A DNA stretch of 64,000 nt from an uncultured bacterium (lineage in GTDB: Bacteria > Cyanobacteriota > Vampirovibrionia > Gastranaerophilales > Gastranaerophilaceae). The position numbers and the translations under genes are program-made. The stretch's first letter is position 1; the number at the start of each line of letters is the position of its first letter. Below, piece by piece: positions 1 through 64,000 of the stretch. Location: the NCBI GenBank assembly GCA_949290355.1, contig CASERN010000002.1:1-64000 (forward strand), written 5' to 3'. The notes beneath the pieces are model-generated. The model was not told where the DNA came from and did no database searches. It saw nothing but the letters and a program-made list of their open reading frames with translations.

Positions 1-266
1 TCTGGGACAAATTTTATCCGTTAATTTTTACTTTTAAACAGATAGATTTTTCTCTGATGCAAACTTTTTTGTTTATGCGATTGAAGCAATCTTTTCTGTT
101 AACTTTTGTATTGATAAACTTTACTATTTATACAGTACGAGTGATGAATGTGTTGCACAAAGCATTACATGGATTTTGAGACTATGGAAAACCAAGTTGA
201 GACAATTAAATATACCCCTGAGAAGGCAAAGCAAAATGGTTTAAGGACAACAATTACGACAAATGA
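1..266. other. No recognisable gene
   Basis: AT-rich stretch. A 70-codon open frame on the plus strand (148-360) has no family I recognise and partly overlaps the transposase remnant that follows, so I do not call it a gene. No hairpin or repeat stands out. Confidence 0.4.
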
Positions 267-467
267 GTGCTTGCTCGAGACGGCAAAAAAGCTCTTTCCG
301 ACAAGGTTGAGTCTTATATTAAAAGGGACGCGAGCCTGCTTGATGTTGGGAATATTTTAGTCGCAGACGGACACAAACTGGCGTTTCAAGTGATTAATCC
401 GTTTACGGACAAGCCTTGTCGGGCAACTTTAGTCGGATTTTTAGACTGGAAATCAACGGCACTTTGA
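267..467 (+). pseudogene. Mu-like transposase A fragment
   Basis: The 66-residue translation contains VADGH followed by VINPFTDKPCR and LVGFLDWKS. This is the pattern around the first catalytic Asp of the DDE/integrase-core domain in MuA-family transposases, which are normally 500-700 residues long. Only this slice survives, ending at an in-frame TGA at 465-467. The next codons in the same frame resemble the ATPase partner MuB, so the rest of A and the start of B appear to have been deleted. Identification rests on motif recognition alone. It cannot be active. Confidence 0.55.
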
Positions 468-767
468 CTAGCCTGCAAGTATGACGGAATTTACATTCGA
501 GCCTCAAACCTTATGACAAGCAGGTAGATTGTTGAAGAAATTGTTAGAGAAATGGACGAACTTCCTCGATATTTAACCTCGGACAACTTTAATGTCGTGA
601 TTAGCAAACTTATTCAAAAGCCAAAAATTATTTTTGTAGATGAAATCGACTACTTAATGAACAATTACAAAAGTGTCGAAACCCTAAGAGAAATCCATGA
701 TAAAACCGATTACCCGATAATCTTTGTCGGAATGGGCTTGGCTCTTAAAGATTATTGTATAAAGTAG
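468..767 (+). pseudogene. Mu-like transposition ATPase B fragment
   Basis: The same frame as the transposase fragment continues through a TAG at 525-527 into a 71-residue stretch with IIFVDEIDYL, a Walker B motif with the acidic DE pair. It is followed by VETLREIHDKTDYPIIFVGMG, which resembles the sensor-1 region of MuB/TniB-type AAA+ ATPases that deliver target DNA to the transposase. The Walker A half is missing and the frame stops early at 767. This is a decayed partner of the upstream A fragment and marks a former mobile element beside the lipid-type operon. Confidence 0.55.
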
Positions 768-842
768 ATTTTTGGCGGGTGCTTGTATGCAATAGTTTAT
801 GATGGAAGAGTCTTGAAAATCTTATATCAAAATTAAGCTAAA

Positions 843-870
843 TTGGCAACATTTCCTATATTTGTATGAT
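843..870 (+). promoter_or_regulatory. Promoter of the six-gene lipid-type operon
   Basis: TTGGCA (843-848), a 16-nt spacer and TATGAT (865-870) form a good sigma-70-type promoter. The predicted transcript start lies about 30 nt before the first ATG of the operon. No clear Shine-Dalgarno precedes that ATG. Confidence 0.5.
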
Positions 871-908
871 ATACCAACAATTTTTAAAATTATATAATTA
901 AGCTTAGC

Positions 909-1841
909 ATGGAAGAAAAAAATTTAAATATATTTAAACGTTTTTTGATTTATCAAAAAGAAAGATTCCCAATTTTCTCATATGGCTTAATGGTTTTTAC
1001 ATTTACTTTTTCTGCAATGTCATATTCAAAAATTTTAAGAGGAGAGTTAGATTTTTCCTTTGTAACTTTGTTAATTGGCGCATTAACCTCTTTTGGGTAT
1101 TTTTTCTTACTTAGAGTTTTTGATGAGTTTAAAGATGCGGAAGATGATGCAAAATATCGTCCATATCGTGCTGTTCCCAGAGGCTTAGTCTCATTTAAAG
1201 AATTGAAATGGCTTGCAATAATTATAATTGTTCTTCAATTTATTTTAAATGCAGTTTTTATTTCTAAAATGCTTTGGATATGGGGATTAGTAATAATTTA
1301 TATGCTTATTATGGCAAAAGAATTTTTTGTTCGGAGTTGGTTAAGAAAGCATCCTGTTGCATATTTAGTTTCGCATATGATGATTATGCCTGTAATAGAT
1401 TTTTATACAACCGGACTTGATTGGAATAATGCAGAAACAAAATTACCACAAGGACTAATAATATTTTTGATAGTTACTTTTTTAAATGGGATAGTAATTG
1501 AAATTGGCAGGAAAATAAGAACCAGTGATGCTGAAGAAATAGGTGTAGAAACATATTCATACCTTTGGGGCGAAAAAAGAGCTACAATAACTTGGCTGTG
1601 TGTTTTATTCACAACATTTATTTTTGCAAATATAGCTTGTTTTTATGCAGGATTTGGTAAAATGACATTTTTATTTTTAATAATATTTTTGGTTATTTGT
1701 GGATATCCTGCAATAAAATTTCTTAAAAATAGAAAACAAGCAACAGCGGCTAAACTTGAAACAATGGCAGGAATTTGGACATTGGGCATGTATTTGTCTT
1801 TAGGTGGTATTCCAATGATATTACACATTATAGGTGGTTAA
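909..1841 (+). CDS. UbiA-family prenyltransferase-like membrane protein
   Basis: 310-residue polytopic membrane protein. UbiA enzymes move a polyprenyl group from its diphosphate to an acceptor inside the membrane. Visible support is the first Asp-rich motif, D72-E-F-K-D76-A-E-D-D80, followed by the basic stretch RPYRAVPRG, and a weaker second site near SDAEEIGVETY followed by GEKRA as in many members. About eight hydrophobic helices separate these. The acceptor cannot be told from sequence. It is first of six genes and its TAA abuts the next ATG at 1842, so co-transcription is near certain. The UbiA fold is likely; membership of the quinone, heme or chlorophyll branch is not supported. Confidence 0.75.
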   Translation: MEEKNLNIFKRFLIYQKERFPIFSYGLMVFTFTFSAMSYSKILRGELDFSFVTLLIGALTSFGYFFLLRVFDEFKDAEDDAKYRPYRAVPRGLVSFKELKWLAIIIIVLQFILNAVFISKMLWIWGLVIIYMLIMAKEFFVRSWLRKHPVAYLVSHMMIMPVIDFYTTGLDWNNAETKLPQGLIIFLIVTFLNGIVIEIGRKIRTSDAEEIGVETYSYLWGEKRATITWLCVLFTTFIFANIACFYAGFGKMTFLFLIIFLVICGYPAIKFLKNRKQATAAKLETMAGIWTLGMYLSLGGIPMILHIIGG

Positions 1842-4211
1842 ATGAATAAAAAAATAGTTGGTGGAAAAGCTTATAATCTTGATATTTTAACAAAAAATGG
1901 GATAAATGTTCCAAAATGGTTTGTCGTAAATTCAGCTGATGATAATTTTGAGATTGATGAAAACAAACTATATGCTGTTCGTTCTTCTGCAGTCGGTGAG
2001 GATGGAAATAAAAAATCTTTTGCAGGTCAAATGGAAAGTTATTTATATGTTAAACCTCAAGAAATAAAAGCGCGTATTCAAGATGTAATTGATTCTGCAA
2101 ATTCAGATAGAATAAAGTTTTATAGAGAACAAAACAATATATCGGATGATATAAAAGTTTGTGTAATTATTCAGGAAATGATAAACTCTGATGTTTCTGG
2201 CGTCGTGTTTTCATCTAATCCGATAACAGGAAAAAGAAATGAAATTGTAATTTCAAGTGTTTTTGGTCTTGGAGAAGGTCTTGTATCAGGTGAATTAAAC
2301 GCAGATACTTATACTATTGAAAATGATAAGATTACAAAAAATATTATCGGAAAACCATATAAAATAGTTTTTGATAAAGAAAAGGGCATTGGTACAAAAC
2401 AAATTGAAAACGAAGCTCCGACAGCACAAACTCTAACGGATAAACAAATAAAAGAACTTGTTAAAAAAACAAAAGAAATAGTTGATATATATGGTAAACC
2501 GCAAGATATAGAATGGGCTTATGAAGATGGTATTTTATACATTTTACAAACAAGACCAATTACGACACTGGAAAACATTCCTGATAAATCACAGAAGGAA
2601 GTTATTTGGGATAATTCAAATATTATTGAAAGTTATTCCGGAGTTACCACTCCGTTGACATTTTCATTTATAAAAGATGTATATACCGAAGTTTATAAAC
2701 AATTTCTTTTGATTATGGGGGTTGAACAAGAATTAATAAAAGAAAATGCTGATATTTTTCAAATGCTCGGTTTAATCGAGGGGAGAGTATATTACAATTT
2801 ACTTAATTGGTATAGACTTTTGCGACTTATGCCAGGATATGAAATTAACGCAGGTTTTATGGAATCAATGATGGGAGTTAAACAAAAACTTAATCAAATT
2901 CCTAAAGTCAAACCAAGTAAAAAAAATAAATATATAAGACTTTTTAATCTTTTAAAATCTTTAATATTTAACCTTTTTACACTACCAAAAGAAATCGAAA
3001 AGTTTTATAAACACATAGATATAACACTTTCTCCATATGAAAACGGGAAATTAAAAGGTAAAAGTGCAAACGAACTTATAGATATTTATTTCGAATTAGA
3101 GTCAAAATTAATGAAAAAATGGCAAGCACCTTTAGTTAACGATTTTTATGCAATGATATTTTACGGACTTTTGAAAAAATCATTGTTAAAAGTTGACTCA
3201 AATGGTACTTTGCAAAATGATTTATTAACAGGTGAAACAGGCATAATTTCAACAGAACCGATAAAATGTATCAAGCAAATTTCAAATAAAATATGCAAAG
3301 GAGAAAAGGTCGATTCAGATATAAAAGAGTTTATTCAAAAATTCGGCAATCGATGCATTGGAGAATTAAAACTTGAAACAATTACTTATAAACAAGACCC
3401 ATCACTTTTAAAATTCATTATTAATTCATACGTCAAACAGGGAATTATTGATATTGAAAAAGAATCCCAAAGGGAACAAGAAATTAGACGTAATGCAGAA
3501 AAAATCGTAAAAGAAAAAATTAAAAATCCATTCTTTGGTATTATATTAAAAAATACTCGCCAAAGAGTTAAAAACAGAGAAAATCTTCGTTTTGAACGTA
3601 CGAGATTATTTGGTTTAGTTAGAGAAATATTTTTAGAACTGGGTAAAAATTTCGCTTACGAAAATATTATTGAAACTCAGCGTGATATTTTCTACCTGAC
3701 AAAAGAAGAAATTTTCAATTATGTATGTGGAACATCTGTTGATATTGATTTAAAAACTATAATTAAAAATCGTAAAGAAGAATATGAATTTTTTGAAAAA
3801 AAGAATCTGCCAGACAGATTTACAACGTACGGAGCCGTATATAAGGCAAATCAATTCATTGCGAATGATATTGCTACTAATATAAAAGGAGATTTATCAG
3901 GTATCGGTGCTTGTGCAGGTATTGTCAAGGCAAAAGTTAAAATTATTCACTCTGTTGAAGAATCCGAAGGATTGGAAAATTGTATAATGGTTGCTGAGCG
4001 AACAGATCCCGGTTGGGTCCCTTTATTTCCGATTAGTAAAGGAATTTTGGTCGAGCGTGGCAGTATATTATCCCATAGCGCGATTGTAGCAAGAGAAATG
4101 GGAATTCCTGCAATAGTCGGGATAAACAATCTTTTATCAACATTAAAAGACGGAGATGAAGTTGAAATGGATGGTTCAACTGGAAAAATAAGGATAATCA
4201 GAAATGAGTAA
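1842..4211 (+). CDS. PEP-synthase/rifampin-phosphotransferase-like dikinase
   Basis: 789-residue soluble protein with an N-terminal ATP-grasp domain: AVRSSAVGED at 45-54, SGVVFSSNPITG near 119-130 and DIEWAYEDGILYILQTRPI near 222-240. The C-terminal swivelling phosphohistidine domain has GSILSHSAIVAREMGIPA, with His745 as the expected phosphorylated residue. The roughly 450-residue middle lacks any PEP/pyruvate TIM barrel I can recognise. The layout therefore matches rifampin phosphotransferase (ATP domain, substrate domain, His domain) rather than true PEP synthase. Such enzymes transfer the beta-phosphate of ATP to an alcohol, releasing AMP and phosphate. Given its neighbours I infer a lipid or prenyl alcohol substrate; antibiotic inactivation is the main alternative. 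Confidence 0.75.
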   Translation: MNKKIVGGKAYNLDILTKNGINVPKWFVVNSADDNFEIDENKLYAVRSSAVGEDGNKKSFAGQMESYLYVKPQEIKARIQDVIDSANSDRIKFYREQNNISDDIKVCVIIQEMINSDVSGVVFSSNPITGKRNEIVISSVFGLGEGLVSGELNADTYTIENDKITKNIIGKPYKIVFDKEKGIGTKQIENEAPTAQTLTDKQIKELVKKTKEIVDIYGKPQDIEWAYEDGILYILQTRPITTLENIPDKSQKEVIWDNSNIIESYSGVTTPLTFSFIKDVYTEVYKQFLLIMGVEQELIKENADIFQMLGLIEGRVYYNLLNWYRLLRLMPGYEINAGFMESMMGVKQKLNQIPKVKPSKKNKYIRLFNLLKSLIFNLFTLPKEIEKFYKHIDITLSPYENGKLKGKSANELIDIYFELESKLMKKWQAPLVNDFYAMIFYGLLKKSLLKVDSNGTLQNDLLTGETGIISTEPIKCIKQISNKICKGEKVDSDIKEFIQKFGNRCIGELKLETITYKQDPSLLKFIINSYVKQGIIDIEKESQREQEIRRNAEKIVKEKIKNPFFGIILKNTRQRVKNRENLRFERTRLFGLVREIFLELGKNFAYENIIETQRDIFYLTKEEIFNYVCGTSVDIDLKTIIKNRKEEYEFFEKKNLPDRFTTYGAVYKANQFIANDIATNIKGDLSGIGACAGIVKAKVKIIHSVEESEGLENCIMVAERTDPGWVPLFPISKGILVERGSILSHSAIVAREMGIPAIVGINNLLSTLKDGDEVEMDGSTGKIRIIRNE

Positions 4212-5304
4212 AGGGATTGAAGCACGAGCAAAATTTAATAAAATAAGATATGCAAACTGTTGGGAAGATCCTGAACTCTTACTTGAGGTATTTGATAATG
4301 GGAAAAAGTACATATCTATAGGTTCTGCCGGAGATAATTCACTATCATTGCTGGTTAAAAATCCCGAACTTGTCTATGCAGTTGATTTAAGTATTCCACA
4401 AATTGCATGTTGTGAACTAAAAAAATATGCAATAAAATTTCTGGATTATGAAAGCTTTTTGAAACTTTTAGGTTTTAAAACTTGCAATAGTCGTCTTGAA
4501 ATCTATGCATCTATCAAAGAAAATTTGAATTTGCAAAGCAGATATTATTTTGAACATAATCCTAAAATAATCAAAGATGGGATTATTCAACAGGGGAAAT
4601 TTGAACATTATTTTCAACTTTTTGCAAATAAAATTATGCCATTAGTTCATAATCAGAAGAATTTAACCGAATTATTTTTACCAAAATCTATTCAAGCTCA
4701 AAAAATGTTTTATGACAAAATCTGGAATAATTGGAGATTTAAGGCTTTATTTAAAATTTTCTTTAACAAATTTGTCATGGGACGTTTAGGCCGAGATAAG
4801 GAATTTTTTAAATATGTTGATACTGCAATGATTTCGAAAAATATCAAAGAACGAACAGATAGGGCTCTTCGAGATGTTCCGACTTGGAATAATCCGTACG
4901 TAAATTATATTTTATTAAACAATTTTGATTATGCTCTTCCTCATTACGCTAAACAAGAAAATTTTGACATAATAAAACAAAATATTGATACTTTGAAAAT
5001 TAGAATAGGCACAATAAATGAAGTTGCCAAAAATTCCGGTATAAAGTTTGACGGTTTTAATCTGTCTGATATTTTTGAATATATGGATAAGGACTTGTTT
5101 AAAGAAGTTTCTTCTCAATTATTGTCTGTGTCTAATATTGGAGCAAAATTTTGCTATTGGAATATGATGGTAGAAAGGCGAATTTCTCAAATTTTACCTG
5201 AAAACTTTGAGTATAAAAAAGAGTTATCACAAAAGCTTTATTTGAAAGACAAAGCCTTTTTTTATAAAGATTTTATTATAGATGAGGTTATAAAAAATGA
5301 CTGA
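4204..5304 (+). CDS. BtaA-like (DUF3419) aminocarboxypropyl transferase
   Basis: 366 residues. RYANCWEDPELL (15-26) and GSAGDNSLSLL (40-50), followed by YAVDLSIPQ, match the start and SAM-binding loop of the DUF3419/BtaA family. BtaA transfers the 3-amino-3-carboxypropyl group of S-adenosylmethionine to diacylglycerol in betaine-lipid synthesis. No BtaB-type N-methyltransferase is present here, so a finished betaine head group is not implied. The start overlaps the dikinase stop by 8 nt, indicating translational coupling. Family assignment is good. The acceptor (a diacylglycerol, prenyl-glycerol or other lipid alcohol) is unknown. Confidence 0.75.
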   Translation: MSKGIEARAKFNKIRYANCWEDPELLLEVFDNGKKYISIGSAGDNSLSLLVKNPELVYAVDLSIPQIACCELKKYAIKFLDYESFLKLLGFKTCNSRLEIYASIKENLNLQSRYYFEHNPKIIKDGIIQQGKFEHYFQLFANKIMPLVHNQKNLTELFLPKSIQAQKMFYDKIWNNWRFKALFKIFFNKFVMGRLGRDKEFFKYVDTAMISKNIKERTDRALRDVPTWNNPYVNYILLNNFDYALPHYAKQENFDIIKQNIDTLKIRIGTINEVAKNSGIKFDGFNLSDIFEYMDKDLFKEVSSQLLSVSNIGAKFCYWNMMVERRISQILPENFEYKKELSQKLYLKDKAFFYKDFIIDEVIKND

Positions 5305-6421
5305 TTTAATTTGTGGAAGTATAATTTCTTTAATATTTTTGTTATTTTTTATTATTGCAGAGATTTTCTATAAAAAAGGATTAAATGTTGAAATAACAAG
5401 GAAATTTGTTCATTTTGCAGGAGCATTTGTTACTATATTTTTCCCATTTATTTTCAAAACACACTGGACAGTCTTGATTTTGGCAGTATTTTTTTGTGGA
5501 GTAATGTTAATAACAAAAAAAACAGGAACATTACCATCTGTACATGCAGTCGAAAGAAAATCTGACGGAGCGATTTATCATCCTATTGCAATATATATTT
5601 GTTTTTTGTATTCACAGTTTTTAAATCAACCCTGGTTTTATGTTATTTCAATTTTAATTCTTGGAGTCTCAGATGCTTTTGCAGCACTTGTTGGAAAAAA
5701 TTACGGTATAAATGAATATATCGTAGAAGTGGGTAGTAAAAAAACGATTGAAGGTTCATTTACATTTTTTTTAACATCATTTTTAATAACTCATTTAATT
5801 TTACTTTTAACAACAACTATCGGCAGAGTAGAATCCGTTCTGGTTGCACTTTTGATTGCAATAATTATAACTATATTTGAAAGTGTTAGCTTAAAGGGCG
5901 CAGATAATTTATTTATACCAATTGGAACAATGTTTATTTTATCAAAAAATGTCCAGCCTACAATTGAAGGGTTAACATTCCAATTGGCAGTATTAATTGC
6001 ATTTCTGGCAAGTTATTTAGTTATAATGTTTCCTTATAAACGAATAGGCTTTTCAGGTGTTATTCTGTTGGGTTTGATAAATTATATTATCTGGACATTA
6101 CTAGGTAATATTTGCGCTGTAATACTTATAATATTTTCATTGCTTTGCGCAAAAACTGATATTATACTGAATTATGATTGTGATGAGGCTGACGCTTATA
6201 GGGTAAGACCAATATTTTATATTTTAGCGGTTCCTGTTGCTTGTGCATTTTTGAATAATTTTATTGGCGCAAAAATAATTTATCCTTTTATAACTTCAAT
6301 AATTTGTGAAGGTTTTATTATTAAAACAAAATTTTTTAACGGAGATTTGAATAAAGGTTTATGGATAACATCAGTAGTTTCGTTAATAGTTTTAGGGGCA
6401 AGTTATGTATTTATCAAATAG
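5297..6421 (+). CDS. Dolichol/phytol-kinase-like (CdsA-type) membrane protein with extra C-terminal half
   Basis: 374-residue, very hydrophobic protein with about ten predicted helices. The first 200 residues resemble CTP-dependent dolichol/phytol kinases and phosphatidate cytidylyltransferases: EITRKFVHFAGAF near the start, then LGVSDAFAALVGKNYG and a short loop with GSKKTIEGSFTFFLTS. These are the nucleotide-binding loops seen in the SEC59/VTE5 group. Residues beyond about 205 add further helices and the motif CDEADAYRVRP, which I do not recognise. The gene overlaps its neighbours by 8 nt upstream and 17 nt downstream. A role in phosphorylating or CTP-activating a lipid alcohol is inferred from family and context. 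Confidence 0.65.
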   Translation: MTDLICGSIISLIFLLFFIIAEIFYKKGLNVEITRKFVHFAGAFVTIFFPFIFKTHWTVLILAVFFCGVMLITKKTGTLPSVHAVERKSDGAIYHPIAIYICFLYSQFLNQPWFYVISILILGVSDAFAALVGKNYGINEYIVEVGSKKTIEGSFTFFLTSFLITHLILLLTTTIGRVESVLVALLIAIIITIFESVSLKGADNLFIPIGTMFILSKNVQPTIEGLTFQLAVLIAFLASYLVIMFPYKRIGFSGVILLGLINYIIWTLLGNICAVILIIFSLLCAKTDIILNYDCDEADAYRVRPIFYILAVPVACAFLNNFIGAKIIYPFITSIICEGFIIKTKFFNGDLNKGLWITSVVSLIVLGASYVFIK

Positions 6422-7346
6422 TAAAGATGAATTTTTGAAATTTCCGAAAGAATTATACAGAAATGATCCGTTTTATACAACGCAATCTGAGGATGTCTCG
6501 GATTGTGAAAAACTTTTTGTAGTAAAAGAAAATGAAAAAATTCTTTGTCGTTTAGGATTTTTTGCCAATGGACAGTTCGGTTTTTTTGAAGCTGAAAACA
6601 ATTTGGAATCAGTTAAGTTTTTATTTGATCAAGTAAAAACTTACGCCAAAACAAAAGGCTATGACTACTTAATCGGACCAATTAACGGTTCTACTTGGAA
6701 AAAATACCGAATTACTCTGCCATCAAATAATCCTCCATTCTGTCTTGACAATTATAACAAACCTTATTATGCGGAATTGTTTGAAAATTGCGGATTTGAA
6801 ACAATTGCCAATTACACATCTTCAATTTGTCGTAACTTAAACAAAGATTACTCAAGACTTGAAAAATTTTCATCAATTTTTGAAAAAAAAGGTATAAAAA
6901 TTCGCAAATTTAATCCTGAAAAATTTGAAGAAGATATCAGAAAAATTTACAACATTTCAGTAGATAGTTTTGTGAACAATTTTCTTTATACACCAATAGA
7001 ATTTGAAGATTTTTATAAAATGTATGAACCGGCAAAAAGTTTTTTAAATCCAGAGTGGGTTTTGCTTGCGGAAAATATGGATAATGAAGCAATTGCTTTC
7101 ATATTTGGTTTTGATAATTTATACAATAAAGATAAAAAATCACTTGTTATAAAGACATTAGCACAAATTTCTGATTACAAATATCGTGGAATAGGATCCT
7201 ATCTGGTAGAATATTTACATCAAAAAGCTCAACTTGCAGGGTATGATAGTATTATTCATGCACTTATGCATAAAAATAATGTATCGACTAATATTCTGTC
7301 GGGCGAACTCTACCATAAATATAAACTTTATGGAGTTAAATTATGA
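6405..7346 (+). CDS. GNAT-like N-acyltransferase
   Basis: 313 residues with the two-part look of a double acyl-CoA N-acyltransferase fold. The early part has FLKFPKELYRNDPFY, then FFEAENNLESVKFLFDQV, YDYLIGPINGSTW and PYYAELFENCGFE, a pattern seen in a widespread family of uncharacterised GNAT-like proteins. The C-terminal part has YRGIGSYLVEYLHQKA, resembling the acyl-CoA pyrophosphate-binding motif (Q/R-x-x-G-x-G/A). It overlaps both neighbours. In this context it could acylate the amine of the aminocarboxypropyl group made by the DUF3419 protein; this is inference only. Confidence 0.6.
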   Translation: MYLSNSKDEFLKFPKELYRNDPFYTTQSEDVSDCEKLFVVKENEKILCRLGFFANGQFGFFEAENNLESVKFLFDQVKTYAKTKGYDYLIGPINGSTWKKYRITLPSNNPPFCLDNYNKPYYAELFENCGFETIANYTSSICRNLNKDYSRLEKFSSIFEKKGIKIRKFNPEKFEEDIRKIYNISVDSFVNNFLYTPIEFEDFYKMYEPAKSFLNPEWVLLAENMDNEAIAFIFGFDNLYNKDKKSLVIKTLAQISDYKYRGIGSYLVEYLHQKAQLAGYDSIIHALMHKNNVSTNILSGELYHKYKLYGVKL

Positions 7347-8827
7347 TAAATAATATTGTTGAAATTTTATTTGAAAATGCTGAAAAGCATCCTGACAAAC
7401 TTGCTATTATCCATAAAAATGAAAAGATAACTTACGGAAAATTAGTGCAAGAGGTAAAAGATTATGCACAGTATTTTTTATCAAAAGGTATAAAAAAAGG
7501 TGATAATATACTAATTTTTGTTCCAATGACAATTGAACTTTATAAAATTCTTGCCGCTGTTTTTTATGTTGGGGCAACAGCAGTTTTTGTGGATGCTTGG
7601 GCTGATAAAAATAGACTTAATCAAGCTTTAACTATTGTTCCCTGTAAAGCATTCATTGCTTGTCCGAAAGCCTTTATATTGAAACTAATGAGCAAAAAAG
7701 TATTTAAAGTAGGAATAAACATCATATCAGGAACTATTCATAAACATAAAAGCATACTCCCAATTGAAACAGTAACACCTGACTCAACTGCACTTATAAC
7801 CTTTACAACAGGTTCAACAGGACTTCCAAAAGCAGCTAAAAGAACACACGGATTTTTGCTCGAGCAGCACTATGTACTAAAAAAACACTTAGCACACTCC
7901 TTTGATGATGTTGACTTAACAAGTCTACCTGTTTTTATTCTTCACAATCTTGCTTGTGGTATAACTTCTGTTATTCCTGATTTTAGTTCCCAAAAACCAT
8001 CAGATATTAACCCTGATAAAATTTTAAAAGATATAAAAAATAATAATGTTACTACTTCTGTTGGCTCGCCAAGATTTTATGAAAAACTTGCTGAATTTGG
8101 AAAAATTAAAGGTTTGAAACGAATTTTCACTGGAGGAGCTCCCGTTTTCCAAAAGAAAGCTAAACTTTTGCAGGAAAAGTTCAACGATTGTGATATAGAA
8201 ATAGTTTACGGATCAACTGAAGCTGAACCGATTACTTCAATTTCAGCAAAAGAATTGCTACAATATAAAGGTTATGTTAAAGACGGTTTGTATGTTGGAA
8301 AACCAATTGAAGATATTAATGTAAAAATTATAAAACCGTCAGATGAACCGATAAAAGATTTTGAAAGCACTTGGCTTAGTACAGGTGAAATCGGTGAAAT
8401 TTGTGTTGAAGGAAAGCATGTCTTAAAAGAATATTATAATAGTGATGAAGCACAAAAATTTGCAAAAATTAACTACCAAGGACAAGTTTGGCACAGAACA
8501 GGTGATGCTGGATATTTGGATAATGATGGAAGATTATTTCTTATGGGTAGAGTGAAAAACCGATTTGTTCATAATAATAAAGATGTTTATGTATTCCCGA
8601 TAGAAAATGCTTTACTTGAGAGTGAGGGTATTGAAATCGGAACGGTTCTAAAAATTGATGAACAAATTATACTTGTTGTAGAAACGAAAATTCCACAGAA
8701 AAAACTTGAACAAGAACTTAAAAATTTTGGATTTAATTTTGACAAATTTATAATCACACAAATTCCTCGAGACCCGAGACATGATTCAAAAATTGATTAT
8801 GATAAGTTAAAAAAAATCCTCTCATAA
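7343..8827 (+). CDS. Acyl-AMP ligase (OleC-like ANL superfamily)
   Basis: 494 residues. The ATP-binding loop TFTTGSTGLPKAAKRTHG lies at 153-170, followed by YGSTEAEPI and TGDAGYLDNDGRLFLMGR, the standard A3/A5/A7 motifs of ANL adenylating enzymes. A fatty or similar acid would be activated as acyl-AMP. The stretch LTSLPVFILHNLACGITSVI, and the way it replaces the usual segment, reminds me of OleC-type ligases, but no OleA/B/D partners are nearby. Its ATG overlaps the preceding stop (ATGA). It is the last gene before a shared bidirectional terminator at 8814-8838. Confidence 0.75.
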   Translation: MINNIVEILFENAEKHPDKLAIIHKNEKITYGKLVQEVKDYAQYFLSKGIKKGDNILIFVPMTIELYKILAAVFYVGATAVFVDAWADKNRLNQALTIVPCKAFIACPKAFILKLMSKKVFKVGINIISGTIHKHKSILPIETVTPDSTALITFTTGSTGLPKAAKRTHGFLLEQHYVLKKHLAHSFDDVDLTSLPVFILHNLACGITSVIPDFSSQKPSDINPDKILKDIKNNNVTTSVGSPRFYEKLAEFGKIKGLKRIFTGGAPVFQKKAKLLQEKFNDCDIEIVYGSTEAEPITSISAKELLQYKGYVKDGLYVGKPIEDINVKIIKPSDEPIKDFESTWLSTGEIGEICVEGKHVLKEYYNSDEAQKFAKINYQGQVWHRTGDAGYLDNDGRLFLMGRVKNRFVHNNKDVYVFPIENALLESEGIEIGTVLKIDEQIILVVETKIPQKKLEQELKNFGFNFDKFIITQIPRDPRHDSKIDYDKLKKILS

Positions 8828-8838
8828 AGAGAGGATTT
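8814..8838. terminator. Bidirectional terminator between convergent genes
   Basis: Perfect 10-bp stem AAATCCTCTC / GAGAGGATTT with a 5-nt loop. It straddles the end of the acyl-AMP ligase gene and lies just past the end of the minus-strand Aas-type gene. A and T runs flank both sides, so it can end transcripts from either direction. Confidence 0.8.
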
Positions 8839-8843
8839 TAAAT

Positions 8844-11800
8844 TTATAAACTCTCATACCATTCTTTTAAGTCTTTTCTTTTAACTTTTCTTGTTGAAGT
8901 CTTTGGCAACTCATCACGATGAAGAACAACAACCGTCGGAGTTTTGTAAGGTGCTAAGTTTGCTTCTGATAGACGTTTCACTTCTGCTTCAAGCTCATTT
9001 TGAATTTCCTCGTCTGATTTTTTTGCAAGTTCATCAGATGGTGTTATAATTACTCCGACTTCTTCTGTTCCTGCTTTATTTCCAGATTTTATCATTAAAG
9101 ACATTACGCAAAGCTCTTTAATAAGTTCTGATGTTTCTAATACTGCTTCAACTTCTTCTGGGAAGATTTTTTTGCCACCACCAAGAACTATCATGTTCTT
9201 AATTCGACCTGTAATTTTAATAAATCCTTGTTTGTCAATTTCACCAATATCGCCTGTATGAAACCAACCGTCTTCATCAATAACTTCTTTTGTCATTTCT
9301 GGTTTACCATAATATCCTTGCATGACGTTTGGTCCTGTTGCAAGAATTTCACCGTTATCAGAAATTTTTACCATTACCGAAGGCAAAGGTTGTCCGACTG
9401 TTCCTAATTTTGAATGACCATAACGATTAGTTGAAATTGTCGGAGAAGTTTCTGTTAAACCATATCCTTGAAATATAGGAACACCGATTCTGTCAAAAAA
9501 TTCTGCAACATTATCCTCTAAAGGAGCACCTCCGCAAATAAAACACTCTAATCTTCCCCCCAAACCATCAATTACTGATTTAAACATTAAACGGCGAATT
9601 CTGCGCGGCATAAATCTTGCAAAAGAATAAAGTATTTTAAACACTTTTTGTGCAATTTCAGGCTGCTTTTTTATCTGTTTATCAATACTGTTTTTAAGCA
9701 TTTTTGCAACAAGGGGAACTACAATCATATTTGTAATTCCTTTTTCTTTCATTGTTATTGCAAGTTCTTTTGGATTTAAGGATTTTATGTAAACAATTTT
9801 TGCCCCCATATAAAGCATGCCAAAGAATCCGCAATCTAACTCAAGCAAATGATTTAAAGGCAAAATTGAAAGTAGAGTATGCTCATGTGTAATTTTGAAC
9901 ATAGTTTCAAAATCACGAAGTTGAGAATATATGTTTCCAAAACTAATCATAACACCTTTTGGATTACCCGTTGTGCCTGATGTATAAACAATCAGTGCTG
10001 TTTCATCCAATGATCTTGGTCTTCCCAAATCTTTTTTTATATCCGTTTCCAAATCAGATACCGACGGAATTTCTTTATGTTCCCTTTCTTCGTTATCTAG
10101 AACAAATATTTGCTCAATGGATTTTACATTTTTTTCAACTTCAATAGCATGTTCTAGGTAATGACTTGAACAAAACAAAATCCTAGGGTTGCAGTCGTTT
10201 AATATATGCGTATGCTCTGGTACTGTAAGTTTAACATCTAAAGGAACCGTAATTGCACCTGTTTGAATAGATGCAAACATTCCGACTGAAAATTCAGGTC
10301 TTGATTCACAAATTATGGCAATTCTATCACCACGTTGTATTTTTATTGTTTCAATAAGATAATTTGCAAATTTTTTAGCTCTTCTTGAAATTTCAAGATA
10401 ACTTAATTCCTCATACCCATCTTTTGTTTTTAAAGACAATGCTTTCACCTGTCCGTAAATATCGCTTTTTTCTTGCATTAAATCTAAGAAATTTGAATGC
10501 AATTTATGATTAATATTATAAAAAGCACGTCGTTCAAGTGATTTTTTCATAAAGTTTACACGAATCTGCAGTTCATGTGCAATTTCTTTTTCATCAGAAT
10601 GAAAGTCAGATATAGGTTGACCAAATTGAATAACAATTGTATTAAATAACTTAGGGAATTTTCTGGTTTTGCCCCAAGTTTCAAAGCCTCCCTGTATGGC
10701 AAAAGGAATAATCGGAGCATTAGTTTCTTTTGCCATTATTCCGACTCCTCTGTTAAATTTACAAATTTCACCATTTGGCGTAAACTTGCCTTCAGGAAAA
10801 ATAATTACAGCTTCTCCTGATTTTAATTTTTGATTGGCACTTTCAATTGCTTCTATGCCTTTACCAAATTTTAAAGGTAAAACATTAAAATATTTTAATA
10901 AATGCCTTACTACAGGAGTTTTAAAAGCTGCTGGACCTGTCACGAACCACAGTTGACGATGTGTAGCCATTTGTACAATAAATGGATCTAAATGTCCTGT
11001 ATGGTTACCGGCAAGGATTACTTTACCTTTTTTGGGGATATTCTCGGCTCCTTCAATTCTGTATCTAAAAAGAAGCACGAAAAGCTGCCCCAATGTGGCT
11101 TTTAATAAGAAATATCTGAAACTTTTATCAAATATTAGCACCAGTGCGGCAAGTAAAAATGAAAATAATGCAATTCCTTTAAATACATTCAAAGGATTTA
11201 TAAAACCGATAATAGTTGCAACAATCACTGTTCCAATTAGAAAGCTGAAAGTACTAGCTGTTAATTGTAACCCAAATATTTTACCTCTGACATTGTCTGG
11301 GGTAATTTTTTGTAAAATTGTATCAAGCATAACAATTATAACAGCATCAGCCATTCCGATTGGAATAAGCCACATCCAAGCACTGTTGATACTTTTACAT
11401 AATGGGGCAGTAACAAGAGCAAGACACAGTATAATAAATCCGCTTACAAATAAATGTGGAATTCTCATTATTCTTGCAAAATATATTGTCACTGCCATAC
11501 CTGTAATAACACCTATGCCTAAAAGGGTTCTCAGATAAGTTAAATCACTGAATGCTAGCCCATAATAATCGGTAATAAGAGCATTTAAACTATTTGAAAA
11601 TACCGCAACTATAAATTGCAGACAAATAGCCAGTCCGACTAGATATAATACTTTTTTATGTTTTTTTAAATAATTTAATGCTACAGCCATATCATTAATT
11701 TTTTCTTTTGTGGTAAATATATTTTGTTTAATCGAGAATTTGATTAATGCAGTAAAAATTGCTCCAATTAAATACATTCCACCAATTATTAAAAATGCTT

Positions 11801-12314
11801 TGTCATATCCAAGAGTTATCAAATAATTTGTAGCAAAAGCTCCAAATAATAAAGCAATAACCCCAATTGAAGAAGTAAATGCGTTTGCAAATTTTAATTG
11901 CTTATTTTTAACAATATTTGTAATTGCAGACATTTTAGCAGGATAGAAAAATGCGGCTCCAATACCCAAACAAAAAACAATAGTGTAGATCAAATTCTGA
12001 GTTAATTGAGGAAGAAAGGAAATCATTATACAAGTTGTTACGGCCCTAAAAAGACAACTTATTGAAAGGATTGCTTTTCTGGAAAATCTGTCACAAAGTA
12101 CTCCCGAAAACGGACTTACTAAAAATTGAGGTAAAAGGAATACAAAAAACATTATAGCGATAGATTTTCCTGTATTTCCCGAAATTTGCAAAAGAATAGA
12201 CGCAAACAAAAATTGAACAATTGCATCTGCAAAATGGGAAAAAAGTTGGCCCAAAAATAATTTATCAAATTCAAAATTTGCGAATGGTCCAAACTTTTTC
12301 TTAATTCCATTCAT
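8844..12314 (-). CDS. LplT-Aas fusion: MFS transporter + acyltransferase + acyl-ACP/CoA ligase
   Basis: 1156 residues in three modules. Residues 1-400 are a 12-helix major-facilitator domain like lysophospholipid flippase LplT. Residues 405-600 are a PlsC-type acyltransferase with NHTGHLD (437-443, the HX4D catalytic pair) and FPEGKFTP. Residues 620-1156 are an ANL adenylating domain with VYTSGTTGNPKG (776-787), GYGLTETSPTIS and TGDIGEID. This fits import and re-acylation of lysophospholipids. In E. coli the transporter and the Aas enzyme are separate genes; here they are fused. The 3' end faces the lipid-type operon, suggesting a local lipid-metabolism region. Confidence 0.88.
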   Translation of the reverse strand: MNGIKKKFGPFANFEFDKLFLGQLFSHFADAIVQFLFASILLQISGNTGKSIAIMFFVFLLPQFLVSPFSGVLCDRFSRKAILSISCLFRAVTTCIMISFLPQLTQNLIYTIVFCLGIGAAFFYPAKMSAITNIVKNKQLKFANAFTSSIGVIALLFGAFATNYLITLGYDKAFLIIGGMYLIGAIFTALIKFSIKQNIFTTKEKINDMAVALNYLKKHKKVLYLVGLAICLQFIVAVFSNSLNALITDYYGLAFSDLTYLRTLLGIGVITGMAVTIYFARIMRIPHLFVSGFIILCLALVTAPLCKSINSAWMWLIPIGMADAVIIVMLDTILQKITPDNVRGKIFGLQLTASTFSFLIGTVIVATIIGFINPLNVFKGIALFSFLLAALVLIFDKSFRYFLLKATLGQLFVLLFRYRIEGAENIPKKGKVILAGNHTGHLDPFIVQMATHRQLWFVTGPAAFKTPVVRHLLKYFNVLPLKFGKGIEAIESANQKLKSGEAVIIFPEGKFTPNGEICKFNRGVGIMAKETNAPIIPFAIQGGFETWGKTRKFPKLFNTIVIQFGQPISDFHSDEKEIAHELQIRVNFMKKSLERRAFYNINHKLHSNFLDLMQEKSDIYGQVKALSLKTKDGYEELSYLEISRRAKKFANYLIETIKIQRGDRIAIICESRPEFSVGMFASIQTGAITVPLDVKLTVPEHTHILNDCNPRILFCSSHYLEHAIEVEKNVKSIEQIFVLDNEEREHKEIPSVSDLETDIKKDLGRPRSLDETALIVYTSGTTGNPKGVMISFGNIYSQLRDFETMFKITHEHTLLSILPLNHLLELDCGFFGMLYMGAKIVYIKSLNPKELAITMKEKGITNMIVVPLVAKMLKNSIDKQIKKQPEIAQKVFKILYSFARFMPRRIRRLMFKSVIDGLGGRLECFICGGAPLEDNVAEFFDRIGVPIFQGYGLTETSPTISTNRYGHSKLGTVGQPLPSVMVKISDNGEILATGPNVMQGYYGKPEMTKEVIDEDGWFHTGDIGEIDKQGFIKITGRIKNMIVLGGGKKIFPEEVEAVLETSELIKELCVMSLMIKSGNKAGTEEVGVIITPSDELAKKSDEEIQNELEAEVKRLSEANLAPYKTPTVVVLHRDELPKTSTRKVKRKDLKEWYESL

Positions 12315-12578
12315 TTTATAACTCCTCTATGAAGCTGCCACCTGGTTTAATCTTAACAATGTTAACATTTATATGCAAATTTATGAAATATTTTTACAAG
12401 TACAGTAAGCTGTTATAATAATATAAATACCAATGTTTAATGCTTTTAGTATTGCATTTCAATCATATTGTTATATAAATCTTTATTTTTAGGGAATAAA
12501 ATATTCCGCATATTCCTGCAATTGCAAGTAATAGGGAAATAATTGCTATTGAAAATCTTATTTTGTATATGTGTTTTA
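12315..12578. other. Intergenic, possible hydrophobic peptide remnant
   Basis: No normal gene is visible. On the minus strand, an open frame directly after the aldo/keto reductase stop encodes a hydrophobic helix (about 30 residues, including IAIISLLLAIAGICGIFYS) but has no ATG, GTG or TTG start in frame. It may be a remnant. A weak A/T-rich promoter region for the upstream-facing gene is all else I see. Confidence 0.3.
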
Positions 12579-13214
12579 TTATTCCATACTCTTTTCAACT
12601 TCTTTAACTTTTTTATCAACTTCTGCTAGCAGTTTTGGAATATCTAACGATTGCGGACAATTTTTGCTGCACAGACCGCATTTTATACATTTGTCAGCTC
12701 TTGTAGATTCATCAAGTGCATTATAGTTATAGACAAACATAAAACTTGCGTTGGGAGCGGTATTACCTTTGAACATATTGTACAGCCCGAATATTGCAGG
12801 AATATTTATGCCTCTTGGGCAAACTTCCATACAGTATTTACAAGCTGTACAACTGATTGCCCCGCCTGATTGGATTATTTGAGCTATATCATGAGCAACT
12901 TTTTCTTCTTTTTCAGTTATAGCTTTGTAATTTACAAATGTATCAATATTTTCTTTTAATTGTTGTAAATTGCTCATTCCACTAAGTATCGTGAATACTC
13001 TTTGACGACCAGCAACCCATCTTAGTCCGAATGATGCTTGAGTGTCATTTGGGCATTCTTGTTTTAGTTTATCTTTAGCTTTTTGAGGAAGATTACATAA
13101 TACCCCGCCCCTCAATGGTTCCATAACGATTACAGGAACTTTTGCTTCATCTGCTATTTGGTATAATTCATCAGCATTTACAACCTCCCAGTCCAAGTAG
13201 GGGCAATAATTATT
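12579..13214 (-). pseudogene. Aldo/keto reductase with ferredoxin domain, N-terminally truncated
   Basis: The frame opens only at a stop at 13215-13217 and reads NNYCPYLDWEVVNADEL, then VPVIVMEPLRGG. This is the second half of the barrel of ferredoxin-type aldo/keto reductases (full length about 370 residues). The C-terminal 2x[4Fe-4S] ligands are intact: CTACKYCMEVCPRG and CIKCGLCSKNCPQS. The catalytic Tyr, Asp, Lys and His half is missing and no ATG start exists (a TTG at 13194-13196 is the only candidate). It sits 20-odd bases after the ArsR gene, so a deletion probably joined them. A short ferredoxin-like protein made from the TTG cannot be excluded. Confidence 0.65.
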
Positions 13215-13239
13215 TTAAAATTAAGCTATATCAAAAATA

Positions 13240-13521
13240 TCAAGAATGTAAAAGCTGTTTTAAAATCTTTATAACTTTTGGGTTTTCTACCCTGTAACAT
13301 ATTTGATTTGCATGACGATGACCTGAAATTACGTTTGCATTTTTCAATATAGTTAAATGTTGTGAAACTGTTGGTTGAGGAATTTGTAGACATTCACACA
13401 TTTTGCTCACATTACATTCAGGTTTTAACATTAAATTATATGCAATAGTTAACCTTGTCGGGTGCGCAAGTGCTTTAAAAATCGTAGTATATTCTTCTAT
13501 ATCTATATTTTCATCTTTCAT
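13240..13521 (-). CDS. ArsR-family repressor, probable sulfur-species sensor
   Basis: 93 residues with the ArsR winged-helix layout: FKALAHPTRLTI, then CNVSKMCECLQIPQPTVSQHL as the recognition helix and a wing through HRHANQICYRV. Cysteines at 36, 42, 44 and 75 could sense metal or, as in SqrR/BigR-type members, persulfide. The gene is divergent from the four-domain CoA-disulfide reductase fusion. A 13-bp sequence, AATATACGAATAT, is present twice between them, so it probably controls both promoters. A metal-sensing role is the alternative. Confidence 0.8.
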   Translation of the reverse strand: MKDENIDIEEYTTIFKALAHPTRLTIAYNLMLKPECNVSKMCECLQIPQPTVSQHLTILKNANVISGHRHANQICYRVENPKVIKILKQLLHS

Positions 13522-13536
13522 ATTATGAGAATATTA

Positions 13537-13614
13537 CAATATACGAATATTGTCAAATTGCCTGTTGACAAAAATGAAAAATCTGATAATATAAATATAT
13601 GAATATACGAATAT
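13537..13614. promoter_or_regulatory. Divergent operator/promoter region with repeated ArsR-type site
   Basis: AATATACGAATAT occurs exactly twice, at 13538-13550 and 13602-13614. The first copy lies in the inverted repeat CAATAT-ACGA-ATATTG (13537-13552), just upstream of the ArsR start. Between the copies a plus-strand promoter reads TTGACA (13565-13570), 16 nt, TAATAT (13587-13592). The second copy covers the likely transcript start of the reductase gene. This is the geometry expected for autoregulation plus repression of the divergent gene. Confidence 0.7.
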
Positions 13615-13636
13615 ATTAAATTTAGAAGAGGGTTTA

Positions 13637-16015
13637 ATGAAAGTAGTTATAATAGGCGGCGGAGCATGCGGAGCTAGTTGTGCAACAAGATTAAGAAGAT
13701 TAGATGAAAATTGTAAAATTACAATTTTGGAGCGCACTGATGAAGTATCAATTGCAAATTGCGGACTACCTTATTATTGTTCAGATATAATTTCAGAAAG
13801 AGAAAAAATTCTTGTTTCAAACCCTGAACGTTTTAAAAATATGTTTAATATTGATGTTCAATTGAACTGTGAAGTTGTTGAAATAAACAGGGATGAAAAA
13901 TATGTACTCTCTCAAAATAATGAAAAATTTTATTATGATAAATTAGTTTTGGCTCAGGGGGCAAATCCTATAAGACCAAATTTAGAAGGAATTGATAATA
14001 AAAATATATTTACAGTCAGAACTTTAGCTGATGCTGATAAAATCAAAGATTATGTTGCTACAAATGACATTAAAAATGCAGTAGTTGTAGGAGGCGGATT
14101 TATCGGTGTTGAGATGGCTGAAAATCTTGCTCATCTTGGAATTGATACAAAACTTGTCGAATTATCAGAACAAATTTTAGCTCCTGTTGATTATGAAGTT
14201 GCATGTTTTGCCCAAAATGAAATGAGAGCAAATGGTGTGGAATTAATTTTGTCAGACGGTGTTAAAAGTTTTTTGGGAAACGAAATAGAATTAACATCAG
14301 GCAGAAAAATTTCTTCTGATATTGTAATTTTATCAATTGGAGTCAGACCTGATACGACTTTAGCACAAAAGGCAGGATTAGAAGTTGGCAGAGGGATTAA
14401 AGTAAATGAAAATATGCAGACATCCGATGCCGATATTTTTGCTGGAGGCGATAGTGTTGAAGTCAAAAGTTTTATAACAGATGAAGATGTACTTATTCCT
14501 TTAGCAGGACCTGCAAACAGACAAGGAAGAATTATTGCAGATAATATTTGCGGGATAAGTTCTTTATATAAAAAATCTCAAGGAACATCAGTTTTGAAAG
14601 TTTTTGATTACACTGTAGCTGCTGTAGGATACAATGAAAAACTTTTAAAAAGAGAGGGAATTCCTTATTGGAAAATTCTTACATTTGGGAATTCACATGC
14701 AGGGTATTATCCTGATGCAACATCTACTTTTTACAAACTGTTATTCAATAACGAGGGCAAAATTCTTGGAGCTCAAGCTGTAGGTCAGGAAGGAGTTGAA
14801 AAAAGAATTGATGTAATATCCTCTGTAATGCGAAATAATGGGAATATTCAAGACTTGTTAGACAGTGAATTGTGTTATGCTCCGCCTTATTCATCTGCAA
14901 AAGATCCTGTAAATATTTTAGGAATGTGTGCGGATAATGTTTTGAGAGGATTTGTAAAACCTGCTTTTTACGAAGATATTGAAGGTTCGTTTGTTGTTGA
15001 TGTTAGAATTCCTGCAAGTTATAATACAAAAACTATTAACGGAGCTGTAAATATTCCGCTTGCTCAATTAAGAGATAGAACAGGTGAAATCCCTACTGAT
15101 AAGAAAGTTATTTTAGTATGTGATTCAGGTTATACAAGTTATCTTGCATCAAGGATTTTAATACAAAACGGATTTAATAACGTATATTCTTTGATGGCAG
15201 GCATGAAGCTTTATAAAGAAATTCAAAGAGATAAAGAAAGCAAAGTTACAAAAAAGATTAATGCACAAGCTATTTCAAAATCAAGTAAAAATGTTTTGAA
15301 AGTTGATGCTTGCGGGCTTTCATGCCCCGGACCGATTATGAAGTTGGCTGAAAATATCTCAAATATTCAAGAGGGTGATGTATTAGAAATTTCATCAACA
15401 GATAAGGGATTTTATGCTGATGTAGAAGCTTGGTGTAATTCAACAAACAATACTTTGCTTAACTTAGATAACAAAGATAAAAAAATCATTGCGACAATTC
15501 AAAAAGGTCAAATGCTTGCACCAAATCAAAATAAGCAAGCATTATCTAAAAATGCTCAAACAATAGTTGTTTTTTCAAATGACTTAGACAAAGCTCTTGC
15601 AGCGTTTATTATCGCTAATGGTGCTAAAGCAAGCGGGCATGATGTTACATTATTTTTCACTTTCTGGGGCTTAAATATTTTGAGAAAAGAAAATGTAACA
15701 GTGAAAAAATCATTAATTGATAAAATGTTTGGATTTATGATGCCAAAAGGTGCAGATAAATTAACGCTTTCAAAAATGAATATGGGCGGAGTTGGTTCTA
15801 TGATGATGAAGCGGGTAATGAAAAACAAAAATATTTCAACCCTTAAAGAACTTATCACTCAAGCTCTAGCAAACGGAGTTAAATTTATTGCCTGCCAGAT
15901 GAGCATGGACGTTATGGGCATCAAAAAAGAAGAACTTATTGACGGCGTAGAAATTGGCGGAGTGGCAAAATATATAGCCGAGAATAGTAATTCAAATTCC
16001 AATTTATTTATATAA
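13637..16015 (+). CDS. CoA-disulfide reductase fused to rhodanese, TusA and DsrE-like domains
   Basis: 792 residues, four domains. Residues 1-445 are an FAD/NAD(P)H disulfide reductase: VIIGGGACGASC at 4-15, the redox cysteine C42 in IANCGLPYYC, NAD site VVGGGFIGVEMAE. Residues 450-535 are a rhodanese domain with C495 in VCDSGYTSY. Residues 553-620 are TusA-like with CPGP at 563-566. Residues 640-780 are DsrE-like with C753. Together these can receive, pass on and reduce persulfide sulfur, with CoA or protein persulfides as likely substrates. The GAAGAGGG ribosome site supports the ATG. Regulation by the divergent ArsR protein is likely. Confidence 0.88.
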   Translation: MKVVIIGGGACGASCATRLRRLDENCKITILERTDEVSIANCGLPYYCSDIISEREKILVSNPERFKNMFNIDVQLNCEVVEINRDEKYVLSQNNEKFYYDKLVLAQGANPIRPNLEGIDNKNIFTVRTLADADKIKDYVATNDIKNAVVVGGGFIGVEMAENLAHLGIDTKLVELSEQILAPVDYEVACFAQNEMRANGVELILSDGVKSFLGNEIELTSGRKISSDIVILSIGVRPDTTLAQKAGLEVGRGIKVNENMQTSDADIFAGGDSVEVKSFITDEDVLIPLAGPANRQGRIIADNICGISSLYKKSQGTSVLKVFDYTVAAVGYNEKLLKREGIPYWKILTFGNSHAGYYPDATSTFYKLLFNNEGKILGAQAVGQEGVEKRIDVISSVMRNNGNIQDLLDSELCYAPPYSSAKDPVNILGMCADNVLRGFVKPAFYEDIEGSFVVDVRIPASYNTKTINGAVNIPLAQLRDRTGEIPTDKKVILVCDSGYTSYLASRILIQNGFNNVYSLMAGMKLYKEIQRDKESKVTKKINAQAISKSSKNVLKVDACGLSCPGPIMKLAENISNIQEGDVLEISSTDKGFYADVEAWCNSTNNTLLNLDNKDKKIIATIQKGQMLAPNQNKQALSKNAQTIVVFSNDLDKALAAFIIANGAKASGHDVTLFFTFWGLNILRKENVTVKKSLIDKMFGFMMPKGADKLTLSKMNMGGVGSMMMKRVMKNKNISTLKELITQALANGVKFIACQMSMDVMGIKKEELIDGVEIGGVAKYIAENSNSNSNLFI

Positions 16016-16035
16016 ACTAAAAAAAGGAGAAAATT

Positions 16036-16599
16036 ATGAAATCAATTACAACTTTTGACTTGCAGTATGCACACAGATTTTACAATTTCAAGGGCGAAGC
16101 ACAGTATTTACACGGGCACACAGGTACAATCACAATAGAAGTTGAAGACAGTATCAATTCTGGAGTAAATATGGTATTTCCATGTAATGAAATTCAAAAA
16201 ACAGCTTGGAATGTATTAAAGAATTTCGATCACGCAACAATTTTAAGAGAAGATGATCCGCTTTTACCTGCAATATTAGATGTTTACGAAAAACAAGGTA
16301 TCAAAAACGGTGCTCCGCAAAATACAATGAAAGGCGAAGCTTTTAAAACTGAGCTTGCCACAGCTTATCCTGATTGCAGACTTGTAGTTACCAAAGAAAC
16401 AATGACAGTAGAAGGTATGATAAAAATTGTCTATAATCTATTGAAAGATAAATTAAATATCTCTAAAATTACCTTTACAAGCGGTGTTAATGCTGCAACA
16501 GAAGATTTTAAAATCACAAAAACAATAGAACGTTGTCCATTATGCGGAATTGAATTAAACCCTGACGGAATTTGTCCGAAATGCGGATACAAAAAATAA
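16036..16599 (+). CDS. 6-pyruvoyl-tetrahydropterin synthase-like protein with zinc ribbon
   Basis: 187 residues. The zinc-binding triad of the PTPS/QueD fold is visible: H13 in YAHRF and H26/H28 in LHGHTG. The catalytic Cys that QueD and classical PTPS enzymes place a few residues before HGH is absent (GEAQYLHGH), so standard 6-carboxytetrahydropterin synthesis is doubtful. The C-terminus adds a four-Cys zinc ribbon, CPLCG and CPKCG. A strong AAAGGAG site precedes the ATG, 21 nt after the reductase gene, so they may share a transcript. An unusual pterin-type enzyme is the most I can claim. Confidence 0.7.
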   Translation: MKSITTFDLQYAHRFYNFKGEAQYLHGHTGTITIEVEDSINSGVNMVFPCNEIQKTAWNVLKNFDHATILREDDPLLPAILDVYEKQGIKNGAPQNTMKGEAFKTELATAYPDCRLVVTKETMTVEGMIKIVYNLLKDKLNISKITFTSGVNAATEDFKITKTIERCPLCGIELNPDGICPKCGYKK

Positions 16600-16714
16600 T
16601 TCTACATAATCTTGAAAATATAATACCTTTGTCTACATTTATATAAAATTGTGATTTTTACTCAAAACTTGTATTATAATCTTACATATAAGAAATATGG
16701 AGATTAATATTCAG

Positions 16715-16930
16715 ATGAAAAAAGTATTTTCAAGCATTTTGTTAACAATTTTATTATTAACAACAGTTTTGTCTGCAAATGCCGAAACTGTTGTTTTTAA
16801 TACAAAAACAAAAAAATATCACACAATAACTTGTCAATGGGCAAAAAAATGCACTGTTAATTGCGTAAAAATTGAGAAAAAAGAAGCGATACGCCAAGGC
16901 GGCAAACCTTGCAAAGTATGCGGAGGTTAA
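16715..16930 (+). CDS. Small secreted Ada-type zinc-binding domain protein
   Basis: 71 residues. An in-frame ATG at 16697 exists, but the GGAG at 16699-16702 lies 12 nt before the ATG at 16715, giving MKKVFSSILLTILLL, a clean signal peptide with probable cleavage after SANA. The mature part, YHTITCQWAKK, CVKIEKKEA and GGKPCKVCGG, resembles the small Cys-rich metal-binding domain at the N-terminus of Ada, which also occurs alone at the ends of secreted nucleases. Function of a free-standing secreted copy is unknown. Confidence 0.6.
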   Translation: MKKVFSSILLTILLLTTVLSANAETVVFNTKTKKYHTITCQWAKKCTVNCVKIEKKEAIRQGGKPCKVCGG

Positions 16931-16936
16931 AAACTT

Positions 16937-17254
16937 TTATTTATTACCTTTTTGAATAGCAAATCTCTGTTTTTTAATATTTCTAATTTCTTCTTTTAAT
17001 TTCTCTATTTGGAAAGTTATTTTTTCTTGTTTTTTTGTAAATGCATCAATTTCTTTGGATGTTTGACGCTTATAACTATGATATTTGCACAAATTATATA
17101 AATCACATTCAAACAGAGCTATTTGCTCTTTTAATTTAGAAATTTCCGCCAAATCGTCTTGTGTTAATTTTAACACTGGACCTTTATATTGTTTTGCAGG
17201 AATAAATCCTGTAAATTGAGGACAAAATGCAGTTTTGTTAGTTACTAAATTCAT
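16937..17254 (-). CDS. Hypothetical coiled-coil protein
   Basis: 105 residues from an ATG at 17254, preferred because AAAGG sits correctly before it; an in-frame start six codons upstream also exists. After a short N-terminal segment (FCPQFTGFIPAKQYKGP), residues 35-100 are rich in Lys, Glu and Leu in a heptad-like pattern, suggesting a coiled coil. No family recognised. The gene is convergent with the small secreted protein and lies only six bases from its end. Confidence 0.5.
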   Translation of the reverse strand: MNLVTNKTAFCPQFTGFIPAKQYKGPVLKLTQDDLAEISKLKEQIALFECDLYNLCKYHSYKRQTSKEIDAFTKKQEKITFQIEKLKEEIRNIKKQRFAIQKGNK

Positions 17255-17472
17255 ATAATATCTACCTTTCATGTGAATGTAAATCCCTGAAAAAAATTTT
17301 TTGCTAGAATTTATCTTACAAATTTACATAAAAACAAAATTTTAATATTAACTTTAAATAAATATATCCTGTAACACTACCTATTTTTAGCAAGAAAACA
17401 TAAAACTTATTACATATTATAAAATTGTGTACTACTCGAATTTCTAGGTATTTCAAATTATAGGAGAAAATT

Positions 17473-19008
17473 ATGAATATGTTTTGTTTTCAGTGCGAAC
17501 AAACTGCACAAGGGAAAGGATGCACAATACAAGGAGTCTGCGGGAAAAAAGCTGATACATCAAATCTTCAAGACAGACTTACAAGCAAATTAATAGAACT
17601 TGCGAATTGTGCTGAAAAAAATGAAATGAATACAGAGTTATTAATTGATGGATTATTTACAACAATTACAAATGTAAATTTTGATGATAAATCTATTCAA
17701 GAATTTATTGAAAAAGTGCAAAAAAATATTAATTGTGATTCTAAATTTGATATAAAAACTGTTTGGAATTGTGATGAAGATATAAGAAGTTTGAAATCAT
17801 TGATATTATTCGGGCTTAAAGGTATGGCAGCTTATGCCCATCATGCAAGAGTCTTAGGGTATAAAGATTCAGATGTGGATAATTTCTTTTATGAAGCATT
17901 ACAAAGTATTTCTCAAGATCTATCTGCAGATAAATTATTAAATTTAGTATTAAAAACTGGAGAAATTAATTTAAAATGTATGGAACTTCTAGACAAAGCT
18001 AATACAGAAACTTACGGAACTCCTGCACCCAGAAAAGTTACAACAAATATTGAAAAAGGTCCATTTATAATTGTAACAGGACATGATTTAAGGGATTTGA
18101 GCTTACTTTTGGAACAGACAAAAGATAAGGGAGTAAATATTTATACCCATGGAGAAATGCTTCCTTGCCATGCTTATCCGGAATTGAATAAATACCAGAA
18201 TTTAAAAGGTAATTTTGGAACAGCTTGGCAAAACCAACAAAAAGAATTTGATAACGTTCCTGCAGCAATTTTGTTTACAACAAACTGTATCATGCCTGTC
18301 AAAGACAGCTACAAAGACAGAGTATTCACAACCTCAGTTGTAGAATACCCTGAAATAGTTCACATTGGAGAAGATAAAGATTTTACTCCCGTAATAGAAA
18401 AAGCAATAGAACTAGGGGGATATAAAGAAAATAAAAAAATGACAGGTATCAACGGCGGAGACATATTAACCGTAGGTTTTGGGCATAACACAATTCTTTC
18501 AGTATCTGATAAAATAATTGAATCCGTTAAATCCGGAGATATAAAACATATTTTCCTTGTAGGCGGTTGTGATGGGGCAAGACCGGGAAGAAATTATTAC
18601 ACGGATTTTGTAAAACAAGTTCCAAAAGATTCTATTATCCTGACATTAGCCTGTGGGAAATACAGATTTAATGATTTAGATTTAGGAGAAATCAATGGGA
18701 TTCCAAGATTGTTGGATATGGGACAGTGTAATGATGCTTATTCTGCAATAAAAGTTGCTGTAGAACTTGCGAAAGCATTTAATTGCTCGGTAAATGATCT
18801 GCCTTTATCTATGGTATTGTCTTGGTATGAACAAAAAGCAGTTTGTATTTTATTAACATTATTGTATTTAGGTATTGAAAATATAAAACTCGGACCAACA
18901 TTACCTGCATTTATATCAGAAAATGTATTGAATATCTTAGTTGATAAGTATAAAATAAAACCAATTACAACACCTGAAAATGATCTAAAGGAAATATTAA
19001 ATAAATGA
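17473..19008 (+). CDS. hcp: Hybrid cluster protein (hydroxylamine/NO reductase)
   Basis: 511 residues. The N-terminal cluster ligands C5, C8, C17 and C23 (CFQCEQTAQGKGC...C) have the CX2CX8CX5C pattern of anaerobe-type hybrid cluster proteins. Later conserved segments include TTNCIMPV, FLVGGCDGARPGRNYYTDF and LACGKYRFN, which carry hybrid-cluster ligands. The protein reduces hydroxylamine in vitro and is linked to nitric-oxide detoxification and protein nitrosylation under anaerobiosis. The ATG follows AGGAGAAAATT. The cupin gene overlaps its end by 4 nt. The 200 nt upstream show no clear regulator site. Confidence 0.93.
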   Translation: MNMFCFQCEQTAQGKGCTIQGVCGKKADTSNLQDRLTSKLIELANCAEKNEMNTELLIDGLFTTITNVNFDDKSIQEFIEKVQKNINCDSKFDIKTVWNCDEDIRSLKSLILFGLKGMAAYAHHARVLGYKDSDVDNFFYEALQSISQDLSADKLLNLVLKTGEINLKCMELLDKANTETYGTPAPRKVTTNIEKGPFIIVTGHDLRDLSLLLEQTKDKGVNIYTHGEMLPCHAYPELNKYQNLKGNFGTAWQNQQKEFDNVPAAILFTTNCIMPVKDSYKDRVFTTSVVEYPEIVHIGEDKDFTPVIEKAIELGGYKENKKMTGINGGDILTVGFGHNTILSVSDKIIESVKSGDIKHIFLVGGCDGARPGRNYYTDFVKQVPKDSIILTLACGKYRFNDLDLGEINGIPRLLDMGQCNDAYSAIKVAVELAKAFNCSVNDLPLSMVLSWYEQKAVCILLTLLYLGIENIKLGPTLPAFISENVLNILVDKYKIKPITTPENDLKEILNK

Positions 19009-19316
19009 CAAAAATAATTAATTTAAAAGATATTGAATTCTTAGATAATATAAATAAACGACTTGTATTTGATAACGAGCAGAGTTCTTTAACTCTGCTC
19101 TCATTCAAAGCAGGAAAAGAAAGAAGCCTTCATTGCGATGAAAAAGATGAAGTTGCACAAATAATAGAAGGAATCGCTGATATTACAATAGGGAAAGAAA
19201 TTTTCAGACTTCATGCAGGTGAAATGATTGTAATGCCTGCACATATATTGCATGGACTAAAAGCTGTAATAGATACTAAAATGTTACTTTTGCGTCCTAA
19301 ACATAAACATAATTAA
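19005..19316 (+). CDS. Small cupin-domain protein
   Basis: 103 residues forming one cupin barrel: LHCDEKDEVAQIIEGIADI supplies His and Glu ligands of motif 1, and HAGEMIVMPAHILHGL is motif 2 with a second His. Metal binding is therefore plausible. The ATG overlaps the hcp stop (ATGA), so the two are translationally coupled. A role in nitrosative stress is inferred from that pairing only. No substrate can be named. Confidence 0.75.
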   Translation: MTKIINLKDIEFLDNINKRLVFDNEQSSLTLLSFKAGKERSLHCDEKDEVAQIIEGIADITIGKEIFRLHAGEMIVMPAHILHGLKAVIDTKMLLLRPKHKHN

Positions 19317-19343
19317 ATAAAAAATTCAAATCCGGAGAGTTGT

Positions 19344-19832
19344 ATGAAAAAATGTATTAAATCAATATTAATTTTGCCTTTCAATGTAACGGTAATAGTG
19401 CCTTTATTAATATTATATTTTTCCAAATATGAATATTCAGATACAAATTTTTACCGTTTAGTATTTGGAATATTACTTTTATTGACAGGATTATTTTTCG
19501 CTACTTGGACAATAATTTTATTTTATAAAATAGGGAAAGGAACTCTTGCACCTTGGGCGCCTCCCAAATATTTAATTACAGAAGGGCCTTATCAATATAC
19601 AAGAAACCCTATGATAACAGGTGTATTATTCATTCTTTTTTCTGAATATTTAATTTTAAATTCCATAAATCTTTTATACTGGTTCGTTTTTTTCTTTTTA
19701 TTAAATTGCATATATTTTAAGCTTTTTGAAGAAAAACAGCTTGTAGAAAGATTTGGAGAAGAATACTTAAACTACAGAGAAAATGTTCCAATGTGGATTC
19801 CAAAATTTATACAAAAAAAGACAGGTGATTAG
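19344..19832 (+). CDS. Isoprenylcysteine carboxyl methyltransferase-like membrane protein
   Basis: 162 residues with about four membrane helices. The C-terminal signature, APPKYLITEGPYQYTRNPMITG then FEEKQLVERFGEEYLNYRENVPMWIP, is the SAM-binding core of the ICMT/PEMT-like family of small membrane methyltransferases. Bacterial members usually have unknown substrates; lipids or small volatile acceptors are possible. It follows hcp-cupin by 27 nt with its own GGAG site and ends in a strong terminator. Confidence 0.75.
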   Translation: MKKCIKSILILPFNVTVIVPLLILYFSKYEYSDTNFYRLVFGILLLLTGLFFATWTIILFYKIGKGTLAPWAPPKYLITEGPYQYTRNPMITGVLFILFSEYLILNSINLLYWFVFFFLLNCIYFKLFEEKQLVERFGEEYLNYRENVPMWIPKFIQKKTGD

Positions 19833-19843
19833 ACCTGTCTTTT
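19816..19843. terminator. Bidirectional terminator
   Basis: 11-bp stem AAAAGACAGGT / ACCTGTCTTTT with a 6-nt loop, overlapping the end of the methyltransferase gene and followed by TATTTTT. The convergent Hsp20 gene ends 20 nt further on and can use it from the other side. Confidence 0.8.
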
Positions 19844-19862
19844 TATTTTTATGAAACAGTAA

Positions 19863-20318
19863 TTATTTTACTGTCAATTTTCTCTTGGCTTCCTTTTGTG
19901 CATACATTTTAGGAGCATGAACTTTCAAAACACCATGTTCCAATTTAGCTTCAGTTTTTTCAATATCAATTTCTTCAGGGAAATAAACTGTTCTTGAAAA
20001 TTCACCATATCTGAATTCTGATTTTTTATAAGACTTCTCGTTTTCTTCTTTTTCTTCTTCTTTCCTAGCATTAATTACAATATAATTTTTATCAATGTCA
20101 ATATCCAAATCTTCTTTTTTAACACCAGGTAATTCTGCTTTAACTTGGTATTCTTTACCTTTATCTGTCATTTCAACAGGCATAGAGTATTTATCCATTT
20201 CTTCCCAATAGGCAGCTTCTGGGAAATAGCTGTCAAAGTGTCTGTTTAATAATGAACTTATTTCATCGTTTACGGTTCTTATAAAGTTTTCCGGAGTTTT
20301 TCTGATTAAAAATTTCAT
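19863..20318 (-). CDS. Hsp20 small heat-shock protein
   Basis: 151 residues from the ATG at 20318, which has AAAGGAAG at good spacing; a GTG at 20327 is the alternative. The alpha-crystallin domain is complete: YQVKAELPGVKKEDLDIDI, FSRTVYFPEEID and LEHGVLKVHAPK. The charged KEEEKEENEKS loop is typical. Hsp20 proteins hold unfolding proteins for ClpB/DnaK. A second, membrane-anchored relative (24216-24782) and clpB are in the same 9-kb stretch. No CIRCE-like operator is visible upstream. Confidence 0.9.
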   Translation of the reverse strand: MKFLIRKTPENFIRTVNDEISSLLNRHFDSYFPEAAYWEEMDKYSMPVEMTDKGKEYQVKAELPGVKKEDLDIDIDKNYIVINARKEEEKEENEKSYKKSEFRYGEFSRTVYFPEEIDIEKTEAKLEHGVLKVHAPKMYAQKEAKRKLTVK

Positions 20319-20487
20319 ATTTAACACTTCCTTTCAATTCACTCTTTTCAACTACACTTACATTATTGATCTATTTTTAAAAAAAACGAATTTTTTTAAC
20401 CAAAATTTAACAATCCAAGATAACAAAATTTTCCTTCTTAACAAAAAATATTTTGCTCAGGTTTTAGTAATATTACTTAAAAAATTC

Positions 20488-20516
20488 TTGAGGTTACCAG
20501 CCGATAATCATATAAT
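20488..20516 (+). promoter_or_regulatory. Promoter of prs
   Basis: TTGAGG (20488-20493), 17-nt spacer, TATAAT (20511-20516). The predicted start lies about 25 nt before the prs ATG, which has its own GAAAGGA site. Confidence 0.6.
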
Positions 20517-20548
20517 AATTAAGGATAAAAAACTTGAAAGGAACTATA

Positions 20549-21562
20549 ATGGTTGCAGAAATGACACTCCAACAACTTAGCCGCACAATTAATCCGACAC
20601 ATGACATAAAACTTTTTGCCGGACGTGCAAATTCAAAACTTGCTCAGGAAATAGCAGATTATTTAGGAACATCAGTTGGTCCTATGGTTGTAAAAAACTT
20701 TGCAGATGGTGAAATATATGTTCAAGTAAAGGAAAGTGTCAGAGGGGATGATGTATTTATCATTCAACCTATTTGCAATCCTGTAAATGAAAACTTGATG
20801 GAGCTTCTGATTATAATAGATGCTTTCAAACGTGCAAGTGCAAAGACAATTACAGCAGTTATACCTTACTACGGTTATGCACGTCAAGATAGAAAAACAT
20901 CAGGACGTGAAGCGATTACTGCAAAACTTGTTGCAGACTTATTAACAACAGCAGGCGCAGACAGAGTTCTTGCAATGGATTTACATACAGGTCAAATTCA
21001 AGGTTTCTTTAACATTTTGGTTGACCATATTTTTGCAACATCAATTCTTACAAACTATATAAAAAGTTTAAACATTGATCCAGATAATATGGTAGCAGTA
21101 AGCCCTGATACAGGCGGAGTACAAAGAACAAGACATTTTGCAAAAGCTATCGGATGTTCTCTTGCAATTATAGACAAACGCAGAGATAAACATAATGAAG
21201 CAATTGCATCAAATGTAATTGGTGAAGTTAAAGACAAAATATGCGTTATGTTTGATGACATAATTGATACTGCAGGTACAATATGTGAAGCATCAAAACT
21301 TTTAAAATCAGAAGGTGCTAAAGAAATATATGTATGTGCAGTTCATCCGGTTTTCTCAGGCCCTGCAATAGAAAGATTGGCAAATTCTCCAATCAAAGAA
21401 TGTATAGTAACTAATACAATTCCTTTAGATATGGATAATATGCCTCCAAATATTAAACAACTTTCTGTTGCGCCATTACTTGGAGCTGCTATTGCAAGAA
21501 TTCATGATGATGAATCAGTAAGCTCATTGTTTGGTTTCGAAAAAGAAATGCAAGTTCAATAA
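20549..21562 (+). CDS. prs: Ribose-phosphate pyrophosphokinase
   Basis: 337 residues, the normal length. It makes PRPP from ribose 5-phosphate and ATP for nucleotide, histidine and NAD synthesis. Conserved elements: the early segment KLFAGRANSKLAQEIADYLG, VIPYYGYARQDRK, the catalytic-loop region SPDTGGVQRTR, and the PRPP-binding loop DDIIDTAGT. The ATG at 20549 has GAAAGGA seven bases upstream; an upstream in-frame TTG at 20534 lacks one. A terminator-like hairpin follows at 21584. Confidence 0.96.
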   Translation: MVAEMTLQQLSRTINPTHDIKLFAGRANSKLAQEIADYLGTSVGPMVVKNFADGEIYVQVKESVRGDDVFIIQPICNPVNENLMELLIIIDAFKRASAKTITAVIPYYGYARQDRKTSGREAITAKLVADLLTTAGADRVLAMDLHTGQIQGFFNILVDHIFATSILTNYIKSLNIDPDNMVAVSPDTGGVQRTRHFAKAIGCSLAIIDKRRDKHNEAIASNVIGEVKDKICVMFDDIIDTAGTICEASKLLKSEGAKEIYVCAVHPVFSGPAIERLANSPIKECIVTNTIPLDMDNMPPNIKQLSVAPLLGAAIARIHDDESVSSLFGFEKEMQVQ

Positions 21563-21583
21563 AAATTTTGAACAAATTTGCAC

Positions 21584-21618
21584 AAAATCTAAAAGGTGGA
21601 TTTAGCCGCCAAGATTTT
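21584..21618 (+). terminator. Terminator after prs
   Basis: Two-part stem: AAAATCT pairs with AGATTTT, and inside it GGTGG pairs with CCGCC around a 6-nt loop. The T-rich run at its 3' side fits a Rho-independent terminator. Confidence 0.55.
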
Positions 21619-21647
21619 ATATTGTCAGTTATGGACAATTATGTATC

Positions 21648-21721
21648 AAAAAAAAGCCATTCTTTAGTAAGAACGGCTACCAGACTTGGGGAGGAGGTAT
21701 GAAAAACTTTCGTTTTTCATA
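21648..21721 (-). ncRNA. Candidate Yfr1-like small RNA with unpaired anti-Shine-Dalgarno core
   Basis: Read on the minus strand, this 74-nt stretch has a 10-bp stem (arms 21721-21712 and 21707-21698) closed by a GAAA tetraloop. A 19-nt unpaired segment follows that begins CCUCCUCCCC. Next is a second hairpin (arms 21678-21669 and 21664-21655, one mismatch) followed by seven U, a perfect terminator shape. This two-hairpin layout with a C-rich single strand recalls cyanobacterial Yfr1, though the exact Yfr1 core ACUCCUCACAC is not present. No promoter is certain. The plus-strand reading, a 14-codon ORF with an SD touching its ATG, is less convincing. Confidence 0.5.
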
Positions 21722-21869
21722 TCTTATGATTTTCTATACGTAAAATTAACATATAAACTTTCCTATTTTTTGCAAATCTCATTCATTTAATGTAGATATT
21801 TGTCTTTTTTCAAAAATTAAACAAAAATATAATAAAAAAATTAATTTTTATAGAAAAATTAATCAAATT

Positions 21870-21884
21870 TGTTATAATAATTTT
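21870..21884 (+). promoter_or_regulatory. Extended -10 promoter, leaderless start of histidine kinase
   Basis: TGTTATAAT (21870-21878) is followed by six bases and then the ATG at 21885, with no Shine-Dalgarno. The same 15 bases, TATAATAATTTTATG, precede ffh. Confidence 0.55.
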
Positions 21885-22604
21885 ATGAATAATAATGATT
21901 ATGAAGATTTTATATCAACAGTAAGCCATGAATTAAGGACACCTCTTACATCAATAAGGGGATTTTCTGAGACAATGCTTAATTCTTGGGATAAATTGGA
22001 TGATGAAAACAAAAAAAAATTTTTGAAAATTATTGTAGAACAATCAAATAGATTAATTAATCTTATTGAAAACATGCTTTCTGTAACCAAACTGCATAAT
22101 GAGAAAGAAAATTTAATTTTTAGGGAAGTACAAATTCGTCCTATAATTGAGACAATTACTTCTATTATAAAAAATCAGTATCCCGATAAGTCATTTAAAA
22201 TAAACATAAATGTCAACACCCCTCCAATACTTGCTGACAAAGATAAATTCCAACAAATTATCACAAATTTAACAGAAAATGCAGCAAAATACGGAGATTT
22301 AAACTCAATAATAGAAATAAGCTCCCACTTTGACAATGGTTATGTATACATTGATGTGTCTAATTCAGGTATAGAAATCGATAAAAAAGATTATGAAAAA
22401 ATATTTACAAAATTCTCAAGAATAGATAACCCATTGACAAGAAAAGTTCAAGGAAGCGGACTTGGGTTATATATTACAAAAAACCTAATTGAAAAAATGA
22501 ATGGTAAAATCTCATTAAATTCAGAAAATCACAAGACAACTTTTGAAGTTTGCATGCCTTTGGCTAATATCGAAAAACAAGCGAGGGACATATGCAAACA
22601 GTAA
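21885..22604 (+). CDS. Sensor-less histidine kinase
   Basis: 239 residues consisting only of the HisKA dimerisation domain (H15 in STVSHELRTPL) and the HATPase domain (NLTENAAKYGD N-box, IFTKFSRID, GSGLGLYITKNLIEKMNG G-box). There is no membrane segment or PAS/GAF sensor, so input must come from a partner protein. The response regulator gene overlaps its end by 13 nt, indicating an operon. A leaderless start is likely. Confidence 0.9.
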   Translation: MNNNDYEDFISTVSHELRTPLTSIRGFSETMLNSWDKLDDENKKKFLKIIVEQSNRLINLIENMLSVTKLHNEKENLIFREVQIRPIIETITSIIKNQYPDKSFKININVNTPPILADKDKFQQIITNLTENAAKYGDLNSIIEISSHFDNGYVYIDVSNSGIEIDKKDYEKIFTKFSRIDNPLTRKVQGSGLGLYITKNLIEKMNGKISLNSENHKTTFEVCMPLANIEKQARDICKQ

Positions 22605-23884
22605 CATTAATTATAGATAAAAGAAAAGAATTATCTACAAAATATAAAAAGATTATTGCAGACAAAAATAATAATGTTATTCTTACAAAAAATTTGATTT
22701 CTGCAATAAAATTAATACAAGATAAAGAACCTGACTTAATAATAATTTCAGACAGTATTGATAGCGATTTAGCTGATTATTGCAAAAAAATAAGAGCATT
22801 AACATATAATATGCGCCCTATAATCATTGCTCTGTCAAAATCTGACGCTTTAGAAGATAAACTTAAAGCATTAGAAAACGGAGCAGACGATTTTATCTCA
22901 GAACCTGTAAATTCAGAAGAATTTTTAATGCGCATAAAAGCTCATTTGCGAAGAGAACTTGAATCTAACATGGATACAAAACGATTTTTGCCCGGTAAAA
23001 ATTACTCAAAACGAGCTTTAAAAAGAATCGTATCAGAAAATAATAAATCTTGGGCTACAATGCTTATCAGTATTGAAAACTTGGATAATTATAAACAAAC
23101 TTACACAGAACTTGCATCTGAAAAATTGATTCAAACATTTTGTGCAATAGTTAATTCCACACTTTCAGAATCTGATTACATCGGTACTATTTCCGAAAAT
23201 GAATTTCTTGTAATTACTGACAGTATTAAAGCAGAAAAAATTGCAAACTTTTTAACTTTTGCTTTTGATGCAGTCGCTCCAAAATTTTACTCAACACAAG
23301 ATAACAGAAGAGGTTTTATGCTTATGCAAGGAGATGAATTTGCTGGCAGAAGATCAAATTTTGTGCATCTAACAATCGGAATTGTTACAAATGAATTTAT
23401 ACAATATAAAGATTCATCTCAATTAATTCATGCATTAATGCAAATCCACAAAATAGCAGATGTATCATCTAAATCAAACTACCTGATTGAACGACCCCGC
23501 ATATCTGCAGAAAATGCTATTGAAGAAAAATTCAACAATAAAATATGTATTATTGAACCTGATGAAGCAATGAGTCTTTTACTTTCTACTATTCTAAATT
23601 TACAAGGTTATAATGCGGAAATAATTCACTCAACTAAAGAAATTGATTCAGAAGACCCTCCTGCACTAATAATACTTGATGCAGGAAATACTGATAATCT
23701 TTCTGGATTAGAAATTTGCAAAAATCTTAAAGAAAATTCAAGTTTTGATAAAACAAAAATTATAGTAACATCAATTTTTCACGACAAAGAACTTATTCTA
23801 AGCATCGGGGCGGATTTGTATATACCTAAACCTTATGAAATTTCAAACTTAATTAAATGGATAGATACTTTACTAAAAAATTAA
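22592..23884 (+). CDS. Double-receiver regulator with degenerate GGDEF-like core
   Basis: 430 residues: receiver 1 (about 1-125), a middle domain (135-300) and receiver 2 (310-430). In receiver 1 the expected phospho-Asp position reads PDLIIISDS, with Ser where Asp is usual and Asp one residue later, so phosphorylation is uncertain. Receiver 2 has the normal PALIILDAG. The middle domain looks like a diguanylate-cyclase fold, but GGDEF is replaced by SENEF, so catalysis is unlikely. It may bind a nucleotide or only dimerise. Coupled to the upstream kinase. No DNA-binding domain is present, so output is probably by protein contact. Confidence 0.8.
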   Translation: MQTVTLIIDKRKELSTKYKKIIADKNNNVILTKNLISAIKLIQDKEPDLIIISDSIDSDLADYCKKIRALTYNMRPIIIALSKSDALEDKLKALENGADDFISEPVNSEEFLMRIKAHLRRELESNMDTKRFLPGKNYSKRALKRIVSENNKSWATMLISIENLDNYKQTYTELASEKLIQTFCAIVNSTLSESDYIGTISENEFLVITDSIKAEKIANFLTFAFDAVAPKFYSTQDNRRGFMLMQGDEFAGRRSNFVHLTIGIVTNEFIQYKDSSQLIHALMQIHKIADVSSKSNYLIERPRISAENAIEEKFNNKICIIEPDEAMSLLLSTILNLQGYNAEIIHSTKEIDSEDPPALIILDAGNTDNLSGLEICKNLKENSSFDKTKIIVTSIFHDKELILSIGADLYIPKPYEISNLIKWIDTLLKN

Positions 23885-24069
23885 TCCAACATTGATTCAA
23901 GAATTTGAGCATCTTTTTCTGCTTTTTTAGGATTTAATACATTTACCTTACGCATGTATATCCTTAAAGCTTCACGAATAAGCTCACTTCTAGTCCTTTG
24001 TTCATTTGAAGCAAATCCATCAACTTTATGTAAAAATTCATCTGGCATTGTAACTAAAATCTTTGCCAT
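23881..24069 (-). CDS. Ribbon-helix-helix (CopG-type) DNA-binding protein
   Basis: 62 residues from the ATG at 24069, which has GGAG seven bases upstream. KILVTMPDEFLHKVDGFA forms the beta strand and first helix, and RTRSELIREALRIYMRK the second helix, of the MetJ/Arc/CopG fold. It overlaps the convergent regulator gene by 4 nt at the stop codons. It could be an antitoxin, but no toxin gene is next to it, so a stand-alone regulator is more likely. Confidence 0.75.
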   Translation of the reverse strand: MAKILVTMPDEFLHKVDGFASNEQRTRSELIREALRIYMRKVNVLNPKKAEKDAQILESMLD

Positions 24070-24215
24070 AATATTACTCCATTGCCTTTCTACACTCACT
24101 CACATATTAACATATTAATCCCCTTTTTTCAAGTATAATATAGCCTGATTAAGCAATAGACTTTAAAAATCCTATTTTTTATATTATAAATTGTACTAAT
24201 GAAAGGAGTCTTATT

Positions 24216-24782
24216 ATGGAAGAAAACAATTACAAACATGAAAAATTTGATGATTGCTTTTTATGCAACCATCCAACAATAAAACATATATTAGTAGGTG
24301 TACTTGTATTTTTAGGTGCATTTGCTGCATTTTATGTTGTGTCAGACTGGCACTTCAAAAGAATGCTCAGTCCTGCTTACCAAATGAGACAAATCGACAG
24401 AGCAATGATGAAAAGAGAAAAAAGCTTTGACAAAATGGAAAGAAGAGCTCTCAGACAACAAGAATGGCTTGATAAAAAAGCTTATAAAGCCCAAACTGAT
24501 TTAGTACAACAAACAGCTCAATTTATCCACGTTGAAAAAATGCCTGATGCATACAGAATAACTATAGATTTAAGACCTTTTGATAATAATGAAAAAAATA
24601 TTGAAATAACAACTCAAGGAAATACTTTAACATTAAAAGCTGCAGGTGAAAAAAATGTTCATCATAAAAAAGAAATCTTGAGATACAGCCAAACATTTGC
24701 ATTTGGAGAAGATATTGATACTGAAAATATTACTAAGGTTAAAGAAGGAAATAATTACATAATTACAATCCCATTTGACTAA
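24216..24782 (+). CDS. Membrane-anchored Hsp20-like protein
   Basis: 188 residues. A single membrane helix (about 24-46, ILVGVLVFLGAFAAFYVV) is followed by a charged helical linker rich in Arg, Lys and Met. Then comes an alpha-crystallin-like domain: YRITIDLRPFDNN, IEITTQGNTLTLKAAGE, LRYSQTFAFGEDID. Classical Hsp20 proteins are soluble, so this looks like a small chaperone tethered to the membrane. N-terminus in and domain out, or the reverse, cannot be decided. GAAAGGAG precedes the ATG. The C-terminal IXI oligomer motif is not evident. Confidence 0.7.
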   Translation: MEENNYKHEKFDDCFLCNHPTIKHILVGVLVFLGAFAAFYVVSDWHFKRMLSPAYQMRQIDRAMMKREKSFDKMERRALRQQEWLDKKAYKAQTDLVQQTAQFIHVEKMPDAYRITIDLRPFDNNEKNIEITTQGNTLTLKAAGEKNVHHKKEILRYSQTFAFGEDIDTENITKVKEGNNYIITIPFD

Positions 24783-24810
24783 AATAAAATATAAATTTTT
24801 ATAAAGTTCT

Positions 24811-24834
24811 GAAGCCGCTTAAAAAAGCGGCTTC
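24811..24834. terminator. Hairpin terminator
   Basis: Perfect 10-bp stem GAAGCCGCTT / AAGCGGCTTC with an AAAA loop, after the membrane-anchored Hsp20-like gene. The T run is short, so it may be a weak terminator. It abuts the promoter of the next gene. Confidence 0.6.
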
Positions 24835-24836
24835 TA

Positions 24837-24852
24837 TGTTATAATCATAATT
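24837..24852 (+). promoter_or_regulatory. Extended -10 promoter, leaderless start of receiver gene
   Basis: TGTTATAAT (24837-24845), seven bases, then the ATG at 24853. No Shine-Dalgarno sequence and no -35 box are present. Confidence 0.5.
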
Positions 24853-25239
24853 ATGAAAAAACGAATTCTTATAACTGACGATTCTACAAGATGGATTGCA
24901 TATCACAAAGGTGCAATTCTTGAAATTTTTAATAACAATGTAAGTATAGATACTGCAAACAGTGCTAAAGAGGGTGTAGAAAAAATAACAGCCTCTATTG
25001 ATAATCCATATGACATAATTATTACCGATATGCAAATGGAATCAGATTTTTTGCCTTTTTATGCTGGAGAATGGTTTATTAAACAAATAAAATTTTTTAA
25101 AGAATACCAAAATACCAAAATTATTGTTATTTCTGCGACAAGTAACATTCGACAAATAGCAGAAAAATACAATACTGATTTTATTCCGAAATATAAATGC
25201 AACAATTTAGAAGAATATTGTAACAAATTATTAAATTAA
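24853..25239 (+). CDS. Single-domain response regulator
   Basis: 128 residues forming one receiver domain: acidic pair in ILITDDST, phospho-Asp in DIIITDMQM, the conserved switch region IIVISATS and Lys in FIPKYKC. There is no output domain. Its kinase is not obvious; the sensor-less kinase at 21885 is the nearest. The ATG directly follows an extended -10 box, so the transcript is probably leaderless. Confidence 0.85.
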   Translation: MKKRILITDDSTRWIAYHKGAILEIFNNNVSIDTANSAKEGVEKITASIDNPYDIIITDMQMESDFLPFYAGEWFIKQIKFFKEYQNTKIIVISATSNIRQIAEKYNTDFIPKYKCNNLEEYCNKLLN

Positions 25240-25322
25240 GCAATAAATCTCTAAAGTTTTTATTTAATTAAACCGATTAATTAAATGTAATTGGTTAGTA
25301 AATAAAAGGAGATATTAAAATT

Positions 25323-25457
25323 ATGTTCGGTTACGTATCTTGGCCCGGAGTATACAGTTTTAAAGAAGAAATCGGTATGTTCATGGAATATTTAAAAGAA
25401 CAAATCGACGAAATTATGAAAAAGATTGAAGAAACAGAAGATTTAGTTGCGAAATAA
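25323..25457 (+). CDS. 44-residue small protein
   Basis: An ATG with AAAAGGAG at good spacing opens a 44-codon frame: MFGYVSWPGVYSFKEEIG, then an amphipathic Glu/Lys-rich helix ending DLVAK. It stands alone between the receiver gene and clpB and is followed by a strong terminator at 25493-25522. The ribosome site, clean open frame and private terminator argue that it is real. The aromatic, Gly/Pro-containing N-terminus could touch a membrane or partner protein. No family recognised. Confidence 0.6.
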   Translation: MFGYVSWPGVYSFKEEIGMFMEYLKEQIDEIMKKIEETEDLVAK

Positions 25458-25492
25458 CAACTAAACAAGCATAGAAGTTGATAAGGATATGT

Positions 25493-25522
25493 AAAGCCGG
25501 TAAAAAATTATTTACCGGCTTT
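25493..25522 (+). terminator. Rho-independent terminator
   Basis: Perfect 12-bp stem AAAGCCGGTAAA / TTTACCGGCTTT with a 6-nt loop and further T residues. It ends the small-protein transcript, and perhaps also clpB, which converges from the right. Confidence 0.8.
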
Positions 25523-25561
25523 TTGTTATATATTTTAACTTTCAAATAATTTTAATCATTA

Positions 25562-28183
25562 CTAATCTTTTTTTATTACCAGACCAGAATTATTAGAATC
25601 CAATAATATCTTATCTCCTTTTTTAAATTCTCCATCAAGTATTTTCATAGAAAGAGGTATTTCAACCAATTGTCTTATTACACGTTTTAAAGGCCTTGCT
25701 CCATATAAAGGTTCATATCCTTGATTTGCAAGATAGTTCTTTGCATTATCAGTAATTATAAATTCCATATCCTGATCAAGCAATCTTTTTTGCAAATAAG
25801 CAATTTGTATATCCACAATACTGGACAATTCCTCTAAAGTCAGAGATTTAAACAAAATTATTTCATCAATACGATTTAAAAATTCAGGTTTAAATTTTTC
25901 TTTTAATACTTGATTAACTTCTTCTTTTTTTTGTTCTTGTGATAAATTTGAATCAAGAATAATATCACTGCCTAAATTGCTTGTTAAGATTATAACCGTA
26001 TTTTTGAAATCAATAAGTCTTCCCTGCCCGTCAGTCAATCTTCCATCATCAAACATTTGCAACATAAGATTAAAAACATCTGAATGAGCTTTTTCAACTT
26101 CATCAAACAAAACCACGGAATAAGGCTTTCTTCTTACAGCCTCAGTCAATTGACCGCCTTCTTCATATCCTATATAACCCGCAGTTGTACCAACAAGTCT
26201 TGATATAGAAGCTTTTTCCATAAACTCAGACATATCAATACGAATAAGAGCGTCCTCATCATTAAATAACACATAAGCAAGAGACTTGCCTAACTCAGTT
26301 TTTCCGACACCCGTAGGCCCTAAGAAAAGGAAAGTTCCTATAGGACGTTTAGGATCTTTTAGACCGGAACGGGAAAGACGAATTGCATTAGAAATTTTTG
26401 TAACAGCTTCATCTTGTCCAATAACTCTTTTATGAAGAGTTTCTTCCATAGATATCAATTTTTTTGATTCATCTTCTTTTAATCTGGTAACAGGAATTCC
26501 TGTCCATTTTGCAACAATAGAAGCAATATCATCCTCATCAACTTCTTCTTTTAATAAACGTTTTTTACCGGATTGCAATTGCAAAGCTTTAAATTTTTTC
26601 TCCATATCAAGCATTTGGCTATATTTTAGCTCTAAAGATGCTTTCATTGTCGGATTTTTTTTGTTTATTTCAATCTGGTTTTTTAATTTTTCAATATTTC
26701 TTTTGACAGCAGCTGAAGAATCTATTATTTTCTTTTCTTTAAGCCATTGCTCTTTGAGTTTTTCTATTTTGTTATCTAAGTCAGCAATTTTTTTATTTAT
26801 TTTTTCGACTTTTTTAGTTGAGTCAACTGTATCATCAAGCTCTAAAGCTTTTTTATTCATTTCAAGCTGCATTTTTTCTCTTATAAAAACATCAATTTCT
26901 TCAGGCATTGTATCAATTTCAATTCTTAAAGCAGAAGCAGCCTCATCTAATAAATCTATCGCTTTATCAGGTAATTTTCTATCAGACAAATACCTGTCAG
27001 AAAGTTTCACAGCAGCAATAATTGCACTATCCATAATTTTTACGCTATGATAACCTTCATATTTCTCTTTGAGTCCTCTCAAAATACTTATAGCACTATC
27101 TATTGAAGGCTCATCAGCAACAACAGGTTGAAATCTTCTTTCTAATGCTTTATCTTTTTCAATATATTTTCGATATTCATCAGTAGTTGTTGCACCAATA
27201 ACTCTTATATTCCCCCTTGCAAGCATTGGTTTTAATAAATTCCCTGCATCTACAGAACCCTCTGTAGAACCAGTTCCCATAATTGTATGGATTTCATCTA
27301 TAAAAAGCATTAAATTACAAGAATCTTTTTCAACAGCTTCAAGAACTGACTTTAATCTTTCTTCAAATTCTCCTCGATAAGAAGCCCCTGCAAGCAAAGC
27401 TCCAAGATCGAGTGATAAAATCTTATCATCACGCAAACTTTCAGGGACATCACCTGATACAATTCTTTGCGCTAGACCTTCAATTATGGCAGTTTTACCA
27501 ACTCCGGGCTCACCTATTATTACTGGATTATTTTTTGAACGTCTGTTTAGTATCTGAATTGTGCGCCTAATCTCATCATCTCTGCCTATTACAGGATCCA
27601 ATTTGTTTTCTTTAGCAAGAGCTGTTAAATCTGTTGTATATTTCTCTAATGCATTATTAGTTTTATTATTTTCTTTTTTTACCGGACTGTTAGAATTATT
27701 TGAATTGTCATTAGGAGTACTATCGGAAGTTACCTCAAGATTTACAATATTATTAACCTCCTCAGTCATTTTTTCATATAATTCTAATCGATTAACTCCT
27801 GATTGTTCCCACAAATGGTTTAAGGTTTTGTTATCTATTCTAAATAATGCAAGCAACAAATGCTCTATACTTACCTGCTCATCATTATGTTTTTTTGCTT
27901 CTTCTTGAGCAATATTCATTAAAACAATACAATCAGTAGAAAGTCTTACATCAGAAAATTTCCCTCTTGCAAAATATGCGCGCTTTGATAAATAGTTATT
28001 TAATCTATCAGCTATTTCGGGATTTGACAAACCTACTCTATCAAGCAAAATTTGCGGCAAATCATTTTGGTCAAGCATTAATGCAAGCATTAAATGCTCA
28101 GGCAAAAGTTCAGGATAATTCCTTGCCACTACAATTGATTTCCCAGACTTAATTATCGCTTGAACATGATCAGTTAATAACAT
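25562..28183 (-). CDS. clpB: ClpB disaggregase
   Basis: 873 residues: N-domain with two Clp repeats (1-145), AAA-1 with [14 protein letters not shown] and the Walker B region [13 protein letters not shown], and the coiled-coil M-domain (about 410-525, Glu/Lys-rich). AAA-2 has [15 protein letters not shown] and [11 protein letters not shown]. The M-domain distinguishes ClpB from ClpA and ClpC. It extracts proteins from aggregates with DnaK and small heat-shock proteins. AAGGA precedes the ATG. No CIRCE element was seen in the short upstream region. Confidence 0.95.
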
Positions 28184-28277
28184 AAAAATTCCTTTTCACA
28201 GAATTATACAAATAATCGCTTTGATAACAATCATCTAACTGCTTGAATTTTTCATTACTTAAATTTATTGTAAAAAT

Positions 28278-28499
28278 TTAAAATGTAAAATTAAACAATT
28301 CTGCAATTTCAACATCTAGAACATCAGCTATTACCTTTAATTTAGATAATGTAGGATTAGCTTCGCCGCGTTCAATTTGTCCAACATAAATAACACTAAT
28401 ATCAAGTTTTTCAGCGAATTTTTCTTGAGAATACTTTTTATTTCTTCTCAAATATGCAATTTTTGTTCCTAATTTTTTCTCAACATTAATATTCTTCAT
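28278..28499 (-). CDS. XRE-type helix-turn-helix regulator
   Basis: 73 residues forming one Cro/C1-type domain: GTKIAYLRRNKKYSQEKFAE, then ISVIYVGQIERGEANPTLSKL. There is no effector domain. TATAAT (minus strand, 28512-28507) lies seven bases before the ATG with no Shine-Dalgarno, so a leaderless transcript is likely. The gene is divergent from a lone LuxR-type HTH gene at 28599, sharing about 100 bases of promoter region; mutual regulation is possible. Confidence 0.8.
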   Translation of the reverse strand: MKNINVEKKLGTKIAYLRRNKKYSQEKFAEKLDISVIYVGQIERGEANPTLSKLKVIADVLDVEIAELFNFTF

Positions 28500-28517
28500 T
28501 TATATTATTATAAATTC

Positions 28518-28546
28518 TTGACTTAATAATTTCTAAATGGTATAAA
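28518..28546 (+). promoter_or_regulatory. Promoter of LuxR-type HTH gene
   Basis: TTGACT (28518-28523), 17-nt spacer, TATAAA (28541-28546). The predicted start is about 45 nt before the ATG at 28599, where AGGAAG serves as the ribosome site. Confidence 0.55.
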
Positions 28547-28598
28547 TATAGTAATATATATTCACAGTATATTTTTTATAATAGGAAGCATTTAATTA

Positions 28599-28811
28599 AT
28601 GGCAGAAAACATAAATTTTAATCTTACAGATATAGAAAAAGAAATTATCAATTATTTAAAATTTGGTTTTACAAATATGGAGATTGCAAAAGAAATTCAT
28701 GTAAGTGTGCACACTGTAAAATACCATATATCTTCTATTATAAAAAAAACTAATGCTATTAATAGAATTAATGCAATATTTATACTCGGTAAAAATGGAT
28801 ACTTTAATTAA
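28599..28811 (+). CDS. Stand-alone LuxR/GerE-type HTH protein
   Basis: 70 residues comprising only the four-helix LuxR DNA-binding domain: LTDIEKEIINYLKFGFTNMEIAKEIHVSVHTVKYHISSIIKKTN. The pattern TNxEIAKxxxxSxxTVKxHxxxIxxK is complete. With no receiver or ligand domain it resembles GerE, which acts by itself. It is divergent to the small XRE gene and is followed by a 12-bp terminator hairpin. Confidence 0.85.
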   Translation: MAENINFNLTDIEKEIINYLKFGFTNMEIAKEIHVSVHTVKYHISSIIKKTNAINRINAIFILGKNGYFN

Positions 28812-28840
28812 TACTCACATACATTTTATGTATGTGAGTA
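28812..28840. terminator. Terminator hairpin between convergent genes
   Basis: Perfect 12-bp stem TACTCACATACA / TGTATGTGAGTA with a TTTTA loop, between the LuxR-type gene and the convergent beta-lactamase-fold gene. The T run after the stem is short on both strands. Confidence 0.65.
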
Positions 28841-28871
28841 ATTTAATCATTTAATACTATTAAAAATCAAA

Positions 28872-30038
28872 TTATTTTACCATGTTATTATAAATAACTT
28901 CAGAAGCCTTTACAATAAACTCTTTACCCAAAGGCGAATTATGAGGTCTATGAGCAAATATTACAACTATATATTTTTTCCCGTTTGGTGCATATACAAT
29001 CCCTGCATCACCGAGCATCTTGCCAATATCCCCTGTTTTATGCAAGAAAGTAGCCCCTGCAGGCAAACCTGCCGCAATTAATCTGTTATTATGAACATGT
29101 CCCATATAATCGAATATTTTTTCACGTGAACTTGTACTCAAAAATTTAGGATTGTCAATATTATAAAGGATTGTAGCCATATCTCTTGCTGTAGAATGGT
29201 TAGTTCCTCCCAAATCAGGCAACCAAGTTTGGATATAAGTATGTTTGAGTCCCCAATCTCTTATTGCAGAATTTACTTCTGTCATTGAGCCTAATTTTGC
29301 AATTAACATATTTGTTGCAGAATTATCCGACTCTGTTATCATCATTCTTGCAAGTGTATCAATTGTATATTTTGAATTTGCAGCTTTAAATTGTAAACTG
29401 CCTGAGCCTTCGGTTCTGTAATATTCTGTCAAAGGCATTTCATCATAAATTGTTAAATTATTCTGTTCTATAGCTCTGAATAATTCAACCAGAACAGGTA
29501 ATTTTATAATACTTGCAGTCGGATAAATTTCATTTGCATTTATATCGACATAATTCCCGGTTTCATAATCCCAAACATATATTGAAGGCTTAATTGAAGG
29601 ATATAAAGCAATAAGATTATTCAACTGAGATTCAAGCCCTGATAATTCATTTCCTTCAACTAAAGATGTCATAAGAGGTTTCTTAGTTTCTGCACCTTCC
29701 AAAGATCTATGACCTAAAAACCAATGGTTTGATAAATAATTTGCAGTAGGAAATAAAAGCTGCTCATAATCAGCTTTAACTTCTTTATAAGGAGTAGGAT
29801 TAAACATCATTTTAGTAATTTTGTTAAAACTAAATGGTAAAAATGTTAATCCAATCAAAGATACTACTGCTACAGAAATAATCCTATGAATAAAGTTATT
29901 TCTTGCAACTTTTTTCTGATCCACCGTGCGTTTTACTGGAGTATAGTTTACAGAATGGACATAATCTCTTCTTATATATGATTGTTGACTATAAGAGCTA
30001 TACTCCCTATATCTGCTTTGTCTTGCTAATTCCGGCAT
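28872..30038 (-). CDS. Membrane-anchored class A beta-lactamase-fold serine hydrolase
   Basis: 388 residues. A cytoplasmic basic N-terminus and one membrane helix (about 51-72) anchor an extracytoplasmic domain with all three active-site motifs of the family: SIIK (176-179), SDN (237-239) and KTG (334-336). The omega-loop Glu that class A lactamases use for deacylation is not apparent; the region reads TWLPDLGGTNHSTARDM. A peptidoglycan-active or weak enzyme is therefore possible. The ATG has GGGAGG. Resistance cannot be claimed from sequence. Confidence 0.8.
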   Translation of the reverse strand: MPELARQSRYREYSSYSQQSYIRRDYVHSVNYTPVKRTVDQKKVARNNFIHRIISVAVVSLIGLTFLPFSFNKITKMMFNPTPYKEVKADYEQLLFPTANYLSNHWFLGHRSLEGAETKKPLMTSLVEGNELSGLESQLNNLIALYPSIKPSIYVWDYETGNYVDINANEIYPTASIIKLPVLVELFRAIEQNNLTIYDEMPLTEYYRTEGSGSLQFKAANSKYTIDTLARMMITESDNSATNMLIAKLGSMTEVNSAIRDWGLKHTYIQTWLPDLGGTNHSTARDMATILYNIDNPKFLSTSSREKIFDYMGHVHNNRLIAAGLPAGATFLHKTGDIGKMLGDAGIVYAPNGKKYIVVIFAHRPHNSPLGKEFIVKASEVIYNNMVK

Positions 30039-30169
30039 AAATTATTAAATTTCCTCCCAAAAGGATTCACACCAAGTAATATTTATTTTACTTTACATAT
30101 GAATAAATGGCAAGTCAGTTTACATTTTTTTAAGATATAATATACATAAATAAATAAGGAGATCAGCAT

Positions 30170-30481
30170 ATGAGTAATGATTGTGTATTTTGTAAAATTG
30201 TAAACGGGGAATTTAACACAGAATTTGTATATGAAAATGAACATGTAGTTGTGTTCAAAGATATTAATCCAAAAGCTCCAATCCATTTACTTGTTGTTCC
30301 AAGAGTGCATATTGCATCTTTAAATGAGCTTGAAGATAAAAACTTAATGAGTGAATTACTAATGGCTGTGAAAGAAACGACTAAAAAAATCGGACTTAAA
30401 TCATACAAAACTTTAATTAATACAGGCAAAGAAGCAGGACAGGAAGTTTTCCATCTGCATATTCATATTTTAGGTCAATAA
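30170..30481 (+). CDS. HIT-family nucleotide hydrolase (HinT type)
   Basis: 103 residues. CVFCKIVNGE at the start and the histidine triad HLHIHILGQ at the very end identify the HIT family; HinT enzymes hydrolyse adenosine phosphoramidates and aminoacyl-AMP. It stops directly after the triad, about ten residues shorter than typical HinT, but all catalytic residues are present. AAGGAG precedes the ATG. speE follows closely on the same strand. Confidence 0.9.
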   Translation: MSNDCVFCKIVNGEFNTEFVYENEHVVVFKDINPKAPIHLLVVPRVHIASLNELEDKNLMSELLMAVKETTKKIGLKSYKTLINTGKEAGQEVFHLHIHILGQ

Positions 30482-30517
30482 AATTTTAGATATACATATT
30501 GAGTGAAAGGAAAAATA

Positions 30518-31369
30518 ATGAAAAATGGAATAGAAAACGGATATTATCACGAAATTACACCTGCAGGATTTGGAATTGCAATAAAAGCAGGAAAAGTTTT
30601 ATTTTCAAAGCAATCAGATTTTCAAAAAGTAGAAGTTTTTGAAACAGATTCAGAATTAGGCAGAGTGCTAACTTTAGATGACTTAATGATGACAACTGAA
30701 GGTGATGAATACCATTATCACGAAATGATTACGCATATCCCTATGATGCAACACAAAAATCCTGAAAGTGTTTTAGTAATCGGCGGCGGTGATGGCGGTA
30801 CTGTAAGAGAAGTTTTAAAACACAAATCAGTAAAAAAAGTAGTTTTGGCTGAAATTGACGGAATGGTAATTGATGCTTGCAAAGAGTTTTTACCTACAAT
30901 TTCTTGCGGCTTGTCAGATCCTCGTGTAGAAATAAAAGTTGTTGACGCAATTGAATTTATCAAAGATAAAAAAGATGAATATGATATTGTCCTAATAGAT
31001 TCAACAGACCCTATGGGACCTGGAGAAGGATTATTTACTGAAGAATTCTATACAAACGTAAAAAATTCTCTAAAAAAAGGTGGAATTATTGCCGCTCAAT
31101 CAGAAAGTCCATTTGTAAACAAAGAAGAAATCAAAAAAATGTATAATTTGTTGAAAAAAGTATTTCCAGTATGTTCAACATACACATCAAATATTCCGAC
31201 ATATCCAGGAGGATATTGGGCTTGGGCATTCTGCTCAGTTGATGTAAAACCTTTATCATATTTTGCAGATGACAGATATGAAGATATCGTAAAAACTTGC
31301 AAAATTTATAACAAAGATTACCATAACGCAAGATTTGCCTTGCCAAACTATTTGAAAGAGTTGTTATAA
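30518..31369 (+). CDS. speE: Spermidine synthase
   Basis: 283 residues from the ATG at 30518, which has GAAAGGA; an in-frame GTG at 30503 is less likely. It transfers aminopropyl from decarboxylated SAM to putrescine. VLVIGGGDGGTVREVLKH is the nucleotide site and DSTDPMGPGEGLFTEEFY the catalytic Asp region. With the Orn/Lys/Arg decarboxylase at 40477 it suggests local polyamine synthesis. A terminator at 31378 follows. Confidence 0.93.
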   Translation: MKNGIENGYYHEITPAGFGIAIKAGKVLFSKQSDFQKVEVFETDSELGRVLTLDDLMMTTEGDEYHYHEMITHIPMMQHKNPESVLVIGGGDGGTVREVLKHKSVKKVVLAEIDGMVIDACKEFLPTISCGLSDPRVEIKVVDAIEFIKDKKDEYDIVLIDSTDPMGPGEGLFTEEFYTNVKNSLKKGGIIAAQSESPFVNKEEIKKMYNLLKKVFPVCSTYTSNIPTYPGGYWAWAFCSVDVKPLSYFADDRYEDIVKTCKIYNKDYHNARFALPNYLKELL

Positions 31370-31377
31370 TAAATAGA

Positions 31378-31409
31378 AAAAAAGCTCCTTAACCAATAGG
31401 AGCTTTTTT
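31378..31409 (+). terminator. Terminator after speE
   Basis: 12-bp stem AAAAAAGCTCCT / AGGAGCTTTTTT around an 8-nt loop, followed by more T residues: a classic Rho-independent terminator. Confidence 0.85.
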
Positions 31410-31452
31410 ATTTTTATGATATTATGTTTGCTTGTAATAAGGAGAGAAATTT

Positions 31453-32826
31453 ATGTCAGTCATCATAATGATTTTGCTAATAGGACTTTTAATTTTAGTC
31501 CACGAATTAGGACATCTTGGAGCAGCTTTATTATTTAAAGTTAAAGTTGACAAATTCGGTATAGGTTTACCAATCGGACCTACATTGTGGGAAAAGAAAG
31601 TTGGAGATATTGACCTTGTAATCCATGCTTTTTTGTTCGGGGGCTACGTATCATTCCCTGATGATGACAAAGAATCCGACTTACCTCAAAATTCTCCAGC
31701 AAGGCTTATGAATAAACCTGTATGGCAACGTGCAATAATATTTTCTGCAGGCGTAATTGCAAACGTAATTTGTGCTTATATCCTTGTACTTTTAACCGCA
31801 GGGTTTTGGCATAAAATGCCTTCAGGATACTTTGAAACATACGTCTCTGATATAGTTGCCCCAAAAGAAGCCAGTGTATGGGAATCAGGGATGCAAAAAG
31901 GCGATCAAATAATTGAAATTAACGGTTCTAAAATAAATCGTAAATACAGCCTTAACTTGTATGCAATGTACAGTGCTTCTTACGATGGAAAAGTAAAAGA
32001 TACAGATGTAGAACAAAACTTTGAAAAATTAAAAAAACTTAACCCTGCATTCAAAAGAGAAGAAATTATTCCTTCAGGAATAATCGTAAAACTACCATCC
32101 CATGGAGATGAGGGAAAAGTAGTGTTGAATGAAAATATTCTCAATGTAGTTGAGCTTTACAACCCTAAAGAAATTAAACTAAACGATAAACAAATTAAAC
32201 TTAGAGATGCAAGCAAAGACAAATATTTTATAGAAACAGACGGAACATACTCTTTGGATGATTTAGCTTATGCTATTACCGATGGTAAAAAACCTTTAGA
32301 TATGAAAGTTTTAAGAGACGGAAAAACTATTACGCTTAAAACTTTTTATTCAAACAACGAAGGGTTAATAGGTATAAATTATGCACAAAAAGAACAATTA
32401 ATTCCTATTACAAGTATAAAATCAGCAATTGTAGAAAGTTATAATTACCTCTATAATGAAACAAAATCAATGTTAATTGTTCTAAAACAATTATTTACAG
32501 GAAAAATTCCTCTAAAAAATATGCATGGTGTTGTTCTAATAACCAAAATGGGTGGAGATATAATAAGCTCTGAAGGTATATTCTATGGAATACTATTGAC
32601 AGCAGTAATCTCTATGAATTTGGCTATTTTAAACATTTTACCTATACCTGCATTAGATGGCGGTCATTTATTGTTCTTATTAATAGAAAAAATTCAAGGA
32701 AAACCTGTTGACGAAGAAATTTCAAATAAAATAATGACTGTATTCTTCTCATTGTTAATATTGCTATTGGTATTTGTTTTATTTAATGATATTTACGTAC
32801 TTGTAAAACCATTATTTGTAAAATAA
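31453..32826 (+). CDS. rseP: RseP-type site-2 intramembrane protease
   Basis: 457 residues. The zinc site HELGH (17-21) lies in the first membrane helix, and the second conserved motif, NILPIPALDGGHLLF, lies near the C-terminus. Between them are a PDZ-like region (QKGDQIIEINGSKI) and a second, looser PDZ-like segment. RseP cuts membrane-spanning anti-sigma factors and leftover signal peptides. AAGGAG precedes the ATG. The gene is single, with terminators on both sides. Confidence 0.92.
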   Translation: MSVIIMILLIGLLILVHELGHLGAALLFKVKVDKFGIGLPIGPTLWEKKVGDIDLVIHAFLFGGYVSFPDDDKESDLPQNSPARLMNKPVWQRAIIFSAGVIANVICAYILVLLTAGFWHKMPSGYFETYVSDIVAPKEASVWESGMQKGDQIIEINGSKINRKYSLNLYAMYSASYDGKVKDTDVEQNFEKLKKLNPAFKREEIIPSGIIVKLPSHGDEGKVVLNENILNVVELYNPKEIKLNDKQIKLRDASKDKYFIETDGTYSLDDLAYAITDGKKPLDMKVLRDGKTITLKTFYSNNEGLIGINYAQKEQLIPITSIKSAIVESYNYLYNETKSMLIVLKQLFTGKIPLKNMHGVVLITKMGGDIISSEGIFYGILLTAVISMNLAILNILPIPALDGGHLLFLLIEKIQGKPVDEEISNKIMTVFFSLLILLLVFVLFNDIYVLVKPLFVK

Positions 32827-32845
32827 AAACTAATTATACATAATA

Positions 32846-32883
32846 AAAAAATAAGAGATAAAATTATTTATCTCTTATTTTTT
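32846..32883. terminator. Bidirectional terminator
   Basis: A perfect 17-bp stem (arms 32846-32862 and 32867-32883) with an ATTA loop. It lies between the convergent rseP and BrkB-type genes and has A and T runs at its ends. This is the longest perfect terminator stem in the window. Confidence 0.85.
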
Positions 32884-32884
32884 A

Positions 32885-33832
32885 TTAATTATTATCTTCT
32901 TTTTTATCTTCAAATTTTTTCACTTTTTGAACAATCTTATCTATAACAGAAAGCCTTGCAAAATCATCACGAATTTCCTGAGCTTTACGTTCAAGCTGAT
33001 TATATACCTGAGAATTTATCTCTCCGCCAATCAAAATTAAAACAGATGTATAATATAACCAAACCATTAAAACTGCAAAAGCTCCAATAGTTCCATACAC
33101 CATATTGTAAGTTTTTAGGTTGTTAACATAGATTGAAAATCCCCAAGAACCAATTAACCAAAATGTTACAAAAAACCAAGTTCCAGGAATTGCACTTTTT
33201 CTTTTAAACTTTTCATTACCTTTCAAATCAGGCAAAATATAATAACTCAAAAAAGCCATCAAATACAAAGCTGCAAAAGCAACAGGCCAACGTAATGTCA
33301 ATAAAGTAATCGCCACTCCATTTGACATATGGAAATGATTTACCATTAAATTAATAATAGCTTTACCAAATACAATTAAGTTTATGCTCAAAAACATAAC
33401 CAATGTATCTATAAATACCATCATTAAAGATAATGCTCTAGTATAAATTAAATTTCTTGTCTCATTTACTTTGTAAGCGCGATTAAGCCCCTTTAAAACA
33501 ACTGCAATACCATTAGTTGACAAAAATAAAGTTACACAAAAACCAATTACAGCCATCAATTTACCATGAGAAAAAATCATAGCCTCTGATAATACAGTAA
33601 CAATCAAATCCATAGCCTGTTCAGGCATAAAAGTAGCAAGGAAACGCAAAATAGGTGTCATCATTGCTTTGTTGCCCATCCAGCCAAAAACAGCTGTCAA
33701 TAAAAGCATAAAAGGGAAAATCCCAATTACCATCATAAATCCCATTTCTGCAGCCATACCATAAAAATCATTTTTTATGATGGATATTATTAATCTTTTT
33801 ACACCTCTTACAAATCCCTTAAAATTTGCCAT
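32885..33832 (-). CDS. YihY/BrkB-family membrane protein
   Basis: 315 residues with six predicted helices. The family pattern is clear: an amphipathic start, FYGMAAEMGFMMVIGIFPFMLLL, then STNGIAVVLKGLNRAYKVNETR, GTIGAFAVLMVWLYYTSVLILIGGEINSQ. Members were once thought to be RNase BN, which is not supported; true function is unknown, possibly envelope or transport related. The cytoplasmic C-terminus is charged. It lies just downstream of the DHH phosphoesterase gene on the same strand. Confidence 0.88.
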   Translation of the reverse strand: MANFKGFVRGVKRLIISIIKNDFYGMAAEMGFMMVIGIFPFMLLLTAVFGWMGNKAMMTPILRFLATFMPEQAMDLIVTVLSEAMIFSHGKLMAVIGFCVTLFLSTNGIAVVLKGLNRAYKVNETRNLIYTRALSLMMVFIDTLVMFLSINLIVFGKAIINLMVNHFHMSNGVAITLLTLRWPVAFAALYLMAFLSYYILPDLKGNEKFKRKSAIPGTWFFVTFWLIGSWGFSIYVNNLKTYNMVYGTIGAFAVLMVWLYYTSVLILIGGEINSQVYNQLERKAQEIRDDFARLSVIDKIVQKVKKFEDKKEDNN

Positions 33833-33858
33833 CCAGTCCTCTTTACAAATTTATTTTA

Positions 33859-34824
33859 TTAAATTTCTCTTTTTTTTATTTCTGATAAAATTTTCTTTGC
33901 AGCCTCTTCTACAGGTGCTTTTATTGTACATCCAGCAGCAAACTTATGCCCACCGCCTCCAAATACACTACAAATTTCTGCGACGTCTGCAAATTTACTG
34001 CGCATAGAAATCTTTGTTCCGCCAGACTTCATCTCTTTTGCAACAAAAGCAATTCTGGTTGTTATAATAGCTCTTAATTTTTCTGTCAAACCCTCCATGC
34101 AATCATCACCTGCAGAGAATTTTTCCATATCTTTTTTATACACAAGAGTATAAGCTATTTTATCATCTTCTAAAAATTTTGCTTTGCTTATACAATGTGC
34201 CTGAAACATTACAAGAGTCTTTGAGTCTGATTCATAAACTTTTTTATAAATATCAGAAGGCTGAACACCTATTTCAACTAACTTTGATGCAACCTCAAAA
34301 GTAGAAGGCTTTGTATTATCAAACCTAAATGAACCTGTATCAGTTAATATTGCTGTATAAAGACAAATTGCACAATCTAAATTAACTTTCCAATTCATAT
34401 TTTCAAAACAGCCAAACAAAACTTCACCGGTAGAACTTGCATCAGGATTTATAAAATTTAAATCCCCATATGCATTATTTGTCTTGTGATGATCAATATT
34501 TACGGTAAATTTAGCTTTTTCAAAAAGAATTTTTGCATCACAAGCTCTGTCCAAAGCTGCAACATCTACATTAATGACAAGATCATATTCTCTTGATTTG
34601 TCTAAATCATCAACATTTTTCACATCTGATAAATGAGGTAAATATGAATACACATCAGGAATTTTTGAAATAGCGACCATATCGCACTTTTTCTTAAAAT
34701 TGTCAAGAATTGCGCAATACAAACCGCACATAGAGCCTAATGTATCTCCGTCAGGGTTAACGTGTGAAATTATCAATATATTTTTGGACGATTTTATGAT
34801 ATCATTTAATTTAGAATAATCCAT
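33859..34824 (-). CDS. nrnA: DHH/DHHA1 phosphoesterase (NrnA-like)
   Basis: 321 residues. Metal-binding motifs ISHVNPDGDTLGS (DGD), VINVDVA (the second Asp), NIDHHKTN (DHH) and the C-terminal DHHA1 glycine loop FGGGGHKFAAGC are all present. NrnA enzymes degrade short RNA oligomers and dephosphorylate pAp. The minus-strand box TGCTAACAT lies six bases before the ATG and no Shine-Dalgarno is present, pointing to a leaderless transcript. Confidence 0.9.
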   Translation of the reverse strand: MDYSKLNDIIKSSKNILIISHVNPDGDTLGSMCGLYCAILDNFKKKCDMVAISKIPDVYSYLPHLSDVKNVDDLDKSREYDLVINVDVAALDRACDAKILFEKAKFTVNIDHHKTNNAYGDLNFINPDASSTGEVLFGCFENMNWKVNLDCAICLYTAILTDTGSFRFDNTKPSTFEVASKLVEIGVQPSDIYKKVYESDSKTLVMFQAHCISKAKFLEDDKIAYTLVYKKDMEKFSAGDDCMEGLTEKLRAIITTRIAFVAKEMKSGGTKISMRSKFADVAEICSVFGGGGHKFAAGCTIKAPVEEAAKKILSEIKKREI

Positions 34825-34859
34825 TTTATTATGTTAGCACAAAAAAGTTTGGTTTCAAA

Positions 34860-35186
34860 ATGAAAAAGGTTCTCTATACAGATTTTGTAACAACCGAATC
34901 CCTTGTAGAGGAATTGCTTGGACAAAAAGAAATAAAAAAAGCTATTACTCGCAATAATTTATACAAATTTTGGGATAAAGTTGCCGGTGCAAAATTTGCA
35001 AACAAATCCAAACCATATTCCATGATGGGTGGAGGAGTTATGGTAATTGCTTGTGAAAACGCAATTATAGCCCAAGAGCTAACTTTGAGAAAAACACAGC
35101 TTTTAGTAAAATTTGAACCATATTTAAAATCTTTAAAATTGAATGTAAAAGATTTACGCTTCGATCCCAAAAAGTGGGAAGCGTAG
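34860..35186 (+). CDS. DUF721/DciA-like protein
   Basis: 108 residues. FWDKVAGAKFANKSKPYSMMGGGVMVIACENAIIAQELTLRK matches the small DUF721 domain of DciA, which helps load the replicative helicase DnaB in bacteria lacking DnaC. The stop TAG at 35184-35186 falls in the loop of a short palindrome, GAAGCG-TAGC-CGCTTC (35178-35193), that recurs in variant form elsewhere. The last residue or two may therefore come from a repeat. No clear ribosome site. Confidence 0.7.
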   Translation: MKKVLYTDFVTTESLVEELLGQKEIKKAITRNNLYKFWDKVAGAKFANKSKPYSMMGGGVMVIACENAIIAQELTLRKTQLLVKFEPYLKSLKLNVKDLRFDPKKWEA

Positions 35187-35202
35187 CCGCTTCACCCAAC
35201 AT
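35178..35202. repeat. Dispersed short palindrome with ACACAACA-type tail, copy 1
   Basis: GAAGCGTAGCCGCTTC forms a 6-bp stem with a 4-nt loop, followed by ACCCAACAT. Related copies lie at 37098-37123 (GAGCGTAGCCACTC, then AACACAACA) and 50736-50757 (AAGCGTGTCGCTT, then CACACAACA). All three sit at or just past the 3' end of a gene. Confidence 0.6.
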
Positions 35203-35441
35203 AGCTTACGACTGTGCATAGGTCGCTTTTATATGTATTTGTTATATTTTTATAACAGTATTGTTATCGCTTTATTAGATAAACGCACTCAGGCAGGAAC
35301 ATACTGACCTTGTTTAAACACATCAAAACTTTGCCTTCGCATCTGTTTTACTTATCATAGTCATTCTGAACCATTAGGCAAAAGAATCTAGCTTTTACTA
35401 ACAATTACAAAGCGAATCAGCCTATAGACATTAAATTTTAT
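35187..35441. other. Gene-free stretch with repeat remnants
   Basis: No gene seen. Apart from the palindrome at its left end, the segment 35360-35389 (GTCATTCTGAACCA, ending AAAGAATCT) looks like a degraded copy of the common GTCATTCTGAGC...GAATCT type of dispersed bacterial repeat. The rest is featureless A/T-rich sequence before the hisS promoter. Confidence 0.4.
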
Positions 35442-35476
35442 TTGACAATTTCAACTCAAATTTATATAATGATTCT
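35442..35476 (+). promoter_or_regulatory. Consensus promoter with leaderless hisS start
   Basis: A perfect consensus: TTGACA (35442-35447), 17 nt, TATAAT (35465-35470). Only six bases separate the -10 box from the hisS ATG at 35477, so the transcript should begin at or within a base or two of the start codon. Confidence 0.75.
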
Positions 35477-36718
35477 ATGGCTAAAATAATTAAAGTACAA
35501 AAAGGAACAAAAGACATTTTACCTCAAGAAGTCGGTCAATGGCATAAACTTGAGAAAAATGCATTAGAAATTTTTACCCGCTACGGATATAAAGAAATCA
35601 GAACACCAATCTTTGAAGCAACAGAACTTTTTGCTCGCGGAGTAGGTGATACAACAGATATTGTAAATAAGGAAATGTACACTTTTGAAAAAAGTGATAG
35701 ATCTATTACATTAAGACCTGAAAATACAGCAGGTGTAGTCCGCTCATTTATTGAAAACGGAATGGCAAGACTATCAGCACCTGTAAAACTTTGGTACAAA
35801 GGTCCAATGTTCAGATATGAACGTCCTCAAGCAGGAAGACAAAGACAATTTCACCAAGTCGGTGTGGAAATGTTCGGAATTAAAGAACCGACAGCTGATG
35901 CTGAAGCTATTATGCTTGCTGTCGATTATCTTAATTCATTAGGTCTTAATGATTTGGAAGTAGAAATAAATTCTTTAGGCTGTCCTAAATGCCGTGAAGA
36001 ATATAAAAGGAAAATTAAAGAAGTCTTAAAACCTGAATTTGACAATCTTTGTGAAGACTGCCAAAATCGTTACGAAAAAAATCCACTAAGACTTTTAGAT
36101 TGCAAAGTAGAGTCTTGCAAAGAAATTTTTGAAAAACCTGAAATTCAAAAAGTTATTCAATCTGATTTTATTTGCGAAGAATGTGCACAGCATTACAGTG
36201 AACTAAAATCATACTTAGATAAACTAAACATTAAATATGTTGAAAACAAACTCCTTGTAAGAGGATTAGATTACTACAACAGAACAGTTTTTGAAATAAA
36301 ATCAAATAACTTAGGTTCACAAAACGCAGTCTGCGGAGGCGGAAGATATGACAGTTTAGTCAGAAATCTCGGCGGAGAGGATACTCCTGCTGTCGGTTGG
36401 GCTATGGGTATGGAAAGATTAAATTCTTTATTACCTGAAATTGAACCTGAAAAACTGGACGGTTACATCGTATCAAATTCTCCTGCTGATGCTTTTGCAT
36501 TTGCACAAGAATTGCGAGCTAAAGGAGTAAATGTCGAATTTGATCTTGCTAATAAAAAATTCACAAAACAACTCGAAAAAGCTTCTAAAGTTGCAAGATT
36601 TGCACTTATATTAGGTGAAGATGAAATCAAAGTAAATAAAGTTTCAGTCAAAAATCTCTCAACATCTGAACAAGTAACAATTGACAGAAATGAAGTTATA
36701 GATAAAATAAAAGCATAG
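35477..36718 (+). CDS. hisS: Histidyl-tRNA synthetase
   Basis: 413 residues, class II synthetase of normal length. Motif 1 region GYKEIRTPIFEATELF, motif 2 FRYERPQAGRQRQFHQVGVE, histidine-binding LLVRGLDYYNRTVFE, motif 3 AVGWAMGMERL, then the C-terminal anticodon-binding domain. A four-Cys insertion (CPKCREE ... CEDC, CEECAQ) may bind zinc. It charges tRNA-His. No ribosome site; a consensus promoter abuts the ATG. Confidence 0.95.
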   Translation: MAKIIKVQKGTKDILPQEVGQWHKLEKNALEIFTRYGYKEIRTPIFEATELFARGVGDTTDIVNKEMYTFEKSDRSITLRPENTAGVVRSFIENGMARLSAPVKLWYKGPMFRYERPQAGRQRQFHQVGVEMFGIKEPTADAEAIMLAVDYLNSLGLNDLEVEINSLGCPKCREEYKRKIKEVLKPEFDNLCEDCQNRYEKNPLRLLDCKVESCKEIFEKPEIQKVIQSDFICEECAQHYSELKSYLDKLNIKYVENKLLVRGLDYYNRTVFEIKSNNLGSQNAVCGGGRYDSLVRNLGGEDTPAVGWAMGMERLNSLLPEIEPEKLDGYIVSNSPADAFAFAQELRAKGVNVEFDLANKKFTKQLEKASKVARFALILGEDEIKVNKVSVKNLSTSEQVTIDRNEVIDKIKA

Positions 36719-36782
36719 ACAAAGGTGATCAAAAGATATTTATTTGAAATAAAATATCTCAAATTACAAAAAGGATAAAAAA

Positions 36783-37145
36783 ATGGCTAAATCTGTTGAT
36801 GAAGTAATCTCAAAAATTGCATTTGCTTTTAATCGAGTCTTTAAAGATTTCAAGGGAATTTATCTTTTCGGAATTCACACTGACGGGGAATTACATGATG
36901 GAGAAGATATTGAACTAGCTGCTCTTTTTGATACTGAAGATAAGTCAAAAAGAGAGCAAATTTGGCCTATTATCGGAAAAATTGAAACAGAATTAGACGT
37001 CTGTATTGACTTATATCCATATACTGAAGAAAGTTTCAAAAAAGATGAAGAGATTTATGAAGAAGTTATGGAAAAAGGAATTTTTTACAACAACAAAGGG
37101 GAGCGTAGCCACTCAACACAACAATCAGATTTTAGAGAAACTTAA
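36783..37145 (+). CDS. Degenerate MNT-type nucleotidyltransferase-fold protein with repeat-derived tail
   Basis: 120 residues. The region FKGIYLFGIHTDGELHDGEDIELAALFD is laid out like the active site of small nucleotidyltransferases (GSxxxGxxxxxSDIDL), but Gly-Ser is Gly-Ile and the Asp pair is D-x-E, so catalysis is doubtful. Later VCIDLYPYT fits the third strand. The last 15 or so residues (GERSHSTQQSDF) are encoded by copy 2 of the dispersed palindrome at 37098-37123, suggesting the original stop lay just before. AAAAAGGA precedes the ATG. No HEPN partner gene is adjacent. Confidence 0.55.
   Translation: MAKSVDEVISKIAFAFNRVFKDFKGIYLFGIHTDGELHDGEDIELAALFDTEDKSKREQIWPIIGKIETELDVCIDLYPYTEESFKKDEEIYEEVMEKGIFYNNKGERSHSTQQSDFRET
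37098..37123. repeat. Dispersed short palindrome, copy 2
   Basis: GAGCGTAGCCACTC followed by AACACAACA, closely matching copy 1 at 35178. It lies inside the 3' end of the nucleotidyltransferase-like gene and is translated there in a frame different from copy 1. Confidence 0.55.
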
Positions 37146-37237
37146 AGATTTAAATCTAAAAAAAAGCTTAGTTGCTCCAAATAAATTTTAGAATAAAAAA
37201 AGGATTTAATAGACATAGTAAAAAAGAGGTAAAAAAA

Positions 37238-37444
37238 ATGAATCAAATTACAATTCGTTCAGACAGACAAGATGACTACAAATTCTTCTACAAAGGTGAA
37301 GAAGTGGTTTTAGGAGCAGGAAAAATCATCAGTATTGCAAACGGACTTAACGATGTTGTACTACCAACTTGCGCTATGAAAATTATCAATAATCTCATTG
37401 TTATAAAAGAAGACGTTAAACACCACAAAGACGACGAAGAATAG
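37238..37444 (+). CDS. Hypothetical 68-residue protein
   Basis: An ATG at 37238 with AGAGGT upstream opens a frame beginning MNQITIRSDRQDDYKFFYKG and ending in an acidic/His-rich tail HHKDDEE. Predicted mostly beta (YKFFYKGEEVVLGAGKIISI). No family recognised. It follows the degenerate nucleotidyltransferase gene on the same strand and may be in the hisS transcript. Confidence 0.5.
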   Translation: MNQITIRSDRQDDYKFFYKGEEVVLGAGKIISIANGLNDVVLPTCAMKIINNLIVIKEDVKHHKDDEE

Positions 37445-37479
37445 GAGAATTCTACTCCATATCGGCATTGTATCGGACT

Positions 37480-37707
37480 TTAATTTTTTCGTTTTTCAAC
37501 AATTAAATCATAACCTAAAATATCGCAAATAGCTTTCAAATCTTTGAAAGTTAAATATTCGCGTTTCAATTTTGCTGAAAAATTCGCAGGTTTCGTATTT
37601 TTCCCTGAATATTCGTTTAATTTTTCGGACAAATCCTTTTGCAGCATATATTCTTTGTTAAGAAGAAATTTCACAAGCTGAAAATCTGTCATATCGTTAA
37701 TAATCAT
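37480..37707 (-). CDS. Small HTH-like regulator, divergent to prepilin (module 1)
   Basis: 75 residues: LVKFLLNKEYMLQKDLSEKLNEY, NFSAKLKREYLTFKDLKAICDILGYDLIVEKRKN. The layout and the ending LGYDLIVEK resemble small phage-repressor-like HTH proteins. A second family member at 51559-51792 (ending LGYNVVIKKK) is also divergent to a prepilin gene. TATAAT on the minus strand (37719-37714) is six bases before the ATG, so the transcript is probably leaderless. Regulation of the divergent prepilin is inferred from this repeated pairing. Confidence 0.6.
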   Translation of the reverse strand: MIINDMTDFQLVKFLLNKEYMLQKDLSEKLNEYSGKNTKPANFSAKLKREYLTFKDLKAICDILGYDLIVEKRKN

Positions 37708-37752
37708 CCTATAATTATAGTTTACCTTGACTTTTGGTGTAAAATAAGTTAT

Positions 37753-37798
37753 ATTAATCTATATATAAGTAGCCTTAATTATTTATATATAGATTAAT
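37753..37798. promoter_or_regulatory. Long inverted repeat between HTH and prepilin genes
   Basis: Perfect 16-bp arms (37753-37768, ATTAATCTATATATAA, and its complement at 37783-37798) separated by 14 nt. It lies in the divergent promoter region 25-70 nt before the prepilin ATG. Such a large, gapped inverted repeat fits a dimeric or tetrameric repressor operator. Confidence 0.55.
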
Positions 37799-37822
37799 TT
37801 ATATTTTTGTGGAGGCAATTTA

Positions 37823-38824
37823 ATGGCAGAGTTGTTGAGATTTCAGATAGCAAAATACTATAGCACCAGGGCAGTAAGAGGTGTCATAACTCTTTTCCCT
37901 CTCTTGGGAGAGGGTGTGCAAATATTCCTTCCCTTTTTAGGGAAGGTTAGGATGGGTAACAATCAATACCCACCCCAACCCTCCCTAATCAGGGAGGGAG
38001 TAACCTGTCATTGCGAGGGTGCTACGCACGTAGACATGTTAGACAATTCATATCAGCATTTGTCATGTAATCGTGAAGGTGCTACGCACGTAGCCCACTC
38101 TCACAATATTCGTCGAGCCGCCTTCACTCTCGCTGAAGTTCTCATCACCCTCGGCATTATCGGTGTGGTTGCTGCGATGACTATTCCCACACTTATTCAA
38201 AAAAATCAACAAAAAGCACTTGAAGTTTCATTCAAAAAATCTTATGCCAATCTCCATAATGCTTTTAACCTTGTTGTCGCAGAAGGTATACCTGTATTTC
38301 AAGGAGATGGTCACGATTATAATTCGGAGTTTGCGCAGGCGGTATACGCTAAATACAAACAGCTTGGATTAATTTCTGATAAAGAGAAAAAGGAATACAG
38401 AGAAAATGCAAGAAATTTTAATAAAGAAGCGACAATGCAAATCCCTCAATGCTCACAATATATGGGTTCTTCAGGAGCTTTTATAACACCTGACGGAAGC
38501 ATACTCTCTATTGTTCAAAACTGCGGAGCTCTGTGGTTTACAATAGATTCAAACGGTTTACATAAAGGCCCTAACGCATTAGGTCATGACATATTCATTT
38601 TTAAGAGTTACAAAAATTCAACAAAACTTATACCTGCAGATTTAGAATCCGAGCTTGAATGCGATGATTCCGGAAATTGCCACTATAACAACACTGAAGA
38701 CACAAAAGACAAATGTTCCAATACAAGTAAATCAAATCTAAACGGGGCGACCTGTGCAACTTATGCGCTCCAAAACAGATGCCCTTGGGATAGTTCTAAA
38801 ACTTACTGGGAATGTCTGCCGTAA
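37823..38824 (+). CDS. Type II/IV prepilin-like protein with repeat-derived N-terminal extension
   Basis: 333 residues. AFTLAEVLITLGIIGVVAAM (about 99-118) is a prepilin leader core: peptidase site, Glu at +5, long hydrophobic helix. In normal prepilins it lies within the first 10-30 residues. Here about 98 residues precede it, encoded by several palindromic repeats (37897-38093) that keep the frame open. The start ATG has a strong GGAGG, so translation probably begins there. The C-terminal part has GPNALGHDIFIF, shared in kind with the second prepilin at 51885 (QIGKDIFVM), and several Cys. Processing by prepilin peptidase despite the long leader is uncertain. Confidence 0.7.
   Translation: MAELLRFQIAKYYSTRAVRGVITLFPLLGEGVQIFLPFLGKVRMGNNQYPPQPSLIREGVTCHCEGATHVDMLDNSYQHLSCNREGATHVAHSHNIRRAAFTLAEVLITLGIIGVVAAMTIPTLIQKNQQKALEVSFKKSYANLHNAFNLVVAEGIPVFQGDGHDYNSEFAQAVYAKYKQLGLISDKEKKEYRENARNFNKEATMQIPQCSQYMGSSGAFITPDGSILSIVQNCGALWFTIDSNGLHKGPNALGHDIFIFKSYKNSTKLIPADLESELECDDSGNCHYNNTEDTKDKCSNTSKSNLNGATCATYALQNRCPWDSSKTYWECLP
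37897..38093. repeat. Cluster of palindromic repeats inside the prepilin gene
   Basis: Three related palindromes: CCCTCTC-TTGG-GAGAGGG (37897-37914), CCTTCCCT-TTTT-AGGGAAGG (37927-37946) and CCCTCCCT-AATC-AGGGAGGG (37979-37998). Then come two near-direct copies of GARGGTGCTACGCACGTAG (38015-38033 and 38075-38093), each containing CTACG-CA-CGTAG. GC content is far above the surroundings. All are translated in frame. Confidence 0.75.
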
Positions 38825-38835
38825 TAGCTGAAACA

Positions 38836-39057
38836 TTAATCTTCAACATCAAAGATTTTTGACGCGTTTACATCAAGAGCCTTGGAGATTCTGTAAATCA
38901 TATTGAGGCTTATGTTTTTATGTCCGTTTTCAACTAGACTCAAATAGTTAACGGAACAATCTATTTTTTCAGACAATACTTCTTGAGTCAAATCTCTCAA
39001 ATTTCTATAATATTTAATTTTAAGACCTATACGTTTTTTAAATTGATTAAATTCCAT
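38836..39057 (-). CDS. XRE-type helix-turn-helix regulator
   Basis: 73 residues, one Cro/C1-type domain: IGLKIKYYRNLRDLTQEVLSEKIDCSVNYLSLVENGHKNISLNMIYRISKALDV. No effector domain. TATAAT on the minus strand lies about eight bases before the ATG and no Shine-Dalgarno is seen. It ends ten or so bases from the convergent prepilin gene. A role in the prepilin module is possible but not shown. Confidence 0.8.
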   Translation of the reverse strand: MEFNQFKKRIGLKIKYYRNLRDLTQEVLSEKIDCSVNYLSLVENGHKNISLNMIYRISKALDVNASKIFDVED

Positions 39058-39095
39058 ATAGTCAAATTATATTAAGAAAACGGAGAAAAATAAAC

Positions 39096-40415
39096 CTATA
39101 ACAGTATCTGCGTTCCTAAAATAATTCTGTGGCTGTCTTCGGTATTTTCATTATCACAAAATACATAATTTAATATCAAACGTAAAGCCTGACCTTTAAT
39201 AAAATAATTCAAGCCGACAGAATATTCTCTGCTTTTGTCATTTGCAATATCTCGATTTGGATCGAATTGGTCATAACGAGCTAAAATATGAAGTTTTTGA
39301 GTAATTCTATAAGCTATAGTAGTATAAAAACCTGTTGCTTTATCAGTACTTCTATATGTTCCATTATAACCATCAGCTATGGCATATTCAAAGTTTGCCA
39401 TAAATTTTTTGTACCTGTAACTTGCATAAGCTCCACCAACAGTGTAATCTGTATCATTATGTCCTGCATTCAAGCCCCCGCCTAATACAAGTGTTCCGTA
39501 TTTCCCATCAGTTTTCCCTAAAGGTTTCAAGTTTACCCAGCCCGTAAATTCAGCTCCGGGGAAAAATTCTTTAAAAAATCTGTCAGAGCTATTTAACGCA
39601 ACACTATAGTCGATTAGATCATAATCACCTACAACCCTGACACCTAAAGCTCTTGTATTACCAAAAGTTCTTGATATTTGGGAACGCATTGCAAAAGGCA
39701 ATACATAAGAACTCATACCACCTTCTACACCAACCTGATTTCGGGAATTTCCTACAATTATCTTATGATGAGGAATTCTCGTATTCATAATATATGCATC
39801 AGTTACCAAACCTTGCAAATATGTTCTATTTTCCCCGTTCTTAAAGTTAAATTGCAATTTAAAATCGGTATTTTTATCTTTGAAATCCCCAACAACACCG
39901 GCTTCCATAAATCCAAAACCGTAATCCGTATCATAATCAGCTCCTGAAAAATCAAATCCCATATTCCCTTGATATGCACCATAAAATTGAACCTTATCAA
40001 TAGGTCCTTTTTTATATTTAAAAGTTAATTCATCTTTTAGCAAGAATGATGGAATAGTCGTTCTTTCAAGTTTCTTTTTATAAATTCTTCCAAAAAGAGA
40101 CTCTTCCTCAATCTTAAAAGGATGATCTGATTCCTTATTAGTATCAATAAGGTTATCAAATATAGAGAACTCTGTATCTACGTTATCCCTAATAATATCT
40201 TTTTGAACCCAATCATCATTTTTTTGTTTTGAATTTTCAGGAATTTGATTTTCTTTTAACAAATTGCTATCATTTTTAGTAACATCAAGATGAATAACTT
40301 CTTGCGTTTCTACAGGACTAACTTCCTTGTACTTAGCTTTTCCAAAAGCAAATACAGGAGGGCAAAACATAGTCAAAATAAGTATTAAAGCTATCCTTTT
40401 AAAAAAATAGTTCAC
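39096..40415 (-). CDS. Outer-membrane porin-like beta-barrel protein
   Basis: 439 residues from a GTG at 40415, giving a clean signal peptide (NYFFKRIALILILTMFCPPVFA, cleavage after VFA). An in-frame TTG ten codons upstream is the alternative. After a polar linker (35-115), the rest alternates polar and hydrophobic residues with many aromatic and Gly residues, ending in DSHRIILGTQILL, as in porins of the phosphate-selective OprP/O type. TGTTACATT on the minus strand is seven bases before the GTG, so the start may be leaderless. It supports a diderm envelope. Substrate unknown. Confidence 0.65.
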   Translation of the reverse strand: MNYFFKRIALILILTMFCPPVFAFGKAKYKEVSPVETQEVIHLDVTKNDSNLLKENQIPENSKQKNDDWVQKDIIRDNVDTEFSIFDNLIDTNKESDHPFKIEEESLFGRIYKKKLERTTIPSFLLKDELTFKYKKGPIDKVQFYGAYQGNMGFDFSGADYDTDYGFGFMEAGVVGDFKDKNTDFKLQFNFKNGENRTYLQGLVTDAYIMNTRIPHHKIIVGNSRNQVGVEGGMSSYVLPFAMRSQISRTFGNTRALGVRVVGDYDLIDYSVALNSSDRFFKEFFPGAEFTGWVNLKPLGKTDGKYGTLVLGGGLNAGHNDTDYTVGGAYASYRYKKFMANFEYAIADGYNGTYRSTDKATGFYTTIAYRITQKLHILARYDQFDPNRDIANDKSREYSVGLNYFIKGQALRLILNYVFCDNENTEDSHRIILGTQILL

Positions 40416-40463
40416 AAATATTAATGTAACACAAAATATATGCAAAAAAAATTTTTTTTAGTG

Positions 40464-40476
40464 TATATTAATTATT
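40464..40476 (+). promoter_or_regulatory. -10 box, leaderless start of decarboxylase gene
   Basis: TATATT (40464-40469), preceded by TG, lies seven bases before the ATG at 40477. No Shine-Dalgarno sequence. Confidence 0.4.
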
Positions 40477-41928
40477 ATGACAAATGTAACAAAAAAAACT
40501 ATGAATAAAATTTCTGAAAATAAATATACAAAAATAAAAATTAAAGCCCCTATTGTAGATGCCCTAAAAAAAGCTTATGAAAACCCTACATATCAGTTTC
40601 ATATCCCAGGACATACAAAAGGTAATGGTTCATTGCCTGAATTTAAAAAATTGATAGGCAAAAAAGCTCTATCTATTGACACTACAGATGAATTTGACGG
40701 ATTAGGCACATTGCACCCTGCAACAGGACCTATTAAAGAAGCTCAAGAATTAGCTGCAAAAGCATTCGGAGCAAAAAAAACATTCTTTTTACTAAACGGA
40801 TCAACTGCAGGAAATTTAGCATTAGCAATGGGTTTGACTAAACAAGGACAAAAAATTATTACAAACAGAAACTGCCACAGATCCATTCTCACTGGAATGA
40901 TTATTTCAGGAGCAGAACCTTTATGGCTTATTCCTGAAAGATTTGATGAATGGGGTATTTGGGGGAATGTTACACCTCAAAGTATTGAAAATATGCTAAA
41001 AGAGAATCCTGATGCAGGGATGGTATGGCTTACAAACCCTACTTATGAGGGTGTTGTGTCTGATATTAAATCAATTGCGGATATTTGTAAAAAATACGAT
41101 GTACCTTTAATTGTTGATGAAGCACATGCCTGCCTTTGGAATTTTAACAATCATCTTCCAACTACTGCTTTAAAACTCGGAGCAGATGCTGTTGTTCATT
41201 CTTTACACAAAACAGGCGGAAGCATGAGTCAAAGTTCTATGTTGCATATCGCAGAAAATTCAAAATTAGATTGTGAAGCTGTTGAAAAAGCTCTAAAACT
41301 TTTACATACGACAAGTCCTTCTTTAATGCTTTTGGCAAGTCTTGATGCAGCTCGTGCAAATCTTGACAGCCCTAGAGGAAGAAAACAACTTGAACGAGCA
41401 GTGCAAAATGCAAAATATTTAAGACGTGAAATTGATAAATTGGAACATATTCATCATCTTCAACCTGATTTTGGCTACAAAACAGATATTACAAAAATAT
41501 TTATCAAAGATGACAGGCTATCAGGCAAACGTCTTGAATCTATTTTGGAAATTGATTTTAACATAGAGGTTGAAAGTGCTTCAGATGCAGGACTTTTAAT
41601 TCTTTCTAACATTGGGAACACAAGAGCAGATATGCAGTATCTTGCAAAATGTTTACAACAAATTGATAAGACAAATTACACAGATATCTGCTATTTAGAA
41701 AAGAAAAAACATATGCCGATGCTCACACCAATTATTAAAATGACTCTTCGTGAAGCATTTTATTCACATAAAGAAGTTATTCCAAAAGAACAAGCCATAG
41801 GCAGAATTGCAGCTGAAGTTATTGCAGAATGTCCTCCGGGAATTGCAGTATTACTTCCTGGAGAACTTATCACGGAAGAACATTTACCATATCTTGTAGA
41901 TTACGAGACAATAGAAGTCATAAAATAA
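40477..41928 (+). CDS. Orn/Lys/Arg decarboxylase, class I fold (PLP)
   Basis: 483 residues. YQFHIPGHTKGNG, TDEFDGLGTLHPATGPIKEAQ, LIVDEAHACL and the PLP-lysine motif HSLHKTGGSMSQSSML mark the aspartate-aminotransferase-fold basic amino-acid decarboxylases (arginine, lysine or ornithine). At about 480 residues it is the short form without the N-terminal wing domain, as in Bacillus SpeA. With speE at 30518 it probably feeds polyamine synthesis; the exact substrate cannot be read from sequence. Confidence 0.88.
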   Translation: MTNVTKKTMNKISENKYTKIKIKAPIVDALKKAYENPTYQFHIPGHTKGNGSLPEFKKLIGKKALSIDTTDEFDGLGTLHPATGPIKEAQELAAKAFGAKKTFFLLNGSTAGNLALAMGLTKQGQKIITNRNCHRSILTGMIISGAEPLWLIPERFDEWGIWGNVTPQSIENMLKENPDAGMVWLTNPTYEGVVSDIKSIADICKKYDVPLIVDEAHACLWNFNNHLPTTALKLGADAVVHSLHKTGGSMSQSSMLHIAENSKLDCEAVEKALKLLHTTSPSLMLLASLDAARANLDSPRGRKQLERAVQNAKYLRREIDKLEHIHHLQPDFGYKTDITKIFIKDDRLSGKRLESILEIDFNIEVESASDAGLLILSNIGNTRADMQYLAKCLQQIDKTNYTDICYLEKKKHMPMLTPIIKMTLREAFYSHKEVIPKEQAIGRIAAEVIAECPPGIAVLLPGELITEEHLPYLVDYETIEVIK

Positions 41929-41992
41929 ATAATGTAAACGTACGATTTCAAAACCTCAATTTAGTGATAACATTTTGACGGAGGTTATGAAG

Positions 41993-42316
41993 ATGATTTT
42001 GACGAATATTGAAACTGTGCCAGGTATGAATATAGTTGCACAGTATGGTCTTGTTACAGGCAGCACAGTGAGAGCCAAAAACGCAATTAAAGATTTTGGT
42101 GCCGGATTAAAAAATATGGTAGGCGGAGAGTTAAAAAGTTATACAGAACTTTTATCAGAAGCCAGACAAGAAGCTATTGCGCGTATGCAACAACAAGCAA
42201 TCAAACTTGGGGCAAATGCTGTAATAAATATAAGATTAGCAACATCATCAGTTACTGTTGGAGCAGCTGAAGTATACGCATATGGTACAGCTGTAAAAGT
42301 TGAACCTAAAGGATAA
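41993..42316 (+). CDS. YbjQ-family protein (soluble)
   Basis: 107 residues from the ATG at 41993, eight bases after GGAGG. The fold signature is TVPGMNIVAQYGLVTGSTV and EARQEAIARMQQQAIKLGANAVINIRLATS. YbjQ/UPF0145 proteins form pentamers of unknown function; some are linked to heavy-metal or envelope stress. It heads a run of five close genes on the same strand (41993-45704). Confidence 0.85.
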   Translation: MILTNIETVPGMNIVAQYGLVTGSTVRAKNAIKDFGAGLKNMVGGELKSYTELLSEARQEAIARMQQQAIKLGANAVINIRLATSSVTVGAAEVYAYGTAVKVEPKG

Positions 42317-42320
42317 GTTT

Positions 42321-42770
42321 ATGAATGATATATTATTACTGCTTATTTTGCTTGTAATTACATATTTTACAGGCACAATTATAGAAAAAAAGCATTTCGA
42401 AAGTATTAGAAAACGAGAAATTGCACTTATAAAAAAACCTATTGTTAATTTTGGCGCAAAAACTTGGAATACAAATAAAAAAATTAAAAAAATTGAGTTG
42501 GTAACAGGTGAATGCGTAATTAGTGGTGATTATTTTAAAAATTTTGTAGCATCTTTAAAAAATCTTTTTGGGGGGAGACTTACTACATTTGAGTCTGTTT
42601 TGGACAGGGGCAGGCGCGAGGCAATCCTGAGAATGAGAGAAAAAGCAATAGGTGCAAATTTTATAATTAATACTCGTATTGAATCTGTTATGATAAACGA
42701 TAACTATGGAAAAGAAAGTGTACCTCAATGTGCTATTATTGCATACGGTACAGCAATAACATATGAATAA
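42321..42770 (+). CDS. YbjQ-like protein with membrane anchor
   Basis: 149 residues from the ATG at 42321 (AAAGGA upstream, four bases after the previous stop). One N-terminal membrane helix (ILLLLILLVITYFTGTI) is followed by a YbjQ-like domain: IELVTGECVISGDYFKN, FESVLDRGRREAILRMREKAIGANFIINTRIES, parallel to the soluble protein upstream. A tethered paralogue next to a soluble one suggests they form a mixed ring at the membrane; this is inference. Confidence 0.75.
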   Translation: MNDILLLLILLVITYFTGTIIEKKHFESIRKREIALIKKPIVNFGAKTWNTNKKIKKIELVTGECVISGDYFKNFVASLKNLFGGRLTTFESVLDRGRREAILRMREKAIGANFIINTRIESVMINDNYGKESVPQCAIIAYGTAITYE

Positions 42771-43548
42771 AAATCTGGAAGATAAATATATAAGTGTAAT
42801 AGAAGATAATATAAATGTAGGTCAATCAAATGCAATTGCAGAATTTTTCATTCTACTTGCAGGAATTCTCATTCTATTCTTATTATTGTACTTTTTCGCT
42901 GATAAAATTGGTTGTTTTTTCATAGACAGAATGTCAGACAAGACACAAATACAAATTGAAAATACTTTTTCATATGGCATTAATCCGAACATGTATGGTA
43001 AAACAGCTAATATAAAAAGACTTGAAACTCTTAGAGATAAAATTGTTCCTTTAGATAAAAAACTGCAAGGTAAATCAAAATTCCCTATTTATGAAGTCCC
43101 TGAAAAAGAAATTAACGCATTTGTAACCCCAAACGGAACAATATTTTTTACACGAGGACTTTTAAAAGAAGTTAAAGATGAAGAAATTCTGACTTTTGTA
43201 CTGGCACATGAACTTGGACATTATGCACACAGAGATCATTTAAAAAGCATCAGCAGAGAAATAATTGTAGGCCTTATAACATCAATTTTTACTTCCCAAA
43301 ATAATAATATAAACGGAACTCTTAATAGTATTTCAGACCTAAATGGCTTAACATATTCCAGAAGACAAGAGCTGGAAGCTGATAAATTTGCAAATAACAT
43401 TATTTATCAACTTTACGGAAATAACGATGGTGCAATTGAATTTTTCGAAATGTTAGAGAAAAAGGAAAAATTCCCTGAATTTTTACAATATTTTTCAACT
43501 CATCCATCTACAAAACAAAGGCTTAAATTTATTAAAAATGGACGGTAA
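42763..43548 (+). CDS. M48-family zinc metalloprotease, membrane bound
   Basis: 261 residues. One membrane helix (27-47), then IYEVPEKEINAFVTPNGTIFFTRGLL, the zinc motif HELGHYAHRDHL with HExxH at 149-153, and the third ligand region SRRQELEADKFA. The C-terminal FSTHPSTKQRLKFI is typical of the BepA/Oma1/HtpX-related group, which degrades misfolded envelope proteins. It overlaps the YbjQ-like gene by 8 nt. Confidence 0.88.
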   Translation: MNKNLEDKYISVIEDNINVGQSNAIAEFFILLAGILILFLLLYFFADKIGCFFIDRMSDKTQIQIENTFSYGINPNMYGKTANIKRLETLRDKIVPLDKKLQGKSKFPIYEVPEKEINAFVTPNGTIFFTRGLLKEVKDEEILTFVLAHELGHYAHRDHLKSISREIIVGLITSIFTSQNNNINGTLNSISDLNGLTYSRRQELEADKFANNIIYQLYGNNDGAIEFFEMLEKKEKFPEFLQYFSTHPSTKQRLKFIKNGR

Positions 43549-43552
43549 AATT

Positions 43553-44440
43553 ATGCATATAAAAAACATTTCACAAAAAACTTCATTAAGTATACCTATA
43601 ATGTGGGGAATATTCAGTATAATTTATACTGTTGCGCTTTTATCAGCCTATTTTATGAGCAATCCAGCTATTTTATCAATAGGAAGTTTTTGTAATTGGA
43701 TAAAAATTGCATTTAATACTGTCTTGTTAAGCGAGCCTGACGGAACGTGGATGGCTTGGGTTCTATTTGTAATTTTACCTATAGTTGTCTATTTTGGATT
43801 TATTTTATCTGTTATTGCAAGACAAAAAGCTGTAAATGAATTTAATTCTAAATTAAATCTCAAATCTATAGATCTCTTACAAGGAAAAATAAATTTTAAC
43901 TTTAACAGACCACAATACAATTTTGTATGCGGATATAATAATATAAATTCCCTTGAACTAACTATTGTTACAGACCTTGTACATACAAAATACGGATATA
44001 CAACTGCATTAAAAGAAATTATATTAAATTTTACAGTATTAAATGATAAAAAATTTTCTCTTTCAAATACATCAAGTTTTCCTATGCGAACAATTTATAA
44101 AATTATTGACTACACAAGAGGAGTAAATAATTTTACATATAATTTTACAGGCCCGGGTAACCCCAATGATATCAAAGAAAAAATTGATAATTATTTAAAT
44201 GAAGGTTTTAAACAAATATTATCTAAAGAAGGAGAAAATAATTTTAAATATTTATCAATTGTTTTGTTTACTATAGGAATTATAACTGCATATACTACAA
44301 AAGACTTAATTGAATCTGCATACAAAAATAACTTTTTTATAGTATGTTTACCATTTTTTGTAACTATAATTGCATCATTTATAATTGATATTTGGCTTAT
44401 CGCAGATAAATTAAGAGAAAGAAAACATAGAGGGTACTAA
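43553..44440 (+). CDS. Hypothetical membrane protein
   Basis: 295 residues from the ATG at 43553 (a start at 43538 is possible). Two N-terminal helices (IPIMWGIFSIIYTVALLSAY and WVLFVILPIVVYFGFILSVI) and two near the C-terminus frame a 130-residue soluble middle, NFNRPQYNFVCGYNN onward. No family recognised. It overlaps or abuts the M48 gene and the next gene, so it belongs to the YbjQ-M48 operon. Confidence 0.6.
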   Translation: MHIKNISQKTSLSIPIMWGIFSIIYTVALLSAYFMSNPAILSIGSFCNWIKIAFNTVLLSEPDGTWMAWVLFVILPIVVYFGFILSVIARQKAVNEFNSKLNLKSIDLLQGKINFNFNRPQYNFVCGYNNINSLELTIVTDLVHTKYGYTTALKEIILNFTVLNDKKFSLSNTSSFPMRTIYKIIDYTRGVNNFTYNFTGPGNPNDIKEKIDNYLNEGFKQILSKEGENNFKYLSIVLFTIGIITAYTTKDLIESAYKNNFFIVCLPFFVTIIASFIIDIWLIADKLRERKHRGY

Positions 44441-44441
44441 T

Positions 44442-45704
44442 ATGAACAAAGATGAATTCCAATCAAGACTTGAAAAGATTGAAAATTTTATTGAACTTAT
44501 TGACCCTTTAACTTTAGACTCAAAAAGAGGCGAAATAGAAAAACTAATAAAAGAAATAGATGAGCTTCTCGCTTTTGATCCCAAAAATACAGACGTTCTA
44601 TCTTTGAAAGGATTTTATTACGAATTAATCAACGATTATAATAATGCTATTTTAACTTATGAAAAAATTTTAGAAATTGATCCTAATAATGAAATAGCAA
44701 AACAATCTATAAAAGATTGTACCGATTATGAAAAAACTTTTCGGAATTTAGAACAAAGAATTGATAATTGTAATAAAAAATTTAATCCACCGCCAATATT
44801 AGAAAAATTACCCGTTAAAATTTTAATATCTGCTAAAATCATCATATTATTAATAGTGTTATTTTATTTATTCCCATTTTTTATTTTTGGGTACCACGAT
44901 AAAAATATTTTAAAAATCAATAATTATTCAAATTTTCAAACACTAAAAGTAAATCCTGCTTCAGAATATGACTACTTATCGAAACAACAAATCTTTGATA
45001 TAAGAAAAAAACACGTTGCAAATTCTCTATTTGCAAAAGAAAATTATGAGCCAAATTCAAATGTATTTGGCAGCATAATAGATAACAAACCTTGGTGGGG
45101 TTCAATTAAATGTAACCAGTTGAATTATAAAGGCGATTACCACGAAAATATTCAAGGGCCATCAAAAGTCAGCGTACAAATGAATAATCCAAATGCTTTG
45201 GTAGGATTGAGTATGCCTTATATTCCTTGGGATATCGGAACTAATAAAGAATTTTGCACCTCAGATTACTCAGATTTTTCACCAATATCATTACAATATG
45301 ATGAAAAAGATAAATTAATCGTTGCAAAGTACAAATTGACAAAAAAATTCCTAAAGTTACGAACAAATATAAACGGACAATCAACAAGATATGTAATTCA
45401 ATTATCAGGATTAAATGCCAAAGATTTTGGATATGATTATATGTATATATTTGATACAAAAAATATCAAAATGTATTCAGAATACAATAACGCAACAGAA
45501 GATATATCAACTTTTAAAGATTACATACACTTAGGCGGCAGCTGCAAATATAAAGACGGCTGTAATAATATTTCTCCAATGCAAAACAACTTAATGTTTT
45601 CAGTTAGAAATCTGCCTGCAGAAATTAATATAAAATTATGGAAAAAGAAACCAATAAATAAATACGAAAAAGGGGATATATATTATAAAATAATTTTTAA
45701 CTAA
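44442..45704 (+). CDS. Hypothetical protein with TPR and one membrane helix
   Basis: 420 residues. Residues 40-95 look like one or two TPR units (TDVLSLKGFYYELINDYNNAILTYEKILEIDPNN). A membrane helix follows near 127-150 (ILISAKIIILLIVLFYLF), then a 270-residue domain probably outside the cytoplasm, with GGSCKYKDGCNNISP as a possible disulfide loop. No family recognised. One base separates it from the upstream gene, and a terminator at 45706 closes the operon. Confidence 0.6.
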   Translation: MNKDEFQSRLEKIENFIELIDPLTLDSKRGEIEKLIKEIDELLAFDPKNTDVLSLKGFYYELINDYNNAILTYEKILEIDPNNEIAKQSIKDCTDYEKTFRNLEQRIDNCNKKFNPPPILEKLPVKILISAKIIILLIVLFYLFPFFIFGYHDKNILKINNYSNFQTLKVNPASEYDYLSKQQIFDIRKKHVANSLFAKENYEPNSNVFGSIIDNKPWWGSIKCNQLNYKGDYHENIQGPSKVSVQMNNPNALVGLSMPYIPWDIGTNKEFCTSDYSDFSPISLQYDEKDKLIVAKYKLTKKFLKLRTNINGQSTRYVIQLSGLNAKDFGYDYMYIFDTKNIKMYSEYNNATEDISTFKDYIHLGGSCKYKDGCNNISPMQNNLMFSVRNLPAEINIKLWKKKPINKYEKGDIYYKIIFN

Positions 45705-45705
45705 A

Positions 45706-45738
45706 AAAAGACCGACATAGAAAATATGTCGGTCTTTT
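45706..45738. terminator. Bidirectional terminator
   Basis: Perfect 14-bp stem AAAAGACCGACATA / TATGTCGGTCTTTT with a GAAAA loop, between the YbjQ-M48 operon and the convergent rpsR gene. Confidence 0.85.
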
Positions 45739-45751
45739 CTATTCTATTTGA

Positions 45752-45985
45752 TTAATCAAAAACGTAATCAATGATAGCAGCTTCTCTTGCACGTTTAATT
45801 GCAGTTGCAATCATTCTTTGGTGCTTAGCACAGTTACCTGTGATTCTGCGTGGAATAATTTTTCCAGCTTCTGTCAAGTATCTTTTCAATTTTGCTGCAT
45901 CTTTATAATCGATTGATTCAACTTTATCAGCACAAAGACTGCAGTTTTTACGTTTTTTCTTTTCGTCGTTGTTTTGTCTTGCCAT
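45752..45985 (-). CDS. rpsR: Ribosomal protein S18
   Basis: 77 residues. [44 protein letters not shown] is the S18 core. The four cysteine/zinc-type residues are mostly kept (C16, C19, C52 and a His). It is last in the conserved rpsF-ssb-rpsR order, 80 nt after ssb. The ribosome site is weak and far from the ATG. Confidence 0.95.
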
Positions 45986-46065
45986 TTTTTTTAATTAGCC
46001 TTTCTAGCCATTTTATACTACATTACTTACTTTTTATTAGTGCTATAGATCATCTATTATATTTG

Positions 46066-46461
46066 TTAAAAAGGAATCTCGTCTTCATTGATTAATTCAT
46101 TAGACATATCATCAGATTCAAATTTAACAATTTCTTCAGTTCCGAATTTTTGATTAGCAGGAGCTTCATCTCCAAATCTTTCAATTGCATTTGCATCAAT
46201 TTCATAAATCCTTTTTTCAGAACCGTCATCCATTTTCACAGATGCTGTTTGGAGTCTGCCCTCAACTAAAATTCTTTCACCCTTAGATAAAGATGAAACA
46301 ATTTCATCAAGAGCGTTTCTTTTAGAAAGAACTCTGATAAGAGTTTCTTCTCTTTCTCCAATATTTAGAACAAATGCCGAAACCGCAACATTATTTTGTG
46401 TAAAACGTTTTTCGGGAGTTCTATAAACTGTTCCTGTAACTACTGCTTTAGCTATCGACAT
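46066..46461 (-). CDS. ssb: Single-stranded DNA-binding protein
   Basis: 131 residues with one OB fold: SIAKAVVTGTVYRTPEKRFTQNNVAVSAFVL, then LSKGERILVEGRLQT. The C-terminus ends NEDEIPF, the usual acidic DDxxF-type tip that recruits repair and replication proteins. It lies between rpsF and rpsR. AGAAGGA precedes the ATG. Confidence 0.94.
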   Translation of the reverse strand: MSIAKAVVTGTVYRTPEKRFTQNNVAVSAFVLNIGEREETLIRVLSKRNALDEIVSSLSKGERILVEGRLQTASVKMDDGSEKRIYEIDANAIERFGDEAPANQKFGTEEIVKFESDDMSNELINEDEIPF

Positions 46462-46480
46462 TTTTCCTTCTTTCTTTTAA

Positions 46481-46780
46481 TTAAACGTTAGCAGTTTTTG
46501 CAAGACTAAGAAACATTGTTCTCAAAATATTATCACTTAGTCTCAATTGACGTTTGAATTCAGCAACTTTTTCTTCAGGTAGACTCAATACAGTTGTAAC
46601 GAAAAATCCGTCTCTGAAATTTTGGATATCGTAAGCTAATTTTTTTCTGCCAGTTTTGTCTGTAGATTCAACTTTACCACCAAGATCAGATACTATAGAA
46701 CCTAATCTTTCAACAGCTTTATCTACTTCTTCTGCATCTAAATTTGGTTTAAATACAGTTAATAATTCATAATTTTTCAT
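46481..46780 (-). CDS. rpsF: Ribosomal protein S6
   Basis: 99 residues from the ATG at 46780: MKNYELLTVFKPNLDAEEVDKAVE, TGRKKLAYDIQNFRDGFFVT, LRLSDNILRTMF, all standard S6. AAGGAG is 12 nt upstream of this ATG but 4 nt upstream of an in-frame TTG at 46789, so either start is possible. First gene of the rpsF-ssb-rpsR operon. Confidence 0.93.
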   Translation of the reverse strand: MKNYELLTVFKPNLDAEEVDKAVERLGSIVSDLGGKVESTDKTGRKKLAYDIQNFRDGFFVTTVLSLPEEKVAEFKRQLRLSDNILRTMFLSLAKTANV

Positions 46781-46840
46781 ATTTTTCAATATCTCCTTAT
46801 TCTAGTGTATGCATTAATAATAACATGGAAATATTAATTT

Positions 46841-47674
46841 TTACAATATATAATCTGCAAAAAAGCTGTAGTTAGCAGAGCCTATAAGGAAGATATCTTT
46901 ATCAGTATCAAGCTTAGACCCTTGCCATTCAACAAATACAGGGCCTCCAAGCAAATTAACTTTGACTTTATTTTCTGTTAAGTTATTTAAAACACAAGCA
47001 ACAACACTTGCACATGCTCCTGTACCACAAGCTAATGTAATACCACAACCTCTTTCATAAACTCGCATATCTATTTCCATGTTTGATTTTACTTTTACAA
47101 ATTCGGTATTTGTTTTTTCAGGGAAAAATTCATGTTTTTCGATATAAGGTCCGTATTTTACTGCTAATTCCATAGGGTCATCTTGGGTAATAATTACACA
47201 ATGAGGATTCCCCATAGAAACAGGAGTAATATCAAATTCTTTATCTAATGCTTGTAATTTTTTCTCACCCCAGAAAGGTATCTTTCTATCTTCTAAAATA
47301 GGCTTACCCATATTTACTTTAATCAGTCCGTTTTCCAACAATTCAGGTTTGATAATACCTGCTAATGTCTGGACGCTGAAAGCTTTTTTGTCGACAAGCT
47401 TTTTATCATAAGCATATTTTGCAAAACACCTCATGCCATTACCGCACATTTGAGCTGTTGAACCGTCAGAATTATAAAAATACCAACCTAAATCAGTTTC
47501 TTCAGTGTCAGTTTTCGGAATAATCATCCCATCTGCACCAACACCAAAATTTCTATTACAAACTTTTCTAGCAAGTTCGTCCATTTTCATTCCAGTTTTT
47601 TCAAATTCGGGGTAATCAATAATTACAAAATCGTTTCCACAACCTTGCATTTTTGTTAATTTTATAGTTTTCAT
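46841..47674 (-). CDS. dapF: Diaminopimelate epimerase
   Basis: 277 residues. The two active-site cysteines lie in MCGNGMRC and ACGTGACAS, with the early substrate motif GCGNDFVIID. It converts LL- to meso-diaminopimelate for lysine and peptidoglycan. GAAAGGATAG precedes the ATG. The Nudix gene sits about 27 nt upstream on the same strand. Confidence 0.95.
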   Translation of the reverse strand: MKTIKLTKMQGCGNDFVIIDYPEFEKTGMKMDELARKVCNRNFGVGADGMIIPKTDTEETDLGWYFYNSDGSTAQMCGNGMRCFAKYAYDKKLVDKKAFSVQTLAGIIKPELLENGLIKVNMGKPILEDRKIPFWGEKKLQALDKEFDITPVSMGNPHCVIITQDDPMELAVKYGPYIEKHEFFPEKTNTEFVKVKSNMEIDMRVYERGCGITLACGTGACASVVACVLNNLTENKVKVNLLGGPVFVEWQGSKLDTDKDIFLIGSANYSFFADYIL

Positions 47675-47701
47675 TAATTTCTATCCTTTCAGTTAAGCAT
47701 A

Positions 47702-48211
47702 TTATAGCATAACCTTAGAGACTTTTAATATAGCTAAATTTAAAAACTTTTCAGCTAGTCCGCCTTTGTATATAACTTTTTTTGCAATGCTGACATCAAA
47801 CCATTCAGCTCCATCGACTTCTTGAGACAGTGAAAATTTTTCATTTTCTGCTTGAACAATAAAGTTGCAAATAAGTGTATTTGAACCGTCATAATATTCT
47901 GATTCGTTAAATTCATAAAATTTTACACCCAAATTAACTTCTTCCTTAATTTCTCTAATAAGTGCTGAAGAAAGATTTTCTCCCTTATTTACATATCCTG
48001 CAACCAGAATATTCCTTGGTCTGCCATATTGATGAATCAATAAAATTTTTGAATAATCAGGGTTAAATATAACAGCACTGACAGCCACATTATATTTTGG
48101 GAATCTAAATTCTCCACACGTTGGGCAATAAGGAATAAATCCATCACTAATCCCAAAATTTATACATTCTTTTTCAATTAATTCCGCTCCGCATTCACTA
48201 CAATATTTCAT
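47702..48211 (-). CDS. Nudix hydrolase with zinc ribbon (NudC-like)
   Basis: 169 residues. An N-terminal ribbon, CSECGAELIEKEC and CPTCGEFRFP, precedes a Nudix domain whose box reads GYVNKGENLSSALIREIKEEVNL: the GX5EX7REUXEE core is intact, with Asn for the final Gly. The ribbon recalls NADH pyrophosphatase NudC, though this protein is shorter. TATAAT on the minus strand (48223-48218) lies six bases before the ATG, so a leaderless transcript is likely. Confidence 0.8.
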   Translation of the reverse strand: MKYCSECGAELIEKECINFGISDGFIPYCPTCGEFRFPKYNVAVSAVIFNPDYSKILLIHQYGRPRNILVAGYVNKGENLSSALIREIKEEVNLGVKFYEFNESEYYDGSNTLICNFIVQAENEKFSLSQEVDGAEWFDVSIAKKVIYKGGLAEKFLNLAILKVSKVML

Positions 48212-48217
48212 AATATT

Positions 48218-48223
48218 ATTATA
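48218..48223 (-). promoter_or_regulatory. -10 box, leaderless start of Nudix gene
   Basis: TATAAT on the minus strand, six bases before the ATG, with no Shine-Dalgarno in between. Confidence 0.45.
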
Positions 48224-48427
48224 TGCAAAATTTCTCTTTCTGTATACAAATACTTTTATTAAATTAGGTAATTATATAATCAAATCACATATCAATTATT
48301 CTTTTTTGAATTTATAAAATTTTGAAAATTAAATTCATAAAAAGGTTTTTCTATAGAATTAATTTGTTTCGTTGATAATGTTTTTTTGCAATTTTACAGA
48401 GATGTTTATTTATCAAAAACGCACTAA
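48224..48427. other. Gene-free AT-rich stretch
   Basis: About 200 bases between the Nudix gene and the tRNA terminator. Apart from the Nudix -10 box at the left edge I see no gene, strong hairpin or repeat. Confidence 0.4.
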
Positions 48428-48453
48428 AAAAGCCACCTTTGATGGTGGCTTTT
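48428..48453 (-). terminator. Terminator of tRNA-Ser
   Basis: 10-bp stem AAAAGCCACC / GGTGGCTTTT with a 6-nt loop. Read on the minus strand it lies seven bases after the tRNA and ends in a run of T. Confidence 0.75.
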
Positions 48454-48460
48454 AAAATTA

Positions 48461-48546
48461 GGAGGAGGTGGGATTCGAACCCACGGTACGCGTGAACGTA
48501 CGACAGTTTTCAAGACTGCTCCAATCAACCGCTCTGGCACTCCTCC
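48461..48546 (-). tRNA. tRNA-Ser(UGA)
   Basis: The minus strand folds as a class II tRNA: 7-bp acceptor GGAGGAG/CTCCTCC, anticodon stem GCAGT/ACTGT around loop CTTGAAA (anticodon TGA at 48512-48510), a long variable arm with stem GTACG/CGTAC, and T arm GTGGG-TTCGAAT-CCCAC. 86 nt without CCA, which is not encoded. The base after the acceptor stem would be U, whereas bacterial tRNA-Ser usually has G at position 73. Confidence 0.93.
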
Positions 48547-48887
48547 ATTCGATTGTTTGGACGTATCATTATTTTATTATATCAAAATATTTTGTCAAGA
48601 TATATGAACAACCATTATTCACATACTAAAAATTATAATTATAAATAAAAAAAAAGCTATGTACATTAGAAGTGCATAGCTGTTGATTAGGGATATGTGT
48701 ATCTTAGTTCTCTAAGGAGTATGGTTATATATTAGCAAACGAAATATGAAATGAAATCGTAAAAATGTATGATGTTTTACTAAAACAAAATTGTAAAATA
48801 ATGTAAATATTTACTATACAGGTAGCATAAATAATCTTTTTTAGACTTATAATCAATTGAAATAATACAATTTTTAAAGGAAGCAGT
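48547..48887. other. Intergenic region with a second candidate small RNA (minus strand)
   Basis: No protein gene. Read on the minus strand, 48720 to about 48648 shows ACTCC, a short stem CTTAG-AGAA-CTAAG, a single-stranded linker and a hairpin AGCTATGCAC / GTACATAGCT (one mismatch, 48682-48656), followed by nine T. This is a terminator-type ending to an unknown short transcript and is weaker than the element at 21648. A TAATAT at about 48733 could be its -10 box. Confidence 0.35.
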
Positions 48888-49217
48888 ATGCGCATATTAC
48901 CTATTAATTCTTTCATAACAAAGAAAAATATATTAAATGGAACAAGAGAATTTGTTCAAAATAATGCAACTAATATAACAGATCCTATAAAAGACAATGT
49001 CAATTTCTGTGCAGGTGAAGATATAGGTGGTATTGATCTGCTTGCACCTGAAAATGATAATCCTAATGAACCAAGTTTCAAAGACGGTATGCTTGCTGTT
49101 TTAGCAGTTATGACTTTCCCAATTTCTTTTCCAATTATCACAGCTTATGAATCATATAAAGATAAACATGCAAATGATTTAAAAACAGATATTGACCCTG
49201 ATAATATCGAAGAATAG
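48888..49217 (+). CDS. Hypothetical small membrane protein
   Basis: 109 residues. MRILPINSFITKKNILNG opens the protein. Residues 67-87 (GMLAVLAVMTFPISFPIITAY) could be one membrane helix, and both ends are acidic. No family recognised. AAAGGAAG precedes the ATG. ffh follows with its own promoter at the end of this gene. Confidence 0.55.
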   Translation: MRILPINSFITKKNILNGTREFVQNNATNITDPIKDNVNFCAGEDIGGIDLLAPENDNPNEPSFKDGMLAVLAVMTFPISFPIITAYESYKDKHANDLKTDIDPDNIEE

Positions 49218-49221
49218 TTTG

Positions 49222-49236
49222 TGATATAATAATTTT
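49222..49236 (+). promoter_or_regulatory. Extended -10 promoter, leaderless start of ffh
   Basis: TGATATAAT (49222-49230), six bases, ATG at 49237. No ribosome site. Bases 49225-49239 equal those before the histidine kinase ATG. Confidence 0.6.
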
Positions 49237-50673
49237 ATGTTTGATAGTTTAAGTGAAAAGTTACAAGATATCATTAGCAGAACTCGTAATAAAGAGCTTA
49301 CTCAAGACAACATGCAGGAAGCTTTAAGAGAGATTAGACGAGCTCTTTTGGATGCTGACGTAAATTTGCGTGTTGTTAAATCTTTTATTTCTTCTATTAA
49401 AGAAAAAGCTGAAGGAGAAAAAGTTTTGGAAGGTATTGATCCTTCCCAACAGCTTATAAAAATAGTTCACGATGAACTTATTAATCTCCTTGGGAAAGAA
49501 CAAAAACCTCTTGATCTTTCAGGTAACCCAAATATTATTATGATGCTTGGGCTTCAAGGATCAGGGAAAACCACTTCTTCTGCTAAACTTGCTGTTAAAT
49601 TAAAAAAAGATGGAAGAAAACCTTTATTGGTTGCTTGCGATATTTATAGACCAGCTGCAGTTTCCCAATTACAAACTTTGGGGAAAGAAATTGAAACAGA
49701 AGTATTTACTATCTCTGATTGCAAAGATGTTCAGCAAATTGTACGTAGTGCAATTGATTATGCTAATCAAAACGGATTTAATACACTTATTTTAGATACA
49801 GCAGGCCGATTACAAATCGATACTGACATGATGGCAGAACTTCTTTTAATAGACAGAATTTTCCATCCAAATGAAAAATTGCTTGTAATAGATTCTATGA
49901 CAGGACAAGAAGCAGTTAATGTTGCAGAAAATTTTGATGCACAATTAACTCTTACAGGTCTTGTATTAACAAAACTTGATGGTGATAGCCGTGGTGGCGC
50001 AGCATTAAGTGTATCTTATTGTACAGGCAAACCAATAAAATTAACTGGTACTGGCGAAAAACTTAACGCTCTTGAAGATTTCTATCCTGAAAGAATGGCA
50101 ACAAGAATTCTCGGTATGGGTGATATTGTATCGCTTGTAGAACGTGCGCAGGAAGTTTTTGATGAAAAACAAGCTCGTGAACTTGAAGAAAAAATGAGTA
50201 AGAATAGCTTTTCATACAACGACTTTTTGAAAATGCAAAAACAAATGCAAGCTTTTGGTTCTATGGGAAATTTACTTGGAATGTTGGGGCTTAACATAGG
50301 AAAAGATGACAGAGAAAAAATATCCCATGAAGGCGATAAACAATTCAAAAAAATGGAAGTATTTATTTCAAGTATGACACCTGAAGAAAGAAATAATCCT
50401 GACTTGATAAATACAAGCCGTAAAAAACGTATCGCAAAAGGCTGCGGTATGGATTTAGCGGAATTAAATTCTTTCATAAAACAATTTGAACAAATGCGTA
50501 CAATGATGAAAGGTATGTCAGATATGAAAAATATGTTTGGCAAAATGGGTGGCATGCCTGACATGAGCAAAATGGGCAATATGGGAAATTTAGGCGGTCT
50601 TGGCGGTTTCAAAGGTAAACTTGGAAAACATGCTGTCAACAAAGCGATGAAAATGATGCGACGTTTCAAATGA
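49237..50673 (+). CDS. ffh: Signal recognition particle protein Ffh
   Basis: 478 residues: N-domain four-helix bundle, GTPase domain with GLQGSGKTTSSAKLA (P loop), DTAGRLQID and TKLDGDSRGG, and the Met-rich M-domain (KMQKQMQAFGSMGNLL, then many Gly-Met repeats at the C-terminus). With 4.5S RNA it targets membrane proteins co-translationally. It stops with TGA, showing that TGA is a real stop here. Copy 3 of the dispersed palindrome (50736-50757) follows. Confidence 0.96.
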   Translation: MFDSLSEKLQDIISRTRNKELTQDNMQEALREIRRALLDADVNLRVVKSFISSIKEKAEGEKVLEGIDPSQQLIKIVHDELINLLGKEQKPLDLSGNPNIIMMLGLQGSGKTTSSAKLAVKLKKDGRKPLLVACDIYRPAAVSQLQTLGKEIETEVFTISDCKDVQQIVRSAIDYANQNGFNTLILDTAGRLQIDTDMMAELLLIDRIFHPNEKLLVIDSMTGQEAVNVAENFDAQLTLTGLVLTKLDGDSRGGAALSVSYCTGKPIKLTGTGEKLNALEDFYPERMATRILGMGDIVSLVERAQEVFDEKQARELEEKMSKNSFSYNDFLKMQKQMQAFGSMGNLLGMLGLNIGKDDREKISHEGDKQFKKMEVFISSMTPEERNNPDLINTSRKKRIAKGCGMDLAELNSFIKQFEQMRTMMKGMSDMKNMFGKMGGMPDMSKMGNMGNLGGLGGFKGKLGKHAVNKAMKMMRRFK

Positions 50674-50735
50674 AGCATGCTGCTCCATCTGTTAATCAGG
50701 TTTTAGTATAAACTTGAAAAGTCTAAACTAAAGAA

Positions 50736-50757
50736 AAGCGTGTCGCTTCACACAACA
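50736..50757. repeat. Dispersed short palindrome, copy 3
   Basis: AAGCG-TGT-CGCTT followed by CACACAACA, about 60 bases after the ffh stop. Same type as the copies at 35178 and 37098. Confidence 0.55.
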
Positions 50758-50832
50758 TTATAAAGTAAAACAAAACTCAAAGGTCTTTTTTTTGAAATCA
50801 AAATTTCATAATAAATTAAAAAGGGTTGATGT

Positions 50833-51555
50833 ATGAAAAAAATAATTATTGCTTTAATTATACTTACTTTTTCAAATCTTAAAACTTTTGCACAAGATAT
50901 TGATGTTAATAAATTTGTCAATGAATACGGACAAGAAGTCCAAAAAACGATAAAAAACAATCTTAAATATACAGGGGAAGAAAATGCAACAACTTCTGTA
51001 AGTTATAAAATACACCCTGACGGAAGCGTAAGTGATATAAAAATTGAACATGCAAGCGGAACCAATTTTGATAAAGCAGTAATTGATGCAGTACAAAAAT
51101 CAACTCCTTTTAAACCTTTCCCAAAAGATATAAATCTCTCGGGCATCAGCATGACAAGCGGATTTCAACACAAAGTTGAAAAATATCAATATGCAAGAAT
51201 GTCAATTATGCCCGTAGAACCGTCTCAAGAAGTTCAGGAAGCATACCGCCATTACATTGAAAAAATAGGAAAATATATTTTTGACAGAATTCCGACAACA
51301 TATTCCTATATTCCACAAGAACCGGTAATAAAATGTACAATTTCTAAAAACGGAATAATTAAAAATGTTCAAATAACTGAAACCTCAGGTATTGAAGAAT
51401 ACGATAAAAAAATTATCGAAACTTACACAGGAATGAAAGTTCCGCCATTTCCGGAAGAACTGACTATGTATGAAGAACTACCTTATTCAGCAAGAATAAT
51501 GAGGCAATTCAGAAGATCTCCAAACCTCGGTATGCCAAATTTTACATTTAAATAA
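50833..51555 (+). CDS. Secreted protein with two TonB-C-like domains
   Basis: 240 residues. Signal peptide KKIIIALIILTFSNLKTFA, then two similar units. The first is SVSYKIHPDGSVSDIKIEHASGTNFDKAVIDAVQKSTPFKPFP. The second is IKCTISKNGIIKNVQITETSGIEEYDKKIIETYTGMKVPPFP. This is the strand-helix pattern of TonB C-terminal/TolA-type energy-coupling domains, here without a membrane anchor or Pro-rich spacer. It probably works in the periplasm. GGGTTGATGT before the ATG is a weak ribosome site. Confidence 0.7.
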   Translation: MKKIIIALIILTFSNLKTFAQDIDVNKFVNEYGQEVQKTIKNNLKYTGEENATTSVSYKIHPDGSVSDIKIEHASGTNFDKAVIDAVQKSTPFKPFPKDINLSGISMTSGFQHKVEKYQYARMSIMPVEPSQEVQEAYRHYIEKIGKYIFDRIPTTYSYIPQEPVIKCTISKNGIIKNVQITETSGIEEYDKKIIETYTGMKVPPFPEELTMYEELPYSARIMRQFRRSPNLGMPNFTFK

Positions 51556-51558
51556 ATC

Positions 51559-51792
51559 TTATTTCTTTTTGATTACAACATTATAACCGAGGACATCAAA
51601 TACCTCTAATAATTCATTCACTTTAATAGTACCATTTCTCAGTTTATTTGTAAGATTTTCGAGAGAATCCGTCTTATCATATTTATGATTAATATCTACC
51701 TTCAACCTTGTTAAAGTTTTCCCCTCAAATGCTGCTATAAATTTAATTAAATTCCTTACATTATCTTTTTTTAAAATATATTCGTTACCCAT
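51559..51792 (-). CDS. Small HTH-like regulator, divergent to prepilin (module 2)
   Basis: 77 residues: VRNLIKFIAAFEGKTLTRLKVDI, LENLTNKLRNGTIKVNELLEVFDVLGYNVVIKKK. Same length, layout and ending as the protein at 37480-37707, and likewise divergent to a prepilin gene. The conserved part fits a small phage-repressor-like HTH. Regulation of the prepilin is inferred. The gene lies four bases from the end of the TonB-C-domain gene, convergent. Confidence 0.6.
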   Translation of the reverse strand: MGNEYILKKDNVRNLIKFIAAFEGKTLTRLKVDINHKYDKTDSLENLTNKLRNGTIKVNELLEVFDVLGYNVVIKKK

Positions 51793-51817
51793 GTAATAAC
51801 TATATATTGATTAAGAT

Positions 51818-51866
51818 TTGACAATCTAATCGTATAATGATAATATCTAATTATATCATTAGATAT
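51818..51866 (+). promoter_or_regulatory. Prepilin promoter with inverted repeat
   Basis: TTGACA (51818-51823), 17 nt, TAATAT (51841-51846). The inverted repeat ATATCTAAT (51843-51851) / ATTAGATAT (51858-51866) covers the -10 box and start site, and another ATCTAAT is at 51824-51830. This is the expected layout for repression by the divergent HTH protein. Confidence 0.6.
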
Positions 51867-51884
51867 CTAAGCACGGAGTAATAT

Positions 51885-52616
51885 ATGAAAAGAGGTTTTA
51901 CGTTAGCAGAAGTTCTTATAACTTTAGGTATTATTGGAGTAGTTGCAGCAATTACCATTCCAACAATAATCACAAAATATAAAAAAGTTACAACTGCTAC
52001 GCAATTGAAAAAAGTATATTCTACTTTATCACAAGCTTTTGACATGGCAAAAAAAGATTATGGAGACATGTCTTTATGGGATTTTACTCCAGAAAACCCT
52101 ACAAATTGAGACTCAACATCTTTGAAAAATTCTTTACAAGCCTTTGCACATAAATATTTAATTCCATATTTAAACGTGGCATCTGACTGCGGGGTAGGTA
52201 GTAATGCGTCAAAGGATTGTATATATACCTGGCACGCGTCTGATGGAAGTGAAAATACTATTAACAATTCAAATAATAACAATATTTATAGGTTTATTTT
52301 AAATAATTCAAGTTTAATCCTATTAATGTATAATAATTATCAAGGAGATTACTCTGCAGGGAGCGTTTTGATTTATACAGATATAAATGGCGCCAAAAAA
52401 CCAAACCAAATTGGAAAAGATATTTTTGTAATGCAGTTAGTCGCTAAAAATAATAAACTGCTTATGTATGGATCTGGATTTAATAGAAATTTGTTAATGA
52501 ATGCCGGAACTTGGGGATGTAGCCAAAAAAGTCCTTATTCAAATGGAAGTATCTTCTGTGGAGCTTTGATACAATTTGATAGCTGGGATATCAAAGATGA
52601 TTATCCTTGGTTTTAA
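51885..52616 (+). pseudogene. Type II/IV prepilin-like gene interrupted by one in-frame TGA
   Basis: The frame opens MKRGFTLAEVLITLGIIGVV with GGAG upstream, a standard short prepilin leader, and runs 74 codons to TGA at 52107-52109. The same frame then stays open from GACTCAACATC to the stop at 52616 with clear family content (SDCGVGSNASKDC, KPNQIGKDIFVM, WDIKDDYPWF). Total 243 codons plus stop. A TGG-to-TGA change (Trp) explains it best. TGA ends ffh and other genes, so the code is standard and the product is probably truncated; read-through or a sequencing error are alternatives. Confidence 0.75.
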
Positions 52617-52621
52617 TTTGA

Positions 52622-55153
52622 CTAAAACTTCTTCAATTTTGCATAAGCTGCATCCATAGCTTTCACCCCTTGACGGCCAAAATCTATCGTATACATCATG
52701 CTATCACCAATTTTGGTAACTTCTTTGATATGACCTATACCAAGTTTGTCATGGAATACTCTTTCTCCCTCATTAAATACATATTCAATAGGGGTTGTAG
52801 TTTCCATTTTTCTTTGACGTTCTGCTTCGGCTTCTTGCTGCATTCGCTCTTTTTGTCTTTTCTCTTCCAACATGCGTTTTATAGCATTATCTTTAAAGAA
52901 TTCTTTAACCTTTTCTTCATCACGTTTTTTATTTTCTTTGGATTTTACCAAGATTGTACGACTTGGAGTCCTTTGCGGCTGATTTGAAAAAGCTGCATTT
53001 TGTCTTTGTCTATCGCTTTGAGAATTACCTGTTGCCAGTCCTCGAGTCGGAGCTACAAAACCTCTTCCAAAACCTGAAGATGGTTTTACATACCCATAAC
53101 TGTCAGATTGTGCAGCAGAATATGAAAAATCAGATTTTCCGGTACGAGCTTTTGAGACAGCATTTTGGAATGTAGATGTCCCGCTTGTTGAGCCTTCAAA
53201 GCCTATTGAGTTCAGTAACTGTCTTGGTATTTCATCAATAAATCTTGAAGGGTTGTAATACTTGTATTCACCCCACATTTGACGACGTTTTGCAGAAGAC
53301 AGATACAATTTTTCTTCTGCACGAGTAACTCCTACATACATCAAGCGACGTTCTTCTTCCATTTCTGACGGAATATTGAATGTTCTCTGGTGCGGGAATA
53401 CTCCCTCATCACAACCTGCTAAAAATACAACAGGGAATTCAAGACCTTTTGCAGAGTGCAATGTCATCAAGGTTACGTTATTGGAAATATCGTCCATTCC
53501 ATCAAGATCAGATACCAATGCAACTTGTTGCAAAAATTCACCCAAAGCATTATCTGATTCTTCAGGAACAAATTCGCCTGCAACATTTACTAATTCCTGC
53601 AAGTTTTCAATATCAGCTTCACTTTCAGGAGTATTTTGGGATTGCAATTCTGCTAAATATCCAGATTTTTCAATAACAAGAGTTACAAACTCCTGCAAAG
53701 AATATGAGCTCACTGCATTTTTAAATTTCAAAATTAATTCTGCAAAATCTTTCAATTTTGACTGAACTCTGGGTGATAATTCAGATTCTTCAATTTCTTT
53801 AATCGCTTCAAACAAACTTACATCTTTTGAATCAGCAAAATCAGAAAGAGCTTTAACAGTAGTATCACCAATCGCACGTTTAGGAACATTCACGATTCTT
53901 CTGAAACTTTGGGAATCATCAGGATTATAAATTAATTTAAGATAAGCAATTATATCTTTAATTTCCTTACGGTCATAGAATTTCAAACCGCCATAAATTC
54001 TGTAAGGAATTCCAGCAGCCATACAAGCTTCTTCCAACGCACGGGATTGTGAATTTGTACGATAAAGAATTGCATAACGATTATAATCCCCGCCGGAATC
54101 TTGTTTGATTTTACTTGCTATAAAATTTGCTTCATCAGCTTCATCTTGAGCTTCATAATAATCAATTAGTTCTCCGTCTCCTTTTTGAGAATAAAGGACT
54201 TTATCTACACGTTCAGTATTGTTTTCAATAATTGCATTTGCAACATTCAAAATATTTGCAGTTGAACGGTAATTTTGCTCTAATTTTATTAATTTAGTCT
54301 TTTTAAAATCTTTTTGGAAATTCAAAATAATAGTGTAATCAGCACCACGCCAACTGTAAATTGATTGATCGACATCACCTACCACGCATAATGAACGTTC
54401 ATCAGGAATTTCAGCATCAAGATTTGTGTATAACATATTTATGAGCTTATATTGAGCCATGTTTGTATCCTGAAACTCATCGACAAGAATATGCTGGAAA
54501 CGGTCATAATAAAGTTGACGCACCTCTTTGCATTGTTCAAGAAGTTTTACGGTGAGCATAAGCATATCATCAAAATCAATAGCATTATTGTTGTTTAAAG
54601 TATTTTCATACTCTTCATAAATTGATGCTATTTTTTGGGATTTGAAATCTCTTGCAAATGTAGCAAATGTATATGCATCCTGCATTTTATTTTTTGCGTT
54701 AGAAATTACTGATTTTACAAGTTTAGGTTGATATACCTTATCATCTAAATTTAATTTTTTGATAGCTTGTTTAATTACAGCATTACTGTCAGTTTCATCA
54801 TAAATTGAAAAATTCTTATCTAATCTTTTACCTGACTGAAAACTGTAATTTTCAATATTTTCTCTTAAAATTCTTCCGCAAATACCGTGGAATGTACCTA
54901 CCCACATGTATTTAACAACATTTTCACCCAAAATATTTCCAAGACGTTCTTTCATCTCTTTAGCTGCCTTGTTGGTAAATGTAACAGCTAAAATATTTCT
55001 GGGGCGTACACCATTTTGTATCAAATAAGCTATTCGCGAAGTTAATAACTTTGTTTTTCCACTACCTGCACCTGCCAAAACAAGTAAGGGACCGTTAATT
55101 GTTTGAACAGCCTCTCTCTGCTCTTTGTTAAGATTATCCAGTATATTTTCCAT
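52622..55153 (-). CDS. pcrA: UvrD/PcrA-type superfamily 1 DNA helicase
   Basis: 843 residues from the ATG at 55153 (an upstream in-frame ATG at 55195 lacks a ribosome site). Helicase motifs in order: LNKEQREAV, motif I GAGSGKTKLLTSR, motif Ia TFTNKAAKEMKER, II ILVDEFQDTN, III VGDVDQSIYSWRGAD, IV LEQNYRST, V MTLHSAKGLEFPVVFLAG, VI LMYVGVTRAEEKL. The C-terminal tail with a KOW/Tudor-like end (GERVFHDKLGIGHIKEV) is typical of PcrA, which contacts RNA polymerase. It unwinds DNA 3'-5' in repair. Confidence 0.94.
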   Translation of the reverse strand: MENILDNLNKEQREAVQTINGPLLVLAGAGSGKTKLLTSRIAYLIQNGVRPRNILAVTFTNKAAKEMKERLGNILGENVVKYMWVGTFHGICGRILRENIENYSFQSGKRLDKNFSIYDETDSNAVIKQAIKKLNLDDKVYQPKLVKSVISNAKNKMQDAYTFATFARDFKSQKIASIYEEYENTLNNNNAIDFDDMLMLTVKLLEQCKEVRQLYYDRFQHILVDEFQDTNMAQYKLINMLYTNLDAEIPDERSLCVVGDVDQSIYSWRGADYTIILNFQKDFKKTKLIKLEQNYRSTANILNVANAIIENNTERVDKVLYSQKGDGELIDYYEAQDEADEANFIASKIKQDSGGDYNRYAILYRTNSQSRALEEACMAAGIPYRIYGGLKFYDRKEIKDIIAYLKLIYNPDDSQSFRRIVNVPKRAIGDTTVKALSDFADSKDVSLFEAIKEIEESELSPRVQSKLKDFAELILKFKNAVSSYSLQEFVTLVIEKSGYLAELQSQNTPESEADIENLQELVNVAGEFVPEESDNALGEFLQQVALVSDLDGMDDISNNVTLMTLHSAKGLEFPVVFLAGCDEGVFPHQRTFNIPSEMEEERRLMYVGVTRAEEKLYLSSAKRRQMWGEYKYYNPSRFIDEIPRQLLNSIGFEGSTSGTSTFQNAVSKARTGKSDFSYSAAQSDSYGYVKPSSGFGRGFVAPTRGLATGNSQSDRQRQNAAFSNQPQRTPSRTILVKSKENKKRDEEKVKEFFKDNAIKRMLEEKRQKERMQQEAEAERQRKMETTTPIEYVFNEGERVFHDKLGIGHIKEVTKIGDSMMYTIDFGRQGVKAMDAAYAKLKKF

Positions 55154-55226
55154 ATCCCTATTCCCAAAATCAAATTTTTGTGATATAATCAGCATAAACT
55201 AAAAATATATAGATTGCAATCAGAAA

Positions 55227-55838
55227 GTGAGAAAAATGGTGGAAACTGACATGGAAAAAATATTTATGGAGTCTGAAGATAACAATAAAGAAAAACAAAA
55301 CTCAATTGTAGTCCCAATTGATAACGATATGGATACAGTGGCGTCAGATTCACCCGATACAGTTGATGAATTGGCAATGGAATTAGCTACAATTCAACAA
55401 TCCGCAAAAAAAATTGCAATAATCGGGAGTCGTAATTTACCAATTACTCATCAACAAATGATTGAAACTTTAACAACTGCACTTGTAATGCAAGGTAATA
55501 CTATAATTACTTCCGGCGGTTCTTCAGGAACAAACGCTGCTGCAATAAGAGGTGCAATGAAAGCTAACCCTGATAAATTAAAAGTTATTTTACCTCAAAC
55601 TATTGGTCAACAACCTTCTGATGTTCAAAATCAACTCATCGGAGTTCCTAATATTGTAGAACATCCTGACAGAGCTATGATGACATTAGCAGATGCTTCA
55701 AGAGTTTGTAACAGAGAAATTATTGATGATTGTAATCAATTAATTTGTTTCTTGTCGCATACAAGTAAAACTTTACATAATGCAGTTCAATACGCTGAAG
55801 AAGGGCATAAAGTCATTACAGTATTTTATTTAGATTAA
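55227..55838 (+). CDS. DprA/Smf-like Rossmann-fold protein
   Basis: 203 residues. After an acidic N-terminal 60 residues, KIAIIGSRNLPITHQQM and IITSGGSSGTNAAAIRGAM match the nucleotide- or ssDNA-binding core of the DprA/LOG superfamily. It is much shorter than DprA (about 360) and lacks the SAM and winged-helix ends. It may handle ssDNA with the divergent helicase, or be a LOG-type hydrolase. The start codon is uncertain (GTG at 55227, ATG at 55236 or 55251). Confidence 0.65.
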   Translation: MRKMVETDMEKIFMESEDNNKEKQNSIVVPIDNDMDTVASDSPDTVDELAMELATIQQSAKKIAIIGSRNLPITHQQMIETLTTALVMQGNTIITSGGSSGTNAAAIRGAMKANPDKLKVILPQTIGQQPSDVQNQLIGVPNIVEHPDRAMMTLADASRVCNREIIDDCNQLICFLSHTSKTLHNAVQYAEEGHKVITVFYLD

Positions 55839-55924
55839 TTTTTTAATTTATCCTTATAATTTATTAAAAGAATAATTTCTATTCTTAAATAAATTAAACT
55901 ATAAATTAAAATTGTAGGAAAATT

Positions 55925-57091
55925 ATGTCAGAAAAATTAAAAAAATTAACAGGTAAAAACAAAAATGATTACGTATCTGCAGCTTCAGATTTAGTTAACA
56001 TTCCTGATATTGAACTTTTTAAAGAGCTTATTGATAATGATGGATTTCTTTTTCCATTTGTTAAACAGAATGTTTCAAATCGCCTGAGCGAAGCTGTTAA
56101 TCAAGATAATTATAAAAATTTATTTGATTTAATGAAATATTACTCACCGGATTATGAGGATTTTATAATATCTTCGCTGGTAAAATACGCAAATGAAGAT
56201 ATTACCGATGAAATGCTGGAAAAGCTCGAAAATGGAACTATTGATGAAAAAACTTATGCAGCAAAATATTTTTATTATATACAGGATTCATTATCAATTG
56301 ATTTACTAAGAGCTAATGCCCATTCCAACAATCAATATCTTTCTGCGAACTGCGCTTCTACATTAGGAATTATGAATGTTAAAGAATCATATAACATGGC
56401 AGTTACAGGGCTAAATAACGGAGATGATTTCGAAAGACTTTCTGCTGTTAAGTTTCTAGTAGCATATGGTAATAAAGAAGCATTACCGGCACTTATAGAG
56501 GCAATGAAAACTTCTGCTATGGCAGAAAATATTGCAGGAGAAATTCCTTATCTTGAAAATCTTTTTAATATTTTAGACAACAATTATCAAGATGGACTTT
56601 TACTTTTAAACTACATTATTAACGGACTTGGAGAAATTCTTGATTTATCGGTTGTTTTTGATTTTGAGTTATATGAAGTATTTGAAAAAATTATTCACAA
56701 TAATGACAGCAAAACTGCTGTTGTACTTTTAAACGCAAAAGAAAAATTCAATATTTTAACCGAAAATGATGAATATCTTTTTGATGCAGACAAAGATACC
56801 AAAAATGAAATTAATGATATACATAAACTTTTAAAAAGTGTAAATGCTAAAGAACTTGAAAAATATGTAAATGAAGAATTAAATGAAGACAGTCCTTTTG
56901 TATACACTGCACTTGATTTTGCAAAAGATATATATGCAATTAGAGAACTTTTAAAATCAAATAACCAGACAATTATTTTAAAAACTGCTGAAATTTTAAA
57001 ACAATTAGGGAGTTTTGATGAAACCGCAAGAACAGTAGCGCTTTTGAAAGTTACCGATATAAATATAAAAGCAATTATTCGTGCTTTATAA
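55925..57091 (+). CDS. HEAT-repeat protein
   Basis: 388 residues, all helical. Repeated units of about 30 residues are visible, e.g. DEKTYAAKYFYYIQDSLSIDLL, NQYLSANCASTLGIMNVKES and FERLSAVKFLVAYGNKEALPALIEAM, the HEAT/PBS-lyase pattern used for protein binding. No enzyme motif. TAGGAAAATT precedes the ATG. Partners unknown. It shares a strand with the DprA-like gene but is 86 nt away. Confidence 0.75.
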   Translation: MSEKLKKLTGKNKNDYVSAASDLVNIPDIELFKELIDNDGFLFPFVKQNVSNRLSEAVNQDNYKNLFDLMKYYSPDYEDFIISSLVKYANEDITDEMLEKLENGTIDEKTYAAKYFYYIQDSLSIDLLRANAHSNNQYLSANCASTLGIMNVKESYNMAVTGLNNGDDFERLSAVKFLVAYGNKEALPALIEAMKTSAMAENIAGEIPYLENLFNILDNNYQDGLLLLNYIINGLGEILDLSVVFDFELYEVFEKIIHNNDSKTAVVLLNAKEKFNILTENDEYLFDADKDTKNEINDIHKLLKSVNAKELEKYVNEELNEDSPFVYTALDFAKDIYAIRELLKSNNQTIILKTAEILKQLGSFDETARTVALLKVTDINIKAIIRAL

Positions 57092-57099
57092 AATTTTCA

Positions 57100-57114
57100 T
57101 GTTAAGATTTAAGT
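57100..57114 (+). promoter_or_regulatory. Extended -10 promoter, leaderless start of Nudix gene
   Basis: TGTTAAGAT (57100-57108), six bases, ATG at 57115. No Shine-Dalgarno. Confidence 0.45.
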
Positions 57115-57642
57115 ATGGAATTTGCAGAAAAAACTATTGAATCACAATTAATTTTTGATGGAAGAGTAGTAAAACTATATAAAGATAGAATTGAACTTCC
57201 AACAGGCAAAGAAAGTTTTAGAGAAGTAGTCAAACATTCAGGCGGGGTAGTTATTTTAGCATTCAAAGGGGAGAAAATCCTTTTGGTAAAACAATTCAGA
57301 TACCCGATGAAAGAAATTTTATATGAACTTCCTGCAGGAAAACTTGAAATAGGAGAAGATCCTTTTGAAGCAGCAAAAAGAGAGCTTGAGGAAGAAACAG
57401 GTTATTGCGCAAATAAATGGACAAATCTGGGTTTTGTATATACATCACCAGGTTATAGTGATGAAAAATTGTATCTTTATAAAGCTGAAGACTTAGAATT
57501 CACTCACTGCCATCCTGATGAAGGTGAAATTATCCAATCATTTGAATATAAATACTCTGATGTTTTAAAAATGATTGATAATGGAGAAATTAATGATGCA
57601 AAAACTCTTTGTGCACTAATGAGAGCTCAAATTAAGGGGTAA
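57115..57642 (+). CDS. nudF: ADP-ribose pyrophosphatase-type Nudix hydrolase
   Basis: 175 residues. The Nudix box, GKLEIGEDPFEAAKRELEEETGY, is perfect, and LPAGKLE before it plus VYTSPGYSDEKLYLY after it are typical of NudF enzymes that split ADP-ribose to AMP and ribose 5-phosphate. It begins a run of same-strand genes (HAD phosphatase, ispF, AlkD-like, CDF) spaced by 2-10 bases. Confidence 0.9.
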   Translation: MEFAEKTIESQLIFDGRVVKLYKDRIELPTGKESFREVVKHSGGVVILAFKGEKILLVKQFRYPMKEILYELPAGKLEIGEDPFEAAKRELEEETGYCANKWTNLGFVYTSPGYSDEKLYLYKAEDLEFTHCHPDEGEIIQSFEYKYSDVLKMIDNGEINDAKTLCALMRAQIKG

Positions 57643-57645
57643 ACT

Positions 57646-58467
57646 ATGTCTATAGAAACAAAAACTAATATTAAAATGGTTGCAACAGATATTGACGGAA
57701 CAATTTTAAAATGGGATTTTGGATTTACACCTGAAGTAAAAAATTGCATCAAAAAATTATCCGCAAGCGGTGTAAAAGTAGTACTTGTTACAGGCAGAAT
57801 GCATAAAGCTGCAACATTTCTCGCTGATGAATTAGGACTTGATACCCCAATTGTTTCATACCAAGGAGGTATGATAAAAGAAAATAAAAAAGATGGGGAA
57901 GTCTTTTATCGCAAAGATTTAGATCCTGAAAAAGCAAAAGAAATTATAAAATGGGCCCAAAATAATAATATTCATATAAATCTTTACATGGATGACATTT
58001 TATATGTAGAAAATGATAATGAAACAATTAAAAAATACACGGATGCAAGGTTTATAGAATACAAAGTATGCCCTTTTGACAGTTTAGAAATAAAAAATGT
58101 CAATAAAATTCTAGCTATTAAATACGATGATGCAGACACTGTTACAGAATGGGTAAACTACCTGAGCAAATTATACCCTGAGTTATATATCGTAAAATCA
58201 ACTCCATATTTTTGTGAAGTATCAAATAAAGATGCCAAAAAATCTTGTGCTGTAGAATATCTTTGTAAAAAATGGGGTATAAAAAAAGATGAAGTTTTAA
58301 CAATAGGTGATCAAAACAATGATATAGAATTGTTAAAAGCAGGAGGAATCAAAGTTGCGATGGGTAATGGCACAAATGAATTAAAAGAATGTGCTGATTT
58401 TATAACTGATACTGTAGAAAATAACGGTTTTGTCAAAGCTGTAAACAAATTTTGTTATATGAGGTAA
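57646..58467 (+). CDS. Cof-type HAD phosphatase
   Basis: 273 residues. Motif I ATDIDGTIL with the nucleophile Asp, motif II VLVTGRM, a C2-type cap, and motifs III/IV GIKKDEVLTIGDQNNDIELL. Cof/YidA-like enzymes dephosphorylate sugar phosphates, FMN or PLP; specificity cannot be read. The ATG is three bases after the nudF stop. Its stop lies two bases before the ispF ATG. Confidence 0.88.
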   Translation: MSIETKTNIKMVATDIDGTILKWDFGFTPEVKNCIKKLSASGVKVVLVTGRMHKAATFLADELGLDTPIVSYQGGMIKENKKDGEVFYRKDLDPEKAKEIIKWAQNNNIHINLYMDDILYVENDNETIKKYTDARFIEYKVCPFDSLEIKNVNKILAIKYDDADTVTEWVNYLSKLYPELYIVKSTPYFCEVSNKDAKKSCAVEYLCKKWGIKKDEVLTIGDQNNDIELLKAGGIKVAMGNGTNELKECADFITDTVENNGFVKAVNKFCYMR

Positions 58468-58469
58468 TT

Positions 58470-58946
58470 ATGTATAGAGTCGGTCTTGGATACGATATTC
58501 ATAGATTAGAAGAAAATAGAGATTTAGTTATCGGCGGAATTAAAATTCCTTATGAAAAAGGACTTTTAGGACATTCAGATGCAGATGTCTTAATTCATGC
58601 AATAATCGATGCAATGCTTGGAGCACTTGCACTATCAGATATCGGCACTCTTTTTCCTGATACCGACGAAAAATATAAAAATGCCGATAGCAAAATACTT
58701 TTAAAAAAAGTATATGAATTGATAAAAAATAAAAAATATTACATCGAAAATATTGATAGCAACATAATTGCAGAAAAACCAAAAATGATGCCTTACATCC
58801 CTAAAATGAAAGAAGTTTTATGCGAAATTCTTTCAATTGAACCTGAAAGACTATCCATAAAAGCTAAAACCCATGAAAAAATGGATTCAGTAGGACAAGG
58901 GCTTGCAATTGAAGCAAATGCCGTTGTGCTTATGAAAAAGGTCTAA
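58470..58946 (+). CDS. ispF: 2-C-methyl-D-erythritol 2,4-cyclodiphosphate synthase
   Basis: 158 residues from the ATG at 58470 (GAGGT upstream). Zinc ligands GYDIHR (DxH) and a later His in GHSDADVLIHAIIDAMLGAL; SDIGTLFPDTDEKYKNADS and IKAKTHEKMDSVGQG complete the signature. It catalyses a step of the non-mevalonate isoprenoid pathway, which would supply prenyl groups to enzymes such as the UbiA-like protein at 909. Confidence 0.95.
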   Translation: MYRVGLGYDIHRLEENRDLVIGGIKIPYEKGLLGHSDADVLIHAIIDAMLGALALSDIGTLFPDTDEKYKNADSKILLKKVYELIKNKKYYIENIDSNIIAEKPKMMPYIPKMKEVLCEILSIEPERLSIKAKTHEKMDSVGQGLAIEANAVVLMKKV

Positions 58947-58954
58947 AAACAAAT

Positions 58955-59659
58955 ATGCAAAATGACAAATCTATAAATGCCGATATAATTCAAAAACTAA
59001 TAAATAAAGCAGAAAAAGATTACCAAAAATTTTCAACAGCATTAATTCCAAATATTAATAATATTTTGGGTATAAGATTACCAAAATTAAGACAAATAGC
59101 AAAAGAAATCTATAAAAGCGGTGAGTGGGAAGAGTTTATTAATCAAAAAAAATGCAATTATATGGAAGAAATTATGCTGCAAGGAATGATTATAGGACTT
59201 ATTCAAAAAAATCCCGACGAAATTCTTGAATATGTCAAAAATTTTATCCCTAAAATTGATAACTGGGCTGTTTGTGATACATTTTGCAACAGTTTAAAAT
59301 TTACAAATAAAAATAAAGAAATTGTATGGAATTTTATTCAACCATATTTGCAATCAAAAAAAGAATATTATATACGTTTTGGTTATGTAATGCTGCTTTC
59401 ATATTTTATTGAAGATAAATATATAGATAGAATAATCAACCTGATTGACAATTTCAAAGATGAAAGATATTATGCCAAAATGGGTGCAGCGTGGGCACTT
59501 TCAATATGCTATATCAAATTTCCACAAAAAACTTTCCAATATTTAAAAAAATCAAATTTAGATAATTGGACTTTTAATAAAAGTATTCAAAAAATTTGTG
59601 AATCCTTAAGGGTTGATAAAGAAACTAAAACTATGCTAAAGTATTTAAAGCGGAGATAG
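58955..59659 (+). CDS. AlkD-like DNA alkylation repair protein
   Basis: 234 residues, all helical: GIRLPKLRQIAKEIYKSGEWEEFI, EEIMLQGMIIGLI, NWAVCDTFCNSLK and YYAKMGAAWALSICYIKFP are features of the ALK/HEAT-like fold of AlkD/YhaZ glycosylases that remove alkylated bases. The conserved WAxxDxxC-type motif is present. Eight bases after ispF, three before the CDF gene. Confidence 0.85.
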   Translation: MQNDKSINADIIQKLINKAEKDYQKFSTALIPNINNILGIRLPKLRQIAKEIYKSGEWEEFINQKKCNYMEEIMLQGMIIGLIQKNPDEILEYVKNFIPKIDNWAVCDTFCNSLKFTNKNKEIVWNFIQPYLQSKKEYYIRFGYVMLLSYFIEDKYIDRIINLIDNFKDERYYAKMGAAWALSICYIKFPQKTFQYLKKSNLDNWTFNKSIQKICESLRVDKETKTMLKYLKRR

Positions 59660-59662
59660 AAA

Positions 59663-60553
59663 ATGAATATAGTTACAGAAAAAAAATTTGCAGCAGGATT
59701 ATCAATTACATCCAATGCAATAATAATCATTTTAAAACTCGCAGCAGGAATTATCTCAGGTTCAATTAGTATAATATCTGAAGCTATACATTCATTAAGC
59801 GATTTTTTAGCCTCTGTTTTAACTTTTTTTGCAGTAATGAAATCTTCTGAACCTGCCGATGAATGCCATCCGTTTGGGCATGGCAAATATGAAGATATGT
59901 CAGGATTTATAGAAGGCGGATTAATTATTTTTGCAGCATTATATATTATTTACGAAGCTTGTAACAAATTATTTATACATAACGGCTTTGAAGTTGATAC
60001 AACATTAGGTATATATGTAATGCTTTTTGCAGTAGTTGCAAACTCCTTTGTGAGTGCAATTTTATTTAAAGTAGCAAAAAAATCTAATTCTATATCACTT
60101 TTTGCAGACGGTGAACATTTAAGGACTGATATATATTCATCACTTGGTGTAATGCTAGGATTAGTTCTTATAAAATTCACCGGAATATACATTCTTGACC
60201 CGATTATAGCAATTCTTGTGGCATTATTCATTTTAAAAGCCGGTTTTTCTATTTCAAAGGAAACATTAAATAATCTGCTTGACGGCTCATTGCCTGCGGA
60301 AGAATTAAAAATCATAGAAAATATAATAAATTCATACAACAACAAAAATGTAAAAGGATACAAAAATCTTAAAGCTAGACGTTCTGGACCGTCTAAAGAT
60401 ATTGAAGTAACAATGCTTTTTCCAAAAGATATGACCATAAATGATTGCCATAATATTTGTGATGAAGTGGAAGCATTGATTAAAAATAAATTAGGAACAT
60501 CAACAATTTTAATACATGCTGAACCTGAGCAACATTCCAAAAGAATTCAGTAA
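59663..60553 (+). CDS. Cation diffusion facilitator (FieF-like)
   Basis: 296 residues, six helices. SEAIHSLSDFLASVL (His-Asp site in helix 2) and ADGEHLRTDIYSSLGVML (HxxxD in helix 5) are the transmembrane metal site, followed by a cytoplasmic C-terminal domain ending IHAEPEQH. It exports divalent metals such as Zn or Fe by proton antiport. The HxlR gene downstream has its own promoter. Confidence 0.92.
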   Translation: MNIVTEKKFAAGLSITSNAIIIILKLAAGIISGSISIISEAIHSLSDFLASVLTFFAVMKSSEPADECHPFGHGKYEDMSGFIEGGLIIFAALYIIYEACNKLFIHNGFEVDTTLGIYVMLFAVVANSFVSAILFKVAKKSNSISLFADGEHLRTDIYSSLGVMLGLVLIKFTGIYILDPIIAILVALFILKAGFSISKETLNNLLDGSLPAEELKIIENIINSYNNKNVKGYKNLKARRSGPSKDIEVTMLFPKDMTINDCHNICDEVEALIKNKLGTSTILIHAEPEQHSKRIQ

Positions 60554-60561
60554 CAATCATT

Positions 60562-60590
60562 TTGACTTTGTCATTTTTATCTGATAGTAT
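60562..60590 (+). promoter_or_regulatory. Promoter of HxlR-type gene
   Basis: TTGACT (60562-60567), 17 nt, TAGTAT (60585-60590). The ribosome site AAAGGTGATTTT precedes the ATG at 60633. Confidence 0.5.
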
Positions 60591-60632
60591 ATTAATGTTG
60601 TTTACTTACTAAAAGATACTAAAGGTGATTTT

Positions 60633-60974
60633 ATGAATTATAAAGACCTTCCTAAATGTCCGGTAGAAACGACATTGAAATTAATTGGGGAAAAATGGAG
60701 AATTTTAATTATACGAGATTTACTCAACGGCACAAAGCGTTTTGGGGAGTTAAAAAAAGCTTGCAGCGGTATTTCTCAAAAAGTTCTTACAACAAATCTT
60801 AGAGCCATGGAAGAAGATGGTCTTGTAAAAAGAGAAGTCTTCGCACAAGTACCGCCAAAGGTTGAATATACTTTAACAGATGTAGGATATAGTCTTGCAC
60901 CTGTTTTAAATGCTATGGCAAGTTGGGGGACTGATTACAAAACTTTTTTGAAAATATTAGCCAAAAGAGGTTAA
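60633..60974 (+). CDS. HxlR-family winged-helix regulator
   Basis: 113 residues. CPVETTLKLIGEKWRILIIRDLLNGTKRFGELKKACSGISQKVLTTNLRAMEEDGLV is the HxlR signature, with the conserved Cys near the start that senses electrophiles or oxidants in several members. The target gene is unknown. The CDF gene lies upstream on the same strand and the repeat protein downstream. Confidence 0.9.
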   Translation: MNYKDLPKCPVETTLKLIGEKWRILIIRDLLNGTKRFGELKKACSGISQKVLTTNLRAMEEDGLVKREVFAQVPPKVEYTLTDVGYSLAPVLNAMASWGTDYKTFLKILAKRG

Positions 60975-61093
60975 TATATTATTGTAATTTACCGTGTCGG
61001 GTAATATTAGGAATATTTTAATTATGTATAATACTTTACATAAAATAGTAAAAATTATTTTATCATGTATTATATATGTAGGAGAAATTATTA

Positions 61094-61756
61094 ATGAAAT
61101 TATTTGCTGCTATTCAAAAAGCTCTTCCGGAAAAATTTGAATCATACAAAACGGATAATATGCATCTTAAACTCTTGTATTCTCAAGCGGATACTCATAC
61201 TCGTGAAGAAGTAATTTATAGAAGAAACGGAAAAACTATTGACAAAATAATTGAATTTGATAAATTAACAGGTTCTAAAATAAAAACAACTCATTATGAT
61301 TACTTCAATGACAAAAAAATTCGCTCAATTGATGAATATGACAGAAAATCAGGGAAAAAATTAAGAACGATTAATTATGTTCTATACAAATCTGTTGACG
61401 AATACGATCTACAAACAGGGAAGAAATTAAGAACAATAAATTTTAACGTAAAAGATGATACAAAAATTTCTTCAATTCAAGAATATGATCTTGATACAGG
61501 CAAAATTGTAACAATTTCAATATATAAAAGAGATGGAAAAACTGTTAGTATAATCAAAAAAATTGATCCGCAAACAGAAGAAGTTACTAGTTGGGTTAAT
61601 AATAAAAACCTTAATTACAAACCTGTTGAATTACCGAAAACAATGACTAGAACATATGATAATATTAAATCAATTGACAAAAAAAATAATGAAGATATCG
61701 CCAAATTAATTGATAATTTGTACAAAAACCAATTAAAATTTGAAAATATTCAATAG
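61094..61756 (+). CDS. Repeat protein with EYD-x-x-TGKKLRTIN units
   Basis: 220 residues. Five units of about 24-28 residues: IIEFDKLTGSKIKTTHY, SIDEYDRKSGKKLRTINY, SVDEYDLQTGKKLRTINF, SIQEYDLDTGKIVTISIY, IIKKIDPQTEEVTSW. The pattern recalls the YD-type/DUF2963 repeats of phytoplasma proteins, but no signal peptide or membrane helix is present. The N-terminal 40 and C-terminal 45 residues are non-repetitive and charged. AGGAG precedes the ATG. Function unknown; a beta-stranded binding surface is likely. Confidence 0.6.
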   Translation: MKLFAAIQKALPEKFESYKTDNMHLKLLYSQADTHTREEVIYRRNGKTIDKIIEFDKLTGSKIKTTHYDYFNDKKIRSIDEYDRKSGKKLRTINYVLYKSVDEYDLQTGKKLRTINFNVKDDTKISSIQEYDLDTGKIVTISIYKRDGKTVSIIKKIDPQTEEVTSWVNNKNLNYKPVELPKTMTRTYDNIKSIDKKNNEDIAKLIDNLYKNQLKFENIQ

Positions 61757-61767
61757 TTCAGAAATCA

Positions 61768-62592
61768 ATGGTATATAACAAAAGTATAATTTTAAATAAC
61801 AACATCAAAATTCCAATTTTAGGTTTGGGTGTATATAATAGTGGAAAAGAAACCACTGTTGCAGTAAAAAAAGCAATTGAGATCGGCTACAGACATATAG
61901 ACACTGCTAAATTCTATTTTAATGAAGAGGCTGTCGCAGAGGGGATAAAACAAAGCGGTATAGACCGCAAAGAAATTTTTATTACAACAAAAATTTGGAA
62001 TGATGACATGAGATTACATAGACAACATCAAGCAATTGAAGAAAGTCTTAAAAATCTCAATACAGATTATATAGATTTATTTTTAATTCATTGGCCTGTA
62101 AAAGATGTATTTATTGAAACATGGAAAATTATGGAAGAATACTATAAACAAGGAGTATTCAAAGCTATTGGCGTAAGCAATTTTCATAAACAGCATCTTG
62201 AAGAACTTTTGAAATCTGCAGAAATCGTACCTGCTGTGAATCAAATTGAATTACATCCTTATTTAACTCAAAATGAGCTGGTTGAATACAACCAAAAAAA
62301 AGGAATTACTTGCGAATGCTGGAGTCCTATTGCAAGAGGATTAATTTTTAAAGACGACACAATTGCCTCAATTGCTAAAAAATATTCCAAAACAATTTCG
62401 CAAATAGTTTTAAGATGGGAAATTCAAAGAGGTCTGGTAGTACTTCCAAAATCAGTACATGAAGAAAGAATTAAAGAAAATGCGGAAATATTTGATTTTG
62501 AATTAACTCAAGAAGATATGGAAACAATCACAAGCCTTAATCAAAATAAACGCGTAAATGAAGCTTCAAACCCTGATAATTTTACATTTTGA
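61768..62592 (+). CDS. Aldo/keto reductase (AKR, 2,5-diketogluconate reductase type)
   Basis: 274 residues. The catalytic tetrad is visible: Asp in HIDTAKFYF, Tyr in the same motif, Lys in FITTKIW and His in LFLIHWPV. NADPH-site residues lie in VVLPKSVHEERIKENAEIF. Length and VNQIELHPYL match the small prokaryotic AKR5-type enzymes that reduce aldehydes and ketones. It follows the repeat protein by 12 nt. Unlike the fragment at 12579 it is intact. Confidence 0.92.
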   Translation: MVYNKSIILNNNIKIPILGLGVYNSGKETTVAVKKAIEIGYRHIDTAKFYFNEEAVAEGIKQSGIDRKEIFITTKIWNDDMRLHRQHQAIEESLKNLNTDYIDLFLIHWPVKDVFIETWKIMEEYYKQGVFKAIGVSNFHKQHLEELLKSAEIVPAVNQIELHPYLTQNELVEYNQKKGITCECWSPIARGLIFKDDTIASIAKKYSKTISQIVLRWEIQRGLVVLPKSVHEERIKENAEIFDFELTQEDMETITSLNQNKRVNEASNPDNFTF

Positions 62593-62595
62593 AAA

Positions 62596-63258
62596 TTATA
62601 CAGGTTCTTCTTCATTTAATACTTCATCTACAAATCTTGCAGGATTATCAATTATATATTGCAATTCTTCAGGAGCTTCAATATAACCGTATTCAAATCT
62701 TTCAGAATTATGTGCAAAAGAAACTGTACCATAATCAAGTATACGACCGACTGTAGTTTGAGAGACTTCAAGCATGCCAAGCCTTGATAATGGAATATCA
62801 ACTTCTTCGGGGTTTAAAACACCTATTTTGATATGAGCATATTTAGTTGTAATTACAATCTTATCAGAATTATAACGCATAATTGGATATACTATAAGAA
62901 TTAATAACAATGCAACTATAACCCAACTAAAAAAACTATGAGTATTTAGGAAAATAAACCAAAAATAAATAAAAAATACAGGAGTTAATACAACAGGCCA
63001 AAATAAAGCCATCCAATGTTTTTTTATATCACAAAGCACAAGCTCTTCAGAATTTTCATCAGGCAATTTATATTCAGGCTCATCATTATTTGGCTGATGA
63101 TTATATTCCATTTTTTCAGGCTGATAATGATGGACGACATATTCCTGATTATTATTTGCTGAAAAATCTTCAACATTAACTCTTAAATCAGAACCACAAT
63201 ATCTACAGAAATTATCATTATCTTTTATTTGTTTACCGCAATTTGGACAAAACATCAT
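62596..63258 (-). CDS. Zinc-ribbon and bacterial-PH-domain membrane protein
   Basis: 220 residues. The N-terminal ribbon CPNCGKQIKDNDNFCRYCGSDL precedes an Asn/Glu/Pro-rich linker, two membrane helices (about 90-135) and a bPH2-type domain (VITTKYAHIKIGVLNPEEVDIPLSRLGMLEVSQTTVGRILDYGTV), as in YdbS-like proteins. Function of such proteins is poorly known. AAAGGAG precedes the ATG. Divergent from bioB. Confidence 0.8.
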   Translation of the reverse strand: MMFCPNCGKQIKDNDNFCRYCGSDLRVNVEDFSANNNQEYVVHHYQPEKMEYNHQPNNDEPEYKLPDENSEELVLCDIKKHWMALFWPVVLTPVFFIYFWFIFLNTHSFFSWVIVALLLILIVYPIMRYNSDKIVITTKYAHIKIGVLNPEEVDIPLSRLGMLEVSQTTVGRILDYGTVSFAHNSERFEYGYIEAPEELQYIIDNPARFVDEVLNEEEPV

Positions 63259-63290
63259 ATACTCCTTTGCTAGCCAATTTTAGCATATGA

Positions 63291-63320
63291 ATTGACTTTA
63301 GTCAATTAAAGATATATTAT
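63291..63320 (+). promoter_or_regulatory. bioB promoter overlapped by a palindrome
   Basis: TTGACT (63292-63297), 17 nt, TATTAT (63315-63320). The -35 box lies within the perfect palindrome ATTGACT-TT-AGTCAAT (63291-63306), a likely operator. It does not resemble the known BirA operator. Confidence 0.55.
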
Positions 63321-63339
63321 TAATTTCAGGAGATTTTAA

Positions 63340-64000
63340 ATGAATAAAGCCGAATTGTTAAAATTATATAATCAAGATTTAAATGAACTTTTAAGTCTTT
63401 CGAAAAAGTTTGTTAAAAATAATATAGAATTTTGTTCACTAATAAACGCACGCAACGGCAAATGCTCACAAAATTGCAAATATTGTGCCCAAAGTTCACA
63501 TTATTGTACTAATATCGAATCATATCCGCTTATAGAATTGTCTAAAGTAAAGGAATCTGCAATTGATGCAAAAAAACATAAAGTATCAAGATTTGCAATA
63601 GTTACATCAGGAAAAACTCCTGATGAAAGTGATTTTGATAAAATTCTTGGAATGATTAAAGAAGTAAACCAAATTGACGGACTAAAAAGTTGTGCTTCAA
63701 TAGGAATATTAAATGAAGAGCAGGCAAAAAAGCTTGCCGAGACAGGTCTCAAAAGATTTCATCATAATATCAACACTTCGCAATCTTACTATCCTGAAAT
63801 ATGCACAACACATACATGGCAAGATAGAGTTAATACTTGCAAACTTGTTAAAAAATACGGTATGGAATTGTGCTGCGGAGTAATCCTTGGAATGGGTGAA
63901 AGTGTTGAACAAAGAGTTGAAATGGCACTTGAGCTTGCGGAAATACAACCTGATTCAATTCCTATTAATATCTTAATGCCAATTCCTGAAACACCTTTCG
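63340..64000 (+). CDS. bioB: Biotin synthase, 5' part (cut by window end)
   Basis: 220 codons are visible. The radical-SAM cluster motif CSQNCKYCAQS (CxxxCxxC) is followed by SRFAIVTSGKTPDESDFDKI, FHHNINTSQSYYPEICTTHTWQDR and CCGVILGMGESVEQRVEMA, all biotin-synthase segments carrying further [2Fe-2S] ligand positions. It inserts sulfur into dethiobiotin. CAGGAG precedes the ATG at 63340. No stop occurs before the window ends, so the gene continues to the right. Confidence 0.93.
   Translation, partial: MNKAELLKLYNQDLNELLSLSKKFVKNNIEFCSLINARNGKCSQNCKYCAQSSHYCTNIESYPLIELSKVKESAIDAKKHKVSRFAIVTSGKTPDESDFDKILGMIKEVNQIDGLKSCASIGILNEEQAKKLAETGLKRFHHNINTSQSYYPEICTTHTWQDRVNTCKLVKKYGMELCCGVILGMGESVEQRVEMALELAEIQPDSIPINILMPIPETPF

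Follow-up and report, generated by a model that had tools for sequence, protein, structure and literature searches.

The window analysed here, a stretch of 64,000 nucleotides from an uncultured member of the Gastranaerophilaceae, carries near its start a run of six genes (designated A to F), all of which fall within positions 909-8827 of the + strand in the open reading frame list. Neighbouring genes either abut or overlap by 4-17 bp, and the original prediction of six overlapping or abutting genes on one strand is thus borne out by the coordinates. The features of the region are as follows:

828-12453, no strand assigned: horizontally shared unit (cassette A-F and LplT-Aas), 93.7% DNA identity to genome G040
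843-870, + strand: possible promoter, TTGGCA-16-TATGAT, 10/12 matches
909-1841, + strand: A, UbiA-superfamily prenyltransferase, 310 aa (PF01040, 7.4e-15)
1842-4211, + strand: B, rifampin-phosphotransferase-like ATP dikinase, 789 aa (PPDK_N, 1e-62; PEP-utilizers, 1.5e-24)
4204-5304, + strand: C, DUF3419/BtaA-like aminocarboxypropyl transferase, 366 aa (PF11899, 5.2e-58)
5297-6421, + strand: D, dolichol/phytol/DAG-kinase-like membrane protein (CTP_transf_1, 0.0016, below the Pfam cut-off; invariant motifs)
6405-7346, + strand: E, YghO-family GNAT N-acyltransferase, 313 aa (GNAT, 2.6e-4)
7343-8827, + strand: F, acyl-AMP/CoA ligase, PRK09274/OleC-like, 494 aa (PF00501 AMP-binding, 1.8e-49)
8813-8839, no strand assigned: hairpin terminator (stem of 11 bp) located between the stop codons of F and the convergent LplT-Aas gene
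8844-12314, - strand: LplT-Aas type MFS/acyltransferase/acyl-ligase fusion (Pfam domains), convergent with the cassette

The single terminator expected for the operon is credible, given the stem of the hairpin at 8813-8839. The single promoter is plausible at 843-870, but promoter-like matches across this AT-rich region occur at the level expected by chance (50 observed against 47 expected).

Protein families of the six genes

The families initially proposed for the six products were recovered by the domain searches, with D scoring below threshold for CTP_transf_1 and its dolichol-kinase motifs invariant. Gene A has the PF01040 domain and the Asp-rich motif (DExKDxxxD) by which membership of the UbiA superfamily is judged; the motifs RxxDExKDxxxD and ExxRKxRxPxxE are conserved across the cassette loci.

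B contains an ATP-binding domain and a swivelling domain with a catalytic His, as in the rifampin phosphotransferase/PEP synthase superfamily, and its His745 is invariant in the motif SH745xAIVxRE. The top PDB match of its AF2 model is the Listeria rifampin phosphotransferase (Rph; 5hv1, E-value 1.6e-40), the fold matching over the full length. It differs from Rph proper in scoring 306 bits with the curated NCBIfam model, for which the cut-off is 999, and in being approximately 22% identical with conserved middle-domain motifs of its own; therefore, a substrate other than that of Rph is likely.

C shares its DUF3419 domain with the BtaA/BtaB betaine lipid pathway, and the chemistry of BtaA is a precedent for the proposed aminocarboxypropyl transfer (PMC3972451). 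Since C is approximately 25% identical to the BtaA-like proteins, its acceptor may be other than diacylglycerol, and in a tree of 67 homologues it lies in clades apart from homologues of 24% identity. The family of C could suggest the synthesis of betaine (DGTS) or homoserine lipids by a BtaA variant, the other genes being unrelated and swept in. However, no BtaB-type SAM N-methyltransferase is present among the six cassette genes, where C is instead accompanied by a GNAT acyltransferase, a lipid kinase, a UbiA protein, a dikinase and an acyl ligase, and the other five genes are kept with C at 35 loci, which makes this explanation very improbable.

D retains the RK..H, SDxxAAL, KxxEGS and GxDNLxIP motifs of the CTP-dependent lipid kinases VTE5, dolichol kinase and Dgk1, with E32, RK..H39, D126, G153, E195 and GxDN..P208 invariant; it differs from them in its sub-threshold Pfam score and, in many lineages, in an additional C-terminal half. 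This transmembrane extension is missing from the Bacteroidota versions, and an interpretation of D as a DUF92/VTE6 fusion was dropped as the C-terminal half has no Pfam support. A Foldseek search of the PDB gave no match for D with an E-value below 0.001, the weak matches being to CdsA and CarS, including CarS 5guf. One plasmid-record row and a few near-duplicate rows were left out of the alignments for the two structure runs.

This weak resemblance of D to CarS, the weak matches of A to GGGP geranylgeranyltransferase models and the class I type of the cassette-associated HMG-CoA reductase (HMGR; see below) are all compatible with archaeal-type prenyl ether phospholipids, for which A would be a DGGGP synthase and D a CarS-like enzyme. 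GGGP synthase (PcrB), however, was not found in the window genome or in 15 of the 21 cassette genomes, which mostly refutes the proposal; D carries kinase motifs, and C, E and F would have no role in such a pathway, the likelihood of which is considered to be minimal.

The family model of E scores 141 bits against Escherichia coli YghO and 137 bits against a YghO-like protein whose gene adjoins Spt-like and SDR genes, and the family includes putative bacterial ceramide synthases. F matches NF006754 at 6.6e-114, under the cut-off of that model. Members of the GNAT and AMP-ligase families are also able to act on small molecules.

Distribution, variants and transfer of the cassette

The exact order A-B-C-D-E-F was identified at 35 loci (33 once double fetches are removed) in Gastranaerophilales, Bacteroidota, Kiritimatiellota/Lentisphaerota and one alphaproteobacterial plasmid, and the concern that the six genes might never occur together elsewhere is thus answered by the neighbourhood search, which finds the set across phyla. 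Because the six genes recur in identical order at so many loci, the cassette is more than a chance assembly. A literature search on the gene set, on DUF3419, on BtaA together with UbiA and on the lipids of Gastranaerophilales turned up no account of the pathway, in keeping with the earlier statement that no characterised pathway with this set is known; the eLife lipocone paper was considered and rejected, as the UbiA neighbourhood described there differs. A-F is a real, conserved and previously undescribed cassette.

Variant forms are present in other Cyanobacteriota and in Bacillota, and a minimal trio of DAG kinase, C and E occurs in Aminicenantes, Acidobacteria and Planctomycetia. A Rhizobium plasmid locus with a DUF3419 gene has no other cassette gene, its neighbours being a CoF-synthetase-like gene and that of another protein. 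Outside Bacillota, all four of the B-C-E-F cassettes that lack D carry a YegS/DAG-kinase gene, which occurs in none of the D-bearing cassettes, and D was not found anywhere in the genomes of these four hosts. Neither D, a DAG kinase nor a full-length UbiA gene was found at the two D-less B-C-E-F loci of Bacillota.

This displacement of one kinase by another bears on a prenol activation and transfer pathway in the style of tocopherol salvage, in which D and then B would phosphorylate a prenyl or phytyl alcohol, A would prenylate a small acceptor molecule, and C, E and F would decorate it. The use of two kinases together with a UbiA enzyme is known from phytol salvage; A is a UbiA protein, D is akin to the phytol/dolichol kinases, and A and B are neighbours in most loci. 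The YegS/DAG-type kinases that take the place of D, however, belong to a family whose substrates are DAG or ceramide, not prenols, the fold of B matches rifampin phosphotransferase, which makes a monophosphate, and HMGR would not be needed, so that prenol salvage is considered unlikely.

The Sphingobacterium operon additionally carries CdsA and CDP-alcohol-phosphotransferase genes, and MMPL exporter genes are located near several of the variant cassettes. MMPL export, the patchy and mobile distribution of the cassette, and the scores of B with the PigC (prodigiosin ligase) and RedH models would suit a secreted acylated natural product, a signal or an antimicrobial, with B as a PigC-like phosphorylation-driven condensing enzyme. 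Nearly all the cassettes, however, carry a lipid kinase, the CdsA and CDP-alcohol genes of Sphingobacterium and the LplT-Aas partner point to membrane lipids, and no NRPS or PKS gene was seen in the listed neighbourhoods; a secreted product is therefore regarded as doubtful.

The 11.6 kb at 828-12453, comprising the cassette and the LplT-Aas gene, is 93.7% identical over 11,628 columns of DNA alignment to the corresponding region of G040, a genome of another genus, whereas three other proteins are 68-86% identical. The unit has therefore moved horizontally, recently and as a whole, between gut genera. The LplT-Aas protein is likewise 95% identical to the version of the other genus and 81% to that of a congener, and in congeners LplT-Aas also adjoins a different operon. 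The earlier suggestion that the convergent LplT-Aas fusion supports a lipid theme is strengthened by its travelling with the cassette.

A proposed lipid pathway and the associated HMG-CoA reductase

The product of the cassette is probably a ceramide-like membrane lipid. The ceramide/phosphosphingolipid pathway of Caulobacter (Spt, bCerS, CerR, CpgB, CC_1161), an analogue with an N-acyltransferase, a lipid kinase and a CdsA-like protein, would share with the cassette the activation of a fatty acid, N-acylation, a lipid kinase and CdsA-like and CDP-alcohol steps (PMC11324152; PMC10331486). It differs in that the amine of the cassette product would derive from SAM, and UbiA, the dikinase and HMGR have no counterpart there. 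The cassette does not fit a canonical sphingolipid pathway, as neither serine palmitoyltransferase (Spt) nor CerR is present among its genes. Slightly short of an even chance is given to A-F being one conserved mobile pathway for a two-tailed amphiphile that resembles ceramides or phosphosphingolipids and is built from SAM instead of serine.

In such a pathway, F would activate a fatty acid, C would use SAM to place a 3-amino-3-carboxypropyl group on a hydroxyl of a lipid, yielding a homoserine ether whose amine is free, and E would N-acylate that amine. A remaining lipid hydroxyl would be phosphorylated by D, or by the YegS/DAG-type kinase in other lineages, and the phosphate could then be taken on by CdsA- and CDP-alcohol-type enzymes, whose genes belong to the operon itself in Sphingobacterium but lie outside it in the window genome. 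A would most likely furnish the acceptor with an isoprenoid tail, B may phosphorylate a hydroxyl of the acceptor or of an intermediate, as rifampin phosphotransferase does, and LplT-Aas is likely to flip the product, or a by-product, and to acylate it again. It is plausible that, as originally predicted, the transfer of the aminocarboxypropyl group precedes N-acylation and is combined with phosphorylation of a lipid, and the lipid theme of that prediction is backed by the kinase exchange, the CdsA and CDP-alcohol genes, MMPL, the kinship of E and LplT-Aas; its CTP-activated step, however, is absent from the window operon, CdsA being encoded away from it in the genome.

A dedicated class I HMGR gene is found in most of the non-gut cassettes, and the NADPH motif of the cassette enzyme is altered. 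Some genomes (such as G304, G306, G307, G309, G031, G028 and G033) combine HMGR with IspG of the MEP pathway but gave no mevalonate diphosphate decarboxylase, and the genomes that do have the decarboxylase hold two HMGRs. The enzyme was therefore rejected as a component of the ordinary mevalonate route that runs through this decarboxylase, since either the decarboxylase is missing or the HMGR is a second copy. HMGR is missing from the whole gut clade of cassettes, and the corresponding step must therefore be dispensable or replaced there. In the non-gut lineages, the mevalonate made by the dedicated HMGR, or an analogous reduced building block, may be destined for this pathway and not for isoprenoid synthesis in general.

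More specifically, and with somewhat greater reserve, a new lipid class can be envisaged that is an isoprenoid-containing, N-acylated, phosphorylated homoserine ether (a SAM-derived ceramide analogue), with HMGR diverted to supply a building block and the genes mobile between phyla and gut genera. If correct, this would add a class of membrane lipids common to gut Gastranaerophilales, rumen Kiritimatiellota and cultured Sphingobacterium, and would explain the HMG-CoA reductase genes of bacteria with the MEP pathway, which otherwise appear pointless or misannotated.

Organisation and distribution of the cassette

The six genes in the window (genome G000, 1.85 Mb, a Gastranaerophilales-type Cyanobacteriota genome) are referred to as A (UbiA), B (rifampin-phosphotransferase-like dikinase), C (DUF3419/BtaA-like), D (dolichol-kinase-like), E (YghO-like GNAT) and F (AMP-ligase). 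The features of the locus are:

137-464, broken transposase-gene remnant of the phrog_310 type, upstream of the cassette
909-8827, + strand, genes A-F, neighbours abutting directly or overlapping by 4-17 bp
8813-8839, hairpin between F and the convergent LplT-Aas gene
8844-12314, convergent to A-F, LplT-Aas type fusion, downstream of the cassette

The contiguous same-strand arrangement and the convergent fusion of the original prediction are thus borne out. It had also proposed one promoter and one terminator; the hairpin is consistent with the latter, while a single promoter upstream of A-F was indistinguishable from chance. Its family assignments agree with Pfam for A (UbiA), B (PPDK-type ATP-binding and swivelling domains), C (DUF3419), E (GNAT) and F (AMP-binding), D matching CTP_transf_1 only below the cut-off.

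The proposal of a pathway was to fall if the six genes never occurred together elsewhere. A search with C, whose nearest named homologues are in Gastranaerophilales/Melainabacteria MAGs, as bait recovered the exact order A-B-C-D-E-F at 35 loci, a count that includes two duplicate retrievals, so the co-occurrence is real. The carriers include Gastranaerophilales, Sphingobacterium, Parapedobacter, Saprospiraceae and other Bacteroidota, rumen Kiritimatiellota/Lentisphaerota and a plasmid of Roseinatronobacter sp. S2. Two additional loci have the order C-D-E-F-A-B, other Cyanobacteriota carry the partial sets A-B-C or C-D-E-F, and Bacillota MAGs the order E-B-C-F. No description of the A-F set was found in the literature. 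On a Rhizobium plasmid (L135:1698-5176), a DUF3419 gene is flanked by a CoF-synthetase-like ligase and a hypothetical protein, neither homologous to E or F.

Transfer between genera

A close C gene is present in 8 of the 239 genomes of the family and, among the same-genus genomes listed, in the window's genome only. Positions 828-12453, spanning the cassette and LplT-Aas, share 93.7% DNA identity with G040, a genome of another genus, as against protein identities of 86% for IspG, 68% for CdsA and 73% for a PgsA-like protein; LplT-Aas itself is 95% identical to that of G040 and 81% to that of the congener G032. Judged by these identities, the cassette and LplT-Aas moved between genera as one piece, LplT-Aas being part of the transferred unit. 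An intact 375-aa homologue of the transposase remnant lies in G040 (L166:2446-3573) just past the opposite end of the shared unit. Upstream of the G040 cassette, genes for a phage integrase and a HipA-type protein (L167:11758-14123) make up surroundings of the mobile-element type.

Two congeners carry a different lipid-type operon in the cassette's place beside LplT-Aas, a position that seems to accommodate alternative lipid pathways:

G032, L154:7761-11308, CTP_transf_1, PlsC-like acyltransferase, PF12147 methyltransferase, flavodoxin-domain protein
G711, L156:6711-9576, CTP_transf_1, PlsC-like acyltransferase, CDP-alcohol transferase

Predicted functions and a candidate pathway

A carries the first UbiA Asp-rich motif and a characteristic second motif, and is a predicted UbiA-type prenyltransferase. 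Both dikinase domains are present in B, His745 of the swivelling domain is invariant, and the closest match to its structural model is Listeria rifampin phosphotransferase, along the full length (E 1.6e-40); B therefore probably acts as a kinase on a hydroxyl group, using a substrate domain of its own. F is assigned by sequence to the fatty acyl ligases of the PRK09274 group. E is likely an N-acyltransferase acting on a lipid amine, because its family HMM matches E. coli YghO (141 bits) and a YghO-like protein on an Acidisoma plasmid (137 bits), whose gene adjoins Spt-like aminotransferase, SDR and sterol-desaturase genes. C is a member of DUF3419, in which the characterised BtaA transfers a 3-amino-3-carboxypropyl group from SAM to DAG (PMC3972451); unlike the BtaA/BtaB system, the cassette lacks the BtaB methyltransferase and has E in its place.

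D has the invariant motifs RK..H, D126, G153 (KxxEGS) and E195..GxDN..P, and consists of the 225-residue kinase core alone in Bacteroidota; its AF2 model is good (pLDDT 87), with only weak Foldseek matches to CdsA and CarS. All four B-C-E-F cassettes lacking D outside Bacillota (L030, L036, L037, L039) carry a DAGK_cat/YegS_C gene, which was found in no D-bearing cassette, and D is absent from the whole genomes of these hosts. Given this displacement and the known Caulobacter ceramide kinase of the LCB5/DAGK type (PMC10331486), D most likely phosphorylates a lipid resembling DAG or ceramide. The Ruminococcus MAG loci L081 and L083 combine E-B-C-F with a second AMP-ligase; L083 has, where A and D would be, an APH/choline-kinase-like gene rather than DAGK_cat/YegS_C, a QueC-like amidotransferase-type gene and a 157-aa UbiA-like fragment. 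A trio of DAG-kinase, DUF3419 and YghO-like GNAT genes without A and B occurs in Aminicenantes, Acidobacteria and Planctomycetia (L086, L088, L090) and is perhaps the simplest form of the cassette chemistry. The 729-aa frame at L030:4228-6417, joining an HMG-CoA reductase (HMGR) front to a DAG-kinase domain, is a frameshift or assembly error and not a proven fusion, the HMGR tail lying in a different frame.

That the cassette encodes a coherent lipid pathway is held with high confidence; the following chemistry is put forward tentatively, at slightly under even chances. F would activate a fatty acid, C would convert a lipid alcohol to a homoserine ether, E would N-acylate it and D or DAGK would phosphorylate the product, with A and B building or activating the acceptor. 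CdsA and a CDP-alcohol transferase, encoded within the Sphingobacterium operon and elsewhere in the window genome, may complete a head group. Phosphosphingolipid synthesis in Caulobacter (PMC11324152) follows a parallel scheme, with serine where the model has SAM. BtaB, Spt and CerR are all missing from the cassette, and neither the window genome nor most carriers have PcrB (GGGP synthase).

The associated HMG-CoA reductase

A class I HMGR gene lies inside or adjoins most non-gut cassettes. Mevalonate diphosphate decarboxylase was not found in Sphingobacterium and three Cyanobacteriota HMGR/cassette genomes, among others, all of which have the MEP gene ispG; hosts with the decarboxylase carry two HMGRs, the additional one being of class II in the cases compared. 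HMGR is absent from all members tested of the gut clade (Gastranaerophilales, rumen Kiritimatiellota/Lentisphaerota and Bacillota; support 94/92). For these reasons the cassette HMGR appears to be dedicated to the pathway yet dispensable, supplying it with mevalonate or an analogue.

The cassette HMGRs retain the catalytic Glu, Lys, Asp and His positions; their motif reads DA(A/S)GQN instead of DAMGMN/DAMGAN. Divergent class I HMGRs with this NADPH motif lie at L059:2781-4061, L094:7468-8760 and L095:3816-5093; the hosts of the group are MEP-pathway bacteria, including Cyanobacteriota genomes without the mevalonate decarboxylase, and its substrate may be something other than HMG-CoA.
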